Shown: positions 1 through 46,581 of the stretch, piece after piece
Layout of the letters: every line of letters begins with the position of its first letter
How positions within the stretch are numbered: the first letter of the stretch is position 1
From: a virus
Strand: one strand, 5' to 3'
DNA length: 46,581 nt
Virus record (IMG/VR): IMGVR_UViG_3300035698_007270
Span: 1-46,581 of that record
Program-made: the position numbers and the translations under genes
Notes under the pieces: model-generated
What the model was told of the DNA's origin: nothing
Database searches by the model: none
The model's input: only the letters and a program-made list of their open reading frames with translations

Positions 1-3000
1 AATCTTATCCAACCGCATACGCCCATTTGGGAACCCTGGTTCGGGTTGCCATGTGTGCGGGGTGCCGTGGAAGGCGACCATCTTGCGGATGTCGGGGTTT
101 GCGGGTGAGAATGTCCCTTGATTGTCTTGCCACCCATCTATAATACTCAATATCTTTGCCTTATCACTAATATCTTTATAGATTTCATTCGCACGTTTGC
201 GAGCTTCACCATACGGGAATGCCGCCCCTGAAGCTACAGCCTTTTCCATCAGTTGTTCCGCCGATTCCTCTAACGACCCATCGACACGATCAACTCTACC
301 CTCCACCATAGCCCTTCGGACCATGTCTTTTATCTGGTCCGTATTCAGACTTATGTTTATGCCATGCTTTCTAAGGAACTTTCTAACAGCAACAATGATT
401 TTCTGCCACGTTCCTTTTGGCAACGCCTGTTTTCCTGTTAACATTTCATACTTCAGGGATTTCGCAATAAATTCATCAGTAGCGTAAACCTCCCATCCTG
501 GTTTAGTTTTGTCTATATTGTAACTTTCAATGATCTGTTGTAGATTTTTGTCGTGCTTATTCTCTTTGTAAATCTGAGTTAAGACACTCTTGGGGATAAC
601 CTTTCTAATCCCCCTATGAAGGACTTCCTCAAAAAACGTGTAGTCAACTTCTTCGATATGATTGAAACCATCAGCGAACACGTAGATCCCCTTGCCTGCG
701 ATATAGAGACCACGGTTGCGCTCCTTCTGTGGGTCAATCTTTAGTCGTTTTAAGGTCTTTTCACCGAGATTTTTCTGTGAAGGTAGCACGAACACATTAA
801 CGTCAAGGCCCTTAAAATACGGAATCCAAAGGTTAACACGGTTCGTTACGGTTTTAAGGGGTAGCCCTTTCGGTGTCTTTGTGGTGGATTTGGAGAAACG
901 GAGGGATTGGCCATCAAACAGGCTGGGTTGTTCGTTTTGCTTTTGTTCCTCTACTTCTATCGGAGGGGGTTCGCCCTCCATGAACGCTTTCTCGTATGCG
1001 TTTAACTCTTCGCCTTTGAAGAAGGAGTCTTCTTCGACTGAGCTTTCATCTCCCGCATCCTTTCGTTTCGCAGCTTCATCATTTGCATTCTGTACGCCGC
1101 GTGCTCTAGCTTCTTCAATGTCTTGCTTATTGTCTTCGGCATTCCTCGCATCCTCCTCTGCTTTAGCCACACGTACTTTTTCGTTAGTCCAATCAAGAGC
1201 GGCCTCCACCATAGACGACTGTCGCTTTCCAAGAGGTTTACCCTCTAATGCCTTATTAAGAGCGACTATGCCTTCTTTGGCTGTCCATTCGTTATCCTGA
1301 AACCACCCTGGATAGGAAGAACTTGTTCTGAGCGTGTTGTCGGTGCCATCGTAGTCCTCATCACCTTTATTGACCACACGACCAGGCTCACCTTCAGCTA
1401 ATGCGTCAATCTCGCCATACAGACCGTTCTTAATATCATCGCTGATATCAATCTCGTATCTTTCGTGGTTGACCTGATTAACCTTATACCCCTCTTTCTC
1501 GTAGGATGCAAACACTGGTTTACCGTTTTCATCAGCATCAATCCATTCTTTCTTGTGTAGCATCTTGATATTGGTGATATGGGGTTTGCCAAGTTTGTTC
1601 GGGACACTTTCGCCACTTGTTTTCCCGGCACCTCCAAATTCGACCAGGTATTTGTTCCCTTTTGCATCAGAGTATTGCGTAGCAGATTCAGGCGTGGGTG
1701 CTACCTTTTTGCCTTTACCACCGCCATAGGTTCTTTGACCTGATGTGAGTTGTTTCAACTCTTTCAGGTCCATGTTACGCCATGCGTGACCTTCAAACTT
1801 TGTCTTATCTGTATTGAATAGGTTTGCTTCAGGCGATAATCCCGAAGACTTTAACTTGGCGGTTGGCGTTATGGATCGTCCAACGTACTGACCTTCTCCA
1901 AGTTTGGCCACTTCATGCGTATTCTGCGCCTTTGCTCTGCTGATGCCAGCGTTCGCTGAGTTGAGGGTCTTGTAGGTTTTTAATTCACCATCTTTAGACT
2001 TGGGTCGTATTTCATTCCCGACATCGGGTGTGACCGGCTCGGCTTTGGGTTGGCTCTTGTCAAAGTCTGGTACTTCAACCCCTTTCTTTCTGGCAAACTG
2101 TCGCCCTGATGCCCAACCATTGGAAGCTGCATCTTGATATTTTTGAGCAACACCGTGGAGCTTTGGGCTTGGCTTACCTTCTAGCCCTTTCATAAACCCT
2201 TCTGAAAAATCACGTTTCTCAGTTTTGGTTTTGAACTCAAACCTAACTGGACCATTCGGGGTCACAGGAGCGTGCATCAAAGCATCAATACGCTTCTCAG
2301 CTTCAGCAATAATACCATCCTCTACCGCCTCAACTTCCGGCGTTTCAGGGATAGGCTCGGATTTGGGCTTATCTTTGGGAGAACCTTGTTTCGATTTCTC
2401 AGCATGCTCCCTGTTCCATTTTTCGGTCCTGTCAGCGGCCTCGTTCCCTTTAATGAACTTATCCGTTGTAGACAACTTATCAAGCAGGTCAGGATTAGGC
2501 TTCCTGTAATGTTCGTCGTAAGCATCCAGAATGGCTTCCGCCTCAGTGTCAAACGTCCGGTCTCCTGAAAATCCTTGTTTATCCCAATATGTCAGTTGGA
2601 TCTTGCCTGGTTGTTTTGAACTTGGGGATATCATAACACCGAGATTTTCCTTCTCGTTCGTCATCACAACGGGCTTATCCCCGTGGTCGTTCTGGTATCG
2701 TTCTTTGATTTCAGACGCAACGGTATCTTTAAACTCTTGCTCTGTCGCACGTTCCTCATCCGTCATATCTAATAATGGGGCAACTCCGTACTGCCCTTCC
2801 ATCTGTCTCATGAACACGGCATGACGTGGCTCCGTTGGTCCCTCGACTACTTTCACCTGTTCAGGCTTAACGTCGATCCCTGTGCCCGCTGGCGGCTCCT
2901 GTGCTTGCCCTACAGACGTTTCCGGTGCAACTTCAGGTTCAACATACCGACTGTCAGACCGCACCTGATCCTCGTAATAGGCTTTGTCCTTGGCAAGAAC

Positions 3001-3153
3001 CCTCATCTGGTCATGGACGGCAAAGGCTTCGGATTGCTGGTCTGTCTCATCCATACTCTTATACTTCTTAACGGCAGACCATACGTCCTTAATTTCATCC
3101 TCAGATAGTTTGCTCCCGTATAGTTCAAAACATTCCTTTAACGAGTTACCCAT
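1..3153 (-). CDS. Giant polyvalent virion-associated protein (partial, C-terminus beyond left edge)
   Basis: An open frame of 1051 codons runs from the ATG at 3153 off the left edge without a stop. The ATG overlaps the upstream stop by one base (TAATG). The N-terminal 400 residues are charged and low in complexity. Around residues 780-830 is a segment of the kind that precedes metallopeptidase-like domains in phage polyvalent proteins. At residues 842-846 the sequence EEVLH sits where those domains carry HExxH, and a conserved-looking DEF follows at 893-895. From residue 1029, HGTPHTW matches the opening of the ADP-ribosyltransferase-like domain common in polyvalent proteins, which would continue outside the window. 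Such proteins are thought to be packaged and injected with the DNA. The domain calls are from memory of the family; the frame itself is certain. Confidence 0.7.
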   Translation of the reverse strand, partial: MGNSLKECFELYGSKLSEDEIKDVWSAVKKYKSMDETDQQSEAFAVHDQMRVLAKDKAYYEDQVRSDSRYVEPEVAPETSVGQAQEPPAGTGIDVKPEQVKVVEGPTEPRHAVFMRQMEGQYGVAPLLDMTDEERATEQEFKDTVASEIKERYQNDHGDKPVVMTNEKENLGVMISPSSKQPGKIQLTYWDKQGFSGDRTFDTEAEAILDAYDEHYRKPNPDLLDKLSTTDKFIKGNEAADRTEKWNREHAEKSKQGSPKDKPKSEPIPETPEVEAVEDGIIAEAEKRIDALMHAPVTPNGPVRFEFKTKTEKRDFSEGFMKGLEGKPSPKLHGVAQKYQDAASNGWASGRQFARKKGVEVPDFDKSQPKAEPVTPDVGNEIRPKSKDGELKTYKTLNSANAGISRAKAQNTHEVAKLGEGQYVGRSITPTAKLKSSGLSPEANLFNTDKTKFEGHAWRNMDLKELKQLTSGQRTYGGGKGKKVAPTPESATQYSDAKGNKYLVEFGGAGKTSGESVPNKLGKPHITNIKMLHKKEWIDADENGKPVFASYEKEGYKVNQVNHERYEIDISDDIKNGLYGEIDALAEGEPGRVVNKGDEDYDGTDNTLRTSSSYPGWFQDNEWTAKEGIVALNKALEGKPLGKRQSSMVEAALDWTNEKVRVAKAEEDARNAEDNKQDIEEARARGVQNANDEAAKRKDAGDESSVEEDSFFKGEELNAYEKAFMEGEPPPIEVEEQKQNEQPSLFDGQSLRFSKSTTKTPKGLPLKTVTNRVNLWIPYFKGLDVNVFVLPSQKNLGEKTLKRLKIDPQKERNRGLYIAGKGIYVFADGFNHIEEVDYTFFEEVLHRGIRKVIPKSVLTQIYKENKHDKNLQQIIESYNIDKTKPGWEVYATDEFIAKSLKYEMLTGKQALPKGTWQKIIVAVRKFLRKHGINISLNTDQIKDMVRRAMVEGRVDRVDGSLEESAEQLMEKAVASGAAFPYGEARKRANEIYKDISDKAKILSIIDGWQDNQGTFSPANPDIRKMVAFHGTPHTWQPEPGFPNGRMRLDKI

Positions 3154-3344
3154 TACAACTCCTGTATAATTACGCTCAAAATAAGGACAACCTCTTCGTC
3201 TTCTAACCGCTTCCTGTCTACCATCGGGGGCCTCACCGGAGGATCGTTTACGTCATTGCCAAGAACAATGGCACCAACCAAGGCCCGTAACGGCCATGAC
3301 ATCTCTGGGTCAGCATGTGTAGGCGTGTCTCCTATCTGTAGCAT
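3153..3344 (-). CDS. Small hypothetical protein, 63 aa
   Basis: This short frame ends in a TAATG overlap with the giant polyvalent gene and starts three bases after the stop of the preceding gene, which fits the tightly packed minus-strand operon. The middle is Pro- and Asp-rich and the C-terminus is hydrophobic (VVLILSVII) but short for a membrane span. I do not recognise it. Confidence 0.55.
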   Translation of the reverse strand: MLQIGDTPTHADPEMSWPLRALVGAIVLGNDVNDPPVRPPMVDRKRLEDEEVVLILSVIIQEL

Positions 3345-3346
3345 GA

Positions 3347-3781
3347 TTAATCCGCATCTAGGACAACACTTTGCCTGTTTCCGAATGAATCGACGCCCAT
3401 ACTTATCCTTTCAACGGTATTGTCTAAGCTACGAAAACGGATCTGCGTGGAGCCACCACCAGTGGCATTACCAACTCCCTTAGAAATCAACAATCTAAGG
3501 ATATCGTCACTCGTTAATGAATCCTCGATCACCCTCGATGATGAAATCGAAGTATAGCAATATCTTTCCGACCCGGTTAAGGTCACACTGTCTACGATTA
3601 CGCTGTAATCCAGAGAAGAATCCCATGCCGTGAAGTCGTAGCTATATTGTCCAGAACCAACTTCAACCATATCAACATCTTCAATCACAATAGCATTCGT
3701 GTCAAGACGGTAGATCGTGACAGTGGGTTCAAGTCCAGTCTTCGGCACTGCCGCCTCAGTAAAGATAGCAAGAACCATCAT
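3347..3781 (-). CDS. Hypothetical virion-module protein, 144 aa
   Basis: The start overlaps the upstream stop as ATGA. The protein looks beta-rich: residues 10-70 alternate hydrophobic and polar residues, with VTIYRLDTNAIVIEDVDMVEVG and a YSYDF motif, a pattern seen in small structural domains of phage appendages. The C-terminal 50 residues contain a Gly-rich turn (GNATGGGS). Its place among tail genes suggests a minor structural or fibre-attachment protein. This is inference from context. Confidence 0.6.
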   Translation of the reverse strand: MMVLAIFTEAAVPKTGLEPTVTIYRLDTNAIVIEDVDMVEVGSGQYSYDFTAWDSSLDYSVIVDSVTLTGSERYCYTSISSSRVIEDSLTSDDILRLLISKGVGNATGGGSTQIRFRSLDNTVERISMGVDSFGNRQSVVLDAD

Positions 3782-5133
3782 CGTCCGTCCTCAACCTTGC
3801 TCCCAGCACCAACACGCAGTACAAGAAGACCGGTTAGATCGTCGTTCACGGTCAGGCCCATTACGTCTTCGTCTTCGCTTTTTAGGATAACTGGCTCGGT
3901 GAACTGCATATTAACCGTGACCCATGAGTTCGTGCCATCACTACCCGAACCTGTGATAGCCGCATTACTGAAGGCCATGAAATCAAGGAACTGCTGGATG
4001 TTCGCTGATGAGATCGTTTCTCCGTTGGTCACCCTTTTGTAAATGATTCCTACTGGAAGTTTTGTAACTCCAAAAAACGAATCATAGGGAATGCTGGCCA
4101 TTGAGGAGTCAGCAAGAGTCCCCGCATATTCGTCAGCGAGAAGGATCTGGAAGCTATTTACATGTAGCCATGTCCCAATGTCTGGTTTCAGCACATACTC
4201 AATCGGCGTTCCTGTCTGTTCAAATTGCAACACATCAATATAGAATTTGGGGCTTTTACCCTCTGCTGCCGAGATTCTTACCCTCAGTGCGTCAAGTGTG
4301 GTCGATGTAGCCACATCACCAAAAGAACTAAGAGGGATAATTAACTTATGCCATATATCGAATTGGTCAAACGTGAAGTAATCCGATAGGTCAACTGCGT
4401 TCCCTATTTGTATGCCAAGACCGGTGTCCCAACCGTAAAGCTCGATTATGTCGCCACCCTTCCAGTCTTTGTCTACATAGATCCACATACTGATAGAAAC
4501 ATAACCTGTGCAATCAAGATCACTCCCTTTGTCCAGTTGAAACACATCATCCACGGGAGAATTAACGACCTTTATAGACAGCCCTGTACCCGGTAGGTCA
4601 GTGGCGTCACTCGTAGTGAAGATTGCTATATCATACCCGTTATCCGAAGTTACAGTCACAACCTCAAAAACCGAAGTCGCACTAAATCCAGTGACGTTGG
4701 TGTTAATATCGGTCGCTATTGCAGCGGCAGTTAATGCCGCTGTACCCGCTACACTCCACCCAGCTCCCTCAGTCCTTGTGGTTGTGTTTATGGTGTAGCT
4801 TTCACCAGCTATCCCAGCATTATCGGCAACAGTAATTATGCCTTCATAGGCGTGATCCCCGTTATTAAAAGTTGTTTTCCCACCACCAATGATATCTGTA
4901 GCCGTCCATTTTGTTAAGTCTGTACCATCATGGACTATCTCCGGCGTGCCACCTGAACCAGCGTTTTGGTTCATGTCAACGCCATAATCGTCATTGGTGA
5001 AGAAGCGGAGTACATTCGCATATTCTTTCAGCGGATGAGTGGCAACCACCAAACTATTTTTGTCACCGTTGTTGATAATTTCAGCTTTTAGCTTTGTTGC
5101 TGAGTCGGTTATGTTGGCGTTTATTGGCATCAA
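3778..5133 (-). CDS. Putative tail appendage/fibre protein, 451 aa
   Basis: ATGA overlaps join it to both neighbours. The N-terminal part refers to fields such as LVVATHPLKEYANVLRFFTNDDYGVDMNQNAG, followed by Thr/Ser/Asp-rich beta-strand sequence. Residues 200-310 (VSISMWIYVDKDWKGGDIIELYGWDTG, then FYIDVLQF) look like a carbohydrate-binding or concanavalin-like jelly roll. The C-terminal 130 residues resemble a separate structural domain. An adhesion role for a virion appendage is plausible; the exact family is not recognised. Confidence 0.6.
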   Translation of the reverse strand: MMPINANITDSATKLKAEIINNGDKNSLVVATHPLKEYANVLRFFTNDDYGVDMNQNAGSGGTPEIVHDGTDLTKWTATDIIGGGKTTFNNGDHAYEGIITVADNAGIAGESYTINTTTRTEGAGWSVAGTAALTAAAIATDINTNVTGFSATSVFEVVTVTSDNGYDIAIFTTSDATDLPGTGLSIKVVNSPVDDVFQLDKGSDLDCTGYVSISMWIYVDKDWKGGDIIELYGWDTGLGIQIGNAVDLSDYFTFDQFDIWHKLIIPLSSFGDVATSTTLDALRVRISAAEGKSPKFYIDVLQFEQTGTPIEYVLKPDIGTWLHVNSFQILLADEYAGTLADSSMASIPYDSFFGVTKLPVGIIYKRVTNGETISSANIQQFLDFMAFSNAAITGSGSDGTNSWVTVNMQFTEPVILKSEDEDVMGLTVNDDLTGLLVLRVGAGSKVEDGR

Positions 5134-5714
5134 TCTTCACTGTGATAATTAAAGTTAATGGTTAAATAATAAGTCCCAGTCCCACTACCACCGATCCATA
5201 TAGTGAATGTCCCGTTCTTCGGGAGGATTACATCTTGTGGAAAGTTGAAATTGCTCGAAACCTTATCTGTTGCCGCTGCTGATGCCAACACTATCCTTTC
5301 AAATATAGACCCACCTGCTAATGTCCCATCGTTAAGATGGATTCCTGTCTCGAAATCTCCGGTTGCTTTATTACCACTTGCGGTGTTTAGATTTACAGGG
5401 GTCACGTCTGCCGCGTTATCTCTTGTCCCACTGTCTCCTAATTTAAAATATATCGTGTCATTGGCACTTGGGTCAGTAGCTCCAACAGTTAGACCTTCAA
5501 TAAACAAATCTAAATCAGAAGTGTTTTTCATGTAAAAAATACAATCATCTGCCGCATTCGGTGACACAGAGATAGGTAAACTATACGACTGCTTTTCTGA
5601 TTGGTTTATATGATGTTCCAACGATTCTGTAACTGCTCTTGTCAGTAATTGATTTTCAGAATTAACGCCCGCTGAATACCCGTTCCCACGCCCTCCCTCA
5701 ATTTGCAGTCCCAT
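5130..5714 (-). CDS. Structural paralogue B of the adjacent protein, 194 aa
   Basis: I start it at the ATG at 5714 rather than the upstream ATG at 5738. That ATG lies one base after the preceding stop and is preceded by GGAGG about ten bases away. The N-terminus then reads MGLQIEGGRGNGYSAGVNSEN, matching MGQIKDGTGSGYLAGVNSEN in the upstream gene. Both continue with a YSLPISVSPN / NAFGISTPQL strand and a FYMKNTSD / LYVKNTSS motif, and both end in beta-rich sequence with a W..G..GTGTYYL or related strand. They look like tandemly duplicated virion proteins, perhaps decoration or appendage subunits. Confidence 0.65.
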   Translation of the reverse strand: MGLQIEGGRGNGYSAGVNSENQLLTRAVTESLEHHINQSEKQSYSLPISVSPNAADDCIFYMKNTSDLDLFIEGLTVGATDPSANDTIYFKLGDSGTRDNAADVTPVNLNTASGNKATGDFETGIHLNDGTLAGGSIFERIVLASAAATDKVSSNFNFPQDVILPKNGTFTIWIGGSGTGTYYLTINFNYHSED

Positions 5715-5715
5715 A

Positions 5716-6297
5716 TTACTTGTCCTCCATAAAGCCACGCATAATTATTGCCGCTTCACCTACTTCCTCGGCTTTCAGGTTTAATGATATTGTGTCGTTA
5801 GCCCCCAAGATAATCGCTCCACCTATTTCAAGGCGGGTGCTTCCTTGTGATAACAGCGTGGTTAATCCAGCAGAACCCCCCGCAATAGTCATCCCATGTC
5901 CCACCTCATCCCAATACTCGACATCTAAGTCAAACGTGTTATTGCTCGACCTGTTCAAATTCCCCGCTGCACCCGTCGTGTTGTTTGCTGTGGGGGCGGA
6001 ACTTGCAAACCATATTTGGAAAGTTAATGCTCTGGTAAAGACTGTCGAACCACCATTCCAGCTAGGTCTTATATCTGTAATTACCATGTTCTTGGTAGAG
6101 CTTGTGTTCTTCACATACAGAATCCTACCCCCAGTGGTTGTTATGGTAAGCTGTGGGGTTGATATCCCAAAGGCGTTTTCTCTGTCCCTCGATTCATAAT
6201 AAATTCTTGGGGACGAAGCGGCACTCACATCTAACCTATTCTCAGAATTGACTCCGGCCAAATAACCGCTTCCAGTACCATCCTTTATTTGTCCCAT
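5716..6297 (-). CDS. Structural paralogue A, 193 aa
   Basis: The ATG at 6297 follows GAGGTGGAATAAT, a clear ribosome binding site. The N-terminal block (GQIKDGTGSGYLAGVNSEN) and the LYVKNTSSTKNMVITDI strand are shared with the downstream gene, so the pair arose by duplication. The remaining sequence predicts a beta sandwich (LTFQIWFAS, TISLNLKAEE). No known family is recognised; position in the tail/appendage region suggests a virion role. Confidence 0.65.
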   Translation of the reverse strand: MGQIKDGTGSGYLAGVNSENRLDVSAASSPRIYYESRDRENAFGISTPQLTITTTGGRILYVKNTSSTKNMVITDIRPSWNGGSTVFTRALTFQIWFASSAPTANNTTGAAGNLNRSSNNTFDLDVEYWDEVGHGMTIAGGSAGLTTLLSQGSTRLEIGGAIILGANDTISLNLKAEEVGEAAIIMRGFMEDK

Positions 6298-6298
6298 A

Positions 6299-6493
6299 TT
6301 ATTCCACCTCAGAGTTTTGGATATAGTTATCTGACATTAAAGCCATATTCAGGTTCATCTTCTTTAACTCCTTCAATACATCGGTTAATAGCTCAGTTTG
6401 ATTATCGTCCGTGACGTTCATCTTCTGGACACCGCCCTCTGTGACCACATCCCCGTCTGCCCGTAGGTTCTGAACCGCCAGCACCACAGCCAT
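6299..6493 (-). CDS. Small hypothetical protein, 64 aa
   Basis: The start overlaps the upstream stop by one base, and the gene ends just before the ribosome binding site of the next. Residues 25-55 (NVTDDNQTELLTDVLKELKKMNLNMALM) form a likely amphipathic helix or short coiled coil. Similar small helical proteins commonly accompany phage tail-fibre genes. Function unknown. Confidence 0.55.
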   Translation of the reverse strand: MAVVLAVQNLRADGDVVTEGGVQKMNVTDDNQTELLTDVLKELKKMNLNMALMSDNYIQNSEVE

Positions 6494-6828
6494 TACTCTA
6501 CCGTCCCTTCAACACTTTCGATGTACCCGTTGTTGTTCCTTATAATGTCCATGTGAAAGCTACGCTCCACCCGTTCTTGCGGTTGGGCTACATTCACAAT
6601 GGGTGTTCTCACTTGTTTGATTTCGTCCAGAGTTTGCTCGATCTGTGCGGCGTGTATTTTCACAATCTCCTGGTTATGCTTTATGGCCGTTACCAGCAGG
6701 TCGGATATTGTGCGTACAGACTTATCATAGCCCGGCGTCTCAACAACCGTCTTCGGGGGCGGTTTCTTCTTTACGGTCTTCTTTACAACAAGTTTGGGTA
6801 GCTCTTTTTTCTTCGTAGCGTATTGCAT
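6493..6828 (-). CDS. Lys-rich hypothetical protein, 111 aa
   Basis: The N-terminal 30 residues are strongly basic (KKKELPKLVVKKTVKKKPPPK), followed by a helical segment (residues 40-75) and a short C-terminal strand ending FHMDIIRNNNGYIESVEGTVE. The preceding AGGATAATCAT is a usable ribosome binding site. A basic tail could contact DNA or scaffold parts of the virion, but no family is recognised. Confidence 0.6.
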   Translation of the reverse strand: MQYATKKKELPKLVVKKTVKKKPPPKTVVETPGYDKSVRTISDLLVTAIKHNQEIVKIHAAQIEQTLDEIKQVRTPIVNVAQPQERVERSFHMDIIRNNNGYIESVEGTVE

Positions 6829-6832
6829 ATGA

Positions 6833-8380
6833 TTATCCTAAACAGTTGATTATCTTTGAAAAGGCGGTTTGTCTTTCTTCTACTTTAGATATGGCTTCAA
6901 AAGCGTCTTGTTCCTCTTCAACTTCTGTTGTTTCACCAGTCTCCTCGTCTCTCTCTTTAATCTTGGCTTTTACGGTGTAATCCCCCATCTTTATTTGTTT
7001 TCTCATCTCACTTTGGATAGAATCTACAATGGGGTCAACCCCTTCTTTTTCAGCTTTCGCATCCTCTATGGCTTTCGCATCAGCCTCTTCCTGGTCGCTA
7101 ACGACTTTCTCTTCGGCAACCTTTTTTTGCTCTTTATTGGCGATCACCGATTCCTTGAACTCGTCTGTCTTTTTCTGTATCGCTTCCAGCTTGGCGTTGG
7201 ATTCAGTGGTTTCGACATCGGCCTGGGCTTTCTTTGCCCTTGCGGATTCCTGTGCGGCAGCAATTACGGGGTCGTCGTCTATGGTTAGGCCAGCGTCAGC
7301 GTCAGGTGCCTTCATACCACGATATGCCATACCACCGGCACTCATACCACCTGTCAGCAAAAGAACTTGTGGCAACACTTCTTTCAAGGATTTAATCTGA
7401 TCGTCCGCACTCGTAAACTCACGGGGCGGTTCGTCGCTCATCCCAGCTTCAATCTCAACATTTGTTTGGCCTATTTGGGTTTGGGTTTCAGTTGTAGCCT
7501 CCACACCGAGAACGCCCAACCCCCTTAGTACCCCTTTCACAGCTTTACCAACCAACTTCTTAGGCATCCATCGAACGCCTGGTATTTTCTTAGCTGCCAA
7601 CAATGCTATCTCAAGCGTATTCCCTACACCTTCAGGCCCGGCTTCCCATAGTGCGTGTTTGGTTGCAAGATCGCTGAATTCTTCCTTGAACTCATCCTCT
7701 TGCTTTTTCGTCATTGGGCCTAACCCTTTGGTTATGTTCTCTTGGTTCCTTTTCTCCAACCAAGACTGCATCGCCATGTATCCATCCATCTGGTAAGCTG
7801 TGGCAGCACCACCGACTACCCCACCAGCGACCATACCAACAGGACCACCAACGGCAGTACCAGCAGCACCAGCCCCAAGTGACCCAGCCATTGACACACC
7901 ACCAAAAGCGAGGTTGCTACCAGCTTCAGCCACATCCTTATTCGTTAAAAGCCCAGGTATTAAATCGCCAGTCTTACTGTGCGTTTCAGCCAGCTTCTTG
8001 TTACGGTCCTCAACCCACTTAATGTATTTATCTCCCAAACCACGATCAGCTACAGACGCCCCTTTTTGGCCCTGTACTGCCATAATAGCTTTTGCAGGAA
8101 GGTTCAATACAGCACTACCTAACGCATCAACAGTAGCCAATCCACTGGATACGAGACTGTTTTCATCCTTTTCTGGTTCTACCTTAGCGGGCTCGGTTAT
8201 TCCAGTTTTGAGTGCAAACAAAGGCTCTTCAGCCTGCAAAGGTTCAGGACCGTCTTCAAAAAGATAGGCGAACGGGTCTACATCAGACGCCTTTGCATCG
8301 TTCGGGCCGTCCTCAAACAAATAGGCAAACGGATCTTCTTCAGGTTCTTCGTCAAATAGGTAATCGAAATCGTATGCCAT
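6833..8380 (-). CDS. Putative internal virion/ejection protein, 515 aa
   Basis: The acidic N-terminus contains two near-perfect copies of DPFAYLFEDGP (residues 16-45) after a related YLFDEEPEE. Residues about 155-200 are a long Gly/Ala-rich hydrophobic stretch (GAGAAGTAVGGPVGMVAGG) that could insert in a membrane. Another hydrophobic block follows at 335-355. The C-terminal 150 residues are Lys/Glu/Ala-rich coiled coil. Acidic repeats, a membrane-active core and a long coiled coil next to a polyvalent gene resemble phage DNA-ejection proteins. The role is inferred. Confidence 0.6.
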   Translation of the reverse strand: MAYDFDYLFDEEPEEDPFAYLFEDGPNDAKASDVDPFAYLFEDGPEPLQAEEPLFALKTGITEPAKVEPEKDENSLVSSGLATVDALGSAVLNLPAKAIMAVQGQKGASVADRGLGDKYIKWVEDRNKKLAETHSKTGDLIPGLLTNKDVAEAGSNLAFGGVSMAGSLGAGAAGTAVGGPVGMVAGGVVGGAATAYQMDGYMAMQSWLEKRNQENITKGLGPMTKKQEDEFKEEFSDLATKHALWEAGPEGVGNTLEIALLAAKKIPGVRWMPKKLVGKAVKGVLRGLGVLGVEATTETQTQIGQTNVEIEAGMSDEPPREFTSADDQIKSLKEVLPQVLLLTGGMSAGGMAYRGMKAPDADAGLTIDDDPVIAAAQESARAKKAQADVETTESNAKLEAIQKKTDEFKESVIANKEQKKVAEEKVVSDQEEADAKAIEDAKAEKEGVDPIVDSIQSEMRKQIKMGDYTVKAKIKERDEETGETTEVEEEQDAFEAISKVEERQTAFSKIINCLG

Positions 8381-8398
8381 GTGTCACCTTATGATTTG

Positions 8399-9835
8399 CT
8401 AATACTGGTTGGGGCTATCATATCCGAACAACCCCGATAACATTTCCTGTATTCCCTGCACATCTTCTTTGTTCCCGAGCAACCCCATTATCATCTCTTT
8501 CAACCCCTGCGTGTCGGATGGGTCCTGCCTGCTCCAAGGGTCTTTACCAGGTGATCCAATACCAGGAGGAACATCTCGTTGTGCCACGGGGTTTTCAGGG
8601 AGGGAATACCCATCCATAGCCTCATTCATGCTAGGAGCGGTTGGGTCGTTCTGTTTTTTAAATCCTGGCAGCAAACCAATCGGTTCGTTGCCTTCAGATG
8701 GAGGTTTGTAAAAACTTCTAACGGCATCGCGCCGAGAATCGTTATCAGGCGTATGCGACTTCTGCCTAGCCGGTAATAACCCTGTCGGAGACCCCATACC
8801 TTCATTGGGGGGATACGTCTTGGGCAAATCTTGCGTCTGTGGTTGTTCCCATGGGTTTGTTGCAGGAGCCCCGATCCCTTGTGGAACATAGCCTCCAGTT
8901 GCATTACCAACGTCTGTTACATCTTCCATCATATCTTTATCAGCTTTTGAAAGCATCTTCCTTTCGGGTAATTGCCGCCGTTGTCGCTTGAAGTTTTCAA
9001 CATCTTCTCTAGGGACTATATCACTGTTCAAATCCCTGCCATTCACGATACCAGTCACCCTAGATGTCATGCCGTTCTCGTTGGGTTCTATCCTGACCGT
9101 TTGACCCTTTTCGTTCATAAAGAACTCAGTTCCAGCCTTATACCTTCCACCACGTCTGCCTTCTTCCCCATCCTCCAGGTCAGGCGATTTCAACCCGCCT
9201 TCTTCGATTTTTACCCAACCAGACCCTCTCCTCAATTTACCAGGGGTTTTGTAAGATTCACCGTAGTTGTCAAGCTCCTCAGCTTTCGGTGCTGATCTCG
9301 TTGGTTTCTGCTGTCTATCAGGCTCCATAAGGCTCGCGTATTCTTTGGTCACATCAGCCCTGACCCGTCTCTTTGTAGCGGCTATTTGTTCAGGGGTCAT
9401 ATAGGATATCTCAGTTAGCTCCTGAGTGATTTTACCGTCGGTCTCTACATCAACCATATGCCGTCTATCTGGTTGCATCCGAGCATTAACCTCTTTGAGA
9501 ATAGCCTTCTGAGTGTCGCGCTTATTAGAAGCAGCCGTATCCGAACGCTTATCCGCCCGGGTGCGATTATACTTCTCCTGGTCTTTCATGAAAGCGAGTA
9601 TCTGCTTCCGTAGGGCATTGTCTTGAGAATACTTCGTATTCTGATCGTAATCATCATAACCACTTGTCATCGTCATTTGTGGCATCATGGCACCAGGTCG
9701 GTAAGAGCCGACGCTCCCGCGTGATTGGGTCCTACTCCTTTGAGGGGTCTTGCCTGCCCCGTTCATCAGCGACATCAACTCTCTGACGCTCATCCTAAAC
9801 CGTTCGGCTATCATCTCAAGTTGTGCTTTGTCCAT
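8399..9835 (-). CDS. Low-complexity virion-module protein, 478 aa
   Basis: The start overlaps the preceding gene region closely (stop of the upstream gene at 9839). The N-terminal 25 residues form a helix (AQLEMIAERFRMSVRELMSLM), followed by a highly charged, disordered middle. The C-terminal third holds repeated units: PQGIGAPATNPWEQ and PPGIGSPGKDPWSR, and GLLPARQK and GLLPGFKK, ending in helices MIMGLLGN and MLSGLFGY. The repeated motifs suggest duplicated peptide ligands, possibly binding sites for other virion proteins. No family is recognised. Confidence 0.6.
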   Translation of the reverse strand: MDKAQLEMIAERFRMSVRELMSLMNGAGKTPQRSRTQSRGSVGSYRPGAMMPQMTMTSGYDDYDQNTKYSQDNALRKQILAFMKDQEKYNRTRADKRSDTAASNKRDTQKAILKEVNARMQPDRRHMVDVETDGKITQELTEISYMTPEQIAATKRRVRADVTKEYASLMEPDRQQKPTRSAPKAEELDNYGESYKTPGKLRRGSGWVKIEEGGLKSPDLEDGEEGRRGGRYKAGTEFFMNEKGQTVRIEPNENGMTSRVTGIVNGRDLNSDIVPREDVENFKRQRRQLPERKMLSKADKDMMEDVTDVGNATGGYVPQGIGAPATNPWEQPQTQDLPKTYPPNEGMGSPTGLLPARQKSHTPDNDSRRDAVRSFYKPPSEGNEPIGLLPGFKKQNDPTAPSMNEAMDGYSLPENPVAQRDVPPGIGSPGKDPWSRQDPSDTQGLKEMIMGLLGNKEDVQGIQEMLSGLFGYDSPNQY

Positions 9836-9838
9836 TGG

Positions 9839-10150
9839 CTACCGCCCCCTCATCGCCTGTATCATCTTCATCAGGTCTTCAATGCCCATGCCTTTCTTCT
9901 GTTGCTGATACGAGGAAGACATATTTGGAGCCATCCCCATACCAGAAGGACGCATGGATGCTGTCCCATACGATCTTTCCATTGGGGCAGGCCCGCCTTC
10001 TCTACCACCGGCCACACCACGTCTCATGCCCTCTTCTATTTCTTCTATTGTGGGCATTGGGACACCCTTCGTAGGGCCGCTTAGGACGCCACCAGACAAT
10101 GCCGCAATAAGCTCCTCCATATCTATTCCCGCATACATACCCTGATCCAT
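9839..10150 (-). CDS. Met/Gly-rich hypothetical protein, 103 aa
   Basis: I choose the ATG at 10150, preceded by AAGGGGG at a normal distance. The ATG at 10186 has only AGGT and would overlap the C-terminal extension of the gene before it. The protein has a helix near the N-terminus (DMEELIAALSGGV), a Met/Gly/Arg-rich disordered middle, and ends KGMGIEDLMKMIQAMRGR, another short helix. Function unknown; its small end helices resemble those of the next downstream gene. Confidence 0.55.
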   Translation of the reverse strand: MDQGMYAGIDMEELIAALSGGVLSGPTKGVPMPTIEEIEEGMRRGVAGGREGGPAPMERSYGTASMRPSGMGMAPNMSSSYQQQKKGMGIEDLMKMIQAMRGR

Positions 10151-10163
10151 TCCAAATGCCCCC

Positions 10164-10304
10164 TTATCCGTTATATAATTCTTCATATTTACCTACATAT
10201 TCATCGTAACCGTCACCACCAGGACCGATAAGGCGAATGATCTGCTCTAGGATTTTCAGTTGGTCATCCTTGGACTTATCGCCCTGCTCTGATGCGTATT
10301 GTCC
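10164..10304 (-). other. In-frame coding extension beyond a TAA stop
   Basis: After the TAA at 10307-10305 the same frame stays open for 46 codons to the TAA at 10164. It reads like protein: GQYASEQGDKSKDDQLKIL, then a helix LEQIIRLIGPG and KYEELYNG. The real start of the next gene (10150) has its ribosome binding site just after this second stop, which is the spacing seen throughout the operon. Either the upstream TAA is a recent nonsense mutation, or it is read through at some frequency, or it is a sequence error. Confidence 0.55.
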
Positions 10305-10664
10305 TTACCGGCCTGCCCCGTCCTGCCCCGTCCTGAACCCGAACTCAGACGCCCATTGGTCAGCTATGCGGTCGGCCTGGTCTCGCTTGAACCCCATCTC
10401 CTCGGCGTACTTTCTGGCCGATTCCTTGAAGTCTTGGTCGTACTGATCGCCAGACCTGTCGGCCTCGCTTCGCCACTGACGAGACATCTCTGCGGCCTCG
10501 CTTTCTTTGAACCCGAATTCCTGGGCGGCTTGCCTGACCTTTTCAGCGAAGGATTTGTCCCACTGATCACCAGACCTGCCAGCGTTTTCTTTCTGAAGGG
10601 CTGGCCCATAAACTCCAGGGCCGTATTTCCCACCATAATGGCTTAATACTTTGCTATAATTCAT
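10305..10664 (-). CDS. Repeat protein of the virion module, truncated by an in-frame TAA, 119 aa
   Basis: The ATG at 10664 lies inside the end of the upstream gene and is preceded by AGGAGGGG; the ATG at 10691 has no such site. Residues 30-110 hold two copies of a 33-residue unit beginning RSGDQWDKSFAEKVRQAAQ and RSGDQYDQDFKESARKYAE, each ending in a helix with FGF or MGF and a Q-W pair. The gene stops at a TAA right after a 10-base tandem duplication (GGACGGGGCA twice), yet the frame continues as coding sequence for another 46 codons. Confidence 0.6.
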   Translation of the reverse strand: MNYSKVLSHYGGKYGPGVYGPALQKENAGRSGDQWDKSFAEKVRQAAQEFGFKESEAAEMSRQWRSEADRSGDQYDQDFKESARKYAEEMGFKRDQADRIADQWASEFGFRTGQDGAGR

Positions 10665-11172
10665 AGCTGCCCCTCCTGGTGTTCGTGCCACCTTTGAACT
10701 CGTATTTTCGGTCTGGCTTCATCCCACTACCGCCCACTCCAAGCCCTTCTCTCAGGTTCCCAAGTGCGTCATCAGTCTCATCCATCTTGCCCATACTGTT
10801 CATGAGGTCGATCAATAGCATGAGTTGGCTTTGCTTTGAATTCTTTTCCTGAAATCCCTGATTCCATGTATCTGAATCCTTTTCCCAATCGAAGTTCTGC
10901 GTCCACTGGTCGGCTTCCCTGTTCTTCAGCGTCTTCTTCCAAGCAAGTTCGTCCTCACTAAACCCCCGCCCCCACATGTTTTGATCTCTTTGGTCGTCAA
11001 GGGACTGGTCTCTTAACCTAATATTCTCACGAGCCAATTTCTGTTTCCCTACCCTGTCGTTATACGATGCGAGAATATCCTTGGTATTATCCCCAGCAGC
11101 ACCATACACCCCACCGTATCGACCAGGGGCCGTCATCTTCCTCACGTTCTTCTCGAATAAATTTAATCCCAT
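10654..11172 (-). CDS. Charged helical hypothetical protein, 172 aa
   Basis: It starts after a GGGTGACAAT leader with GGGG close to the ATG and overlaps the next start by 11 bases. Trp-rich repeats such as DQNMWGRGFSEDELAW, DQWTQNFDWEKD and DTWNQGFQEKN resemble the QW-containing units of the downstream repeat protein, so the two may be related. Residues 110-140 form a Leu/Met helix. A virion role is inferred only from position. Confidence 0.6.
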   Translation of the reverse strand: MGLNLFEKNVRKMTAPGRYGGVYGAAGDNTKDILASYNDRVGKQKLARENIRLRDQSLDDQRDQNMWGRGFSEDELAWKKTLKNREADQWTQNFDWEKDSDTWNQGFQEKNSKQSQLMLLIDLMNSMGKMDETDDALGNLREGLGVGGSGMKPDRKYEFKGGTNTRRGSYEL

Positions 11173-11186
11173 ATTGTCACCCCTTT

Positions 11187-14100
11187 CTAATACGTTGGTC
11201 TTCTAAGCTGGAAATCCACCGTAAAACCGTATAACTTCATTATTGAATTATCGACTGCTTCATTATCGAACTTGAATGCGAACTCTTCCCCGGTTAAGGG
11301 CGTCCCCGCTGTGCCCGAATTCACCGTAATGTAATCCGCGATATACGAATACCCAGATTTAACAAGGGGTATATCGCCCACAGTTACGCCTATTGTTTCC
11401 CCATCAGCGTATGCCGTTATCTTAGCCTCTGATCCAGCAGTTGTGTCAGCACCGGCTTTGAGCTTTAATCCCCTAACGTCCACTATGTAATTCAGGTAAT
11501 CAGACGATTGCCCCTTTAATGGCGTAAGAGGGGAGGTTACAAGGTAATGGTCAATCCCGGTTGTGCCGTCAATCGTGCCATAATCCGTCCTGTAGACGAA
11601 CCCAGCATAATCCCCGATATAGGGCATGGGTTTATTGTCGGACCCCGTGACGTTGATCCCACACGCAGCAGGAGCAACGCGGCTGTAAGTATCGTACCAT
11701 TCATCAGCGAAGTAGGAGTATATAAGCTCTCTGTTTAACGTGGTCTGAGCACCACCTGCCGTTCGGATCGGGACCGCAAAATGGACGGCCTTTTCGTCGT
11801 AGTCTATCCAGGCATAGGAATTGCCCATATAAAGAGGCTCTATATAAGGAACGGCGCTGGTATCGAAATAATCACTGATTGGGGAGCTGATATCCACAAC
11901 CGTAGAGCCATTCGTCATGTAAAACCCATCAGGAGCAAGGAACATCACACCGTTTGACAACGCATCACGGGAGAATAGCTTTATACCACCAGCGACAAAT
12001 ACCATTGAGTGCGGAGCAACCGCACCTACCCTATCACTGATCAGAGATGCAACATATGCGGAAGGGGTTGTGCCAGTAAGCGAATAGATCCTATACGGGT
12101 CTTTTGTACTCACAATAGCATCCGCACCAAATAAAACTGTAGAATTAACGGTCCCATCACCAAAGATATTGCCTGTAGCGAAATCAGAGCCATCAAGGAG
12201 CATCACATGAGGCGAACCATCTTGAGACCAGTCCATACCACTTTTTACAGTGCTACCAGGCCACCATAACGCTCTGGAATGATATTGGATTACCCCATCG
12301 TATTGTGGTAATGTCTCAGGCTTGTCCATAACCGCCATCTCTGCGACTTTTAGATACGATGTATCATCCACCGTAATCCTATACCAGTAAAGCGGCAAAT
12401 CAGGGTATAGCCCTATCCCAGGAGTGGTAAACAAAAGTTCATTCTCCGAAACCTCTTCGGGGTCCCATTGAATGATACCGCTGTAGGCGAATGCGTATGT
12501 CCCATCGGATGTCCCATCCATAACCGTAGTAAGTGCGGTCCAACTCGAACCTTCCCAATAATCGACCCCCACAACACCTGCCGCCTCTGTGGAATTCCCG
12601 TAGGTGTAAATGTCCATATATATTGCAAAAATCTTTGAGGCACAACCGATGTAAACATATTCTGCCGCCGAGAAAGATGTAGCCATTTCCAGAACGGTAG
12701 CGGTATCGCTGTCTGTTAGATCGCCTGTTTCATCGGTATAAGCAGCACCCTCAAACTTAAATACAGATTCGGGGGCACTCCATATCCCGTCCGACAAATT
12801 AGTGATTGCTTGACAGTTCTCGACCACGGTGCATTTATAGACATCAACACCATCCGTTGTGTCTGCATCAACGGACAACTTATACCAAAATAATTGATCA
12901 TCAACCCCAGCCTTCAAAAACGGATCATCTGTCGTGTCGGCATCCCAAGTTATTGCACCGCTTACGTTGAAAGCCTTAGTGCTGGTAGCAACATCTACGG
13001 TCCCATCTGACATATTGCTTACGGTCGTCCATGCACCATCCCTCATCGCTTGCACTGTGAGAGTAGCCACTACATCTTGCTGTGTGCCTGTAAAATACAG
13101 ATTAACCCCCTTTAACGGTCTTCTGTATCCTATATGAGCTATATCTATGGTATCTTCAATGAAGCGGACAGATGTCGTAGTATCACCGTTTCTAACATCA
13201 TCATACCCATCCCTCCAGTTGGATTGACCAGACCCATAGGCGGTTATGGCTACAGTGTCAAAGTAAACTTCACCAGAATGAGTCCCCTGGCAATACACAC
13301 CCAGTTTTATCCTTAAAGTAACTGTCGTCGATGACATTTCCATCATACTACTGGTAAAAAGCCTCCACGACGCGCTATCCCCAGTGTTCTGTGGGAAACT
13401 CGTAGAATCTACTAATGCCGATGCAGCGTTATATTGTTCAAATACAGGGTAAGCTAAAATGGAACCACTATCTGAATTATCATAATAATAACAAGTCACA
13501 ATGTAATTTGTACTTGGGAGCACAGTTACATCCTGATAGGCTCCACCTCTGTCATTAAGCCCCGACGTCCTAACAACTTTTAGGCTATAAGTGTCTGCTT
13601 GTGCTTGGGTGTTGCTTCTAGATATGGTTGTAGTGGCACCTGAATTAAATTCAGTCCAATTATCTGGGGGCGCCCCAGTCTCAAAACCGCTATTTAATAT
13701 GGTTGGGCTTACGGGTGCGGCCTCCCCAACAGTTACCGAAAAACCATCAGGGTATGCAGTACCACCCGACCAAGCAAAAGGGTCAGCACCACTCGCAGCA
13801 CCTACCCAATCATCGTTAATGTGGTCAGAGAACATCACCCCAGCAGCAGCACTCATTGTATAAATGGCCGCAGAAGAAAAATCCGTCCCGTATGCCGGGG
13901 GGTCGTCGTCGGCCAGATAAATCAAATCCCCGCTTGTGGAGTTATCCACCTGTGCCAGAAAGCACCGCGTACTGAAATCCTTGTTCACATACTGGTGAAG
14001 GCTCTTCACGTCCTCGGCAGAGTTCAAGGCGGTACTGGTATTGTGTTTCGTCATACCTTTACGGGCAGTCCAGCCAGAAGGCACACCAGGGGCGATACGT

Positions 14101-14279
14101 TTCATGTTCTTGATTTCGGATACGGAGCCAGGGGGAAGGGATGTGAAAGGGGTGGATCGGTCCAGCTTCCCCGTAAACGGGATGCTTAGACTTATGATAG
14201 GAGATTCGTCAGGACCTCCAATATCGGCAGCAAAAGCCGGGGAAGCGAACAGCAGAAGAACCAGTATTATTTTTATCAT
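11187..14279 (-). CDS. Large tail hub/nozzle-like protein with Sec signal peptide, 1030 aa
   Basis: The N-terminus MIKIILVLLLFASPAFA|AD is a textbook signal peptide with an AxA cleavage site. Residues 35-75 (FTSLPPGSVSEIKNMKRIAPGVPSGWTARKG) resemble the start of podovirus tail nozzle proteins, which list bare sequence-numbered beta-propeller blades. The middle is long, beta-rich and Thr/Asp-rich, with a jelly-roll-like stretch near residues 195-350. The C-terminal third (YSLTG, YIGDYAGFVYRTDYG) again suggests a propeller. It overlaps the preceding gene by four bases. A signal peptide on a virion protein of this kind is unusual. Confidence 0.65.
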   Translation of the reverse strand: MIKIILVLLLFASPAFAADIGGPDESPIISLSIPFTGKLDRSTPFTSLPPGSVSEIKNMKRIAPGVPSGWTARKGMTKHNTSTALNSAEDVKSLHQYVNKDFSTRCFLAQVDNSTSGDLIYLADDDPPAYGTDFSSAAIYTMSAAAGVMFSDHINDDWVGAASGADPFAWSGGTAYPDGFSVTVGEAAPVSPTILNSGFETGAPPDNWTEFNSGATTTISRSNTQAQADTYSLKVVRTSGLNDRGGAYQDVTVLPSTNYIVTCYYYDNSDSGSILAYPVFEQYNAASALVDSTSFPQNTGDSASWRLFTSSMMEMSSTTVTLRIKLGVYCQGTHSGEVYFDTVAITAYGSGQSNWRDGYDDVRNGDTTTSVRFIEDTIDIAHIGYRRPLKGVNLYFTGTQQDVVATLTVQAMRDGAWTTVSNMSDGTVDVATSTKAFNVSGAITWDADTTDDPFLKAGVDDQLFWYKLSVDADTTDGVDVYKCTVVENCQAITNLSDGIWSAPESVFKFEGAAYTDETGDLTDSDTATVLEMATSFSAAEYVYIGCASKIFAIYMDIYTYGNSTEAAGVVGVDYWEGSSWTALTTVMDGTSDGTYAFAYSGIIQWDPEEVSENELLFTTPGIGLYPDLPLYWYRITVDDTSYLKVAEMAVMDKPETLPQYDGVIQYHSRALWWPGSTVKSGMDWSQDGSPHVMLLDGSDFATGNIFGDGTVNSTVLFGADAIVSTKDPYRIYSLTGTTPSAYVASLISDRVGAVAPHSMVFVAGGIKLFSRDALSNGVMFLAPDGFYMTNGSTVVDISSPISDYFDTSAVPYIEPLYMGNSYAWIDYDEKAVHFAVPIRTAGGAQTTLNRELIYSYFADEWYDTYSRVAPAACGINVTGSDNKPMPYIGDYAGFVYRTDYGTIDGTTGIDHYLVTSPLTPLKGQSSDYLNYIVDVRGLKLKAGADTTAGSEAKITAYADGETIGVTVGDIPLVKSGYSYIADYITVNSGTAGTPLTGEEFAFKFDNEAVDNSIMKLYGFTVDFQLRRPTY

Positions 14280-14962
14280 TTGCTAGATGTCTCGGTCTTT
14301 ATATCATCCTGATCGCCTCTGAGCGAATTTATCTTCTGAAGGTACATCGTGTAAAACTTGTCCGATTCTGCGTTGCGATGTTCTTTTTTGAAAGCCATAG
14401 CAGCAGCGTACCAAAATGTCGCCGATTGGTAAAGTTGTGGAATATCTGCAATATCGTTGGTTTGGGCGGCGTATATGACCTTTACAATCTGTGCATTTTC
14501 CGTAGCGGTCGGTAATGGCATGATCCCTATCTTACCAGAGCCATCTTCGGAATATCGGTAAAAATACTTAGGTTGGCCGGGCGTCATATGAGGGAGATCA
14601 GCAATCTGGTTAAAATTGATCCTTTTCAGCCCGATGTACCCTTGAGCTACGCCCTCAATATCAGGAGCCACGTAATAGGCCCCAATGATTTTAATGGTGT
14701 AATCTTCCGTTGCGTATTCTACAGTATCGGTGAGCAGACTAACATCGGCAGTCTTTTGAACGCATAATGTCCTAGCGCTCAAGTCCTGTGCAGCCTCCGA
14801 AATCCAAGCAGCCAGCTCCACATCTGTCCAGAACGATTCGCTTGCCTCATTGATGATTGAACGAACTTGTACGATTGCCGTAGTTTCCGTATAATAATCG
14901 ACTTCAGCACAATATCCCGATATCGGGAGTAACAGGATCAGGATCAGTAGTAATTTCTTCAT
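14276..14962 (-). CDS. Head-tail adaptor-like protein with signal peptide, 228 aa
   Basis: MKKLLLILILLLPISGYCAEVD is an N-terminal signal peptide; the C is not in a good lipobox (Tyr before it), so cleavage after the following Ala is more likely. The mature part begins with a helical block (VRSIINEASESFWTDVELAAWISEAAQDLSAR) typical of adaptor or gp6-like connector proteins, then a small beta domain ending MTPGQPKYFYRYS and GKIGIMPLP, and a C-terminal helix (TFWYAAAMAFKKEHRNAESDKFYTMYLQKIN). The structure fits an adaptor; the export signal does not. Confidence 0.65.
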   Translation of the reverse strand: MKKLLLILILLLPISGYCAEVDYYTETTAIVQVRSIINEASESFWTDVELAAWISEAAQDLSARTLCVQKTADVSLLTDTVEYATEDYTIKIIGAYYVAPDIEGVAQGYIGLKRINFNQIADLPHMTPGQPKYFYRYSEDGSGKIGIMPLPTATENAQIVKVIYAAQTNDIADIPQLYQSATFWYAAAMAFKKEHRNAESDKFYTMYLQKINSLRGDQDDIKTETSSK

Positions 14963-14963
14963 G

Positions 14964-15854
14964 CTACCACCTCGCGTTCAAGAAGCGAACGGGTTCTCCA
15001 ACATTTTCTACTGCCGCCTCAAAATTCAACATAGCCCCCAGGAACAGGCCGTGATGCCGCTTTGACAATTCCACCGCCAAGCCCTCTTGCTCTTTTGTCT
15101 TCCTGCCATATATCTGCCAAGCTGAATAGTTCTCAAGTAAACTCTCATGGAGATGCTCTGGTATCCCGTCCGGTCTACTCCTTATATAGAAGGTGCCGGT
15201 TGCCGCTTCGGTCGTGGGAGCCACTGTGGTCGTAATATAGGAGTAATCTGATGCTATGGCCGATATAATGAAAGAAGTATTATTGTTTGCCGTGCCAGTA
15301 ATATCTATCGTTTGCCCAGCGACAAACCCTGTGAGAGCGCTTGCACTGTCTGCGATACGACTCCCCGTTTCAGCGAATGAAATAGTCGCAGCAGAATACA
15401 CCTTCATATCCGTAGGCACACGATAGTAATAAGCGGTGAGGGTTTCTGCCACGCTGGGCATCCCCTGATAGTAAAGTCTACTCCCCCTGATGGAAGCCGC
15501 AATAACCCTCGATGTATTATCCAAGGTCGGGTACTGGCTCAACAATTCAGCGAAGGAATCGTAGATGTTTATTTCAACGTCGTTGGTATCACTGACTAAA
15601 TGATACAAACCCCTTCCGAAGTTCGTTGGCAGGCTAATGTACTGGTTCGCGATACTGGTTTCCAGTTCACTGGACGTACCGAGTAAAGGTGCGGGGGATG
15701 ACAAAACCTGAGTTCTGTCGGGGTAGGTTATGAATATGCCCCCAGCAATCTGCCTAATTCCTTGGTTCAAATAATTCAGGATACGAGTCGAGTCAAAGGT
15801 TGTGTCTTGGATAAGTTCCTTTACACCTTGGATCAAAAGAGCTTGAGTCGTCAT
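14964..15854 (-). CDS. Second adaptor/tail-completion protein, 296 aa
   Basis: No signal peptide: it begins MTTQALLIQGVKELIQDTTFDSTRILNYLNQGIRQIAGG, the same helix-turn-helix layout as its neighbour, and repeats the adaptor-like order of a helical N-terminus, a central beta domain (LSSPAPLLG to YYYRVPTDMKVY) and a C-terminal helix ending KRHHGLFLGAMLNFEAAVENV. It lies two bases from the next gene. Probably part of the neck or tail tube; the family is inferred from architecture. Confidence 0.6.
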   Translation of the reverse strand: MTTQALLIQGVKELIQDTTFDSTRILNYLNQGIRQIAGGIFITYPDRTQVLSSPAPLLGTSSELETSIANQYISLPTNFGRGLYHLVSDTNDVEINIYDSFAELLSQYPTLDNTSRVIAASIRGSRLYYQGMPSVAETLTAYYYRVPTDMKVYSAATISFAETGSRIADSASALTGFVAGQTIDITGTANNNTSFIISAIASDYSYITTTVAPTTEAATGTFYIRSRPDGIPEHLHESLLENYSAWQIYGRKTKEQEGLAVELSKRHHGLFLGAMLNFEAAVENVGEPVRFLNARW

Positions 15855-15870
15855 ATGCTACTCCCACCCA

Positions 15871-17745
15871 TTAGTAAGTACATGGTATCAGTCTCCATTT
15901 GTAGCCCAACTCAGGATCAAGTGCTACAGTGTTCCAATCAACGTCGATCATAGACTTCGCGATTGTACTATTTAATTTTTGGTCTGATGTTTGTTTCTGC
16001 GCTTCCATAGCCCGCGTGGAAGTTTCCAGCCAATCCCCGTTTTCAATATTGCCGTTTGTATCGGTCGCCCTAACCTTGAAAAGCCCCACCTGTGCAACCA
16101 AAAAAACCGGATCTGAGTCTTTACCGAATGACATGCCTTTTGCGTCGTTGCTCATCTTTCCCAACCATGACCCATAAACCCTTTTATCCCCGGCTGTTGT
16201 CGTGGCATCCACATAGACAAAATACTCCTTGTTTGGTTTCAGCCTTTCAACCACTTCATGTAAATAGAATTTGCCACCTTTCTTGACGTAGCCCTGTTTT
16301 AAGGTGTAAAATTTGCGAGTGTTTTTGTGGAAGTAATATCCGTCTTTCAGTTGTTTCTTTTGGACAACCTTAGTCCCGTAGGTATATGTAGTTGTCGGTG
16401 TTTCCGTATCTGTTTCAGGGTCATAAGCGTATGTGGTTTCCTCCGATAAAATGTTGCCCTTGTCTTCCACTTCGACATCAACGATTTCTCCAGCGTCCTG
16501 CTTCGTGACAATATTTACAGCATCCAAAGGATTAACCTTTGTGTACTTATCTTTTGAAACTGAGCATGGTATGATTTCTCCGGTTGACACAACCACGGCC
16601 CCCACTGGGAAGTCTGCCTGCCCGTCTTTTAATTGGGTGTAATGTGATCCGACAAAAGCGTTGTAAGATGTGGTGTTCCCTGCTATTGAAACGGTCCCCT
16701 CAACCGTATCAGCGGATTCAAAATCAACTATAACACCATCTGCTGATCTGTTCACTGCAAGTGGGTTGCCTGGAGCTGTAGTCCCTATGCCGACATTGCC
16801 ACCATCAACTGTCAAACTCTCCGCCGCGCCAATACCCAAGTGGAGTTTTTGCCCACCAACTGCATTTAACCAAATGTCTCCGGTAACCGCTCTCCCTACA
16901 TAATTGCCAACTTGTTGAAAATAATGGAGGTTTGCCCCCCCATTGTATGTTTGGAATATATTGCCTTTTACTTCTAATTCGTACCCAGGACTCGTTGTCC
17001 CTATACCGACATTACCATCTTCATCAATATACATCTTCCGAGTATAAGCACCGCCATTTCTTGTAGTGAAAGCAACCGCACCTTTGTTTAGAGTATGATC
17101 TACATTAATGAAATCAATCCATGCGTTCCAATCTCCACCGCTATCTTGGTTTCCAAAAACTGAATAATTACCATCTGTGCTATTTGTGTTATTTAGTATC
17201 ATCCCATAGAGAAATCCAACCGCGGTGTCTGATGAGTTAGTTGAAAAAAGTGCTACATCTTTTCTGCTTGTTGTTTCGACAAGATGCAATTTGTATAGGG
17301 GGCTTGCTGTCCCTACACCGATATACCCAGTATCACCAGACACAACAAAAGAATCCGTATCCACAGTGAAATCATCCCCTGCGGCTGTACCAAGGTTTAT
17401 GTCAAATACACCCCCAGTATCAACCACAAGACTGCGTGAAGACAAGGCGGTCGTTCCGCCAAGATCAAGGCTCGTCCCCGTTACGTCCCCGGACACGTTC
17501 AAGTCTCCAGTAATGGCGAATGTCGCGGTTGTCCCATCATCGGTCACAGACAGAAACTCATTAGCCCCGTCCGATAATTCAAGATCGTTGTCCGTCGTCT
17601 CGTCATACGATAGCTTGAAGTCTTCGTCAGACCCAAAGAATAGAGCATAATCGTCAGGGATTAAAGACCCCTGGTCGTGTATGTCGTAATTATCCGCCAA
17701 CGCGAAACACGGGATAAGCAAAAGTATGAGAATAAGTTTTTTCAT
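15871..17745 (-). CDS. Tail fibre/adhesin-like protein with signal peptide, 624 aa
   Basis: I start it at 17745, where ATG overlaps the preceding stop as ATGA; the ATG at 17781 would precede a non-standard leader. The N-terminus MKKLILILLLIPCFALA|DN is a signal peptide. Residues 60-330 carry repeated fibre motifs: YIGVGTASP, NVGIGTTSP and NVGIGTTAP, each introducing a new strand block, as in many tail fibres and large adhesins. The C-terminal third (KLKPNKEYFVYVDATT and GDWLETSTRAM) resembles the intramolecular chaperone or autoprocessing regions of fibres. Confidence 0.65.
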   Translation of the reverse strand: MKKLILILLLIPCFALADNYDIHDQGSLIPDDYALFFGSDEDFKLSYDETTDNDLELSDGANEFLSVTDDGTTATFAITGDLNVSGDVTGTSLDLGGTTALSSRSLVVDTGGVFDINLGTAAGDDFTVDTDSFVVSGDTGYIGVGTASPLYKLHLVETTSRKDVALFSTNSSDTAVGFLYGMILNNTNSTDGNYSVFGNQDSGGDWNAWIDFINVDHTLNKGAVAFTTRNGGAYTRKMYIDEDGNVGIGTTSPGYELEVKGNIFQTYNGGANLHYFQQVGNYVGRAVTGDIWLNAVGGQKLHLGIGAAESLTVDGGNVGIGTTAPGNPLAVNRSADGVIVDFESADTVEGTVSIAGNTTSYNAFVGSHYTQLKDGQADFPVGAVVVSTGEIIPCSVSKDKYTKVNPLDAVNIVTKQDAGEIVDVEVEDKGNILSEETTYAYDPETDTETPTTTYTYGTKVVQKKQLKDGYYFHKNTRKFYTLKQGYVKKGGKFYLHEVVERLKPNKEYFVYVDATTTAGDKRVYGSWLGKMSNDAKGMSFGKDSDPVFLVAQVGLFKVRATDTNGNIENGDWLETSTRAMEAQKQTSDQKLNSTIAKSMIDVDWNTVALDPELGYKWRLIPCTY

Positions 17746-18062
17746 TGTTGTACCAAAGACCTTAATGCCCTGAATGTCCAATCGTCCGTTGGGACAGCGA
17801 CTCTAACCCGTACCGTATTGACATTTTTATCAATCGTGATTGCCACTGTGCTGGGGATAGTACCAATGTCCTGAAGCCTTCGTATCGCCTGTGCTGGCGT
17901 TGAAGCCGCTACCTCATCCCAAGAACCCCTCAACTCCCCTGCACGGCTATTCGTTCCTTTGCTGATCCTGAAGTCCCAGACAGCGGACACACCGTTCGTG
18001 TCGGCAAAATAGTCCACGGTTGAGGAACCTGTATCAATATCTACGCTTAAAGGTGTAGCCAT
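17742..18062 (-). CDS. Small structural protein, 106 aa
   Basis: Preceded by AAGGGGATTGC before the ATG. The sequence predicts a compact beta fold (STVDYFADTNGVSAVWDFRIS and TVAITIDKNVNTVRVRVAVP) between two helices. The four-base overlap with the fibre gene suggests co-translation. Possibly a fibre-associated or baseplate protein; not recognised. Confidence 0.55.
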   Translation of the reverse strand: MATPLSVDIDTGSSTVDYFADTNGVSAVWDFRISKGTNSRAGELRGSWDEVAASTPAQAIRRLQDIGTIPSTVAITIDKNVNTVRVRVAVPTDDWTFRALRSLVQQ

Positions 18063-18071
18063 GCAATCCCC

Positions 18072-18572
18072 TTACGCCGTGGTGGTAAATTCAATAGATG
18101 GACCATATCTTGTGCCTACGCTGTTTACGGCATACGCCCGTAAATAATACTTCGTACTGGCCGTCAACAACGTGATCAGAGAAGTGTACTCACCGGTCCC
18201 AGTCCCGTCAGAGGTGCGATCATCGTCCGTATCAGGGGCAGGAGCGGTAGCCCAGCAGACCCCGTACTCAGTCACGGCAGAACCGCCATTGTTCGTGATG
18301 TTCCCGCCAGAGGTCGCCGTGGTGTCTGCAATGGACGTTGGAGTGACCGTTTCAAGGATGGTCGGCTTTACGGCATGTTCAGGTCTAGGATCGGTTACCA
18401 TCTGCTTATCTGCGAGAGGGTGGACGGCGTAGTCCTGCGGGTTTCTTGCGCCATCAAAACAGGTGTCTCTGCATACTAAAAGGTTATCCCATGTCTTTAC
18501 ACACTCTGACCTGTAGCGCTTGAAATTGCAAATATCGCACAGAACGTAATGGTCGCCTGATTTATACGCCAT
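18072..18572 (-). CDS. Zinc-ribbon plus fibronectin-III-like protein, 166 aa
   Basis: Residues 12-40 contain C-x2-C-x8-C and further Cys/Asp residues (CDICNFKRYRSECVKTWDNLLVC), a small zinc ribbon seen in phage structural proteins. Residues 75-165 are a fibronectin-III-like domain: SIADTTATSGGNITNNGGS, YGVCWA, TKYYLRAYAVNSVG and a final TTTA. FN3 domains decorate phage virions and bind cell surfaces. The start lies 11 bases inside the upstream gene. Confidence 0.65.
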   Translation of the reverse strand: MAYKSGDHYVLCDICNFKRYRSECVKTWDNLLVCRDTCFDGARNPQDYAVHPLADKQMVTDPRPEHAVKPTILETVTPTSIADTTATSGGNITNNGGSAVTEYGVCWATAPAPDTDDDRTSDGTGTGEYTSLITLLTASTKYYLRAYAVNSVGTRYGPSIEFTTTA

Positions 18573-19326
18573 CTGCGCCCTCTGCTTCTTCCCTGGAAAA
18601 GTATTTCACGTAAGGCGGGTAAAGAGGATCACCGCCCGTAAACTTGGCATAAGTCTTGTCCCCGTGCTGGAACGCCCATTCAACCCACTGTAGCTTGGTT
18701 TCTTCAATCACGTACCAGGACTGGCTGTAATCTTCAGCGCCCTCGATGGTAATATTCTCGTTAATCAGATCCTCTGTTTTTCTGTTCTCATCCGATACCG
18801 CCCAATTCATGGAATTACCGAACTTATGCTCAAACTCCGTGCAACCTCTCTTCAGGAACACGTCAATGTCCGGACCCACATCATCCATCATCCTTTCAAC
18901 GTACTTCTTACACTCCATACCGGACTCAAGGCTGTCGTTGTACCAGTACGCACCGTACAAGGCGCTCACTGACTCCCTGACCTCTATTCCCGCCTTGGAC
19001 TGCCTATCAGACTCTTGTTGTAAATCACTGACCTTAAACAGTTCCTCAACCGTGTTGGGCCGGGCAACCACTTTCCAGCATCCCTGACATCGGGTAGGAA
19101 TGAAGTCGTAATAAGGCAATATCAGGTCATGGTACAAAACACAGTTCATGTCAGCATCGGTCTTTATCCCACCGAAAATCCATGGGGTGTACCACGGGAC
19201 TCCCGTTCTCATGGCAAGTTTCTGGTCATTGGGCCTGATATAAACAAGCCCCTTCTGCAAGGCAGGTTTAAGCCGCCTTATCAGGTTGTTCTTAACTAAT
19301 TCGTGGTATTTGAACGTCTCGTTCAT
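18562..19326 (-). CDS. Hypothetical protein with CxxC, 254 aa
   Basis: A good ribosome binding site (GGAGACTCGA) precedes the ATG. It is largely alpha-helical with aromatic clusters (PWYTPWIFGGIK, YYDFIPTRCQGCWKV) and a C-x2-C at residues 80-83. The C-terminal region (ENITIEGAEDYSQSWYVIEETKLQWVEWAFQ) is amphipathic. It does not match a structural family I know; an enzymatic or packaging-associated role is possible. Confidence 0.55.
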   Translation of the reverse strand: MNETFKYHELVKNNLIRRLKPALQKGLVYIRPNDQKLAMRTGVPWYTPWIFGGIKTDADMNCVLYHDLILPYYDFIPTRCQGCWKVVARPNTVEELFKVSDLQQESDRQSKAGIEVRESVSALYGAYWYNDSLESGMECKKYVERMMDDVGPDIDVFLKRGCTEFEHKFGNSMNWAVSDENRKTEDLINENITIEGAEDYSQSWYVIEETKLQWVEWAFQHGDKTYAKFTGGDPLYPPYVKYFSREEAEGADGV

Positions 19327-19335
19327 TCGAGTCTC

Positions 19336-19527
19336 CTATATCCTGTTTAATTCTCTCTCTGACCAGAAGGCTGGACCGTGCTTCTTTTCCATGAATTTAC
19401 ACTTGTCCAACGCTTCATCTGACATGCCCTGAAGCCCGTCTTTGCGGATATTCTCTTCCTGCTCACTGCGGGTTTTGCCAAGGTTCTGTTCCTTGTATTT
19501 TGTCTTGTGCATGATCTGTAATGTCAT
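19336..19527 (-). CDS. Small charged hypothetical protein, 63 aa
   Basis: The start overlaps the upstream stop by one base. The product is strongly charged and helical (KTRSEQEENIRKDGLQGMSDEALDKCKFMEKKHG) with no Cys motif. Small acidic-basic helical proteins of this size are common between virion genes but this one is not recognised. Confidence 0.5.
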   Translation of the reverse strand: MTLQIMHKTKYKEQNLGKTRSEQEENIRKDGLQGMSDEALDKCKFMEKKHGPAFWSERELNRI

Positions 19528-19883
19528 TATCTCAACTCCGCTATATTGGTCATGGTTGTAGATGATTCACCGAATGCCCCATTTAAAAGTGCCATGGCGT
19601 TGGACCCCTCGCTGATGTCAACGAACCCAGCACCTATAACCCCATTAAAGCATCTTGTTTTAGGTACTGTTAGGTCATCTATCTCGTCGACATCAGTAGC
19701 TTCAAGGATCACATATGCTGGGACAATATTCTCAGGATAAACCAAAACAGCGTGAGGGTTATACCCAGTGCTATTGCATGAAGCACACGGGCTAACCGTT
19801 TCATTATCCCCAATACTACTCGTCCTTTCACCATCACCGTTACAAAACGAACACTTCAATAAAATGGGATATTCGGTTATCAT
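19527..19883 (-). CDS. DnaJ-type zinc-knuckle virion-module protein, 118 aa
   Basis: The N-terminus holds CSFCNGDG (residues 11-18) and CASCNSTGY (residues 33-41), a C-x2-C-x2-G and C-x2-C-x2-G arrangement like the DnaJ cysteine-rich repeats. The remaining 75 residues are beta-rich with a Gly loop. Zinc-knuckle proteins of this shape occur in phage structural modules. The gene follows a GGAGATAAAAG ribosome binding site. Confidence 0.55.
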   Translation of the reverse strand: MITEYPILLKCSFCNGDGERTSSIGDNETVSPCASCNSTGYNPHAVLVYPENIVPAYVILEATDVDEIDDLTVPKTRCFNGVIGAGFVDISEGSNAMALLNGAFGESSTTMTNIAELR

Positions 19884-19893
19884 CTTTTATCTC

Positions 19894-20835
19894 CTACGAA
19901 GGAACGACTGCAATACCACCAGCTTCATTGGTTGCAGGCATGGTCCCATACACATGGGTATTGGACGTGTCTGACCAATCAGTGATGTTGTACGCAGCAC
20001 AATCCTTCAAAAGAACAATACCGTGAGTCGGTTCACTGATTGCAACCGTCAAGGTCTTGTCGTTGTCCATGTTAGCAAACGTGCAGCCATCAAATGTCAC
20101 CAAGGCCGCTTCACCACCAAGATTCACACCAGCCTTCACAAATATATGGCTCGTAGAACTTGCGTATGTGAAAATTCTGCAATCCTTGAAAATGGTCTGG
20201 GCATTGTTACCCTTGAACTCAATTTCGTAACCAGTTGTTGAAGAAACAGCCGTTGACCACTGACCAAAAGTGCAACGCTCAAACATGTTGTCCTGAGCAC
20301 CAGATGAAAGAGTAAGCTCATTATACGCTGCCGCACCTTCCGTGGCATTGATGGGGCCGTTAAACCCAACATTCCAGAAGTAATTCCGGTTGGCGCTTAC
20401 AATAATATTATCAAGGTTCGTGTTCGTTCCTTTTCCGTGCTGTACTTGGAAGTTGCTGAAAATACAACCCTGGCCAGACACAGTAATAATGGATGTCATG
20501 TCGGCACCCATTGTCAGCCTCGCCCTGTTCCCGTGGGTAATAGGAGCAGTTAAACCGACCATATGAGTGAACGTGTTTGACCACGCTACAGCCGCAGCAA
20601 TGGAATATGCTGTCCCGTTACCAACAATGTAAATGACATCGTTGTTGGCACTCGTTGTAAGAGAGTAGGCTTTTTCAACAGTTTTGACAGGTTTGTCAAT
20701 GCTTTTGCCAGAACTACCGTCGCTGCCATTTACGGAATCCACAAAGTACGCAGTCCCAGGCATAGTAAGACCCTGACCACCAAGTTGCGGAATGCCAAAA
20801 GACGTAATACCGTTTGGAAAATTTGTTAAAGGCAT
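19894..20835 (-). CDS. Right-handed beta-helix appendage protein, 313 aa
   Basis: Repeating short strands with regular spacing (residues 60-300), for example NDVIYIVGNG, SIITVSGQGCIFSNFQVQHG, NLDNIIVSANRNYFWNVGFNG, EIEFKGNNAQTIFKDCRIFTYASS and FDGCTFANMD, form a right-handed beta-helix of the tailspike/pectate-lyase type. Several rungs carry Cys or Phe at the same turn. A receptor-binding or enzymatic tailspike-like role is likely; the substrate is unknown. A clear ribosome binding site (GGAGATAAATT) precedes the ATG. Confidence 0.65.
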   Translation of the reverse strand: MPLTNFPNGITSFGIPQLGGQGLTMPGTAYFVDSVNGSDGSSGKSIDKPVKTVEKAYSLTTSANNDVIYIVGNGTAYSIAAAVAWSNTFTHMVGLTAPITHGNRARLTMGADMTSIITVSGQGCIFSNFQVQHGKGTNTNLDNIIVSANRNYFWNVGFNGPINATEGAAAYNELTLSSGAQDNMFERCTFGQWSTAVSSTTGYEIEFKGNNAQTIFKDCRIFTYASSTSHIFVKAGVNLGGEAALVTFDGCTFANMDNDKTLTVAISEPTHGIVLLKDCAAYNITDWSDTSNTHVYGTMPATNEAGGIAVVPS

Positions 20836-20878
20836 AATTTATCTCCTTCCAGTGACAATCGACCACCCCTCAAGATGG

Positions 20879-20906
20879 AAGCTGCCCCGTGGGATCGAAC
20901 CACGGC
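20879..20906 (-). other. tRNA 3'-end remnant (T-arm and acceptor half)
   Basis: On the minus strand a 6-bp stem (CCGTGG and CCACGG) closes the loop TTCGATC, a perfect tRNA T-arm. It is followed by GGCAGCTTCCA, which looks like an acceptor 3' strand. The matching 5' acceptor strand, D-arm and anticodon arm are absent in the preceding bases, which belong to the endonuclease gene. It is therefore a tRNA remnant rather than a tRNA gene, sitting directly after a homing-type endonuclease. Confidence 0.45.
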
Positions 20907-20918
20907 TTACACGTAAAA

Positions 20919-21827
20919 TTATTCGGCTTCGCTCGAAGCGTGTGTCTTTAAATATTGTATTGCGCTTTGTAGGTTTTCGGGGGAGTCCTGTAAGTTGCCT
21001 ATCCCACGGTTACAGTTACCGCATAAAAGACCCCGTATTTTACCAGTCGAATGGTCGTGATCTACATCAAATCTCTTGGCCATCCCATTATCCATATCTT
21101 CGACTCTTTTCCCACATATCGCGCAACAAAAGTTTTGGTATTCAAGCATCCTGTTGTAATCATCAATCGTAATCCCGAAATGTCGTTTCAAATCTGCATT
21201 AGTTCTCATTTCTGGGTTGATCACATCTCTATGCTTTGCATAACAAGCGCCACACATCTTTTTTGCATGGATCGGTTTTTTCCCACATACGGTACATAAC
21301 TTTGTCCCTTTAATGAGCCTAGTCCGGTTAGTGTGACCATGCCTTTTCTTTCTCGCAAAGCATTTCCTACAAAATCCTTGTGCTTTTATTGGTTTTACTT
21401 CGCCACACCCTCTACATTTTTTCGTCTTGCTTTCCTCTAATGACAAAGCATAGCACTTATTGCACAACCCTTTCGCCATCAGTTTTTTAAACTTTTTGCA
21501 ATTAGAGCATTCACCATGCCCAAGATTAAGTAGCCGTCCCTTCCCATAACAAACCTTACACAGACCTTTTGCATGGACAGGATATCGCTCACACTTAGAG
21601 CAAAGGTTGGCTCCTTTCTTAGGGCGTTCTCTATGTGTGGGATCACCATACCGAAGGAAAGCCATATAACACGCTGAACAATACCCTTTTGCTTTTAGAG
21701 GCTTACGTTCATTGCATCCACCACATATAGCGACAGACCTACGTGCTAAATCAACGCTATAGCACTGACCGCACATCCCTTTTGCTACAATTTTCGTTAC
21801 TTCCGATCCGCATTGAACGCATTCCAT
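20919..21827 (-). CDS. Endonuclease VII-type homing endonuclease with six zinc knuckles, 302 aa
   Basis: Residues 1-215 hold six tandem C-x2-C...AKG-x-C-x2-C-Y knuckles (for example ICGGCNERKPLKAKGYCSACY and LCTVCGKKPIHAKKMCGACY), which would bind DNA. The C-terminal 90 residues form an endonuclease VII catalytic domain: CCAICGKR, the DVDHDHSTGKIRGLLC catalytic core and CNRGIGNL. Free-standing enzymes of this type spread by homing. It has its own promoter and a strong ribosome binding site (AGGGGGTG), and lies directly downstream of the intron-containing capsid gene. The tRNA remnant at its 3' end may mark a past insertion site. Confidence 0.8.
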   Translation of the reverse strand: MECVQCGSEVTKIVAKGMCGQCYSVDLARRSVAICGGCNERKPLKAKGYCSACYMAFLRYGDPTHRERPKKGANLCSKCERYPVHAKGLCKVCYGKGRLLNLGHGECSNCKKFKKLMAKGLCNKCYALSLEESKTKKCRGCGEVKPIKAQGFCRKCFARKKRHGHTNRTRLIKGTKLCTVCGKKPIHAKKMCGACYAKHRDVINPEMRTNADLKRHFGITIDDYNRMLEYQNFCCAICGKRVEDMDNGMAKRFDVDHDHSTGKIRGLLCGNCNRGIGNLQDSPENLQSAIQYLKTHASSEAE

Positions 21828-21859
21828 TTTTTACACCCCCTATTGTTAATGTTTAAACA

Positions 21860-21888
21860 AAGGTAGCATAGTGTGTCGGAATCGTCAA
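21860..21888 (-). promoter_or_regulatory. Promoter for the endonuclease gene
   Basis: TTGACG (21888-21883), a 17-base spacer and TACCTT (21865-21860) lie about 30 bases before the endonuclease start. The A and final T of the -10 match the consensus. This would let the homing enzyme be expressed independently of the long virion transcript, as is common for homing endonuclease genes. Confidence 0.5.
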
Positions 21889-21922
21889 GCGAATAATAAT
21901 GTCAAAGAACTTTTTTTTGTAG

Positions 21923-21962
21923 GGTGCCCCCTCTTCAGCGGTTAGCCTCAGAGGAGAACACC
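21923..21962. other. Stable stem-loop between capsid gene and endonuclease gene
   Basis: Two helices (CTCCTCT with AGAGGGG, extended by GGTG with CACC) close a 15-base loop. On the minus strand it is followed by an A-tract, so it is not a rho-independent terminator for the leftward transcript; a T-tract lies on its other side. Possibly a transcript-processing or stability element, or part of a former mobile-element boundary. Confidence 0.4.
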
Positions 21963-21981
21963 GGCTAAGTGGTTGATTTTA

Positions 21982-23159
21982 CTACGCTCCTGGGCTCCCG
22001 AAGATGCCCCTGACGTCACTCGATCCGACTGAATATCTACAACTGGCTCGAAATTTCGCGTTCTCGGTATCGAAATCATTATCTGTGGCGAACGAGTCAC
22101 CACGACGCTCAAACATCTTCATCCCGTGCGGCGCATCGGTCTTGATAAACCAAGCATCCGTATCGGTCAGGAAGTGATTCACAACGATGTTCGGGATGCG
22201 GCCCAAGGTACGGATCGCATTCGTGTCGTTATTCGCCGTTCCACTCTGGAGGGTGGATTTCAGGATACGGACAGCATCGTACTCCAGCGCAGGTGGTATG
22301 ATCAGGGTCTTTGGGAGCACCTTGATAAGCATTCCACGGTCATTCTTGAACGCTGCAATATCGATACATGCCTGTTCCAGGGACGCCTCTGACAGATCAG
22401 CCGCAGTATCCAGCTCGTTCCGCCATGTACCACCAGACTTATTCAGGTGCAGCTCAGAGCAAAGCTCCAGGCCGTCACCGTAGGTGTATGAGTCGTTGAA
22501 CGCCCGGTTAAGGACATTCGCACTCACGGTCTCCTTGGTGTTCCTCATGGAGAAAGCCAAAGCCTGCGCCCGTTTCATCCCGATCTCTGCGTATTGATTA
22601 TCCTCGTACATTTCACGGGTGATTATGAAACCCAAACCGTAAGTGATATGGGTGTATCGGGTTATAAAACCCTGCTCCATATCGTCATAACTAATTGAAT
22701 TTCCTTCAGTTTTTATCGAAGCCTGACCGAACCCGGTCACTCCCACATCTTCCTCGAACGCTTTGGTGGACTTGGATTTATCGAAAATCTGAGGCCACTC
22801 TGGGGTGTACTCCTTATACGTCTTTCCATACCCGTTTATGTTCAAGTGAAATCGCTAATTCCACCCCGTTCCGTTAGGAACCGCTGCATGTTTCCATGCA
22901 GACCAGACCATATCTTCATCCTGTTACCAGGATGCTCCCCATTTCCACCCGCTTGGGTGTACTTCCTTTCGGAATGGTCGTTGAAGGTTCTCCATTTTCT
23001 ATAGAGCTTCCCTGCTGATTGTCTTCGGCGTTTCCCCGGTCAGAGTTTCCAGCAGTTAAAGGAGTTATCTCGACGCCATTACTGGCGTAAGGCCCAAGTA
23101 GTTTAGGCGTTAATTCCAGGCCACAATGCTTTTGCAAAGGAGCCGGTAGTAATAGTCAT
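21982..23159 (-). CDS. Major capsid protein, interrupted by a group I intron (301 aa when spliced)
   Basis: Exon 1 (23159-23105) encodes MTITTGSFAKALWPGINA plus the first base of a codon and follows an AAGGAG site. Exon 2 (22832-21982) begins GG, completing TGG (Trp), then YGKTYKEY. The joined junction reads LWPGINAWYGKTYKEY, the pattern I know from capsid proteins of this type (LWPGVNAWYG...). Downstream are STKAFEEDVGVTGFGQ and RYTHITYGLGFIITREMYED, and a Gly/Asp-rich C-terminus. Without splicing the gene stops after 18 codons at an in-frame TAA; a naive call would start at the TTG at 22845. It sits in the expected place after decoration-like and scaffold genes. Confidence 0.85.
22833..23104 (-). 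ncRNA. Group I intron (probably subgroup IA) in the capsid gene
   Basis: The 5' splice site ends exon 1 in GCCU, whose last U pairs with G in an internal guide (P1: GCCU with GGGC). P2 is ACGCCA-GUAA-UGGCGU. P4 pairs CUGCUG with CAGCAG, beside the element AATCAGCAGGGAAG. P7 is formed by GACCAT and ATGGTC, the latter in AAGATATGGTC, a hallmark of group I cores. P7.1 (TTCC-GAAA-GGAA) and P7.2 (CACCC-AAGC-GGGTG) point to subgroup IA. P8 is CATCCTG-GTAA-CAGGATG and P9 is CTGCATG-GAAA-CATGCAG. The intron ends in G before exon 2. It has no internal ORF worth keeping, so its mobility would depend on a nuclease in trans, plausibly the endonuclease VII-type gene next door. Confidence 0.85.
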
Positions 23160-23174
23160 TGTTTGTCTCCTTTA

Positions 23175-23783
23175 TTAAACTGCGACTACGTTGTAAGCGT
23201 GAGTGCCCATTCTCACCAACCATTTTGCGTAATACGCGCTGGAACCCATCACGTTATCGACTCTATCGACCAAGCCCATAAGCTGTACTGCCCCAGATGC
23301 TTCGGTTCCGGTATTCCCACCGGAGTCCAATTCGGCACTGGAAAGCCCTGTAGACGTGCTTCCACCACTATGACTGGCGATTGAGAAATACTGTCCTACA
23401 TCAGCAGCTTCAATCCAATCAGGGACAGCATTGTCTTCCTGAATTTCAAAAAGGACATTGGCGTCATCCACCACGGCAACATACATTGCGGTGCTGGCCG
23501 GGCAGTACGCACGACTGAGGTCGGTAACATCAGCAGCGAGGTATCGGGAATTGGAGAATCCAACCGCTACGCCAACCATGCCGCCTTTACCAGAGGAGGC
23601 TAGAATGTCACAAGTGGGGGTTATCCCATCGGTGGCGGTAGTCCCGCCATGTATTACAGGTGTTCCCTTATAAATGGCGTTGGAAGCGGCGGTCTTGTAA
23701 TACATCGTCACTTTGCCATTCCAAGGAGAACCGTTCAAATATCTCACAGGTTTCAACCCGCAAGGTTTATCCACGTTTGCCAT
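23175..23783 (-). CDS. Capsid decoration/stabilization-like protein, 202 aa
   Basis: The N-terminus MANVDKPCGLKPVRYLNGSPWNGKVTMYY matches small capsid-stabilizing proteins that precede capsid genes in related phages. The sequence is beta-rich with several Gly-rich loops (GGTTATDGITPT, SGKGGMVGVAVGFSNS). Adjacent placement just before the capsid gene supports a head decoration role. Confidence 0.7.
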   Translation of the reverse strand: MANVDKPCGLKPVRYLNGSPWNGKVTMYYKTAASNAIYKGTPVIHGGTTATDGITPTCDILASSGKGGMVGVAVGFSNSRYLAADVTDLSRAYCPASTAMYVAVVDDANVLFEIQEDNAVPDWIEAADVGQYFSIASHSGGSTSTGLSSAELDSGGNTGTEASGAVQLMGLVDRVDNVMGSSAYYAKWLVRMGTHAYNVVAV

Positions 23784-23817
23784 AACTTTTTACTCCTTAA
23801 TTATGTAGGCAGGAGCA

Positions 23818-24369
23818 TCACTTGATGTCTATGGAGCCGTAGGCCCCTTCAACATTGCCCCTGTTTCGTTTCATATCGTCTTCCAATAGTTTTATTTCGT
23901 CCTGTTTGGCTTGCTGATCTTCGTCATAGAATTCCTGTGGTATCTCCATAAGAACTCCATGCACACCGCCGCCTACGGGCTTACGTGCTTTAAGACCCAT
24001 TCTGGTTGCACGACCGGCTTTATTGTCGGCGAGGTCTTCGTCTGCCACAGCTACCCACCCTGCGTTTTCTGCGCTAAGTACTCGGTCATCAATGTCGTTA
24101 AATACTCGGCGCTCGAAACCTTTGCGCTTGGGATATACCAGGACGTTTCTTGAACCCAAGGGAATGCGTTTCTCCCTTCTTTTGGGCTTATCTTCTGTCG
24201 GTGCTACGACCTCTTCCTTGATCTCTCCGATCTTCTTTAGGGCGTATCCACCTTCAATATCGACCACTTCGGTCATTGTTCCCTCTTTGGCAAGAGTTCC
24301 CCCCCTCATTTGGGCTGATTTCTCAGTTAAGAATGGTTCGTCGTGCCGTGTTTTTATAAGATTGCTCAT
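23818..24369 (-). CDS. Charged head-module protein, 183 aa
   Basis: A four-base overlap follows the scaffold gene. The middle holds a beta region (RNVLVYPKRKGFERRVFNDIDDRVLSAENAGWVAVADEDLADN) and a Gly stretch (KPVGGGVHGVLM), while the ends are highly charged and helical. Position in the head module suggests a minor head or assembly protein. No family recognised. Confidence 0.55.
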   Translation of the reverse strand: MSNLIKTRHDEPFLTEKSAQMRGGTLAKEGTMTEVVDIEGGYALKKIGEIKEEVVAPTEDKPKRREKRIPLGSRNVLVYPKRKGFERRVFNDIDDRVLSAENAGWVAVADEDLADNKAGRATRMGLKARKPVGGGVHGVLMEIPQEFYDEDQQAKQDEIKLLEDDMKRNRGNVEGAYGSIDIK

Positions 24370-25283
24370 CCCAGTTCTCCTATTTTTACAAGATCCTTGA
24401 TGTAGTCCTTCTCGGACATAACCCCTTGTTTAACGAAATTGTTCATGATATCCCGTTGTTCCCCGCTAAGATCCCTGGAGGTATAGCTCTTCTTCATACC
24501 GGTGGGTCTCCCACTCTCTACAGAGTTCGCTGGTTGACGAGATGCGTTTCCGTTAAACTTGTCTGGAAATTTCTGCTTCACTACTTCTGTTACTGCTTGT
24601 ATTTTTCTGTCGTAAGGCAACCCCGCGTATTCAGGTGAATCAGCTAGGTAGTCGGCATAGCTGGTCATATCCTTATCACCCGCATTCGACCCTGGGGAGT
24701 TGTACCAGGGGTTTGCCTGTGTCCATGATTTGAAGGAAGACACCTGCTGTGGGTCAAGATGATCGTCCCCTTTGTCTTCCTCCTGGGACTGCATGACCCT
24801 TTCGATATGGGACTGTGCTTCCTCCCGTAACTCGGACATTTCCTTGTCTGCTTTGTAAACAGCGTCCTTATCCCCTTCCTCAATGGCCTCATCCCGTGCG
24901 GTCTGGGTGTCTTCGACCCTTTTTTTCAGATCACGAATCTCCGACTTCATGACGGTTTCGCTGTGGCGTTTCAGGTCACGTAGACCCTTTTCCACTTGAG
25001 AAAGTTTGTTTTTGTTTGATTTGAGGTTGTTCCTCATGGTGTCCTGGATGTCTTTGCTGCGTCTGATGTACTCGCCAGCACTGACAAAATCGTCACCATG
25101 CCCTATAAAGTTGTCCTTTGGTTTCCACCCCAGTTCTCCAGCAAGAGACTCGACCGTTTCTTCTGGTTTCTTTGGTTCCTTTGGTTCCTCAGTTGGTTCG
25201 TCGCTTTCTACCGATACTTCTGGCTCCTCAAGAACCTCTGGAGTGTCTTCTTCCGCTTCTGGAAGTAAAATCTGTTCCGGCAT
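24366..25283 (-). CDS. Scaffold-like protein, 305 aa
   Basis: The first 60 residues are very Glu/Pro-rich (EEPEVSVESDEPTEEPKEPKKPEE), then a long helical coiled coil from residue 80 (NNLKSNKNKLSQVEKGLRDLKRHSETVMKSEIRDLKKRVEDTQTARDEA) and a Gln/Asp-rich C-terminus. This acidic, coiled-coil design and its place between portal and capsid genes are typical of capsid scaffolds. It also follows a terminator-bearing leader that can set its expression. Confidence 0.7.
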   Translation of the reverse strand: MPEQILLPEAEEDTPEVLEEPEVSVESDEPTEEPKEPKKPEETVESLAGELGWKPKDNFIGHGDDFVSAGEYIRRSKDIQDTMRNNLKSNKNKLSQVEKGLRDLKRHSETVMKSEIRDLKKRVEDTQTARDEAIEEGDKDAVYKADKEMSELREEAQSHIERVMQSQEEDKGDDHLDPQQVSSFKSWTQANPWYNSPGSNAGDKDMTSYADYLADSPEYAGLPYDRKIQAVTEVVKQKFPDKFNGNASRQPANSVESGRPTGMKKSYTSRDLSGEQRDIMNNFVKQGVMSEKDYIKDLVKIGELG

Positions 25284-25308
25284 CTCTATACCTTCCTCTC
25301 TGTTGAAT

Positions 25309-25341
25309 AAAAAAAGCCCGTGCGAATTGCTTCACACGGGC
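25309..25341 (-). terminator. Rho-independent terminator upstream of the scaffold gene
   Basis: On the minus strand a GCCCGTG-CACGGGC stem (loop TGAAGCAATTCG) is followed directly by seven T. It ends transcription coming through the co-chaperonin gene, or acts as part of a leader that controls the scaffold gene (see the paired leader elements). Confidence 0.8.
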
Positions 25342-25349
25342 CTCATGGT

Positions 25350-25387
25350 GTCCTTTTATTAGGACCAATCAGTGACCGACTTGTATA
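25350..25387 (-). promoter_or_regulatory. Leader element B (conserved motif plus hairpin)
   Basis: Reading leftward, a TATACA box (25387-25382) leads into AGTCGGTCACTGATTGG (25381-25365), then a hairpin (GTCCT with AGGAC, loop AATAAA), then the terminator at 25341-25309 and the scaffold start. The same motif with near-identical layout occurs at 31912-31928 before another virion gene. No good -35 is seen here, so the promoter part is weak. Confidence 0.5.
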
Positions 25388-25399
25388 TTTAGATTTGGT

Positions 25400-25693
25400 T
25401 TACTCTACGATTTTCATCATTACATCTTCGTCGTTGATAATCCGGTATTCTGTCCCACTTTCATCGACAACGATACCGCCGTACTTGGCGAATAGGATGA
25501 AGTCACCTTCCCTTATAAAGCCTGACACAAAGTTGCAATCCGCGTTGGGGCCAATGGAAATGACCGTACCACGGGTAACTCCTACCTGTTGATCGTCCCT
25601 CGCTTTGTCGGGAATAAGAATCCCACCTTTGGTTATCTTCTCGACTGTTTCCGGTTTCACTAAAAGTTTTACGCCCTCTGGCTCAAGATTCAT
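25400..25693 (-). CDS. GroES-like co-chaperonin, 97 aa
   Basis: The protein matches the Cpn10 layout throughout: KLLVKPETVEKITKGGILIPDKA, GVTRGTVISIGPNAD, REGDFILFAKYGGIVVDESGTEYRIINDEDVMMKIVE. The KGGILIPD stretch corresponds to the mobile-loop region that contacts GroEL. The length is the usual one for GroES. A phage co-chaperonin could team with host GroEL to fold the capsid protein, as the T4 Gp31 protein does; here it sits right in the head module between portal-linked genes and the scaffold. Function is inferred from family. Confidence 0.85.
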   Translation of the reverse strand: MNLEPEGVKLLVKPETVEKITKGGILIPDKARDDQQVGVTRGTVISIGPNADCNFVSGFIREGDFILFAKYGGIVVDESGTEYRIINDEDVMMKIVE

Positions 25694-25711
25694 CGCCTAC
25701 CTCCAGTTAAA

Positions 25712-26008
25712 TTATTGCCAACCTAAGTAAAAATCTCCTCCTTTAGCCGCTTTTCTTATCGCTGCATCCTGTGCTTTTCTTGACGCTCTATCCGCATACA
25801 TGTCGTCTATGAAAAAAGTACCACGCCCACCAGCGGCCAGTTGTCTTTCAAACATACGGCTACGAACCCTATTTATTGCTTGTAAGATGGCATGATTGGT
25901 GGGAGCGTTGCCGTCCTCGTCTACCGGCATGTCGATACTCCACGATGGAGCCCATTTTTTCTTGCCCCTCCCAGCACTACCCCTCATCATCGCATGTGCA
26001 TTTTTCAA
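25712..26008 (-). CDS. Small basic hypothetical protein, 98 aa
   Basis: The frame starts at TTG at 26008 with a possible ATG at 25990; neither has an excellent ribosome binding site, so the start is uncertain. The protein is Arg/Lys-rich (GRGKKKWAPSWS, RVRSRMFERQLAAGGRG, ASRKAQDAAIRKAAKGG). An 18-codon reading frame with its own GAGG site overlaps the start in another frame. Function unknown. Confidence 0.45.
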   Translation of the reverse strand: MKNAHAMMRGSAGRGKKKWAPSWSIDMPVDEDGNAPTNHAILQAINRVRSRMFERQLAAGGRGTFFIDDMYADRASRKAQDAAIRKAAKGGDFYLGWQ

Positions 26009-26042
26009 TGGTTTTACTTGGGCTCATCCCCATAGCGTAACC

Positions 26043-26267
26043 TCAATTCTCGTTTATTTCGTCAATATTTAGAACAGCGTTCAGCCCCTCAATGTACCCA
26101 ATCGCTTTCGCCGTGGTCCCGAACGTGTTTTCCATGGATTCTGAGTTAAAAGTATTCCCGCTGGCAAGATCCTCTATCGCCTCTTCTTTCATGGTCCGTA
26201 TCATACCCATGATTTCTTCCGTGAGGGGCGATTGCATCCATTGTAGAATGTCTTCCCGTGTGCTCAT
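26043..26267 (-). CDS. Small acidic helical protein, 74 aa
   Basis: ATGA overlaps the portal stop. Predicted all-helical and acidic (REDILQWMQSPLTEEIMGMIRTMKEEAIEDLASG and GYIEGLNAVLNIDEINEN). Such a product could help portal assembly or act as a small adaptor; no family recognised. Confidence 0.5.
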   Translation of the reverse strand: MSTREDILQWMQSPLTEEIMGMIRTMKEEAIEDLASGNTFNSESMENTFGTTAKAIGYIEGLNAVLNIDEINEN

Positions 26268-28531
26268 GGTGCTACCATCGTTTTCATGAGTTCAGTTTGG
26301 CCATCGACAACTTTATACAGGTCGTCTAATTCCTTTTTATACTGGGACATCTGGCTTCCCTGTTCCTGGGCCTCCGCACGGGCGATGGTGTATATGGACT
26401 CCGCACGGGTTTTCCTGACCGTTTCCTCCGCCAGTCTTTCCTCGATGTCCAATTTCCTTTTATCGTTTTCAACTTTGTCACGGTCTATTTCTAATCTGAT
26501 AAACTCGGCTTGCTCGTTGGGGGACATGGCTAATTGTTTCTTTTCCACCTCTGTTCTGATGCCTGTCCGGACGGTGTTGGCTTTCGTTGTCTCAATCTTG
26601 GACATGGCGAGCTGTTGTTCAATTTGCAACCTCTGCTGATCCAGCTCTACCTTTGACCTCTCCACCTCCAGCTTCATCATTTCGAGCTCTACATCTGGTG
26701 GTGTTGGGTCTGGGGCATCGTTGGAAGGAAGGAGTTTGTCAATGTCGTCAATATTCAGGGCTTCCAGGTATCGACGTTTAATCTCCCTATCGTTCAGGCC
26801 AGTGTTCACGAGCTGTAGCAGGGATTCGGCCTTCGCAATACGCTGGATATTGGTCAGTTCAATCTCGTCAGACACAGGAACAACGTCAATGTCCTCAGAA
26901 TAGAAATCCTTCACGGACGCCTGTGAATCCTCCACAACGGTCTGGTATTGCTCGTCCGTCAGGTACAATCTATTAAGCCTCCATACTTTATGGAATTCGG
27001 ACTTGAGCGACCTGTGGACCCGCTTATAAATAACCGAAAAGACTTTTAACGCCTGTTCTATTAAAGATAGGACCGTGGTTGGACTAGCATTAGCACCCTG
27101 CTGTTCCCCGGTTAACACATCGGCAACAGAGGACAATTCCTTGCTGGACTCTATCATCATGCCTAGTAAATTGAATAGAACTGAGGACGGGTCTCTAACG
27201 GGAAGCGGGACAATCCCTTTTCGCAGATCATCCCCTGTAATCATTACCTGCTTCCATTCTCCAGGCTTAAACTCAAGGTCGCGGTTTCCAAGACGAACAC
27301 CCTTTCCAAGAAAACCCGACTGTCGGTTCGCCAATGTACCGGCGTCCAAAAGCTGGTTGATGGTTGAGTTTATCGTGGCGTTTATTGGAGAAAGAAGGGA
27401 CCCAAAACCCATACCATAGAAATTCTGATCAAAGGCGGGCATGAATATAAATCGTGTAAAATACATGACAGGCTCAATCTTTATAATGGTATCACCATCA
27501 GATACGATCCCGTCAGCATCGAACCGCGCTATAATCCTGACAACCTTTTCAGTATCCTTGTGGACCGTCACCACATACGGTTCCTGGTATCCGTCCTTGT
27601 CAAGATCCCACCACCTGTGCTGCTCAAGGAACGTGTGCGGAGCGTCCTTGTCGGCCTCGTCACTCTCCTCGCTCGCTTCAGGATCTCCGTACTCAATATC
27701 CAGAAATATACCCGCATTTACCCTCTCACGGATCTCGTTCGGGGTCAGCTCAAATACGTGAGTAACCCGTGACGCTTCTTCAAGGCTTTTAGCGTAATAA
27801 TTAACAACAAGGTCTTTCGGGCTTACAAGAGGGGATTTGGCTTTTCTCGAAGCTGAATCGTAATATGTCTTTTTGAACATGCACCCCATAATAGGGAGTG
27901 ACATGAGAAGCTGGTCAAGAGAATCTTCCCAGTTTTCAATGCTCTCAAGGAACTGGTAGCTCATGAACTCTTCAATCCTCAAGGCCCTGGCGTCCTTCTC
28001 TGCAACCACTTTATTCGCCACAGACTGGACCTGTGCCTTCATCATCGCTTCCTGGTCCTGTGGATCTAAATCAGTCGGAATCTCACCCGTGGAAGGCTTT
28101 ACCCCAATAATCTTGCATTTTACAACGTCCTTGCCCTTGACAATGTTTGGATAAGCCCTCGCAGAGAACTGAATGGCGGCAGTGGCCAAGGTCGGGTACT
28201 TCACGTCAGCCACAGATTCCCCAGCATACGTTCTACCATCCACGGTCTGTTTGGCTAATTCAAGAGCGTCATCATGAATGGTTTCCCAGTCAGATCGGGA
28301 GTTTTTGTCAATATCGTAATCCCTGCAAGCGGAATATCCCATATCGGAAAGGGTCTTCTCGTCCTCGCCATCTGCGACATTGTTCATCCCAAGGAAGGCG
28401 TTCAGTTTATCAAACGCCTCATTATCGTATGTCGGTCCCTCCCCAGGGGGCATGATCACAACCGGTGACGGTGCAATCATGCCATCTTGGGACTGCGGGG
28501 GAAGGATTTGGGGGGCTTCTTCTATTGGCAT
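26264..28531 (-). CDS. Portal protein, 755 aa
   Basis: The long frame after the terminase has the layout of a portal: an N-terminal domain with ARDYDIDKNSRSDWETIHDDALELAKQ, a wing with PYVVTVHKDTEKVVRIIARFDADGIV, and a central stem region with MYFTRFIFMPAFDQNFYGMGFGSLLSPINATINSTINQLLDAGTLANRQSG, a signature loop-helix stretch of podovirus portals. Residues about 620-755 are a long coiled coil. Next to it are co-chaperonin, scaffold and capsid genes. It follows TTAGGATAATTT before the ATG. Confidence 0.8.
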   Translation of the reverse strand: MPIEEAPQILPPQSQDGMIAPSPVVIMPPGEGPTYDNEAFDKLNAFLGMNNVADGEDEKTLSDMGYSACRDYDIDKNSRSDWETIHDDALELAKQTVDGRTYAGESVADVKYPTLATAAIQFSARAYPNIVKGKDVVKCKIIGVKPSTGEIPTDLDPQDQEAMMKAQVQSVANKVVAEKDARALRIEEFMSYQFLESIENWEDSLDQLLMSLPIMGCMFKKTYYDSASRKAKSPLVSPKDLVVNYYAKSLEEASRVTHVFELTPNEIRERVNAGIFLDIEYGDPEASEESDEADKDAPHTFLEQHRWWDLDKDGYQEPYVVTVHKDTEKVVRIIARFDADGIVSDGDTIIKIEPVMYFTRFIFMPAFDQNFYGMGFGSLLSPINATINSTINQLLDAGTLANRQSGFLGKGVRLGNRDLEFKPGEWKQVMITGDDLRKGIVPLPVRDPSSVLFNLLGMMIESSKELSSVADVLTGEQQGANASPTTVLSLIEQALKVFSVIYKRVHRSLKSEFHKVWRLNRLYLTDEQYQTVVEDSQASVKDFYSEDIDVVPVSDEIELTNIQRIAKAESLLQLVNTGLNDREIKRRYLEALNIDDIDKLLPSNDAPDPTPPDVELEMMKLEVERSKVELDQQRLQIEQQLAMSKIETTKANTVRTGIRTEVEKKQLAMSPNEQAEFIRLEIDRDKVENDKRKLDIEERLAEETVRKTRAESIYTIARAEAQEQGSQMSQYKKELDDLYKVVDGQTELMKTMVAP

Positions 28532-28539
28532 AAATTATC

Positions 28540-28623
28540 CTAAGTTGTAAAAATCATACCTAAAACCATCAAAGATCCAAGTATCCCTATTAATATGATT
28601 ACGCGCTCTAATACATCCGCCAT
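28540..28623 (-). CDS. Tiny single-span membrane peptide, 27 aa
   Basis: MADVLERVIILIGILGSLMVLGMIFTT starts one base after the terminase stop and fills the gap to the portal. It is one hydrophobic helix with a short charged N-terminus. The upstream site is weak. Such single-pass peptides can be holin-like or regulatory, but this may also be non-coding spacer. Confidence 0.4.
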   Translation of the reverse strand: MADVLERVIILIGILGSLMVLGMIFTT

Positions 28624-28624
28624 A

Positions 28625-30928
28625 TCAGTAACCTGTCATTTTATTGGGTTTACTTTTCGCGTATGATCTATCGTCGTACTCGTCAAAGTCGTTCCCGTAT
28701 TTATTGTCGTTCTCTACAGGCATTGCGTGTGTGAACGCCATGCTGTCCCCGACATCAGGAGAGGCCACGCCACGTCCCTTCGCGTCGGATTTCTTCTCAA
28801 GCTGTAATTTATCCCCAACAGCGTAGGTGTATTGGACGCTCGTAAGCTCCGCTATCAGTTCAGGATCGTTCGGAATGTCTCCACCAGCCTCAAGCCAGTC
28901 CTTCAGCTTGTCCCACATCTCGGCTCGTTTGTTCCGGTATCGTGGATTGTCAGGCTTCGACCCAGAATTTATCCCAATAACGTCCTTGAACCCTAGCGAG
29001 TACAGGCGATCAACGACCCCGGCACCAACGCCAACCACGTCCACGAACGTCATCCTGGCACGGTACTGGACTATCTTGTGGGCCACCCTGTCGGTGAACG
29101 CCATCAAATCAAGGTGTTTGAATTTCTTAATCTCTAAGGTATGAAGGCCCTGGCGGACGTAAATAACGCTCTTGTCGTCCCCGAATCGGGCCACATCCAC
29201 TCCTATTACTATAGGTGCCCATGAATATGTGTTCGGCAGGTTTACCCGTTTTGTGGCTTTATCAACCAGCTCCGTTGGGATTAAAGCGTTCTCAATCGCG
29301 GCCTCAAAATCGCAATTATGGACAGTTCTTCCGTTGATAATGTATGAATTGTCATGTTGGATAGCGAGATTGTAGACTGTCCCTCTGTAGACACGACGTG
29401 TTATTTTCCTGACCTTCACGCCAACGCCATGTTTCCCAGGGAATGTTTTTCTCACTTTGAATTTATCTTTTTGTTTCCACTTCGTGTTGATACGCACTTC
29501 GTATTTATCTTGGGTATTAATCGGACGACCTTGGAATTCAGATGGGCCACCTTTCGTTCTAGTTATGCCCCCAATCCAACCTTTCATGCCAGAAAGCATT
29601 TGAACGTCATAAGCTAAGTCTCTGCTAACTGTAATGTAGGAATAAATATCTTCAAATTTACACCCATCTCCCGCCATTAAAACATCGAAAAAAAGGTCTT
29701 CATGCCCAGAAATAATGCTCCAAGGTATCCGTTTATGTTGTGCTAACTTTCCACAATTAGTGATTAAGAAGTCACTGAAAGAGCATGATTTTATATGGAA
29801 AGTCCTTGCTGTCCCTGTATCGCTTTCGTGGATTTTGAGGTTTAATTTGGTGCAACAGTCTCTTATCTGAGCCGCTTCGTCCGGTCTATTTAGCCCTATC
29901 GAAATACAAGCGGACGTCTTACCATTGCTCCCATCAGAAATGTACCAAGCGGCCAATATGACAATTTCTTCTGAAACAACCTTCCCACCATATTTGCGTC
30001 TTGGGCGCACAAGTAAATCACCCTTTGCTATTTTAGAGGCAGGCACCCACTTGTACGTTTGGTCTTCTTTGGTATAGACTCTGACAGGATGTTTGGGAGT
30101 CACCTCAACAGGTTTCGCATCCCCATTAGTGTATATCTGGACAAGACGACCTTTATACGGCCTCTGAAACGATTCTTTAACTTGGCGGAATCTACCAGAA
30201 TGACCGAGTACAATATCCCCGACACAAACATCCTCGATAGGGACTTGGCCATTATCAGTGTAAACCAATGAACCGGCAGGGCAACACTCGAACTCTTGTC
30301 TGTACTGGGCGTCGCTCATCGAACGTCGCGCGTCAGCTAATTCTTCCCTATCCACCAGCTTGGTCTCAGAAACCGGGTATCTTGCGGAAAACCATGTCTC
30401 GTCATGAACCGCCTGCATGTATAAATCATAAAATATATTTCGACTTCTGGGAGTCCCAATAAAGCAGCACCAGCCCTTACGATCAGCCAATAAAGGCCGG
30501 ACAACTTCCCCCCAAATCTCAGGACGGCACTGGGCTACCTCATCAATAACGCAACCATCCAGGTAAATTCCACGAAGAGCGTCAGGTCGATCAGCTCCAT
30601 AAAGTTTTATCCTCGCTTGATCCCCCGATACACTCGGGACTTTCACCCACAATTCACTTTCATTGGTCTTCGAGTTAGGTAAAGCCTTCGTGTAATACTT
30701 CAAATAATCCCATGCAATCTCTTTAGCTTGAGCGTAGTAAGGTGCTATATAGGCGAATCTAGGCCGTTGCTTGTCGCAATAAACAGCAGACTTAATCAGG
30801 TGATTAATCATGGCGACACTTTTCCCGAGACGCCTGTGAGCAACCACAACAGCAAAACGGTGAGCGTCCAAACCACGATGGATTTCGCCCTGAACAAACC
30901 TTGGTTTATATGGGATATTTACTTTCAC
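28625..30928 (-). CDS. Large terminase subunit, intein-containing, 767 aa before splicing (443 after)
   Basis: The N-extein (residues 1-214) carries the ATPase: AHRRLGKS (residues 30-37, Walker A variant), CVIDEVA (126-132, Walker B) and FIGTP (156-160). The C-extein (539-767) holds a RNase H-like nuclease with likely Asp ligands at 578 (VIGVDVA), 630 (MTFVDVV) and 728 (SPDVGDSM). Between them residues 215-538 form a complete intein. Splicing would join QEFE to CDFEAAI, a natural terminase sequence. The gene starts in an ATGA overlap and follows the small terminase by a cluster of tiny genes. Confidence 0.85.
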   Translation of the reverse strand: MKVNIPYKPRFVQGEIHRGLDAHRFAVVVAHRRLGKSVAMINHLIKSAVYCDKQRPRFAYIAPYYAQAKEIAWDYLKYYTKALPNSKTNESELWVKVPSVSGDQARIKLYGADRPDALRGIYLDGCVIDEVAQCRPEIWGEVVRPLLADRKGWCCFIGTPRSRNIFYDLYMQAVHDETWFSARYPVSETKLVDREELADARRSMSDAQYRQEFECCPAGSLVYTDNGQVPIEDVCVGDIVLGHSGRFRQVKESFQRPYKGRLVQIYTNGDAKPVEVTPKHPVRVYTKEDQTYKWVPASKIAKGDLLVRPRRKYGGKVVSEEIVILAAWYISDGSNGKTSACISIGLNRPDEAAQIRDCCTKLNLKIHESDTGTARTFHIKSCSFSDFLITNCGKLAQHKRIPWSIISGHEDLFFDVLMAGDGCKFEDIYSYITVSRDLAYDVQMLSGMKGWIGGITRTKGGPSEFQGRPINTQDKYEVRINTKWKQKDKFKVRKTFPGKHGVGVKVRKITRRVYRGTVYNLAIQHDNSYIINGRTVHNCDFEAAIENALIPTELVDKATKRVNLPNTYSWAPIVIGVDVARFGDDKSVIYVRQGLHTLEIKKFKHLDLMAFTDRVAHKIVQYRARMTFVDVVGVGAGVVDRLYSLGFKDVIGINSGSKPDNPRYRNKRAEMWDKLKDWLEAGGDIPNDPELIAELTSVQYTYAVGDKLQLEKKSDAKGRGVASPDVGDSMAFTHAMPVENDNKYGNDFDEYDDRSYAKSKPNKMTGY
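29315..30286 (-). other. Intein with LAGLIDADG homing endonuclease, 324 aa
   Basis: Begins CCPAGSLVY (block A, catalytic Cys first, Gly/Ser at usual positions) and has a block B (GDAKPVEVTPKHPV with T277 and H280 of the precursor). The middle carries two LAGLIDADG-like helices: ILAAWYISDGS (324-334) and FFDVLMAGDG (413-422), plus a KRIP stretch (399-402). The C-terminus reads VYNLAIQHDNSYIINGRTVHN, ending His-Asn before Cys539. All parts for protein splicing and DNA cleavage seem intact. The insertion sits just after the ATPase core, before the nuclease domain. Confidence 0.85.
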
Positions 30929-31365
30929 CGCATCCTACGTTGTAAGTTATCTAAAACACGAACGATATCGCCACCAAGAGGGCCGAGTCGTTTCGGCATT
31001 TGCTGTTCGTTCTCATCAGCATTGACTGGAAGCTTTTTATACGATTCGTTCAGAGCGGCAATCATGGCAGTCTGTGCTTTATCTTCTTCACTTCTGTAAG
31101 ACTCCCAATGCCCCCAACTTTGTCTCCCGCCTCCACCGCCTCTGCTCCCGCCACCCCAACCCAACGGGCCACTGTAATCAATCTGCTTGCTTACCTCTTC
31201 CTCCGTGGGTGGCCTTCCGAATCTCTCAAAAAAACCTCGTACCCATGACTTTAAACCTCCGTCTCTGTCCTTAACGTCAGGAGGACGTTCCCGGTCCACA
31301 AGCGGCCCTGGCCTAACCATGGGCGTGCCTATCGGGTGTGGCGCACCTATTGGTAACATTGGCAT
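30925..31365 (-). CDS. Low-complexity protein upstream of terminase, 146 aa
   Basis: I start it at 31365 (AAGGAGAGCATT site), not 31506. It has a Pro/Gly/Arg-rich N-terminus (MPMLPIGAPHPIGTPMVRPGP), a Gly-rich stretch in the middle (GWGGGSRGGGGGR) and a charged helical C-terminus. It overlaps the large terminase start as ATGA. Possibly DNA-packaging related by position; not recognised. Confidence 0.55.
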   Translation of the reverse strand: MPMLPIGAPHPIGTPMVRPGPLVDRERPPDVKDRDGGLKSWVRGFFERFGRPPTEEEVSKQIDYSGPLGWGGGSRGGGGGRQSWGHWESYRSEEDKAQTAMIAALNESYKKLPVNADENEQQMPKRLGPLGGDIVRVLDNLQRRMR

Positions 31366-31375
31366 AATGCTCTCC

Positions 31376-31588
31376 TTAAACTCTAAAACCCCTGCCGTCC
31401 TTCTCAGCAGATTTGGTCGTCGCACGACCACCCAGTTGGGGTTTACTGATCCTGTACCCCACAGACTTACCACCGAATTGTGCCTTAAACGCCCTAAACA
31501 TCTCACGAAACTTAGGATCGTTCCACGGGTCTGACAGCATGTGGTAATTTTGCCGCTTAATCATACTCAGAGTCGGTTCCATCCCCAT
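31376..31588 (-). CDS. Small hypothetical protein, 70 aa
   Basis: Short charged and aromatic protein (NYHMLSDPWNDPKFREMFRAFKAQFGG) with a basic C-terminus (GRATTKSAEKDGRGFRV). Preceded by AAGGCGATAGCT. It lies between two packaging-region genes in the same operon. Function unknown. Confidence 0.5.
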   Translation of the reverse strand: MGMEPTLSMIKRQNYHMLSDPWNDPKFREMFRAFKAQFGGKSVGYRISKPQLGGRATTKSAEKDGRGFRV

Positions 31589-31590
31589 AG

Positions 31591-31830
31591 CTATCGCCTT
31601 TTGTTGTAATTGCCGAACGTGGCCTTATGGCTCCGCTTGAAGAAAGCTTCCTTTTCAGCCGTCCATCGGTTAATGGCGTCCTTATACAACCCCAATCTGG
31701 CCCCCTTGCTCAAGCCAGACAACTTGTCGCGGTGGATACCGTTGCCGCCGAAGAACTGCTCAATCGTGGGCTTCTTTATATTAAATTGGAAGGACGGCAT
31801 TTGGTCGCCCATCCCAGGTATCATACTCAT
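31591..31830 (-). CDS. Small hypothetical protein, 79 aa, after leader element A
   Basis: The ATG at 31830 has a strong GGAGGGC site directly after the terminator hairpin of leader element A; the ATG at 31866 would lie inside that hairpin. The sequence begins MSMIPGMGDQMPSFQFNIKKPTIEQFFGG, then a helical region. Its tight link to a terminator-bearing leader suggests leader-controlled expression. Confidence 0.55.
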   Translation of the reverse strand: MSMIPGMGDQMPSFQFNIKKPTIEQFFGGNGIHRDKLSGLSKGARLGLYKDAINRWTAEKEAFFKRSHKATFGNYNKRR

Positions 31831-31844
31831 ATTTTGCCCTCCAT

Positions 31845-31895
31845 AAAAAAAGCCCGCACAGCTCACCTATATAATAAGGTATAAGCAGAACGGGC
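31845..31895 (-). terminator. Terminator of leader element A
   Basis: On the minus strand GCCCG...CGGGC closes a longer imperfect helix (inner TTATACC near TAGGTGA) and is followed by seven T. It lies directly before the ribosome binding site of the gene at 31830, and after a conserved motif plus hairpin, so it acts as an attenuator-like leader or an operon terminator. Confidence 0.65.
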
Positions 31896-31898
31896 TTC

Positions 31899-31928
31899 CC
31901 GGCACTAATTGCCGGTCAGTAACCGACT
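31899..31928 (-). promoter_or_regulatory. Leader element A (conserved motif plus hairpin)
   Basis: AGTCGGTTACTGACCGG (31928-31912) is followed by a CCGGCA-ATTAG-TGCCGG hairpin (31915-31899) and then the terminator. The same motif, hairpin and terminator order is seen at 25309-25381. Two copies this similar in the same position relative to a virion gene are unlikely by chance. Confidence 0.55.
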
Positions 31929-31955
31929 ATAATTGTTCTTTACGTGTCAACTCAA
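31926..31955 (-). promoter_or_regulatory. Candidate promoter of leader element A
   Basis: TTGAGT (31955-31950), 18 bases, then TATAGT (31931-31926), which ends in the conserved motif so that transcription would begin inside it. A TTGACA (31950-31945) also lies here but at only 13 bases from the -10. The box overlaps the end of the small gene at 31927. Confidence 0.4.
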
Positions 31956-32076
31956 CCGCACCAATGCCGCCTTGTGAGAAATTAAACGTCAACGTAACTT
32001 TCCCAGTGTATCTCGACTTCTTGAACTCAGATAGCAAACCTACCACCTTGTCAAGAACGCTCCTTAGTTGATCCAA
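31927..32076 (-). CDS. Small protein, TTG start, 49 aa
   Basis: TTG start with AAGGAG at correct distance. MDQLRSVLDKVVGLLSEFKKSRYTGKVTLTFNFSQGGIGAVELTRKEQL. A helix followed by a short beta hairpin (KVTLTFNFSQGGIGAVELTRK), the shape of the small YezD-like (DUF2292) proteins. It was missed by length cutoffs. Its stop overlaps leader element A's -10. Confidence 0.5.
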   Translation of the reverse strand: MDQLRSVLDKVVGLLSEFKKSRYTGKVTLTFNFSQGGIGAVELTRKEQL

Positions 32077-32149
32077 AAACACTCCTTATATATAAAGGGG
32101 GATCACCGATCCGCTATCAGATTTAGTGTGAGTGTCAGATTCTCAATTC

Positions 32150-32167
32150 CCCTACATATGTGTAGGG
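32150..32167. other. Stem-loop upstream of the sigma-like gene
   Basis: CCCTACA and TGTAGGG enclose TATG, a 7-bp perfect stem. It lies just downstream of a weak gene end, with a second short hairpin (GGATC-ACC-GATCC) about 40 bases away. No T-tract, so a processing or regulatory stem rather than a terminator. Confidence 0.35.
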
Positions 32168-32180
32168 CTTAAATAATATA

Positions 32181-32495
32181 CTACAATTTCGTAGGTTTAT
32201 CCCGCCTTTTACTTGTCACTTGTTGGATATATTGTTGAGAGCATGGCAAATGATACGCGATTTCCCACGTACTCATGCCGTCCGTGGACAATCCCAGGAT
32301 CAAAACCTTCAGTCTCGTTGACGATAACCCAGAAATATCCCAAGACACAGACCGGAAAACGTCCAACTCCGTCTCAACCGCCATGCCCTTGAAAACCATC
32401 TCCCGCTGTCCACAATAATCCCGGTCAGCGTACTCCTTTGCTTCCTTGCATAACTCCTTGCATTCGTTTCTCTTTCCACAGTCAGAGCATAACAT
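32181..32495 (-). CDS. Cys-rich helix-turn-helix protein (sigma-region-4-like), 104 aa
   Basis: The N-terminal 28 residues carry Cys at 3, 6, 12, 16 and 28, likely zinc-binding. Residues 56-100 form a helix-turn-helix close to sigma-factor region 4: LSSTRLKVLILGLSTDGMSTWEIAYHLPCSQQYIQQVTSKRRDK. Phages often place such regulators near late genes to turn on virion transcription. DNA-binding role is likely; its target is not known. Confidence 0.6.
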   Translation of the reverse strand: MLCSDCGKRNECKELCKEAKEYADRDYCGQREMVFKGMAVETELDVFRSVSWDISGLSSTRLKVLILGLSTDGMSTWEIAYHLPCSQQYIQQVTSKRRDKPTKL

Positions 32496-32497
32496 GA

Positions 32498-32662
32498 TTA
32501 ATAGTCAATACATTCCCACGTCCCATCATCATAAATACGGATGTCAGTTACCTTCTTCTCCAAATCCGCGTTACGAGACCTCAACGCACCAATCAATATC
32601 TCCAGCTCGTTAATCCGACGCTCCAGCAAAACAATGTGCTTCTCGTACGCCGCGTTATCCAT
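32498..32662 (-). CDS. Short coiled-coil protein, 54 aa
   Basis: AAAGGG precedes the ATG. MDNAAYEKHIVLLERRINELEILIGALRSRNADLEKKVTDI... is almost entirely a heptad coiled coil with a short C-terminal tail (DDGTWECIDY). It follows the repeated leader block at 32667-32690, shared with the membrane protein gene at 34737. Function unknown. Confidence 0.5.
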   Translation of the reverse strand: MDNAAYEKHIVLLERRINELEILIGALRSRNADLEKKVTDIRIYDDGTWECIDY

Positions 32663-32666
32663 ACAC

Positions 32667-32690
32667 AACCCTTTTTGTTTTTAAAAACCC
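32667..32690 (-). repeat. Duplicated leader repeat L1, copy 1
   Basis: A 24-base block rich in T and A that includes the ribosome binding sequence AAAGGG. It matches 34742-34765 at 23 of 24 positions and, more loosely, 34301-34323, in each case just before a small gene. The copies probably provide a similar translation start signal and may have been duplicated with their genes. Confidence 0.6.
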
Positions 32691-32722
32691 TCAAATAAGA
32701 CCGAATTACGATTTTTTTAGAA

Positions 32723-32746
32723 TATACCGCCCCTGTTAATTTAAAC
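32723..32746 (-). repeat. Duplicated leader repeat L2, copy 1
   Basis: Reads GTTTAAATTAACAGGGGC followed by GGTATA on the minus strand. It matches the block at 34240-34263 at 22 of 24 bases; a looser relative lies before the endonuclease VII-type gene. It overlaps the end of the gene at 32741. Confidence 0.55.
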
Positions 32747-32947
32747 TCCTTGGGATAGATTGGTCTTAACCGTCTTAGATTCGACGATCCTGCCACTCCC
32801 GTACTTCCGGACAGCCAAACAATGAGAAGATGCCAACGATAAATACGCCCGAAACGTCCGATCAGGGAAGCCATCATTGTCCAAAACCGCCTCAATCAGG
32901 TTAATCGCCTCCAGTAACTCCTCCTTATGTGCCGCAGATAGATCCAT
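32741..32947 (-). CDS. Small hypothetical protein, 68 aa
   Basis: I start it at the ATG at 32947 where TGATG joins it to the upstream stop, rather than at 32953. MDLSAAHKEELLEAINLIEAVLDNDGFPDRTFRAYLSLASSHCLAVRKYGSGRIVESKTVKTNLSQGV: a helical front half and basic end. Part of the tiny-gene run between the terminases; not recognised. Confidence 0.5.
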   Translation of the reverse strand: MDLSAAHKEELLEAINLIEAVLDNDGFPDRTFRAYLSLASSHCLAVRKYGSGRIVESKTVKTNLSQGV

Positions 32948-33183
32948 CAGCAACCACCAGGGGCACTGGTGTGGACAGCATCTCCGTCAACCAACAGTGA
33001 AATCGAATGCTCAGGGCATATATACTCCATAACACCATTAACCACGTACACCCTAGCACCGTAGTGGACGGGATCTGCTTTCGGAACGGTATGGCCAGAG
33101 GGCATATGTGAATTATAATACGGAGTAACCACCCCACAAACCCAGCATTTATAAGAATACACCGCATCACAAAAACCGCCCAT
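32947..33183 (-). CDS. Small Cys/His protein, 78 aa
   Basis: AAGGAG precedes the ATG at 33183 by the right distance; the GTG at 33191 in another frame is a shadow. Cys residues at 5, 13 and 16 and CPEH near residue 56 (VMEYICPEHSISLLVDGDAVHT) could hold one metal. Related to zinc-ribbon-like small phage proteins, function unknown. Confidence 0.5.
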   Translation of the reverse strand: MGGFCDAVYSYKCWVCGVVTPYYNSHMPSGHTVPKADPVHYGARVYVVNGVMEYICPEHSISLLVDGDAVHTSAPGGC

Positions 33184-33187
33184 CTAT

Positions 33188-33673
33188 TCACTCCTTCTCA
33201 AAATACAAGAATACGTTCCGATCACGATACTCCGCAGGGATTCTAATGGTTATCTCGTCAGAACTGCGGCTAACTATCTTAGCGCAAGAGGATAGCTTGT
33301 AAGTAATAGCGTCCTGACGACCTAAAATGTAGCCTTCTTGGTGACCAATGTCGTACCCCTTGTCGCGCCCCTCAGCGTCGCCCGCTCTACGCCCTTCATT
33401 GTACCCAACAACCTTTCCAGCCTCCTGCCCAGCACGGAAACTCTTAGCTTTCTCGTTGAATATGTTGCCAGACTTCTTGGCGTCACAGGCACCAACCATG
33501 CACCCATTGGCATATCCATCTTCAACCCCTTGATCGTACATGTCAGGGGACATCTCAAACTTCCGCCGAGCATCAGCATATCCCTTGCCATAGCTCTCCT
33601 CATCCAGTTCACCCTTCTTGTACCTAACCTGAAGACGCGCATCCTCAACGTCCTTCGCCTTGATAAATATCAT
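33188..33673 (-). CDS. Gly-every-four repeat protein, 161 aa
   Basis: Residues 28-125 carry Gly at roughly every fourth position (GVEDGYANGCMVG, AGQEAGKVVGYNEGRRAGDAEGRDKGYDIGHQEGYILGRQ). This Gly-x3-Gly helix spacing is a helix-packing or membrane-active pattern. The C-terminal 35 residues form a beta unit (SDEITIRIPAEYRDRNVFLYFEKE). A related shorter repeat appears in the gene at 33907, so the two may share origin. Confidence 0.55.
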   Translation of the reverse strand: MIFIKAKDVEDARLQVRYKKGELDEESYGKGYADARRKFEMSPDMYDQGVEDGYANGCMVGACDAKKSGNIFNEKAKSFRAGQEAGKVVGYNEGRRAGDAEGRDKGYDIGHQEGYILGRQDAITYKLSSCAKIVSRSSDEITIRIPAEYRDRNVFLYFEKE

Positions 33674-33700
33674 CTAATAACCCCCAATAAATACCCTTTT

Positions 33701-33910
33701 TTACGGAATACCAGGCAAAGAAGGTGGCTCCATCCAGTGCGTCACAACACCAGCAGGACGCAACCAAGGCTTGCCCGTGTCACTGCTAACCGTCACAGCA
33801 TTCCATGCACCACCAACGTCCAAGTACCCAATTACATGAAAGAAAAGGCCGTATGTGAGTACCTGATGCCCACGCTTCGGGAGACCGTCCTCAACCTTCG
33901 TCCAGTTCAT
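33701..33910 (-). CDS. DUF551-like protein, 69 aa
   Basis: The start at 33910 overlaps the upstream stop as ATGA. MNWTKVEDGLPKRGHQVLTYGLFFHVIGYLDVGG...VTHWMEPPSLPGIP has the W-T-K-V-x-D-G-L-P-x-x-G and T-H-W-M-x-P-P signatures of DUF551. Function unknown; small phage accessory protein. Confidence 0.6.
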   Translation of the reverse strand: MNWTKVEDGLPKRGHQVLTYGLFFHVIGYLDVGGAWNAVTVSSDTGKPWLRPAGVVTHWMEPPSLPGIP

Positions 33911-34236
33911 AAACGCCCTTCGCATATCGCCTTTAGATTGGCCAACCCGTCTTCCAAGCTCTGTATGGCAGATTTTAGCAAACCACCCTCTTGATTGGAC
34001 ATGGTAGAACAACCCTCCATCCAACCATTAGCGTACCCTTCCCGACGAGCATCAATACCACTGGACTGCTCCCCTTCCTTAAAACCCTTCTCAAACGCCA
34101 CTAAATACCCACCCTTCCTCTCCAGTACCAACGAATGAGCAGCATTCAGGGCATTATACCTCACGTACGACTCGGTAAGTAGATTACGGAGATGTTCGCT
34201 TTCACCATTGTCGTTTCTACCAAGTTCTCCGCACAT
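33907..34236 (-). CDS. Gly-repeat accessory protein, 109 aa
   Basis: Preceded by a good AGGGGTGG site. Residues 45-75 (GYLVAFEKGFKEGEQSSGIDARREGYANGWMEGC) hold a Gly-every-four pattern like the gene at 33188. A promoter-like pair (TTGACT/TTTAAA) and leader repeat L2 lie just before it. Function unknown. Confidence 0.5.
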   Translation of the reverse strand: MCGELGRNDNGESEHLRNLLTESYVRYNALNAAHSLVLERKGGYLVAFEKGFKEGEQSSGIDARREGYANGWMEGCSTMSNQEGGLLKSAIQSLEDGLANLKAICEGRL

Positions 34237-34239
34237 CGC

Positions 34240-34263
34240 TATACCACCCCTGCTAATTTAAAC
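34240..34263 (-). repeat. Duplicated leader repeat L2, copy 2
   Basis: Minus strand GTTTAAATTAGCAGGGGT followed by GGTATA, directly before the start at 34236. It matches 32723-32746 at 22 of 24 positions and supplies the ribosome binding site. Confidence 0.55.
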
Positions 34264-34285
34264 AAACCATGCTAAACTAAGTCAA
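34257..34285 (-). promoter_or_regulatory. Candidate promoter for the gene at 34236
   Basis: TTGACT (34285-34280), 17 bases, TTTAAA (34262-34257). The -35 is good, the -10 moderate. The -10 falls in leader repeat L2. Confidence 0.4.
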
Positions 34286-34300
34286 ATATCCCACCAAAAT

Positions 34301-34323
34301 GCCCTTTTTGTGTCTCAAAACTC
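34301..34323 (-). repeat. Leader repeat L1, diverged copy
   Basis: Contains GAGTTTTGAGACACAAAAAG, a looser match to the L1 copies at 32667 and 34742. It overlaps no gene, lying between the lipoprotein stop and the promoter at 34285. Confidence 0.4.
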
Positions 34324-34336
34324 AGGGGAGAGGTGG

Positions 34337-34549
34337 TCAATCAATGCAAGTTATAGCCTCATAACCAGCATACCCCATAAAACCATTGTGAAATAAAAAC
34401 TCCCGCCCATCTAACGAAAACGTCACCCAACCATTGCCAATGTCAATAACATGCTCCGCATTAGTAGGTAAAATGTCCCGATCATTAGACTGGCTACCAC
34501 AACCAACAAAAAAACAAACTATGAATAACACCAATAAAATCCGCATCAT
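34337..34549 (-). CDS. Small lipoprotein, 70 aa
   Basis: AAGGGG site before ATGATG. MMRILLVLFIVCFFVGC|GSQ has a lipobox (F-V-G-C) at the end of a hydrophobic helix, so it should be lipidated. The mature 53 residues are hydrophilic with an aromatic end (FHNGFMGYAGYEAITC). Small phage lipoproteins can act in lysis or superinfection exclusion; this one is not assigned. Confidence 0.6.
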   Translation of the reverse strand: MMRILLVLFIVCFFVGCGSQSNDRDILPTNAEHVIDIGNGWVTFSLDGREFLFHNGFMGYAGYEAITCID

Positions 34550-34566
34550 ACAACCCCTTTAAAATG

Positions 34567-34737
34567 CTACCGGAGGAACCAACCAGACCAAACAACAAAC
34601 GGAACCCAATAAATCAAAGCAAAAGCGTCAAACCACATATCCCCAGGAAGACGGTAAGTAGTAAAACCAAGACGCAATACCATGGCGGATACACCAAGGA
34701 GACCAGCCCAAAAGAAAACCGATACAAAACACTCCAT
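34567..34737 (-). CDS. Two-span membrane protein, 56 aa
   Basis: Start at 34737 (AAAGGG in leader repeat L1) rather than 34767. Two hydrophobic spans: CFVSVFFWAGLLGVSAMVLRLGF and FDAFALIYWVPFVVWSGWF, with a short linker. It sits beside the lipoprotein gene; a lysis-related membrane role is possible but speculative. Confidence 0.5.
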   Translation of the reverse strand: MECFVSVFFWAGLLGVSAMVLRLGFTTYRLPGDMWFDAFALIYWVPFVVWSGWFLR

Positions 34738-35090
34738 CGTAAACCCTTTTTGTTTTTCAAAACCCACACAACTGGACGTAAATAAAGCCTTTTTTAGAGA
34801 ATCTGAGACAGGGGAGGTAAGGTATCCATAATATGGGACCCACGCGGCCGATGACGAGGCCCGGTCCTTTCTCTCCTCATATAAAGCATGCTTTTCTGTG
34901 CTGTGCTGGCTGGGCGTTTCCTGCTCACTCCCTGCCCCCGTATCCCCTGCCCTGTATGGGTCTCCGCTGTTGTGCTACCACTGTGCTACAGCTATGTGAT
35001 TGCTGTGGTGTCCATCACATTGGGTACGTATCCACCTGTTATACCTACACCTTATATACAACGTGTGCATAAGTACCGTCATAAATACCG
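34738..35090. other. Non-coding spacer in the packaging region
   Basis: 353 bases between the membrane-protein gene and the small terminase without a convincing gene. It has a pyrimidine-rich plus strand, short repeats (TGTGCT, TGTGCTAC, TACCGTCA twice) and a GC-rich stretch near 34850. Leader repeat L1 lies at its left end (34742-34765). A cos or pac site would be expected near the terminases, but I see no proof of one. Confidence 0.35.
34742..34765 (-). repeat. Duplicated leader repeat L1, copy 2
   Basis: Matches 32667-32690 at 23 of 24 bases and supplies the AAAGGG site of the membrane-protein gene. Both copies are preceded by an A/T-rich stretch with TTCTnTAAAAAA or similar. Confidence 0.55.
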
Positions 35091-35651
35091 TCAACTATCG
35101 TCCGCTGCCCCTTCAATCTGCTCCGGCTCGGGGGTGATATCCAAGGCTGGACGCTCTTCAGATCCCCATGTAATGTGGAGGCGGTTGTCTGTCTGTATGT
35201 GTACTGTTTCCACATAGTTATGGTTGCACTTGAGGTTGAAGATCGCACCGACCGTGCTGCCCTTTCCGTCCACCATTCTTTGGACGTGTTGGCTCTCAAT
35301 AAAGAGCTTGGCTTTTTTTATCGTTAAGGCCACGGATTGTTTGTGCTGCTCCATTCCTAACGGTGGGTTCTTCGATAATGCTTCGGCTATTCCGTCCCTA
35401 CTCTCGAAGTCCAGGACATAAGCCAGCCCCGGCATGGTTGCGGATATGGACTTGTCCACACACTCCTGGAGGTATTCTTTGACTGCCTTCTCTATCTCTT
35501 CGGGGGATGACCTGTATATTGTGGGGAGTTGTTCGTTTATTGCTGCGGTATTGCCTGGGAGGAATTGGCCTGTTTTGGGATCATGCTGGGGGATTACTAT
35601 CTGTGTGGTGTTTTTAGCTGGGGGCGGTGGTTTGTCTGGTTTATTGGTCAT
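35091..35651 (-). CDS. Terminase small subunit, 186 aa
   Basis: N-terminal 60 residues are disordered and Pro-rich (MTNKPDKPPPPAKNTTQ), then a helical core SPEEIEKAVKEYLQECVDKSISATMPGLAYVLDFESRDGIAEAL, and KAKLFIESQHVQRMVDGKGSTVGAIFNLKCNHNYVET, the C-terminal oligomerization part known from small terminases. Joined by ATGA to the preceding gene and followed downstream by the large terminase. It would recognise the packaging site. Confidence 0.7.
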   Translation of the reverse strand: MTNKPDKPPPPAKNTTQIVIPQHDPKTGQFLPGNTAAINEQLPTIYRSSPEEIEKAVKEYLQECVDKSISATMPGLAYVLDFESRDGIAEALSKNPPLGMEQHKQSVALTIKKAKLFIESQHVQRMVDGKGSTVGAIFNLKCNHNYVETVHIQTDNRLHITWGSEERPALDITPEPEQIEGAADDS

Positions 35652-35893
35652 TGGTTAAAGTCCCATGTTCCTGTTATTGCCACTACGATTCTATTTTCTA
35701 CTTTCTTGATCCGCATTTTTCCTTCTGTTTTACCCACTGCCATCATCATTAATTGCCTAATTGCTTCTTCGAGGTGTCGTTTCGCGTGCGCCGAATATTT
35801 ACCCCTATCCATTGATATAGCTGACTGTGTGCTGAATAGTTCTTTGAGAACTGTCCTGGGGGTCGGGGTGTTCGTTGTGGTTGGGTCACTCAT
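35648..35893 (-). CDS. First gene of the packaging operon, 81 aa
   Basis: MSDPTTTNTPTPRTVLKELFSTQSAISMDRGKYSAHAKRHLEEAIRQLMMMAVGKTEGKMRIKKVENRIVVAITGTWDFNQ: helical core with a short C-terminal strand. The ATGA overlap with the small terminase and its position just after the divergent promoter make it a likely regulator or packaging accessory. Not recognised. Confidence 0.5.
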   Translation of the reverse strand: MSDPTTTNTPTPRTVLKELFSTQSAISMDRGKYSAHAKRHLEEAIRQLMMMAVGKTEGKMRIKKVENRIVVAITGTWDFNQ

Positions 35894-35991
35894 TTCTTAC
35901 CCTTACCTGTGTATGCCTTTGATGGTTCCCGTCCACTGTCGTTGTTCTGAGAGGCTCTTGTATCTACTCTTCTTGTCCTACTCTATTGTGG

Positions 35992-36020
35992 ACTATACAT
36001 CATGTGGGTATTTGTGTCAA
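35992..36020 (-). promoter_or_regulatory. Main leftward promoter of packaging and virion genes
   Basis: TTGACA (36020-36015), 17-base spacer, TATAGT (35997-35992): a near-consensus sigma-70-type promoter on the minus strand, about 100 bases before the first packaging gene. Confidence 0.7.
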
Positions 36021-36028
36021 GTTCTTTT

Positions 36029-36044
36029 ATCGTTACTTTACGAT
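36029..36044. promoter_or_regulatory. Candidate operator (inverted repeat)
   Basis: ATCGT and ACGAT arms flank TACTTT, 9 bases upstream of the leftward -35. The symmetry and place suggest a dimeric regulator site, possibly for one of the ribbon-helix-helix proteins made from the divergent operon. Confidence 0.45.
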
Positions 36045-36055
36045 TAAGGGATTCT

Positions 36056-36067
36056 CCCGATGTCGGG
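36056..36067. promoter_or_regulatory. 12-bp palindrome CCCGATGTCGGG in the divergent control region
   Basis: A perfect 12-base palindrome, repeated elsewhere in the window (38077, 38365, and related forms in genes). Here it sits between the two divergent promoters, so an operator role is plausible. Confidence 0.4.
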
Positions 36068-36156
36068 TGGAGGTTGTGCTATTCTATCGTGGAATAGGGT
36101 ATATATTGTGGTCGGTATTTATATTAAATTATTTTAATTATTTTGTACGATTTTAC

Positions 36157-36185
36157 TTGACAAACAGTTTTTAAGAGTCTAACTT
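36157..36185 (+). promoter_or_regulatory. Rightward promoter of the plus-strand operon
   Basis: TTGACA (36157-36162), 17 bases, TAACTT (36180-36185), preceded by an A/T-rich stretch that could act as an UP element. It drives the gene set 36227-38550. Confidence 0.65.
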
Positions 36186-36226
36186 GAGTTAAACATGATG
36201 ACAAACCATTTAGCAGGGAGGACGAC

Positions 36227-36364
36227 ATGAAAAGTAAAACGATCAAGATAGATGAAGAACTCTGGCAGAAAATTAGGGTGCTGGCAGTTGTTGAGAAAAA
36301 GACCATGCCGGAGAAAATGGACGATATATTGAGGGCTGGCCTGAAAGTCTTGGACAAGACATGA
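36227..36364 (+). CDS. Ribbon-helix-helix regulator, 45 aa
   Basis: GGGAGGA precedes the ATG. MKSKTIKIDEELWQKIRVLAVVEKKTMPEKMDDILRAGLKVLDKT has the ribbon-helix-helix layout: a basic strand (KSKTIKI), then two helices with a polar turn (EKKTMPEKMDDILRAG). First gene of the rightward operon and next to the control region, so autoregulation or early/late switching is a reasonable guess. Confidence 0.65.
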   Translation: MKSKTIKIDEELWQKIRVLAVVEKKTMPEKMDDILRAGLKVLDKT

Positions 36365-36376
36365 GGAGGGGATGAG

Positions 36377-37078
36377 ATGAAAGAAATAAGATTTGAGAGC
36401 ATGGAAAGGGAGAACATTATTTATCTGTTAAAGGACACCAGGGGAGACGCAACCGACGATTTTTACCGGGCTTGCCACGAATACACCCGGGCGAACGCTT
36501 TTGAGTTTGACACTCTGGGGGATGGTGGAACGCAGCACACGCAAGAATGTCATGTGTCTAAATGGAATGCCCTTGGCTTCTGCTCCTCTCTGGTTTCGCA
36601 CCTAGCTGACAATCCAGATATAGGGTTGACCATCAATAACGATTTCTGGCGCCCCTGCGTATTGAGAAGAGACCAGGCTTTATTCTTTGCGAAAATGAAA
36701 CATAACCCGGACAAACGGCGATGGTACAATAAGGAAGATCTAAAAGTCTCTGCTGCTGAGTCCAAAGGCTATGACAAGCGATGGAACGAAGTACCGACCT
36801 GGGCGGATGGTTCGGTCAAGGCTACTTATTCTTTACTCGGTGCTTCCTATCTTAGTTTTTTGGACCGGGTTGAACTTGTGGAAGAGATCAGAAACCAGAT
36901 GGATGACTACGGCTGGGTTGATTATCAAGAGCTGTTCGGATGTGATCGTGATCTAAATCTTGACGCCTGTTTAAACATTATTCGCTCTTACGTGACATCA
37001 AACGAAAGCCTTGATTATGCCCAGCGAGCCACAAAAGCTGTCCTGGGTAACTTGTCACGCCGGCAAGAAGCGGCCTAA
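36377..37078 (+). CDS. Hypothetical protein, 233 aa
   Basis: GGAGGGGATGAG site. An acidic front (RFESMERENIIYLLKDTRGDATDDFYRACHEYTRANAF) with a Gly-rich turn and Cys-Thr-Gln stretch (LGDGGTQHTQECHVSKWNALGFCSS), a middle with RDQALFFAKMKHNP and a charged end. Looks like a soluble globular protein; no motif recognised. Transcribed with the ribbon-helix-helix gene. Confidence 0.6.
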   Translation: MKEIRFESMERENIIYLLKDTRGDATDDFYRACHEYTRANAFEFDTLGDGGTQHTQECHVSKWNALGFCSSLVSHLADNPDIGLTINNDFWRPCVLRRDQALFFAKMKHNPDKRRWYNKEDLKVSAAESKGYDKRWNEVPTWADGSVKATYSLLGASYLSFLDRVELVEEIRNQMDDYGWVDYQELFGCDRDLNLDACLNIIRSYVTSNESLDYAQRATKAVLGNLSRRQEAA

Positions 37079-37146
37079 AAAGAAACGCCCCCTGTCGGCG
37101 GTAACCGGCAGGAGGCATGAACAGCGCACCCTTGGAGGATGTAGAG

Positions 37147-37635
37147 ATGGATATAACAGAAGCACTCGGGATAATCAAGCCCCTAAATGATGACATGGAT
37201 TCGCTCAAAAAAGCCTATCGCGCCGTATCAAAGATTTATCATCCTGATATCAACCCGAACGGCCTTGAAATCATGAAGCTGATAAATGCGGCATACGATC
37301 TATTAAAAGGCAGTCTTGGTAAATGGTCTGTCGGGGATACCCCCACGGGCATAAGCATTGACGAGGCGATTCAAGCCATCTTCGACAAGATCAAGCATTT
37401 TACCGGGATCACTGCCGAGGTCTGCGGGTCATGGTTGTGGATAGGTGGTAAAACCTGGAAGTACAAAAAAGAGATGAAAGCCGCCGGGATGAAGTGGGGA
37501 AACAATAAGCAAAAATGGTATTGGCACGCCGCAGGATACAAAAAGAAGAGTAAACGGGTATTCTCGATGGACGAAATTAGACACACGTTTGGGACTGTTG
37601 GCCTGGAAACTGAACCAGCTTCAGCATTAGGATAA
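37147..37635 (+). CDS. J-domain protein, 162 aa
   Basis: I start at 37147 (GGAGG site); the ATG at 37117 is too near its site. MDITEALGIIKPLNDDMDSLKKAYRAVSKIYHPDINPNGLEIMKLINAAYDLL is a clear J domain with the HPD tripeptide (about residues 32-34). The C-terminal half has GSWLWIGGKTWKYKKEMKAAGMKWGNNKQKWYWHAAG, a domain known from phage proteins of unknown function. The J domain would recruit host DnaK. Between this gene and the one before there is a stem-loop (CCTGTCGG with CCGGCAGG) overlapping the first GGAGG. Confidence 0.75.
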   Translation: MDITEALGIIKPLNDDMDSLKKAYRAVSKIYHPDINPNGLEIMKLINAAYDLLKGSLGKWSVGDTPTGISIDEAIQAIFDKIKHFTGITAEVCGSWLWIGGKTWKYKKEMKAAGMKWGNNKQKWYWHAAGYKKKSKRVFSMDEIRHTFGTVGLETEPASALG

Positions 37636-37651
37636 AAGGAGACGAGCGATT

Positions 37652-38056
37652 ATGGGACGATCACAGACAGTAAATTGCATAGGCCAAGGCATTGAAGAGA
37701 CAGACAGCACAGGCGGGAGCTCCTCACGTATTTATGACGCGATGAACAAAATGGAAGTCAGCCAGGAGATTGAAAAAGCGAAACGTCGAGGGGAGTCCAT
37801 TGTCGGATGGTACGCCCAAACAAAAACAGGCTGCAAAACTCTCGGCACTGACCATCCATATGATATCATCAAAACCGAAAGCATCAAACTCCCCAAATTG
37901 ATTGAATGCCCCATATGCGGCGGAGTTGGCAGGAAGGAAAGCAGGTCTGTTGTCCAGTGCTGTTTTGTCTGCGATGGCTCGGGGATTACTAAAAACGGTT
38001 ATTGGAAACAATGGCAGGACTGGCAGCTCAATGGTATACGTGCAGAATTCGCATAA
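37652..38056 (+). CDS. Zinc-finger protein of DnaJ type, 134 aa
   Basis: The C-terminal half has CPICGGVG and CCFVCDGSG, two C-x2-C-x-G-x-G knuckles typical of DnaJ cysteine-rich domains, after a variable N-terminus. The ribosome binding site is AAGGAG, with an ACGAGCGA repeat between it and the ATG. Coupled to the J-domain gene, the two could form a split J-protein. Confidence 0.6.
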   Translation: MGRSQTVNCIGQGIEETDSTGGSSSRIYDAMNKMEVSQEIEKAKRRGESIVGWYAQTKTGCKTLGTDHPYDIIKTESIKLPKLIECPICGGVGRKESRSVVQCCFVCDGSGITKNGYWKQWQDWQLNGIRAEFA

Positions 38057-38076
38057 CCCCCACCCCCGGCATCCCA

Positions 38077-38088
38077 CCCGATGTCGGG
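38077..38088. promoter_or_regulatory. 12-bp palindrome CCCGATGTCGGG
   Basis: Intergenic, just before the start at 38106. Identical to the copies at 36056 and 38365. Confidence 0.4.
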
Positions 38089-38105
38089 AGAGAAGGAGAT
38101 TGAGA

Positions 38106-38354
38106 ATGGAAACTGTAATTTTATATTCATGCAATATCTGGAAAGGGAGCCTATCTACTTTAGGAGTATTTACGAACAGGCGAAAATTAAACAAAACCGT
38201 TGCCGGGATGCTTAAAGACAAATCGCTTGAAATTACAATATCTAAAGATTCGCCTTTTGCGTCTGGTATACCCTTGAAAGACTGGAGCATTCAAGAAATG
38301 CACGACAACATTGAATACCTGGCATTTCAAGAAATTGATCTTAATGAAATATAA
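38106..38354 (+). CDS. Small hypothetical protein, 82 aa
   Basis: METVILYSCNIWKGSLSTLGVFTNRRKLNKTVAGMLKDKSLEITISKDSPFASGIPLKDWSIQEMHDNIEYLAFQEIDLNEI. A mixed fold with no motif. GAAGGAG site. Some open frames nearby are its shadows. Confidence 0.5.
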   Translation: METVILYSCNIWKGSLSTLGVFTNRRKLNKTVAGMLKDKSLEITISKDSPFASGIPLKDWSIQEMHDNIEYLAFQEIDLNEI

Positions 38355-38364
38355 CCACACACCT

Positions 38365-38376
38365 CCCGATGTCGGG
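38365..38376. promoter_or_regulatory. 12-bp palindrome CCCGATGTCGGG
   Basis: Intergenic copy before the second ribbon-helix-helix gene. Followed within four bases by an ACGAGCGA repeat. Confidence 0.4.
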
Positions 38377-38400
38377 TAGACGAGCGAGAAAGGAGACACA

Positions 38401-38550
38401 ATGGCAAAACAAGAAAAGACACAGAGGACGTTATTATTCCCCACCGAGTTATTCAAGAAGATCCAACAAGCGGCGGCGGACGACCGGCGGACGGTCAGTA
38501 ATCACATCAGCGTCACGATGGAAAAGTACCTCAAGAAAACGAGCGAATAA
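38401..38550 (+). CDS. Second ribbon-helix-helix protein, 49 aa
   Basis: MAKQEKTQRTLLFPTELFKKIQQAAADDRRTVSNHISVTMEKYLKKTSE: a basic strand (KTQRTLLFP) and a helix-turn-helix pair with a typical AADDRRTVSNH turn. AAAGGAG site. Last gene of the operon, ending 30 bases before the terminator. Confidence 0.65.
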   Translation: MAKQEKTQRTLLFPTELFKKIQQAAADDRRTVSNHISVTMEKYLKKTSE

Positions 38551-38573
38551 ATAAAACGAGCGAAGACGAGCGA
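38539..38573 (+). repeat. ACGAGCGA repeats, dense cluster
   Basis: Three copies of ACGAGCGA in 35 bases (38539, 38556, 38566), the densest part of a wider set of eight copies between 37642 and 39080, all in the same orientation. Confidence 0.55.
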
Positions 38574-38580
38574 AAACAAG

Positions 38581-38616
38581 ACGCCCGGCTCCTTAAACAG
38601 AACCGGGCGTTTTTTA
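38581..38616 (+). terminator. Rightward terminator
   Basis: ACGCCCGG and CCGGGCGT close a 14-base loop and are followed by a T-run (CGTTTTTTATT). It ends the plus-strand operon; the convergent gene ends at its edge (38614), so it may act in both directions. Confidence 0.8.
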
Positions 38617-38877
38617 TTCCCACCCAGGGTACAACCCGGCGAACGGACTGCGCTCCCTGCTTCGAGGTCTTTCGATATAAATATCCGTGTACTCTCCGCT
38701 GTTTGCATTGTAAAGCTCAAGTTGCGTCCGGTATTTATCGACCTGCCTGGGTGTAAGGTAGATTGTCTCCATGTCCCCATCATTGTTGATAATGTCAATC
38801 GTGTAGTAATCTTCAGCGTAAGCTATGCCAGAAAATAATAAGACGAGCGAGAAAACGAGCGAAATTATAACTTTCAT
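38614..38877 (-). CDS. Small secreted protein, 87 aa
   Basis: MKVIISLVFSLVLLFSGIAYA|EDYY: signal peptide with an AYA cleavage site. The mature part carries DTIDIINNDGDMETIYL style acidic strands and a C-terminal RSRERSPFAGLYPGWE. Periplasmic location is likely. Its gene carries two ACGAGCGA repeats on the opposite strand. Function unknown. Confidence 0.6.
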   Translation of the reverse strand: MKVIISLVFSLVLLFSGIAYAEDYYTIDIINNDGDMETIYLTPRQVDKYRTQLELYNANSGEYTDIYIERPRSRERSPFAGLYPGWE

Positions 38878-38904
38878 GATGCACCCCCCTGTTTAGATTA
38901 ACGC

Positions 38905-39108
38905 CTATCCCATATTGAGCCTGGCATTCGTGCTTGTCAAGGTATTTCCCCGTATCCCCTCGACCCATTCCGTTACGAGTCCCGCCGCTCCGAATAGCTC
39001 CTGGGCTTTTTCGGGGTACTTGTGCTGCATAATCACCGCCGTTTCGGTCATTTCCTGCGCCAATTCTTGTAGACGAGCGATTATTGTATCGTTGTCTGCG
39101 TAGATCAT
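38905..39108 (-). CDS. Small hypothetical protein, 67 aa
   Basis: MIYADNDTIIARLQELAQEMTETAVIMQHKYPEKAQELFGAAGLVTEWVEGIRGNTLTSTNARLNMG. All-helical. GGGGGC site. One ACGAGCGA copy is in its coding region. Function unknown. Confidence 0.5.
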   Translation of the reverse strand: MIYADNDTIIARLQELAQEMTETAVIMQHKYPEKAQELFGAAGLVTEWVEGIRGNTLTSTNARLNMG

Positions 39109-39182
39109 GGTTTAGCCCCCAAATTTCAACGATAAAAGTTCAACCCATGTCCAACTACCTTTCCGCCCCTTGCCGTGGAAAT

Positions 39183-39404
39183 TTAACCGACTTTCTCTAC
39201 CCTGTGCTGTGCGTCTTGGGAGAAATTGTTGGAAGCCTTGCCAGCATTTACACGTCCTGCTGCCGGTCTTGGGTCTTTTCCCATACGAAAGTCATAGAAT
39301 TGGCATTTTGGAGATGAACATTTAGGCACTTCATACGCTTGACCGCCAAAACAATTAATACAGTTGGTTCTAATTCTCTTGAGTAGTTCCGCTTTTGTTG
39401 TCAT
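39183..39404 (-). CDS. Zinc-ribbon-like small protein, 73 aa
   Basis: Joined to the gene before it by TGATG at 39404. MTTKAELLKRIRTNCINCFGGQAYEVPKCSSPKCQFYDFRMGKDPRP: C-x2-C and C-x4-C (CINC, CSSPKC) form a likely zinc site. Small phage zinc proteins of this type often accompany nucleases. Function unknown. Confidence 0.55.
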   Translation of the reverse strand: MTTKAELLKRIRTNCINCFGGQAYEVPKCSSPKCQFYDFRMGKDPRPAAGRVNAGKASNNFSQDAQHRVEKVG

Positions 39405-39922
39405 CACATCATCCCCTTCGCACCGTGTCGCCGCATTGATTGCCCACCGCCCAGCTCGAATCCTGCCGCACAGACCTTGCTCACAGCCGTTAAATGATCA
39501 TTGCAATAAAACATATTGACCTTTAGAATATCGTTGCATACCCGACCATCCTCGAACTCATAAATACACCGCCTAGCCTGTTTCCTTATCGGCGTTGGGC
39601 CTTCCTTCGCCACGGCGTTTCTTGTGCTGGCCCCCACGATCCTTATTCTTTGATACGTCTTGCCGTACTTTTTATTCCTGGCTTCTTTGCACTCAGGCCG
39701 TTTGCATATCTTGTGATTCAGGTGTAAATGAGAAATATCTACGCCGCATTCTTCGCAGAACCGAGTTCCCAATTCGGGAATCTGCTGTGATTTCTTCTTG
39801 GCGCGGAATCTTTGCAGATCCTCAGTTCTTAATTTGCGCTGGCATGATTTCTTTTCGCAAATCTTCGCGTTCAGCCTTCTGTGGCCGATATTGGTTTCGC
39901 AGATTAGGCATGTTCTTTTCAT
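39404..39922 (-). CDS. Multi-Cys zinc-finger protein, 172 aa
   Basis: I start at 39922 (GGAGGCGAG site, ATGA overlap), not 39952. Contains CLICETNIGHRRLNAKIC, CEKKSCQRKL, CEECGVDISHLHLNHKIC and C-terminal CIYEFEDGRVCNDI and MFYCNDH, several CxxC sets with basic helical linkers. Looks like a DNA/RNA-binding protein. Follows the RuvC-like gene. Confidence 0.55.
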   Translation of the reverse strand: MKRTCLICETNIGHRRLNAKICEKKSCQRKLRTEDLQRFRAKKKSQQIPELGTRFCEECGVDISHLHLNHKICKRPECKEARNKKYGKTYQRIRIVGASTRNAVAKEGPTPIRKQARRCIYEFEDGRVCNDILKVNMFYCNDHLTAVSKVCAAGFELGGGQSMRRHGAKGMM

Positions 39923-40401
39923 CTCGCCTCCATCCGGTTCTTGACCGCCCATTTTGCTATCAGGTAAGAATCCGCTTCATTATCCTCATCCCCCACGTAT
40001 CCCAACCGATTTGCCGCCGCAATCATTTCATCTTTCGACCCCGACCGTTTGCCAAGAGCAAATTGTTTCAGGTCATTAGGCTCAATCATTACGACCTCGA
40101 CACCGTTAATTGCGCCGAACAGCTCAATAACTGCCCTGTACTTATGGCTTGCCTCAATAGCTGACCTTCCCCGCATAAAGCCCAGCGCCCCTTCGCATAC
40201 GATTAGACCAACATCTTCACGGGTGAAAACCGTTCCCAGCTCACGCCATAAGTGCATCAGCCTAAAATATTTGGGTTCACCAGGCCGCTTTTTCGTTTTA
40301 GTTTTTGCCGCCACATTCCACAACCCAGTCACGAACTCAGTGCCATTCGTTATCGTGCAACCGGCCTTGGTGCCTGGGTCAATGCACACTATCGTTTTCA
40401 T
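39919..40401 (-). CDS. RuvC-like Holliday junction resolvase, 160 aa
   Basis: Starts at 40401 (GGAGGAG site, ATGA overlap). MKTIVCIDPGTKAGC has the first catalytic Asp, LIVCEGALGF the Glu, and EADSYLIAKWA the final Asp, the triad of the RuvC/RNase H-like resolvases. Length is a little short but normal for phage forms. It would clear branched DNA for packaging after recombination by the ERF protein. Confidence 0.75.
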   Translation of the reverse strand: MKTIVCIDPGTKAGCTITNGTEFVTGLWNVAAKTKTKKRPGEPKYFRLMHLWRELGTVFTREDVGLIVCEGALGFMRGRSAIEASHKYRAVIELFGAINGVEVVMIEPNDLKQFALGKRSGSKDEMIAAANRLGYVGDEDNEADSYLIAKWAVKNRMEAR

Positions 40402-40619
40402 TTCTCCTCCTTGACCTTCGGTTGCCTCTTCTGCTTCAACCCCTCCCAAATCGCCTGTGCTAACTTAGCCCCCTCTTTCCTGCCACAAGCCCAGCACCAA
40501 TCTTTCTCTGAATCAAGCGTAATGCTGACCGCCCCATGAGGGGCTTCATGGTCGAACTTGATATGGTTAATCCCGCCCTCAATTATGTCTTTGCACCTGT
40601 CACAAATAACTGCGTTCAT
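40398..40619 (-). CDS. Small zinc-knuckle protein, 73 aa
   Basis: MNAVICDRCKDIIEGGINHIKFDHEAPHGAVSITLDSEKDWCWACGRKEG: CDRC and CWAC with His between form a likely zinc site. AGGGAGAATGAG ribosome binding site. Overlaps the resolvase start. Function unknown. Confidence 0.55.
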   Translation of the reverse strand: MNAVICDRCKDIIEGGINHIKFDHEAPHGAVSITLDSEKDWCWACGRKEGAKLAQAIWEGLKQKRQPKVKEEK

Positions 40620-40634
40620 CTCATTCTCCCTTGG

Positions 40635-40889
40635 TTATATATCCCCGTGTTGACACTCGAAATCTATATTTGCGAACATCCCATTCCCGCAATAGTGGTC
40701 CTGCGCCTTGAAATCGTTACGCTTGATATCCACCAACTTCCCGTTGCCCTCTGGCTTTTCAGACCAATAGAACGCCTCGCAGAAGCAAACGCAATCCTTA
40801 CGGCAAATGTCCTTGATGAGTGGACAGAACCAATTCGGGTGCTGCTTATTAAGCTCTTTCACTTCCGCTTCCGCTTCGGTCTTGGTCAT
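40635..40889 (-). CDS. Cys-rich small protein, 84 aa
   Basis: Start at 40889 (GGGGACAAC). MTKTEAEAEVKELNKQHPNWFCPLIKDICRKDCVCFCEAFYWSEKPEGNGKLVDIKRNDFKAQDHYCGNGMFANIDFECQHGDI. Cys residues (FCPLIKDICRKDCVCFC) suggest metal binding. Earlier in-frame TTG at 40946 is weaker. Function unknown. Confidence 0.5.
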   Translation of the reverse strand: MTKTEAEAEVKELNKQHPNWFCPLIKDICRKDCVCFCEAFYWSEKPEGNGKLVDIKRNDFKAQDHYCGNGMFANIDFECQHGDI

Positions 40890-41049
40890 GTTGTCCCCAT
40901 TGTCTTGGACATAATTGTCAATATGACCCCGAGAAGCCAAATCCAATATAAGGCTACGGGGTTGATGTAATCAAAAAGCCAAGTGGAAGTCCTTATGAGC
41001 ATATATCAGGGGAGAGTTGTTTAGGTGTCTCGAACACCTGCCACCGGTT

Positions 41050-41226
41050 CTATATCCAGCTAATTGTTGTGCTGGCTCGACCGAAAGAGCATCCACCGTT
41101 TCCGGTTTGTCTGTTATCACCTGTTTGTTTTAAGTGTAACTTCAGGCGTATAAAATCCACTTTGGCTTCGTATCCCTGTTTATCTCCGGCTGGCTTGGCG
41201 TCCAACCATTCGTGGGGTCGGGTCAT
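41050..41226 (-). CDS. Small hypothetical protein, 58 aa
   Basis: Starts at 41226 in an ATGA overlap with the next upstream small frame (stop at 41223). MTRPHEWLDAKPAGDKQGYEAKVDFIRLKLHLKQTGDNRQTGNGGCSFGRASTTISWI. Its reading frame from 41271 would begin in a possible terminator, so the later start is used. Function unknown. Confidence 0.4.
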   Translation of the reverse strand: MTRPHEWLDAKPAGDKQGYEAKVDFIRLKLHLKQTGDNRQTGNGGCSFGRASTTISWI

Positions 41227-41387
41227 ACCCTGCGCACAAAGAAAAAGGGCCGCATCCCAATGAAGGAACACGACCCTTGATGATCTGAGTTGTCGCGGTA
41301 AAGGTAGCTGATAGGGCGACCTGAACTCTGGGGTGTCACCACTCCCAGCAACTCAAGAACGTATTTTCTGTTTTTATAGATACTCAT
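41223..41387 (-). CDS. Possible small protein, 54 aa
   Basis: MSIYKNRKYVLELLGVVTPQSSGRPISYLYRDNSDHQGSCSFIGMRPFFFVRRV. Coupled to the following small frame by ATGA. The GAGG site is 11 bases away. It would read through a terminator-like hairpin at 41238-41278, so either the ORF or the terminator is unreal. Confidence 0.35.
   Translation of the reverse strand: MSIYKNRKYVLELLGVVTPQSSGRPISYLYRDNSDHQGSCSFIGMRPFFFVRRV
41238..41278 (-). terminator. Terminator-like hairpin
   Basis: AAGGGTCGTG pairs with TGCGGCCCTT, followed by TTTTTC. If real it ends transcription from the gene at 42005 or a short RNA from the TTGACA boxes at 41463 and 41495. It conflicts with the small ORF across it. Confidence 0.4.
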
Positions 41388-41525
41388 CTTTCAAATCGTC
41401 CTCATCTATCATTAATCTTTACCGTGAGATTCATACTTACCATTTTTCTTTGTGGTTTGTCAAGGACTATTTGGTTTTCCCCGCATTTTTGTCAAGGTGA
41501 CATATTTGTATGGCTGTTTTGGGTG

Positions 41526-42005
41526 TCATATCTCCACCTCAATATCGAACTCCGCCGAGCATTCTTTACATTGGACCTTCAGCCGCTTGACCTTCGGCAC
41601 CTTCTCTTTGGCCGGTCCACGTATCTCTTCCCGTAGCTGCTGGACGGTGAGCGCACCCTCAGCCGCTATCTCAAGCCATTCACGCTGCTGATCTGGATCG
41701 AACCTTGCCACCTCAGCGTGGATACTGAAAGACAGCGTAGGCCAGCGGTCGTCTTTCGATATGCGGGCACAGACCCATTTGAAGTTCATCATTGTCTTTG
41801 GCTCATGGCCCGTCCCGATATCGGGCAGCATTTGTGCCCAGGTGCCAGGAAACAGGTCTTCAATGTAATTCAACCAATCTCCGATCCAAAACCCAACATT
41901 CTGCCCCATCGCAAACAGACTATTTGACACCACAACTGCCTGATCCCATGAAGGAACAACGGCCACATCGAGTCTACATTCTTCGTGCTTGACTATTTCT
42001 CCCAT
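41526..42005 (-). CDS. Phage/plasmid family protein of unknown function, 159 aa
   Basis: Start at 42005. WIGDWLNYIEDLFPGTWAQ, then NFKWVCARISKDDRWPTLSFSIHAEVARF and LTVQQLREEIR match a conserved pattern of uncharacterized phage and plasmid proteins (WxIGDWLxxxE, R..LSxxxHxxVA, LSVxxLR). A C-terminal VQCKECSAEFDIEV adds a CxxC. Stop lies 4 bases into the operon spacing. Biochemical role not known. Confidence 0.5.
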   Translation of the reverse strand: MGEIVKHEECRLDVAVVPSWDQAVVVSNSLFAMGQNVGFWIGDWLNYIEDLFPGTWAQMLPDIGTGHEPKTMMNFKWVCARISKDDRWPTLSFSIHAEVARFDPDQQREWLEIAAEGALTVQQLREEIRGPAKEKVPKVKRLKVQCKECSAEFDIEVEI

Positions 42006-42298
42006 ATTCTTATCCACTCCCCCATGTACTTGATCACGACCATTAATAATTCTTCCCTGCCTATGTTCATTTTACGAAACCTGGACCCATAGTCATGAAT
42101 GGCGGTGTGACATTCACGGCAGACAGGGATACTCAGATAGTCACTTGGGACCAGACCACCGCAGTCCTCGGCAAACCTGACATGATGAGGATCACCAGGC
42201 CCCGCCTTCCCACACGCGAAACAGTCCTTGCCCCTGATCATGTCCTTGTACTTCTCGCTTCTCCACCGCTTTTCTACTGGGTCTGCGTAGATCACCAT
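41993..42298 (-). CDS. HNH/DUF968-like nuclease, 101 aa
   Basis: I start at 42298 (GGGGAGACG site), not 42484. CFACGKAGPGDPHHVRFAEDCGGLVPSDYLSIPVCRECHTAIHDYGSRF has C-x2-C, DPHH, C-x2-CH and H, the HNH-type fold of phage recombination-associated nucleases (DUF968/NinG-like). It sits within the replication and recombination block. Confidence 0.7.
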   Translation of the reverse strand: MVIYADPVEKRWRSEKYKDMIRGKDCFACGKAGPGDPHHVRFAEDCGGLVPSDYLSIPVCRECHTAIHDYGSRFRKMNIGREELLMVVIKYMGEWIRIWEK

Positions 42299-42311
42299 CG
42301 TCTCCCCTTTG

Positions 42312-42638
42312 TTAATCCGTATAAATGTTCCCTGTAATTTCAGCGTATCCAACGTCACCCTCTCCAAGACAGGGCCAATAGTGAGGCTCACATACCAAAG
42401 AAAAACATCCTTCAAGGAAAACAACTTCGGCTGGGTCGTACTCGATACCACCGATAATCGCATGAGAAATAATATCGCCTTCATAAATCTCAGTACCGTT
42501 TTTGTCTTTCAACCCTGTAAATGGGAGTATAATGGCCTCACTGGTTAAATTCGATATCCATGCCGGTGCGTCTGCCAATAACAAACCTTGAGGGCCGCAC
42601 ATACAACCCATATCCCACGCTTTTATTTTCAGCTCCAT
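42312..42638 (-). CDS. YopX-like protein, 108 aa
   Basis: Start at 42638 (GGGGAGGAA). MELKIKAWDMG, then AIILPFTGLKDKNGTEIYEGDIISH and a final AEITGNIYTD match the YopX family found in many phages (L.FTGLKD.NG.EIYEGDI). Function unknown. Confidence 0.65.
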   Translation of the reverse strand: MELKIKAWDMGCMCGPQGLLLADAPAWISNLTSEAIILPFTGLKDKNGTEIYEGDIISHAIIGGIEYDPAEVVFLEGCFSLVCEPHYWPCLGEGDVGYAEITGNIYTD

Positions 42639-42802
42639 TTCCTCCCCTTTCTCGCGTACTCTTCCTGTATCTCCACCCCAGCGCATTTCTTTGGACACCG
42701 CCCCGTTTCCCGGAACCACTCACAATTCGCCACCGGGATCTTCCGAGGCTCCCCGGCCATCGCACACCAGACAGCCGGAGCGCCGTAGCGGTCCTTGATC
42801 AT
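42629..42802 (-). CDS. Small Cys-rich protein, 57 aa
   Basis: Coupled by TGATG to the gene before it. MIKDRYGAPAVWCAMAGEPRKIPVANCEWFRETGRCPKKCAGVEIQEEYARKGRKWS, with Cys at 13, 27, 36 and 40. Too short for automatic calls. Overlaps the YopX-like start by 10 bases. Confidence 0.45.
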   Translation of the reverse strand: MIKDRYGAPAVWCAMAGEPRKIPVANCEWFRETGRCPKKCAGVEIQEEYARKGRKWS

Positions 42803-43107
42803 CAGAAGGGAATATCTTCATTTGATCCATCAGGGGCCGGGTCGCCGGGATCTGTTGCACCAAGCTTTTGTAGGAAAAACCGAAGTATCTCCACCGCCTC
42901 TTCTTTGGTCCCCAACTTAATTTTCCATGGGAGGCTCTTTTCAAGAGGTTGTTTACTGCCGTCTTTCTTCTGCGGAAACATCCACTCCATGTAAACCGTG
43001 TCTTCCTTCTGCTTCGCCGCGACCAGTGATAGCTCCCCGTTGTACTCATTGAGCATTACACCGTCCCCGTACTGACTGTCTTTGTATCCGTAAAATTCGT
43101 CTGCCAT
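42802..43107 (-). CDS. SSB-like protein with acidic tip, 101 aa
   Basis: Ends in NEDIPF, the C-terminal tip of single-stranded DNA-binding proteins that bind partners. The body (MLNEYNGELSLVAAKQKEDTVYMEWMFPQ and SLPWKIKLGTKEEAVEILRFFLQKL) looks like a small ssDNA-binding fold. Directly after the DnaB gene, so replication is its likely role. Confidence 0.55.
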   Translation of the reverse strand: MADEFYGYKDSQYGDGVMLNEYNGELSLVAAKQKEDTVYMEWMFPQKKDGSKQPLEKSLPWKIKLGTKEEAVEILRFFLQKLGATDPGDPAPDGSNEDIPF

Positions 43108-44414
43108 TAAAATTCCTCCCGCATTGCTGCATTCTTAAAAGTTTGCGTTGGCCCGTTAAAGACAAGGTTTATCTTGCCTGTTCGGGTGTTCCTGCCTTTA
43201 GCCAAGTAAAAGTGAGCCTCATGCGTGTTCGCTGATTTGTCATACATCCACGGTCGATACAAGAACCCAACAAAGTCAGCGTCCTGCTCAATGGCTCCAG
43301 ATTCTCTCAGATCGGATAATATTGGGAGTGGCGGTTTCCTGTCGTCAACTTTCCGGTTAAGTTGAGCCAGACAGATAACGGGTATGTCAAGATCCCGCGC
43401 AAGCCCTTTCAACTCTCTGCTTATCGCTGAGACTTCCTGCTCCCTGGACGATCCTCTTTTGTCCGACCGGATAAGCTGGAGATAATCAATCACAACCAGT
43501 CCAATGTTTTTCCTCATTTTGTACGTTTCGGAGATTGAGCATATTTTCCCGATTGATGTCTTTCCCGAATCGTTGTAATAAATCGGCATTTTGGAAAGCC
43601 TGTCCGCCGCGCGAATGACCGGCCCCCATTCTTCCGGACCCAAGTCGCCACCCCTGATTCTATCGAGAGACAACCCCGATACCCCGGAAAGTTGCCGCTT
43701 AATAAGCTGTTCTTTGCTCATTTCCAGTGAGAAATATAAAGTGGGTGCTTTTGCATTCTCGGCGCAGTCTTTAGCAAAAACCGATTTCCCCATTGCGGGG
43801 CGTCCGGCGATAATGATTAAATCACCGCCTTGCCAGCCGGACGTAACTTTGTCTATTTCGTCAAATCCACTTGGGACCCCGAACGATACGCCCCTTTCCA
43901 TATCCTTGATAACGTCAGGTAAGGACTCTCTCAGGGAAACAGTGGCTTCAGATTCTTTCGACGTGTCGATACTTGATATCCCTGATTTGATTTCAGATAA
44001 GATTTCTTCCGTTGGGACGTGGCCGAACAGTTTTTCGGTTGTTTGATAGTTCAGGTCAATCAGTTTCCGGCGTGTGGCCGTATCGTTGATTTGCCGGACG
44101 TGATATTTCCAATCAGCGGTTGTGGCACATTCCTGGATAATCTTGGATATGTACGCTTCACCGCCCGTGGTCTCAAGTTTATCTGATCTTTTAAGCTCAG
44201 TTAGGACCGTCCCCGGCTCTACGGTATCCCCGGCCTTGTGAATCTTGATCATGGTCGTGTAGATATCTGCGTTGGCTGTCCGGTACAGGTCAGTGGGGGA
44301 TAGATCTGTCTGGATCATTGGGAGCAGGTCGGGTTTCAGGAATATCGCGCCGAGAATGGCTTGCTCGGATAGGGTGTTCTGCGGTGGGGCTTTTAGATCC
44401 ATTGGATTTTTCAT
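43107..44414 (-). CDS. dnaB: DnaB-type replicative helicase, 435 aa
   Basis: An N-terminal DnaB helical domain (residues 10-60), then Walker A GRPAMGKS (204-211) and VVIDYLQLIR later in the RecA-like core, followed by the REQEVSAISRELKGLARDLDIPVICLAQLNRKVDDR region typical of DnaB. It lacks extra domains. The downstream SSB-like gene and the upstream winged-helix protein complete a small replisome. Confidence 0.85.
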   Translation of the reverse strand: MKNPMDLKAPPQNTLSEQAILGAIFLKPDLLPMIQTDLSPTDLYRTANADIYTTMIKIHKAGDTVEPGTVLTELKRSDKLETTGGEAYISKIIQECATTADWKYHVRQINDTATRRKLIDLNYQTTEKLFGHVPTEEILSEIKSGISSIDTSKESEATVSLRESLPDVIKDMERGVSFGVPSGFDEIDKVTSGWQGGDLIIIAGRPAMGKSVFAKDCAENAKAPTLYFSLEMSKEQLIKRQLSGVSGLSLDRIRGGDLGPEEWGPVIRAADRLSKMPIYYNDSGKTSIGKICSISETYKMRKNIGLVVIDYLQLIRSDKRGSSREQEVSAISRELKGLARDLDIPVICLAQLNRKVDDRKPPLPILSDLRESGAIEQDADFVGFLYRPWMYDKSANTHEAHFYLAKGRNTRTGKINLVFNGPTQTFKNAAMREEF

Positions 44415-45199
44415 TAGTTTAAGTCCTCATACAAGTTGCTTGCCATGGTTCCAGTGATGCCCCTATTCTTACCTTTATCGTGATTTCTTTTGAGCCAAGA
44501 TGAAATATGCTGCATAGCCCCGTTCCGTGTTTTTCTTCGGCCTTTGTTGCTAATGTTCCAAATACGGATGTCTCTCAGTGTTTGATTCACATCTTGGTCC
44601 GGATAGGCATCTTGGAATTCTTGGAGGATGGGTTCTGTGATATTGAAGTCTGAATTATCTTTGAGAGGAATGCTTATGATCACTGGTTCATGGACAGCGG
44701 GAGCGTCCTGAACTATAGGTTCTTTAGATACAGATACAGATACAGTTACAGTTACAGGTTTAGCAAACCCTTTACCTAACGGTTCATATAATAATCGGCC
44801 TAATGATTGCACAAATAATTTAACGTCCTCAAATAACTCAGAATATGGTAGACCCTCGATTCTCTTGACAGCGGCCTTGACTTGATTGGGATTTATGAGA
44901 GGGTTGTGCTCAAGGAAGTTGGTGATCCACAAAACCTTTGTTTTTACATCATATTTCACTAACCCTAGCTGCCCATTTGTCGTTTTTTGGGACAAAAGCT
45001 CATTAAACGCCTTTGTGAATCTCTGATTTGACCACCCCAAATCCTCTTGAACGTAACCGGACTTTAACACGAAAAGACCCACCATGTTCCCGTGTGGACA
45101 AGTCAACAAATACAACCAAAGATATCTTGCATCTTCGGATAAGGATAAGAATGTCTGGCTATTCCATATCCTCTTTTGGACCTTTGCGTATTCGGACAT
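44414..45199 (-). CDS. Winged-helix replication protein (DnaT/loader-like), 261 aa
   Basis: MSEYAKVQKRIWNSQTFLSLSEDARYLWLYLLTCPHGNMVGLFVLKSGYVQEDLGWSNQRFTKAFNELL is the winged-helix N-terminal pattern of phage replisome organizer or DnaT-like proteins. A variable linker and a C-terminal AYPDQDVNQTLRDIRIWNISNKGRRKTR region follow. It overlaps the helicase by one base. It probably recruits or loads DnaB at the origin. Confidence 0.65.
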   Translation of the reverse strand: MSEYAKVQKRIWNSQTFLSLSEDARYLWLYLLTCPHGNMVGLFVLKSGYVQEDLGWSNQRFTKAFNELLSQKTTNGQLGLVKYDVKTKVLWITNFLEHNPLINPNQVKAAVKRIEGLPYSELFEDVKLFVQSLGRLLYEPLGKGFAKPVTVTVSVSVSKEPIVQDAPAVHEPVIISIPLKDNSDFNITEPILQEFQDAYPDQDVNQTLRDIRIWNISNKGRRKTRNGAMQHISSWLKRNHDKGKNRGITGTMASNLYEDLN

Positions 45200-45207
45200 T
45201 TCCGCCC

Positions 45208-45765
45208 TTACTCTACTATTGGATGTTGGTACATGAGATAATCAAGTATTTCATCCGCTACTTTGAACGGGGCATCCGTAATTTCTTTTCCTGTGTAATG
45301 GAACACCTCGTATCCGCTCGATTGTAGGAACCGATCTCGTTTTTTTTCATACCGACGTTCTTTTTCTGTGCGTTCATGCCAATCGTGTCCATCACATTCT
45401 ATAATGATAGTTTTTCCGCCGTTTAATATTTTATCATCCCCCGGCCTTCCGTTTTTGTTTGGCCATGCACAGCAATGGTATGAAACAGCGAAATCAACCC
45501 GAAACTTACCTACCTTGTGCTGTGGGTCTACGTTTAACCCTTCGCTGCACTCAAATCTCCAGGAACGGTTTGAACGTCCCCATATTTGCGGTTCTCCATC
45601 TGAAAGGTTCCTTTCAATCCTCGTTGTTACCAAAGCCGAGTAAAGCATCCTCTCAATAGGTGATTCCATAGGGGGATTCCCGCTTTCTTCCCAATCGTCA
45701 AGCTGTTCTTCTAGGTGGATAGACGCCCTCTTGAGACATTCCTCTCTCATTTCTTCTTCTTTCAT
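45208..45765 (-). CDS. DUF559/Vsr-like PD-(D/E)xK nuclease, 185 aa
   Basis: PIERMLYSAL in the middle, then FRVDFAVSY, TIIIECDGHDWHERTEKERRYEKKRDRFL and GYEVFHYTGKEI: the nuclease core of the DUF559/Vsr superfamily (D in VDF, E-x-D in ECDG). It likely cuts DNA during recombination or host takeover. Confidence 0.7.
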   Translation of the reverse strand: MKEEEMREECLKRASIHLEEQLDDWEESGNPPMESPIERMLYSALVTTRIERNLSDGEPQIWGRSNRSWRFECSEGLNVDPQHKVGKFRVDFAVSYHCCAWPNKNGRPGDDKILNGGKTIIIECDGHDWHERTEKERRYEKKRDRFLQSSGYEVFHYTGKEITDAPFKVADEILDYLMYQHPIVE

Positions 45766-45929
45766 CCCGCCGCCTCCATCGCCTTTGCTTCGGCCACCTG
45801 CCCCATGAGTAGATCAACCGCCTTAACCTGGTCCACCTGGCCCATGAGTTCCCGGTCCCGCGACCGGTATTCAGACAGCGTCAATCCGAGATGAAACGCT
45901 TTCATTTCTTCAACTTCGTAATCATTCAT
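45762..45929 (-). CDS. Small helical protein, 55 aa
   Basis: MNDYEVEEMKAFHLGLTLSEYRSRDRELMGQVDQVKAVDLLMGQVAEAKAMEAAG. Overlaps the ERF gene by 8 bases and the next gene by 4 (ATGA). Two related LMGQV units. All-helical, function unknown. Below the length of usual ORF calls. Confidence 0.55.
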   Translation of the reverse strand: MNDYEVEEMKAFHLGLTLSEYRSRDRELMGQVDQVKAVDLLMGQVAEAKAMEAAG

Positions 45930-46581
45930 CCGGCACCGCCTTTTTCTTCAGCTCATTCAGTCGGTCTTCAATCTTCCCGTACAGCTCCAGTGCCTTCTCC
46001 CTGCCCTGGCCTTTCATCTCGTTGGAATGGGTTACCCCGTATGTCCCCAGCGCCTCGTAGTATTTATCATCGCCCCCGGTCATCTCCTTTAGCTCCGGTT
46101 TCAGTTTGGCCATAGCGTTAATGAAATTCTTGACCCAAACTTCAGGGTTGGGGGCGGGGCCTTTTTTCGTTTCCACATTTGCCAGTTTGCTTTTCGTTGG
46201 TTTCTCTGCCCCTGTAACGGCGTCAAGCGGGTCTGCCTCGCTGATTTCCAAAGCACAGAGATACAGGTAACGTCTCTGGTACGACTCAACAGCACCTATA
46301 TTCTGCACCTCATGACAAGCCTTCAATTTTGCCGAACCTAGTGGGGACGTGAAATCTACTTGCGTCTTGTCTTCCGTGTCGTGGATTCTCAGGTTCGCGA
46401 AATCGTTAGTGAATGTGACAACCCCGCATAGCCCAGCTTCAAGGAATAACTCGTTGATCGTTGGCAGGAAATCTCCCATTTCGTAATAGGCGTATTCTGA
46501 GTATTTGTTCCAACCGGACTTTTTCAGATTTTTGTTCTGTAACTCAACCCTTGCCTTTTGCAACTTTTGATACACAGACAT
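45922..46581 (-). CDS. ERF-family single-strand annealing recombinase, 219 aa
   Basis: MSVYQKLQKARVELQNKNLKKSGWNKYSEYAYYEMGDFLPTINELFLEAGL and FTSPLGSAKLKACHEVQNIGAVESYQRRYLYLCALEI match the ERF annealing core (start helix, YxYxxxxD, and the ESYxRRYxLxxAL motif). The end is a charged tail with VPDE. Its ATG coincides with the window end, so an upstream start cannot be excluded. It feeds recombination with the RuvC-like gene. Confidence 0.8.
   Translation of the reverse strand: MSVYQKLQKARVELQNKNLKKSGWNKYSEYAYYEMGDFLPTINELFLEAGLCGVVTFTNDFANLRIHDTEDKTQVDFTSPLGSAKLKACHEVQNIGAVESYQRRYLYLCALEISEADPLDAVTGAEKPTKSKLANVETKKGPAPNPEVWVKNFINAMAKLKPELKEMTGGDDKYYEALGTYGVTHSNEMKGQGREKALELYGKIEDRLNELKKKAVPDE

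Follow-up and report, generated by a model that had tools for sequence, protein, structure and literature searches.

A nuclease gene lying directly behind the major capsid gene of a phage is probably a free-standing gene for an EndoVII/DHHRN-family homing endonuclease that has settled at a recurrent landing site, as judged from its sequence, its domains and its distribution. The window analyzed here, a 46,581-nt stretch of viral DNA, encodes this 302-amino acid protein on the minus strand at 20919–21827 (ORF call and Pfam). The next structural gene (19894–20835, minus strand) directly follows the capsid gene in the endonuclease-lacking loci L004, L008, L017 and L019, and is partly present in L002. 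The nuclease gene would represent an insertion that separates these two genes and brought its own promoter. Cleavage would fall to the C-terminal EndoVII domain of the protein, and choice of the site to the N-terminal array of six zinc modules. In related phage genomes that lack the endonuclease, it would cleave a site within or close to the capsid gene, and repair would then copy the nuclease gene into them (intronless homing). The first-pass annotation had described a six-module EndoVII-type gene beside an intron-split capsid gene, and this description is borne out by the ORF, the six Cys4 modules, the Pfam match and the RF00028 match.

The catalytic domain covers residues 213–294 (20946–21191, minus strand), matching Pfam Endonuclease_7 (PF02945) with E=1.7e-23. 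All residues defining the DHHRN homing endonuclease family (PMC6083498) are found, the CxxC-DHxH-R-CxxCN motif being complete with C235/C238, D256, H257, H259, R265, C269/C272 and N273. A C-terminal motif marks the endonuclease clade and an N-terminal one the resolvase clade (PMC6083498); the motif of the window nuclease is C-terminal, i.e., in the endonuclease-clade arrangement. The earlier assignment to a homing type is upheld by the complete DHHRN site, the C-terminal motif, the sporadic presence of the gene and its 45% identity to the proven homing endonuclease F-CphI. An AlphaFold2 model (11-sequence alignment, mean pLDDT 78, pTM 0.39) shows a well predicted catalytic domain and six helices, one per zinc module; since the pTM is low, the relative placement of the zinc modules is not fixed by the model. 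Its top Foldseek match is T4 EndoVII (probability 0.99). The alignment of the protein to T4 EndoVII is restricted to residues 225–280. Neither the N-terminal motif nor the full-length alignment of a T4 gp49-type resolvase was found. The nearest solved sequence by phmmer is Hpy99I (E=7e-8), which is, however, a restriction enzyme; the alignment is confined to the catalytic domain, and the matched part carries no tandem zinc array.

Residues 3–195 (21243–21821, minus strand) contain six tandem Cys4 zinc modules of the form CxxC-x(9-12)-CxxC, located at residues 3–22, 35–53, 76–93, 107–125, 138–156 and 178–195. The number of six “zinc knuckles” proposed previously was correct, but the term is a loose one, as the modules are Cys4 hairpin-plus-helix units and not CCHC knuckles. 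Module 1 matches best to module 4, module 2 to module 5 and module 3 to module 6, in register (block score 225.5, against at most 69 in 300 shuffles), and 42 of 98 aligned residues are identical between the two three-module blocks. This in-register pairing identifies the array as a duplicated block, ABC-ABC. By pattern count, none of the 80 nearest EndoVII loci listed contains more than two modules, and a search for the zinc-array N-terminus in phages gave no match.

A homolog was retrieved by a scan for the zinc-module signature, in IMGVR_UViG_3300031601_000157 (L216); a single-protein scan with the window nuclease gave no match, and a scan of genome contigs yielded no relative. The L216 protein is 57% identical to the window nuclease over 262 residues and possesses five modules in a BC-ABC form. 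Its gene starts 152 nt behind the stop codon of a homologous capsid gene (64.5% identical), which is intronless. Both nuclease genes share their upstream region (21828–21916 in the window, minus strand), comprising promoter-like boxes followed by a leader. The boxes are TTGACG (21888–21883) and TACCTT (21865–21860) with a 17-nt spacer in the window, and TTGACT-16-TATAAT in L216. Conservation begins at an A-run at window position 21916, and the block aligns with a score of 30.5 compared to a best score of 20 in 1000 shuffles. The claim that the nuclease gene has its own promoter is supported by this conserved upstream block with its TTGAC boxes, although a strict sigma-70 consensus scan listed no promoter for this gene. 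Further upstream, at 21916–21980 (minus strand), we noted a stem-loop-like GGTG...CACC element with a possible TTAGCC/GGCTAA pseudoknot. Downstream of the nuclease gene, at 20880–20910 (minus strand), lies a T-arm-like hairpin, CCGTGGTTCGATCCCACGG. A tRNA reading of this hairpin was rejected: ARAGORN finds none, a comparable hairpin exists in L002, and 11-mer near-matches in the window number three against 0.9 expected.

The position behind the capsid gene is shared by other members of the nuclease family. An EndoVII-type gene directly behind the same capsid family and on the same strand was found at 11 other loci, all with intronless capsid genes. Nine come from the 80 EndoVII-selected loci listed (L125, L127, L129, L133, L137, L149, L162, L187 and L196), and two, L216 and L268, from the zinc-module scan. 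The N-terminal parts of these proteins differ, with zinc-type modules in L216, L268, L125 and L137 and an HNH_3-like segment in L127, L149, L187 and L196. Such sister nucleases with other N-terminal parts at the same place in distant phages point to a recurrent landing site. On the tree of EndoVII domains, the capsid-downstream state requires about nine changes, a count to be read against the poor resolution of this tree (65 of 108 inner branches open). Likewise, seven of the 11 loci fall within one capsid clade, so that a single ancestral insertion could account for them. Among capsid-selected loci with enough downstream DNA, no EndoVII gene was found behind the capsid in 88 IMG/VR loci or in 11 phage records. 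The gene is thus rare, and its recurrence rests on the loci selected by endonuclease or by zinc module.

The gene is also optional. L002, L004, L008, L017 and L370 lack it at the junction of the capsid gene with its downstream neighbor, and pairs of relatives with and without it have capsids that are 94% (L187 vs L370), 78% (L216 vs L002) and 72% (L125 vs L349) identical. Close relatives of the window are few, and the contigs are fragments. Taken together, the nuclease gene is optional and rare, but recurrent behind the capsid gene.

Three further observations concern nuclease-type genes in this neighborhood. In L012 (1630–2043), another relative, an EndoVII-type gene is inserted upstream in the capsid operon, and the capsid gene is intronless. 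In Caulobacter phage GB2A (L369:3537–5087), a 516-amino acid gene annotated as “homing endonuclease” lies directly behind a GpT-like capsid gene. As the EndoVII profile did not detect it, another nuclease type possibly uses the same capsid-side spot in this phage. In L149, the EndoVII gene is followed by another ORF, MPYAEDFCGVYKIINTQSNLCYVGQS, roughly 986 nt downstream of the stop codon of the capsid gene; this ORF appears GIY-YIG-like by eye, which suggests stacked homing nucleases at this spot.

The capsid gene of the window consists of exon 1 (23105–23159) and exon 2 (21982–22832), separated by a 272-nt intron (22833–23104; all minus strand). The encoded protein is Mu GpT-like (phrog_371/133; 123 relatives), and joining the exons yields a 301-amino acid capsid protein that aligns gap-free with its relatives, the spliced product reading MTITTGSFAKALWPGINAWYGKTYKEY.... 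Rfam model RF00028 matches at 22884–23114 with 82.9 bits (E=1e-19). The 5′ splice site follows GCCU (GCCU|AAACUACUUGGGC), which pairs with a GGGC guide to form a U-G pair at the splice site, and the terminal intron nucleotide is G. On the strength of the conserved core, the U-G pair, the terminal G and the clean exon join, the element is a real group I intron by its sequence. As annotated before, it lacks an ORF of note, and no remnant ORF is visible.

Among the matches listed, the capsid gene is contiguous across the intron site in 123 capsid-bearing loci; besides the window, a single capsid locus went unscored, being broken off at its contig end. The intron is present only in the window, with about 120 of the listed capsid relatives lacking it. 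A covariance model, R1, searched against 92 further capsid-context sources, detected no intron besides that of the window. R1 was built with the window, L152 and L157, so that matches to these three arise by construction and its negatives are informative; together with the Rfam search it replaced a P7 regex screen, which had missed the introns of L152 and L157. Neither Rfam nor R1 found an intron at the 11 capsid-side EndoVII loci. A search for the exact exon-junction pattern found none. A gapped pattern of the intron site occurred in 33 stretches, 30 of which encode capsid and are intronless; the pattern happens to recur within the coding sequence, and no additional intron emerged. The exon junction resembled the flanks of the nuclease gene no more than shuffled sequences did.

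A comparable layout is known from cyanophage S-PM2, where the F-CphI gene begins 66 nt downstream of psbA, which contains an intron; this locus served as a positive control. F-CphI is reported to cut intronless psbA, with the intron blocking cutting (PMC6083498). Its catalytic, C-terminal half shares 44.9% identity with the window nuclease (E=4e-20), the DHHRN residues being complete. The arrangement in the window is therefore a known and working one in one system. The two differ in the host gene, psbA vs capsid, and in the single zinc-type segment of F-CphI vs the six-module array. Moreover, cleavage at the intron site has been demonstrated for F-CphI (PMC6083498), whereas the cleavage site of the window nuclease is putative and its L216 homolog occurs without an intron. 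A group I intron likewise sits directly upstream in L152 and L157, which of the IMG/VR relatives are nearest to F-CphI, and R1 detected no group I intron in the other endonuclease-selected loci. Among Cluster J mycobacteriophages, LittleE carries an intron in its capsid gene and BAKA an ORF-less intron in a tail gene (PMC3706429); in LittleE, however, the nuclease is LAGLIDADG-like and resides inside the intron, unlike the free-standing gene and ORF-less intron of the window. Optional homing endonuclease genes also border conserved genes in ICP1 and T4, including the ICP1 terminase gene with its adjacent intron (PMC10448857), but these are of T5orf172/GIY-YIG and HNH_3 types, in contrast to the EndoVII type behind a GpT-like capsid gene.

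How the intron and the nuclease gene came to be neighbors can be explained in two ways. In the first, which has an even chance of being correct, the elements are independent or reflect homing endonuclease turnover: the intron came alone, or it lost a nuclease of its own, and the free-standing gene arrived separately. Turnover has been proposed as the origin of such pairs (PMC10448857), and at the 11 loci described above, EndoVII genes occupy the capsid-side spot with no intron present. Intron-borne forms exist as well, as in another phage (L102:6478–9410), where a structural gene is split by three group I introns holding EndoVII- and HNH-type ORFs. The phage of the window also has an intein, in frame in its terminase large subunit gene (28625–30928, minus strand; approximately residues 216–541, with Intein_splicing at 249–538 and Hint_2 at 215–278), so that intein, group I intron and free-standing nuclease are all carried in head genes. 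Against independent arrival, the 272-nt intron shows no remnant ORF, and the rarity of introns makes chance adjacency of the two elements unlikely. Elsewhere in the genome, recombination genes encode an MTES_1575/DUF559 nuclease (45208–45765), a DUF968 protein (41993–42484) and an Erf-like annealing protein (45922–46581), all on the minus strand.

In the second explanation, strict collaborative homing, the nuclease would cut intronless capsid DNA at the intron insertion site, GCCT|GGTATGG, the intron would block self-cutting, and both would spread together. The ORF-less intron would then travel as a passenger, having destroyed the nuclease target by inserting there. We regard this as possible but doubtful. 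It draws on the shared layout with the S-PM2 psbA intron and F-CphI (PMC6083498), on the ORF-less intron and the EndoVII family, and on the rarity of introns (0 of 92 other capsid-context sources; only L152 and L157 among endonuclease-selected loci). The window, however, was picked for the pairing itself, so that finding both elements in one genome carries little statistical weight. In our tally, both elements occur only in the window, the nuclease alone at 11 loci, the intron alone at none and neither at about 99. As the L216 homolog and its ten sister loci are intron-free, the nuclease can do without the intron, and a dependence on it is not supported; comparison of relatives for co-occurrence thus showed a pairing that is not obligatory, and no second intron-bearing capsid gene was found among the loci searched. 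In addition, a protective change at the L216 intron site was ruled out, as the surrounding motif (ALLPGVHKWVG) is identical in endonuclease-lacking L002. Overall, homing endonuclease turnover explains the data equally well or better than collaborative homing. A resident Holliday-junction or branch nuclease for replication or packaging, as suggested by the T4 EndoVII fold, is improbable given the C-terminal instead of N-terminal motif (PMC6083498), the absence of the gene from close relatives and the N-terminal parts that vary between loci.

The favored interpretation, a free-standing homing endonuclease behind the capsid gene, would mean that in uncultured phages EndoVII-type homing nucleases have a landing site, used repeatedly, behind GpT-like capsid genes. 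More speculatively, and with rather long odds, the ABC-ABC modules may read a long site in the capsid gene, with five- and six-module forms reading different lengths; the ORF-less intron, by splitting that site, could then be mobilized in trans. The capsid gene would be the second gene type among the very few candidate collaborative-homing loci. Since the arrays come naturally in five- and six-module forms, additive DNA reading by tandem phage zinc modules can be tested directly.

Follow-up and report, generated by a model that had tools for sequence, protein, structure and literature searches.

Where does the major capsid protein (MCP) of this virus begin, and what separates its start from the rest of its gene? 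In the window, the whole 46,581-base stretch of viral DNA that was analysed, a plain list of open reading frames (ORFs) gives MCP just as an ORF from an internal TTG (22845-21982). Upstream of it, an ATG at 23159, preceded by GGAG at 23170-23167, opens a frame that encodes MTITTGSFAKALWPGINA and is then ended by a UAA as codon 19, which is made of the final nucleotide of exon 1 and nucleotides 1-2 of the predicted intron. The capsid frame picks up again at 22832, after 272 nt, resulting in the following layout:

23105..23159, minus strand: MCP exon 1, 18 codons from the ATG plus the first nucleotide of a Trp codon; 5' splice site after 23105 (GCCU)
22833..23104, minus strand: group I intron, 272 nt, terminal G at 22833 (RF00028, 82.9 bits; fold z -4.9)
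21982..22832, minus strand: MCP exon 2, beginning with the GG of the Trp codon; stop codon included

Exon 2 matches the Pfam family PF25209 (Phage_capsid_4, 1e-13), with a weaker match to Mu gpT. Joining of the exons yields KALWPGINAWYGKTY, in register with intronless homologues, and MTITTGSFAKALWPGINAWYGKTYKEY as the predicted product at the splice junction, where the homologue of Alcaligenes phage QDWS535 is uninterrupted (FAKALWPGINAWYGKEY). The motif of the junction region is variable, one large group of homologues having KELEPGLNALFG instead. Excision of the predicted intron restores the frame and the residues of MCP in comparison with intronless homologues. The longest internal ATG frame of the intron has 25 codons, and a 73-aa TTG frame (23137-22916) runs across it. 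Judging from the sequence, the first 55 coding nt of MCP are very probably followed by a group I intron of 272 nt that lacks an endonuclease ORF and is predicted to splice. The sequence-only reading had described this split with the same coordinates and length, the stop after 18 codons and the later resumption of the frame, a junction that fits the capsid family, and a false TTG start if the intron is overlooked; the full-length match to the group I model, the register of the exons and the plain ORF list bear it out.

The Rfam group I model RF00028 matches 23114-22884 on the minus strand over its full length (model positions 1-253 of 253) with 82.9 bits (E=1e-19), 32.9 bits above the gathering threshold of 50. 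The sequence-only reading had named a strong match to this model as a check, and the one obtained is the sole gathering-level Rfam match in the 46,581-base record; a repeat scan was again above the cut-off. The predicted fold of strand 23114-22833 is more stable than its shuffles by 4.9 sd, and 0 of 200 shuffles equal it. Two helices define the ends of the fold and its catalytic centre:

23092..23108, minus strand: P1, exon GCCU (23108-23105) paired with intron GGGC (23095-23092), with U.G at the splice site
22906..22979, minus strand: P7, strands GACCAU (22979-22974) and AUGGUC (22911-22906), which flank P7.1, P7.2, the 3' strand of P3 and P8

P1 is just 4 bp long, and the intron ends in AACG, with its last nucleotide G at 22833. 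P1, P7, P8 and P9 are as had been claimed, and the P2, P4, P7.1 and P7.2 of the earlier reading were found along with P3, P5 and P6 in the model match or in a consensus fold of six introns (the window intron and the introns of L257, L280, L281, L290 and L269). The P3-P9 core with the P7 pseudoknot is present according to the model match, the consensus fold and a count of P7 pairing. The consensus fold holds 61 predicted pairs, and in 24 of them one or more of the six sequences have changed both bases while keeping the pair. P7, left out of this nested fold and scored separately, pairs in all 36 cells of the six-intron alignment, compared with 19-47% when slid by 1-3 columns, its sixth pair taking a column assigned to P7.1 in the nested fold. 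One P7 pair is C-G in the window and U-A in the other five introns, a double change that gives mild support, being matched on its own by 103 of 500 shuffles. Introns of subgroup IA carry P7.1 and P7.2 hairpins between the 5' strand of P7 and the 3' strand of P3. Hairpins UUCC/GGAA and CACCC/GGGUG at alignment columns 144-172 correspond to P7.1 and P7.2, and by this predicted fold the window intron follows the subgroup IA pattern. A possible P10, read by eye, would pair exon GGUA with intron UACU.

Upon folding, the intron guide GGGC would pair with exon GCCU and place the U.G at the 5' splice site, which would then be attacked by a guanosine bound in P7. The released exon 1 would attack after the terminal G at 22833, and ligation would then rebuild the Trp codon (U/GG), making MCP continuous. 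Ribosomes would be halted ahead of the ribozyme by the junction UAA, so that unspliced RNA would yield an 18-residue peptide only. The splicing steps are established group I chemistry, and we infer their course in MCP. In the excerpted text of one study, an in-frame stop behind the upstream exon may both hold ribosomes back and aid intron folding (PMC3984707), and the junction UAA of MCP fits this published view.

How often related capsid genes are interrupted was read from protein-similarity searches, which are blind to introns. They gave 187 loci (4 of 23 phage records, twice the best 80 IMG/VR loci, and 23 genome contigs), which represent 174 different exon-2 DNA sequences. If the insert stayed unspliced, translation of the capsid would begin at the internal TTG (22845), leaving exon 1 to encode a decoy peptide. 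An open frame from this TTG does exist, but no Shine-Dalgarno sequence is seen ahead of it, whereas a good one precedes 23159; in addition, the longer N-terminal reading frame is unbroken in 181 of the 187 loci and the insert itself matches the group I model. We regard translation from the TTG as highly improbable. Exon 2 aligns as a single piece of at least 255 residues in 186 of the 187 loci, the exception, L020, being cut; therefore no intron is seen further inside the gene among these loci. After four loci were set aside (L020 and L033, truncated where their contigs end, and L172 and L173, which duplicate the intron-bearing query used in the second search), an intron near the window site was found in 2 of the remaining 183 (171 distinct in DNA), L174 and L302.

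The intron had been called unusual. This holds for its frequency in the similarity loci, but not for its kind, since a phage capsid intron is already published and the present capsid family is repeatedly interrupted. Splicing has reportedly been seen in the capsid gene of Faustovirus, a eukaryotic virus. The single clear precedent from phages is mycobacteriophage LittleE, in which a major capsid intron was proven to splice by RT-PCR and N-terminal sequencing; the excerpted text gives group I as its most likely class and cites lactococcal phage Tuc2009 as well (PMC3706429). Similar to the window, LittleE has a phage major capsid gene in which exon 1 ends in U and the intron in G. Its intron is about 820 bp long with a reverse-strand endonuclease-like ORF, whereas that of the window is 272 nt and has none; its capsid is reported to be a distant relative of the HK97 capsid, and its splicing is experimentally shown, while that of the window is predicted (PMC3706429, same excerpt). 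In Jug phages, 2,513 group I introns occur in 136 of 139 genomes, and the capsid gene is not named as interrupted in the available excerpt. No report of introns in the capsid family of this MCP was found in the open-licence literature on introns with capsid or head topics. A phage major capsid intron as such is already known, and the cluster of sites found here in a short capsid stretch is the more interesting part.

Similarity searches and pattern scans together gave at least 10 distinct intron-bearing MCP genes, including that of the window. They are interrupted at five sites, counted here from the first nucleotide of the LWPG Trp codon, none of them more than 21 nt from the LWPGxNAW codons:

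site -2: L254 (GCC T/TA), 21 nt upstream of the window site
site -1: L174, L258, L267, L278
site +6: L302, L401, L419
site +11: L158
site +19: the window

The pattern scans search for capsid codons immediately preceded by the 3' core of a group I intron and cover the gene start only. The first gave 84 stretches, all tested, with two in MCP (L130 and L158, which share 99.5% identity across 4.2 kb). The second gave 49, with six in MCP: L259 (the same as L174), L254, L258, L296 (99.9% identical to L258), L267 and L278. The last two gave at least 120 each; among 224 new loci tested, four were in MCP: L474 has no intron, and L401, L419 and L397 (a 4.6 kb match to L302 at 100% identity) each have one. 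Two of the four matches of another scan, L170 and L171, are not located in this MCP. As a separate observation, L171 (reverse complement, about 1370-1700) has, in a terminase-like region, a group I core with an intein-like open frame behind it. L272 (about 1750-1834) has group I intron-like DNA after a scaffold-like ORF and before a frame resembling a different capsid-type protein.

All 10 MCP introns have a P1 of 4-5 bp with U.G, and all 10 rejoin to capsid N-termini containing WPG. Nine of them, in L158, L174, L254, L258, L267, L278, L302, L401 and L419, are alike: they are group I-type, lie in homologous MCPs no further than 21 nt from the same codons, are 783-863 nt long and hold a GIY-YIG-type ORF of 194-224 residues. 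The window intron differs from these nine by its 272 nt, the lack of a GIY-YIG ORF and its insertion site. Five ORFs were scanned and found to be GIY-YIG by Pfam (L258 barely above the cut-off), and those of L267, L302, L401 and L419 were assigned to this type by similarity, with 40-77% identity to the scanned ones. The ORFs form two identity groups, one at site -1 (61-77%) and one at sites -2, +6 and +11 (40-58%), with 26-41% between them. The L158 and L130 introns fall below the Rfam gathering threshold; an E-value search gave 41.3 bits for L174 and 39.0 bits for L158, in alignments that run partly through the ORF. On an MCP tree of 191 rows, eight of them intron-bearing (L401 and L419 were left out), intron presence requires seven changes, at least six of which are backed by well-supported branches. 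No clear clustering of introns appears on this tree, as seven changes compare with a shuffled mean of 7.9 and 45 of 500 shuffles are as low. The near-random scatter implies repeated gains or losses.

Without an ORF of its own, how could the window intron spread? Next to MCP, its stop followed after 154 nt by the start of the gene, lies

20919..21827, minus strand: free-standing Endonuclease VII-family gene, 302 aa (PF02945, 1.7e-23; C-terminal Endonuclease_7 domain)

The protein is 45% identical over 107 aa to F-CphI, with which its catalytic stretch VDHDH...R...C..CN aligns, a stretch that cannot tell homing enzymes from resolvases. An intron without an endonuclease ORF beside an adjoining free-standing endonuclease gene is the layout of collaborative homing pairs, in which the enzyme would act in trans to spread the intron. 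In the record of cyanophage S-PM2 (AJ630128), F-CphI likewise lies 66 nt after an intron-bearing gene, psbA. According to the excerpted report, F-CphI cuts the intronless psbA of another phage and the intron blocks cleavage (PMC6083498). S-PM2 differs from the window in its host gene, psbA in place of MCP; cleavage and protection are reported for it in that excerpt and are hypothetical for the window pair. By this analogy the Endonuclease VII gene is a candidate trans-acting helper of the window intron, a role to which we give somewhat less than an even chance. The intron might instead splice and be stranded, its own endonuclease lost or never present, the neighbour being an unrelated free-standing nuclease; we put this at about an even chance. 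It is favoured by the GIY-YIG-type ORF that nine of the 10 MCP introns have and the window intron lacks, and by three loci with Endonuclease VII-family genes directly after intronless MCPs, L226 (3368-4237), L242 (3362-3700) and L201 (3352-3729). The like arrangement in S-PM2 argues against it, as does the nearest MCP relative, L006, a single case, which lacks the intron and shows no Endonuclease VII match in the 1.65 kb of sequence available downstream of MCP, a region occupied by a different gene. Endonuclease VII-family sequence also occurs elsewhere near the intronless MCPs of L016 and L232. Genes of this family beside intronless MCPs indicate that adjacency does not require the intron. 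Among viral contigs, 11 stretches fit a search pattern for relatives of the Endonuclease VII protein and none was confirmed; in phage records, none of 1811 matches to the protein extends across more than 80% of its length.

Directly after the Endonuclease VII gene, 20873-20912 (minus strand) resembles the T-arm and acceptor 3' side of a tRNA; ARAGORN calls no tRNA anywhere in the window, nor in any of 31 related loci. Further along, 28625-30928 (minus strand) encodes the terminase large subunit with an intein (PF14890, 7e-10, residues 249-538) and terminase matches on both sides. Together with the MCP intron and the Endonuclease VII gene, this places an intein, an intron and a free-standing endonuclease among packaging and head genes.

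The window intron is a mobile element, and its closest relatives bear on where it came from. The best DNA matches among the compared loci are L283/L257 (74% over 221 nt) and L280 (76% over 184 nt). The short introns of L257/L283, L280, L281, L290 and L269 are 70-76% identical to it over 184-221 nt, and those of L257, L280, L281, L290 and L269 fold into the same core. They sit between other conserved genes, not in MCP; from a reading of the neighbours, these genes are probably tail-type. In phage records, 604 matches to the intron were obtained at E up to 0.01. Six were opened, of which four lie in or beside genes for DNA polymerase (phiTE), thymidylate synthase (AD45-P1), terminase (JEP1) and ribonucleotide reductase (BSTP3), and two beside unnamed genes. 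A local move within the capsid stretch, with a source such as the GCC T/TA site of L254, would agree with the identical P1 pairing (GCCU/GGGC) and codon phase of the L254 intron and with the next-best matches, the MCP introns of L302, L158 and L254 (73-80% over 108-157 nt, in the 3' part). However, two intron-core trees do not place the window with the MCP introns, and the short introns akin to L257 and the phiTE DNA polymerase intron are equally near; most branches of these trees are unsupported, one lacks L302, and the other is rough, with 5' pieces of L302 and L278 taken from inside ORFs. We consider a local move unlikely.

Capsid protein is needed in many copies per virion, and the capsid gene apparently tolerates a self-splicing intron, while a plain ORF list clips the N-terminus of MCP. 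Tentatively, and with a chance of clearly less than a half, we propose that the roughly 20 nt around the LWPGxNAW codons are a contested homing target, with at least five sites, two GIY-YIG groups and, in the window phage, a trans-acting Endonuclease VII enzyme, so that endonuclease classes would compete over overlapping sequence. If so, an essential, highly expressed gene would be an arena for competing endonuclease classes. The introns at -2, -1, +6, +11 and +19, with their two GIY-YIG groups and one Endonuclease VII neighbour, offer a natural set for the co-evolution of endonuclease target, guide and insertion site.
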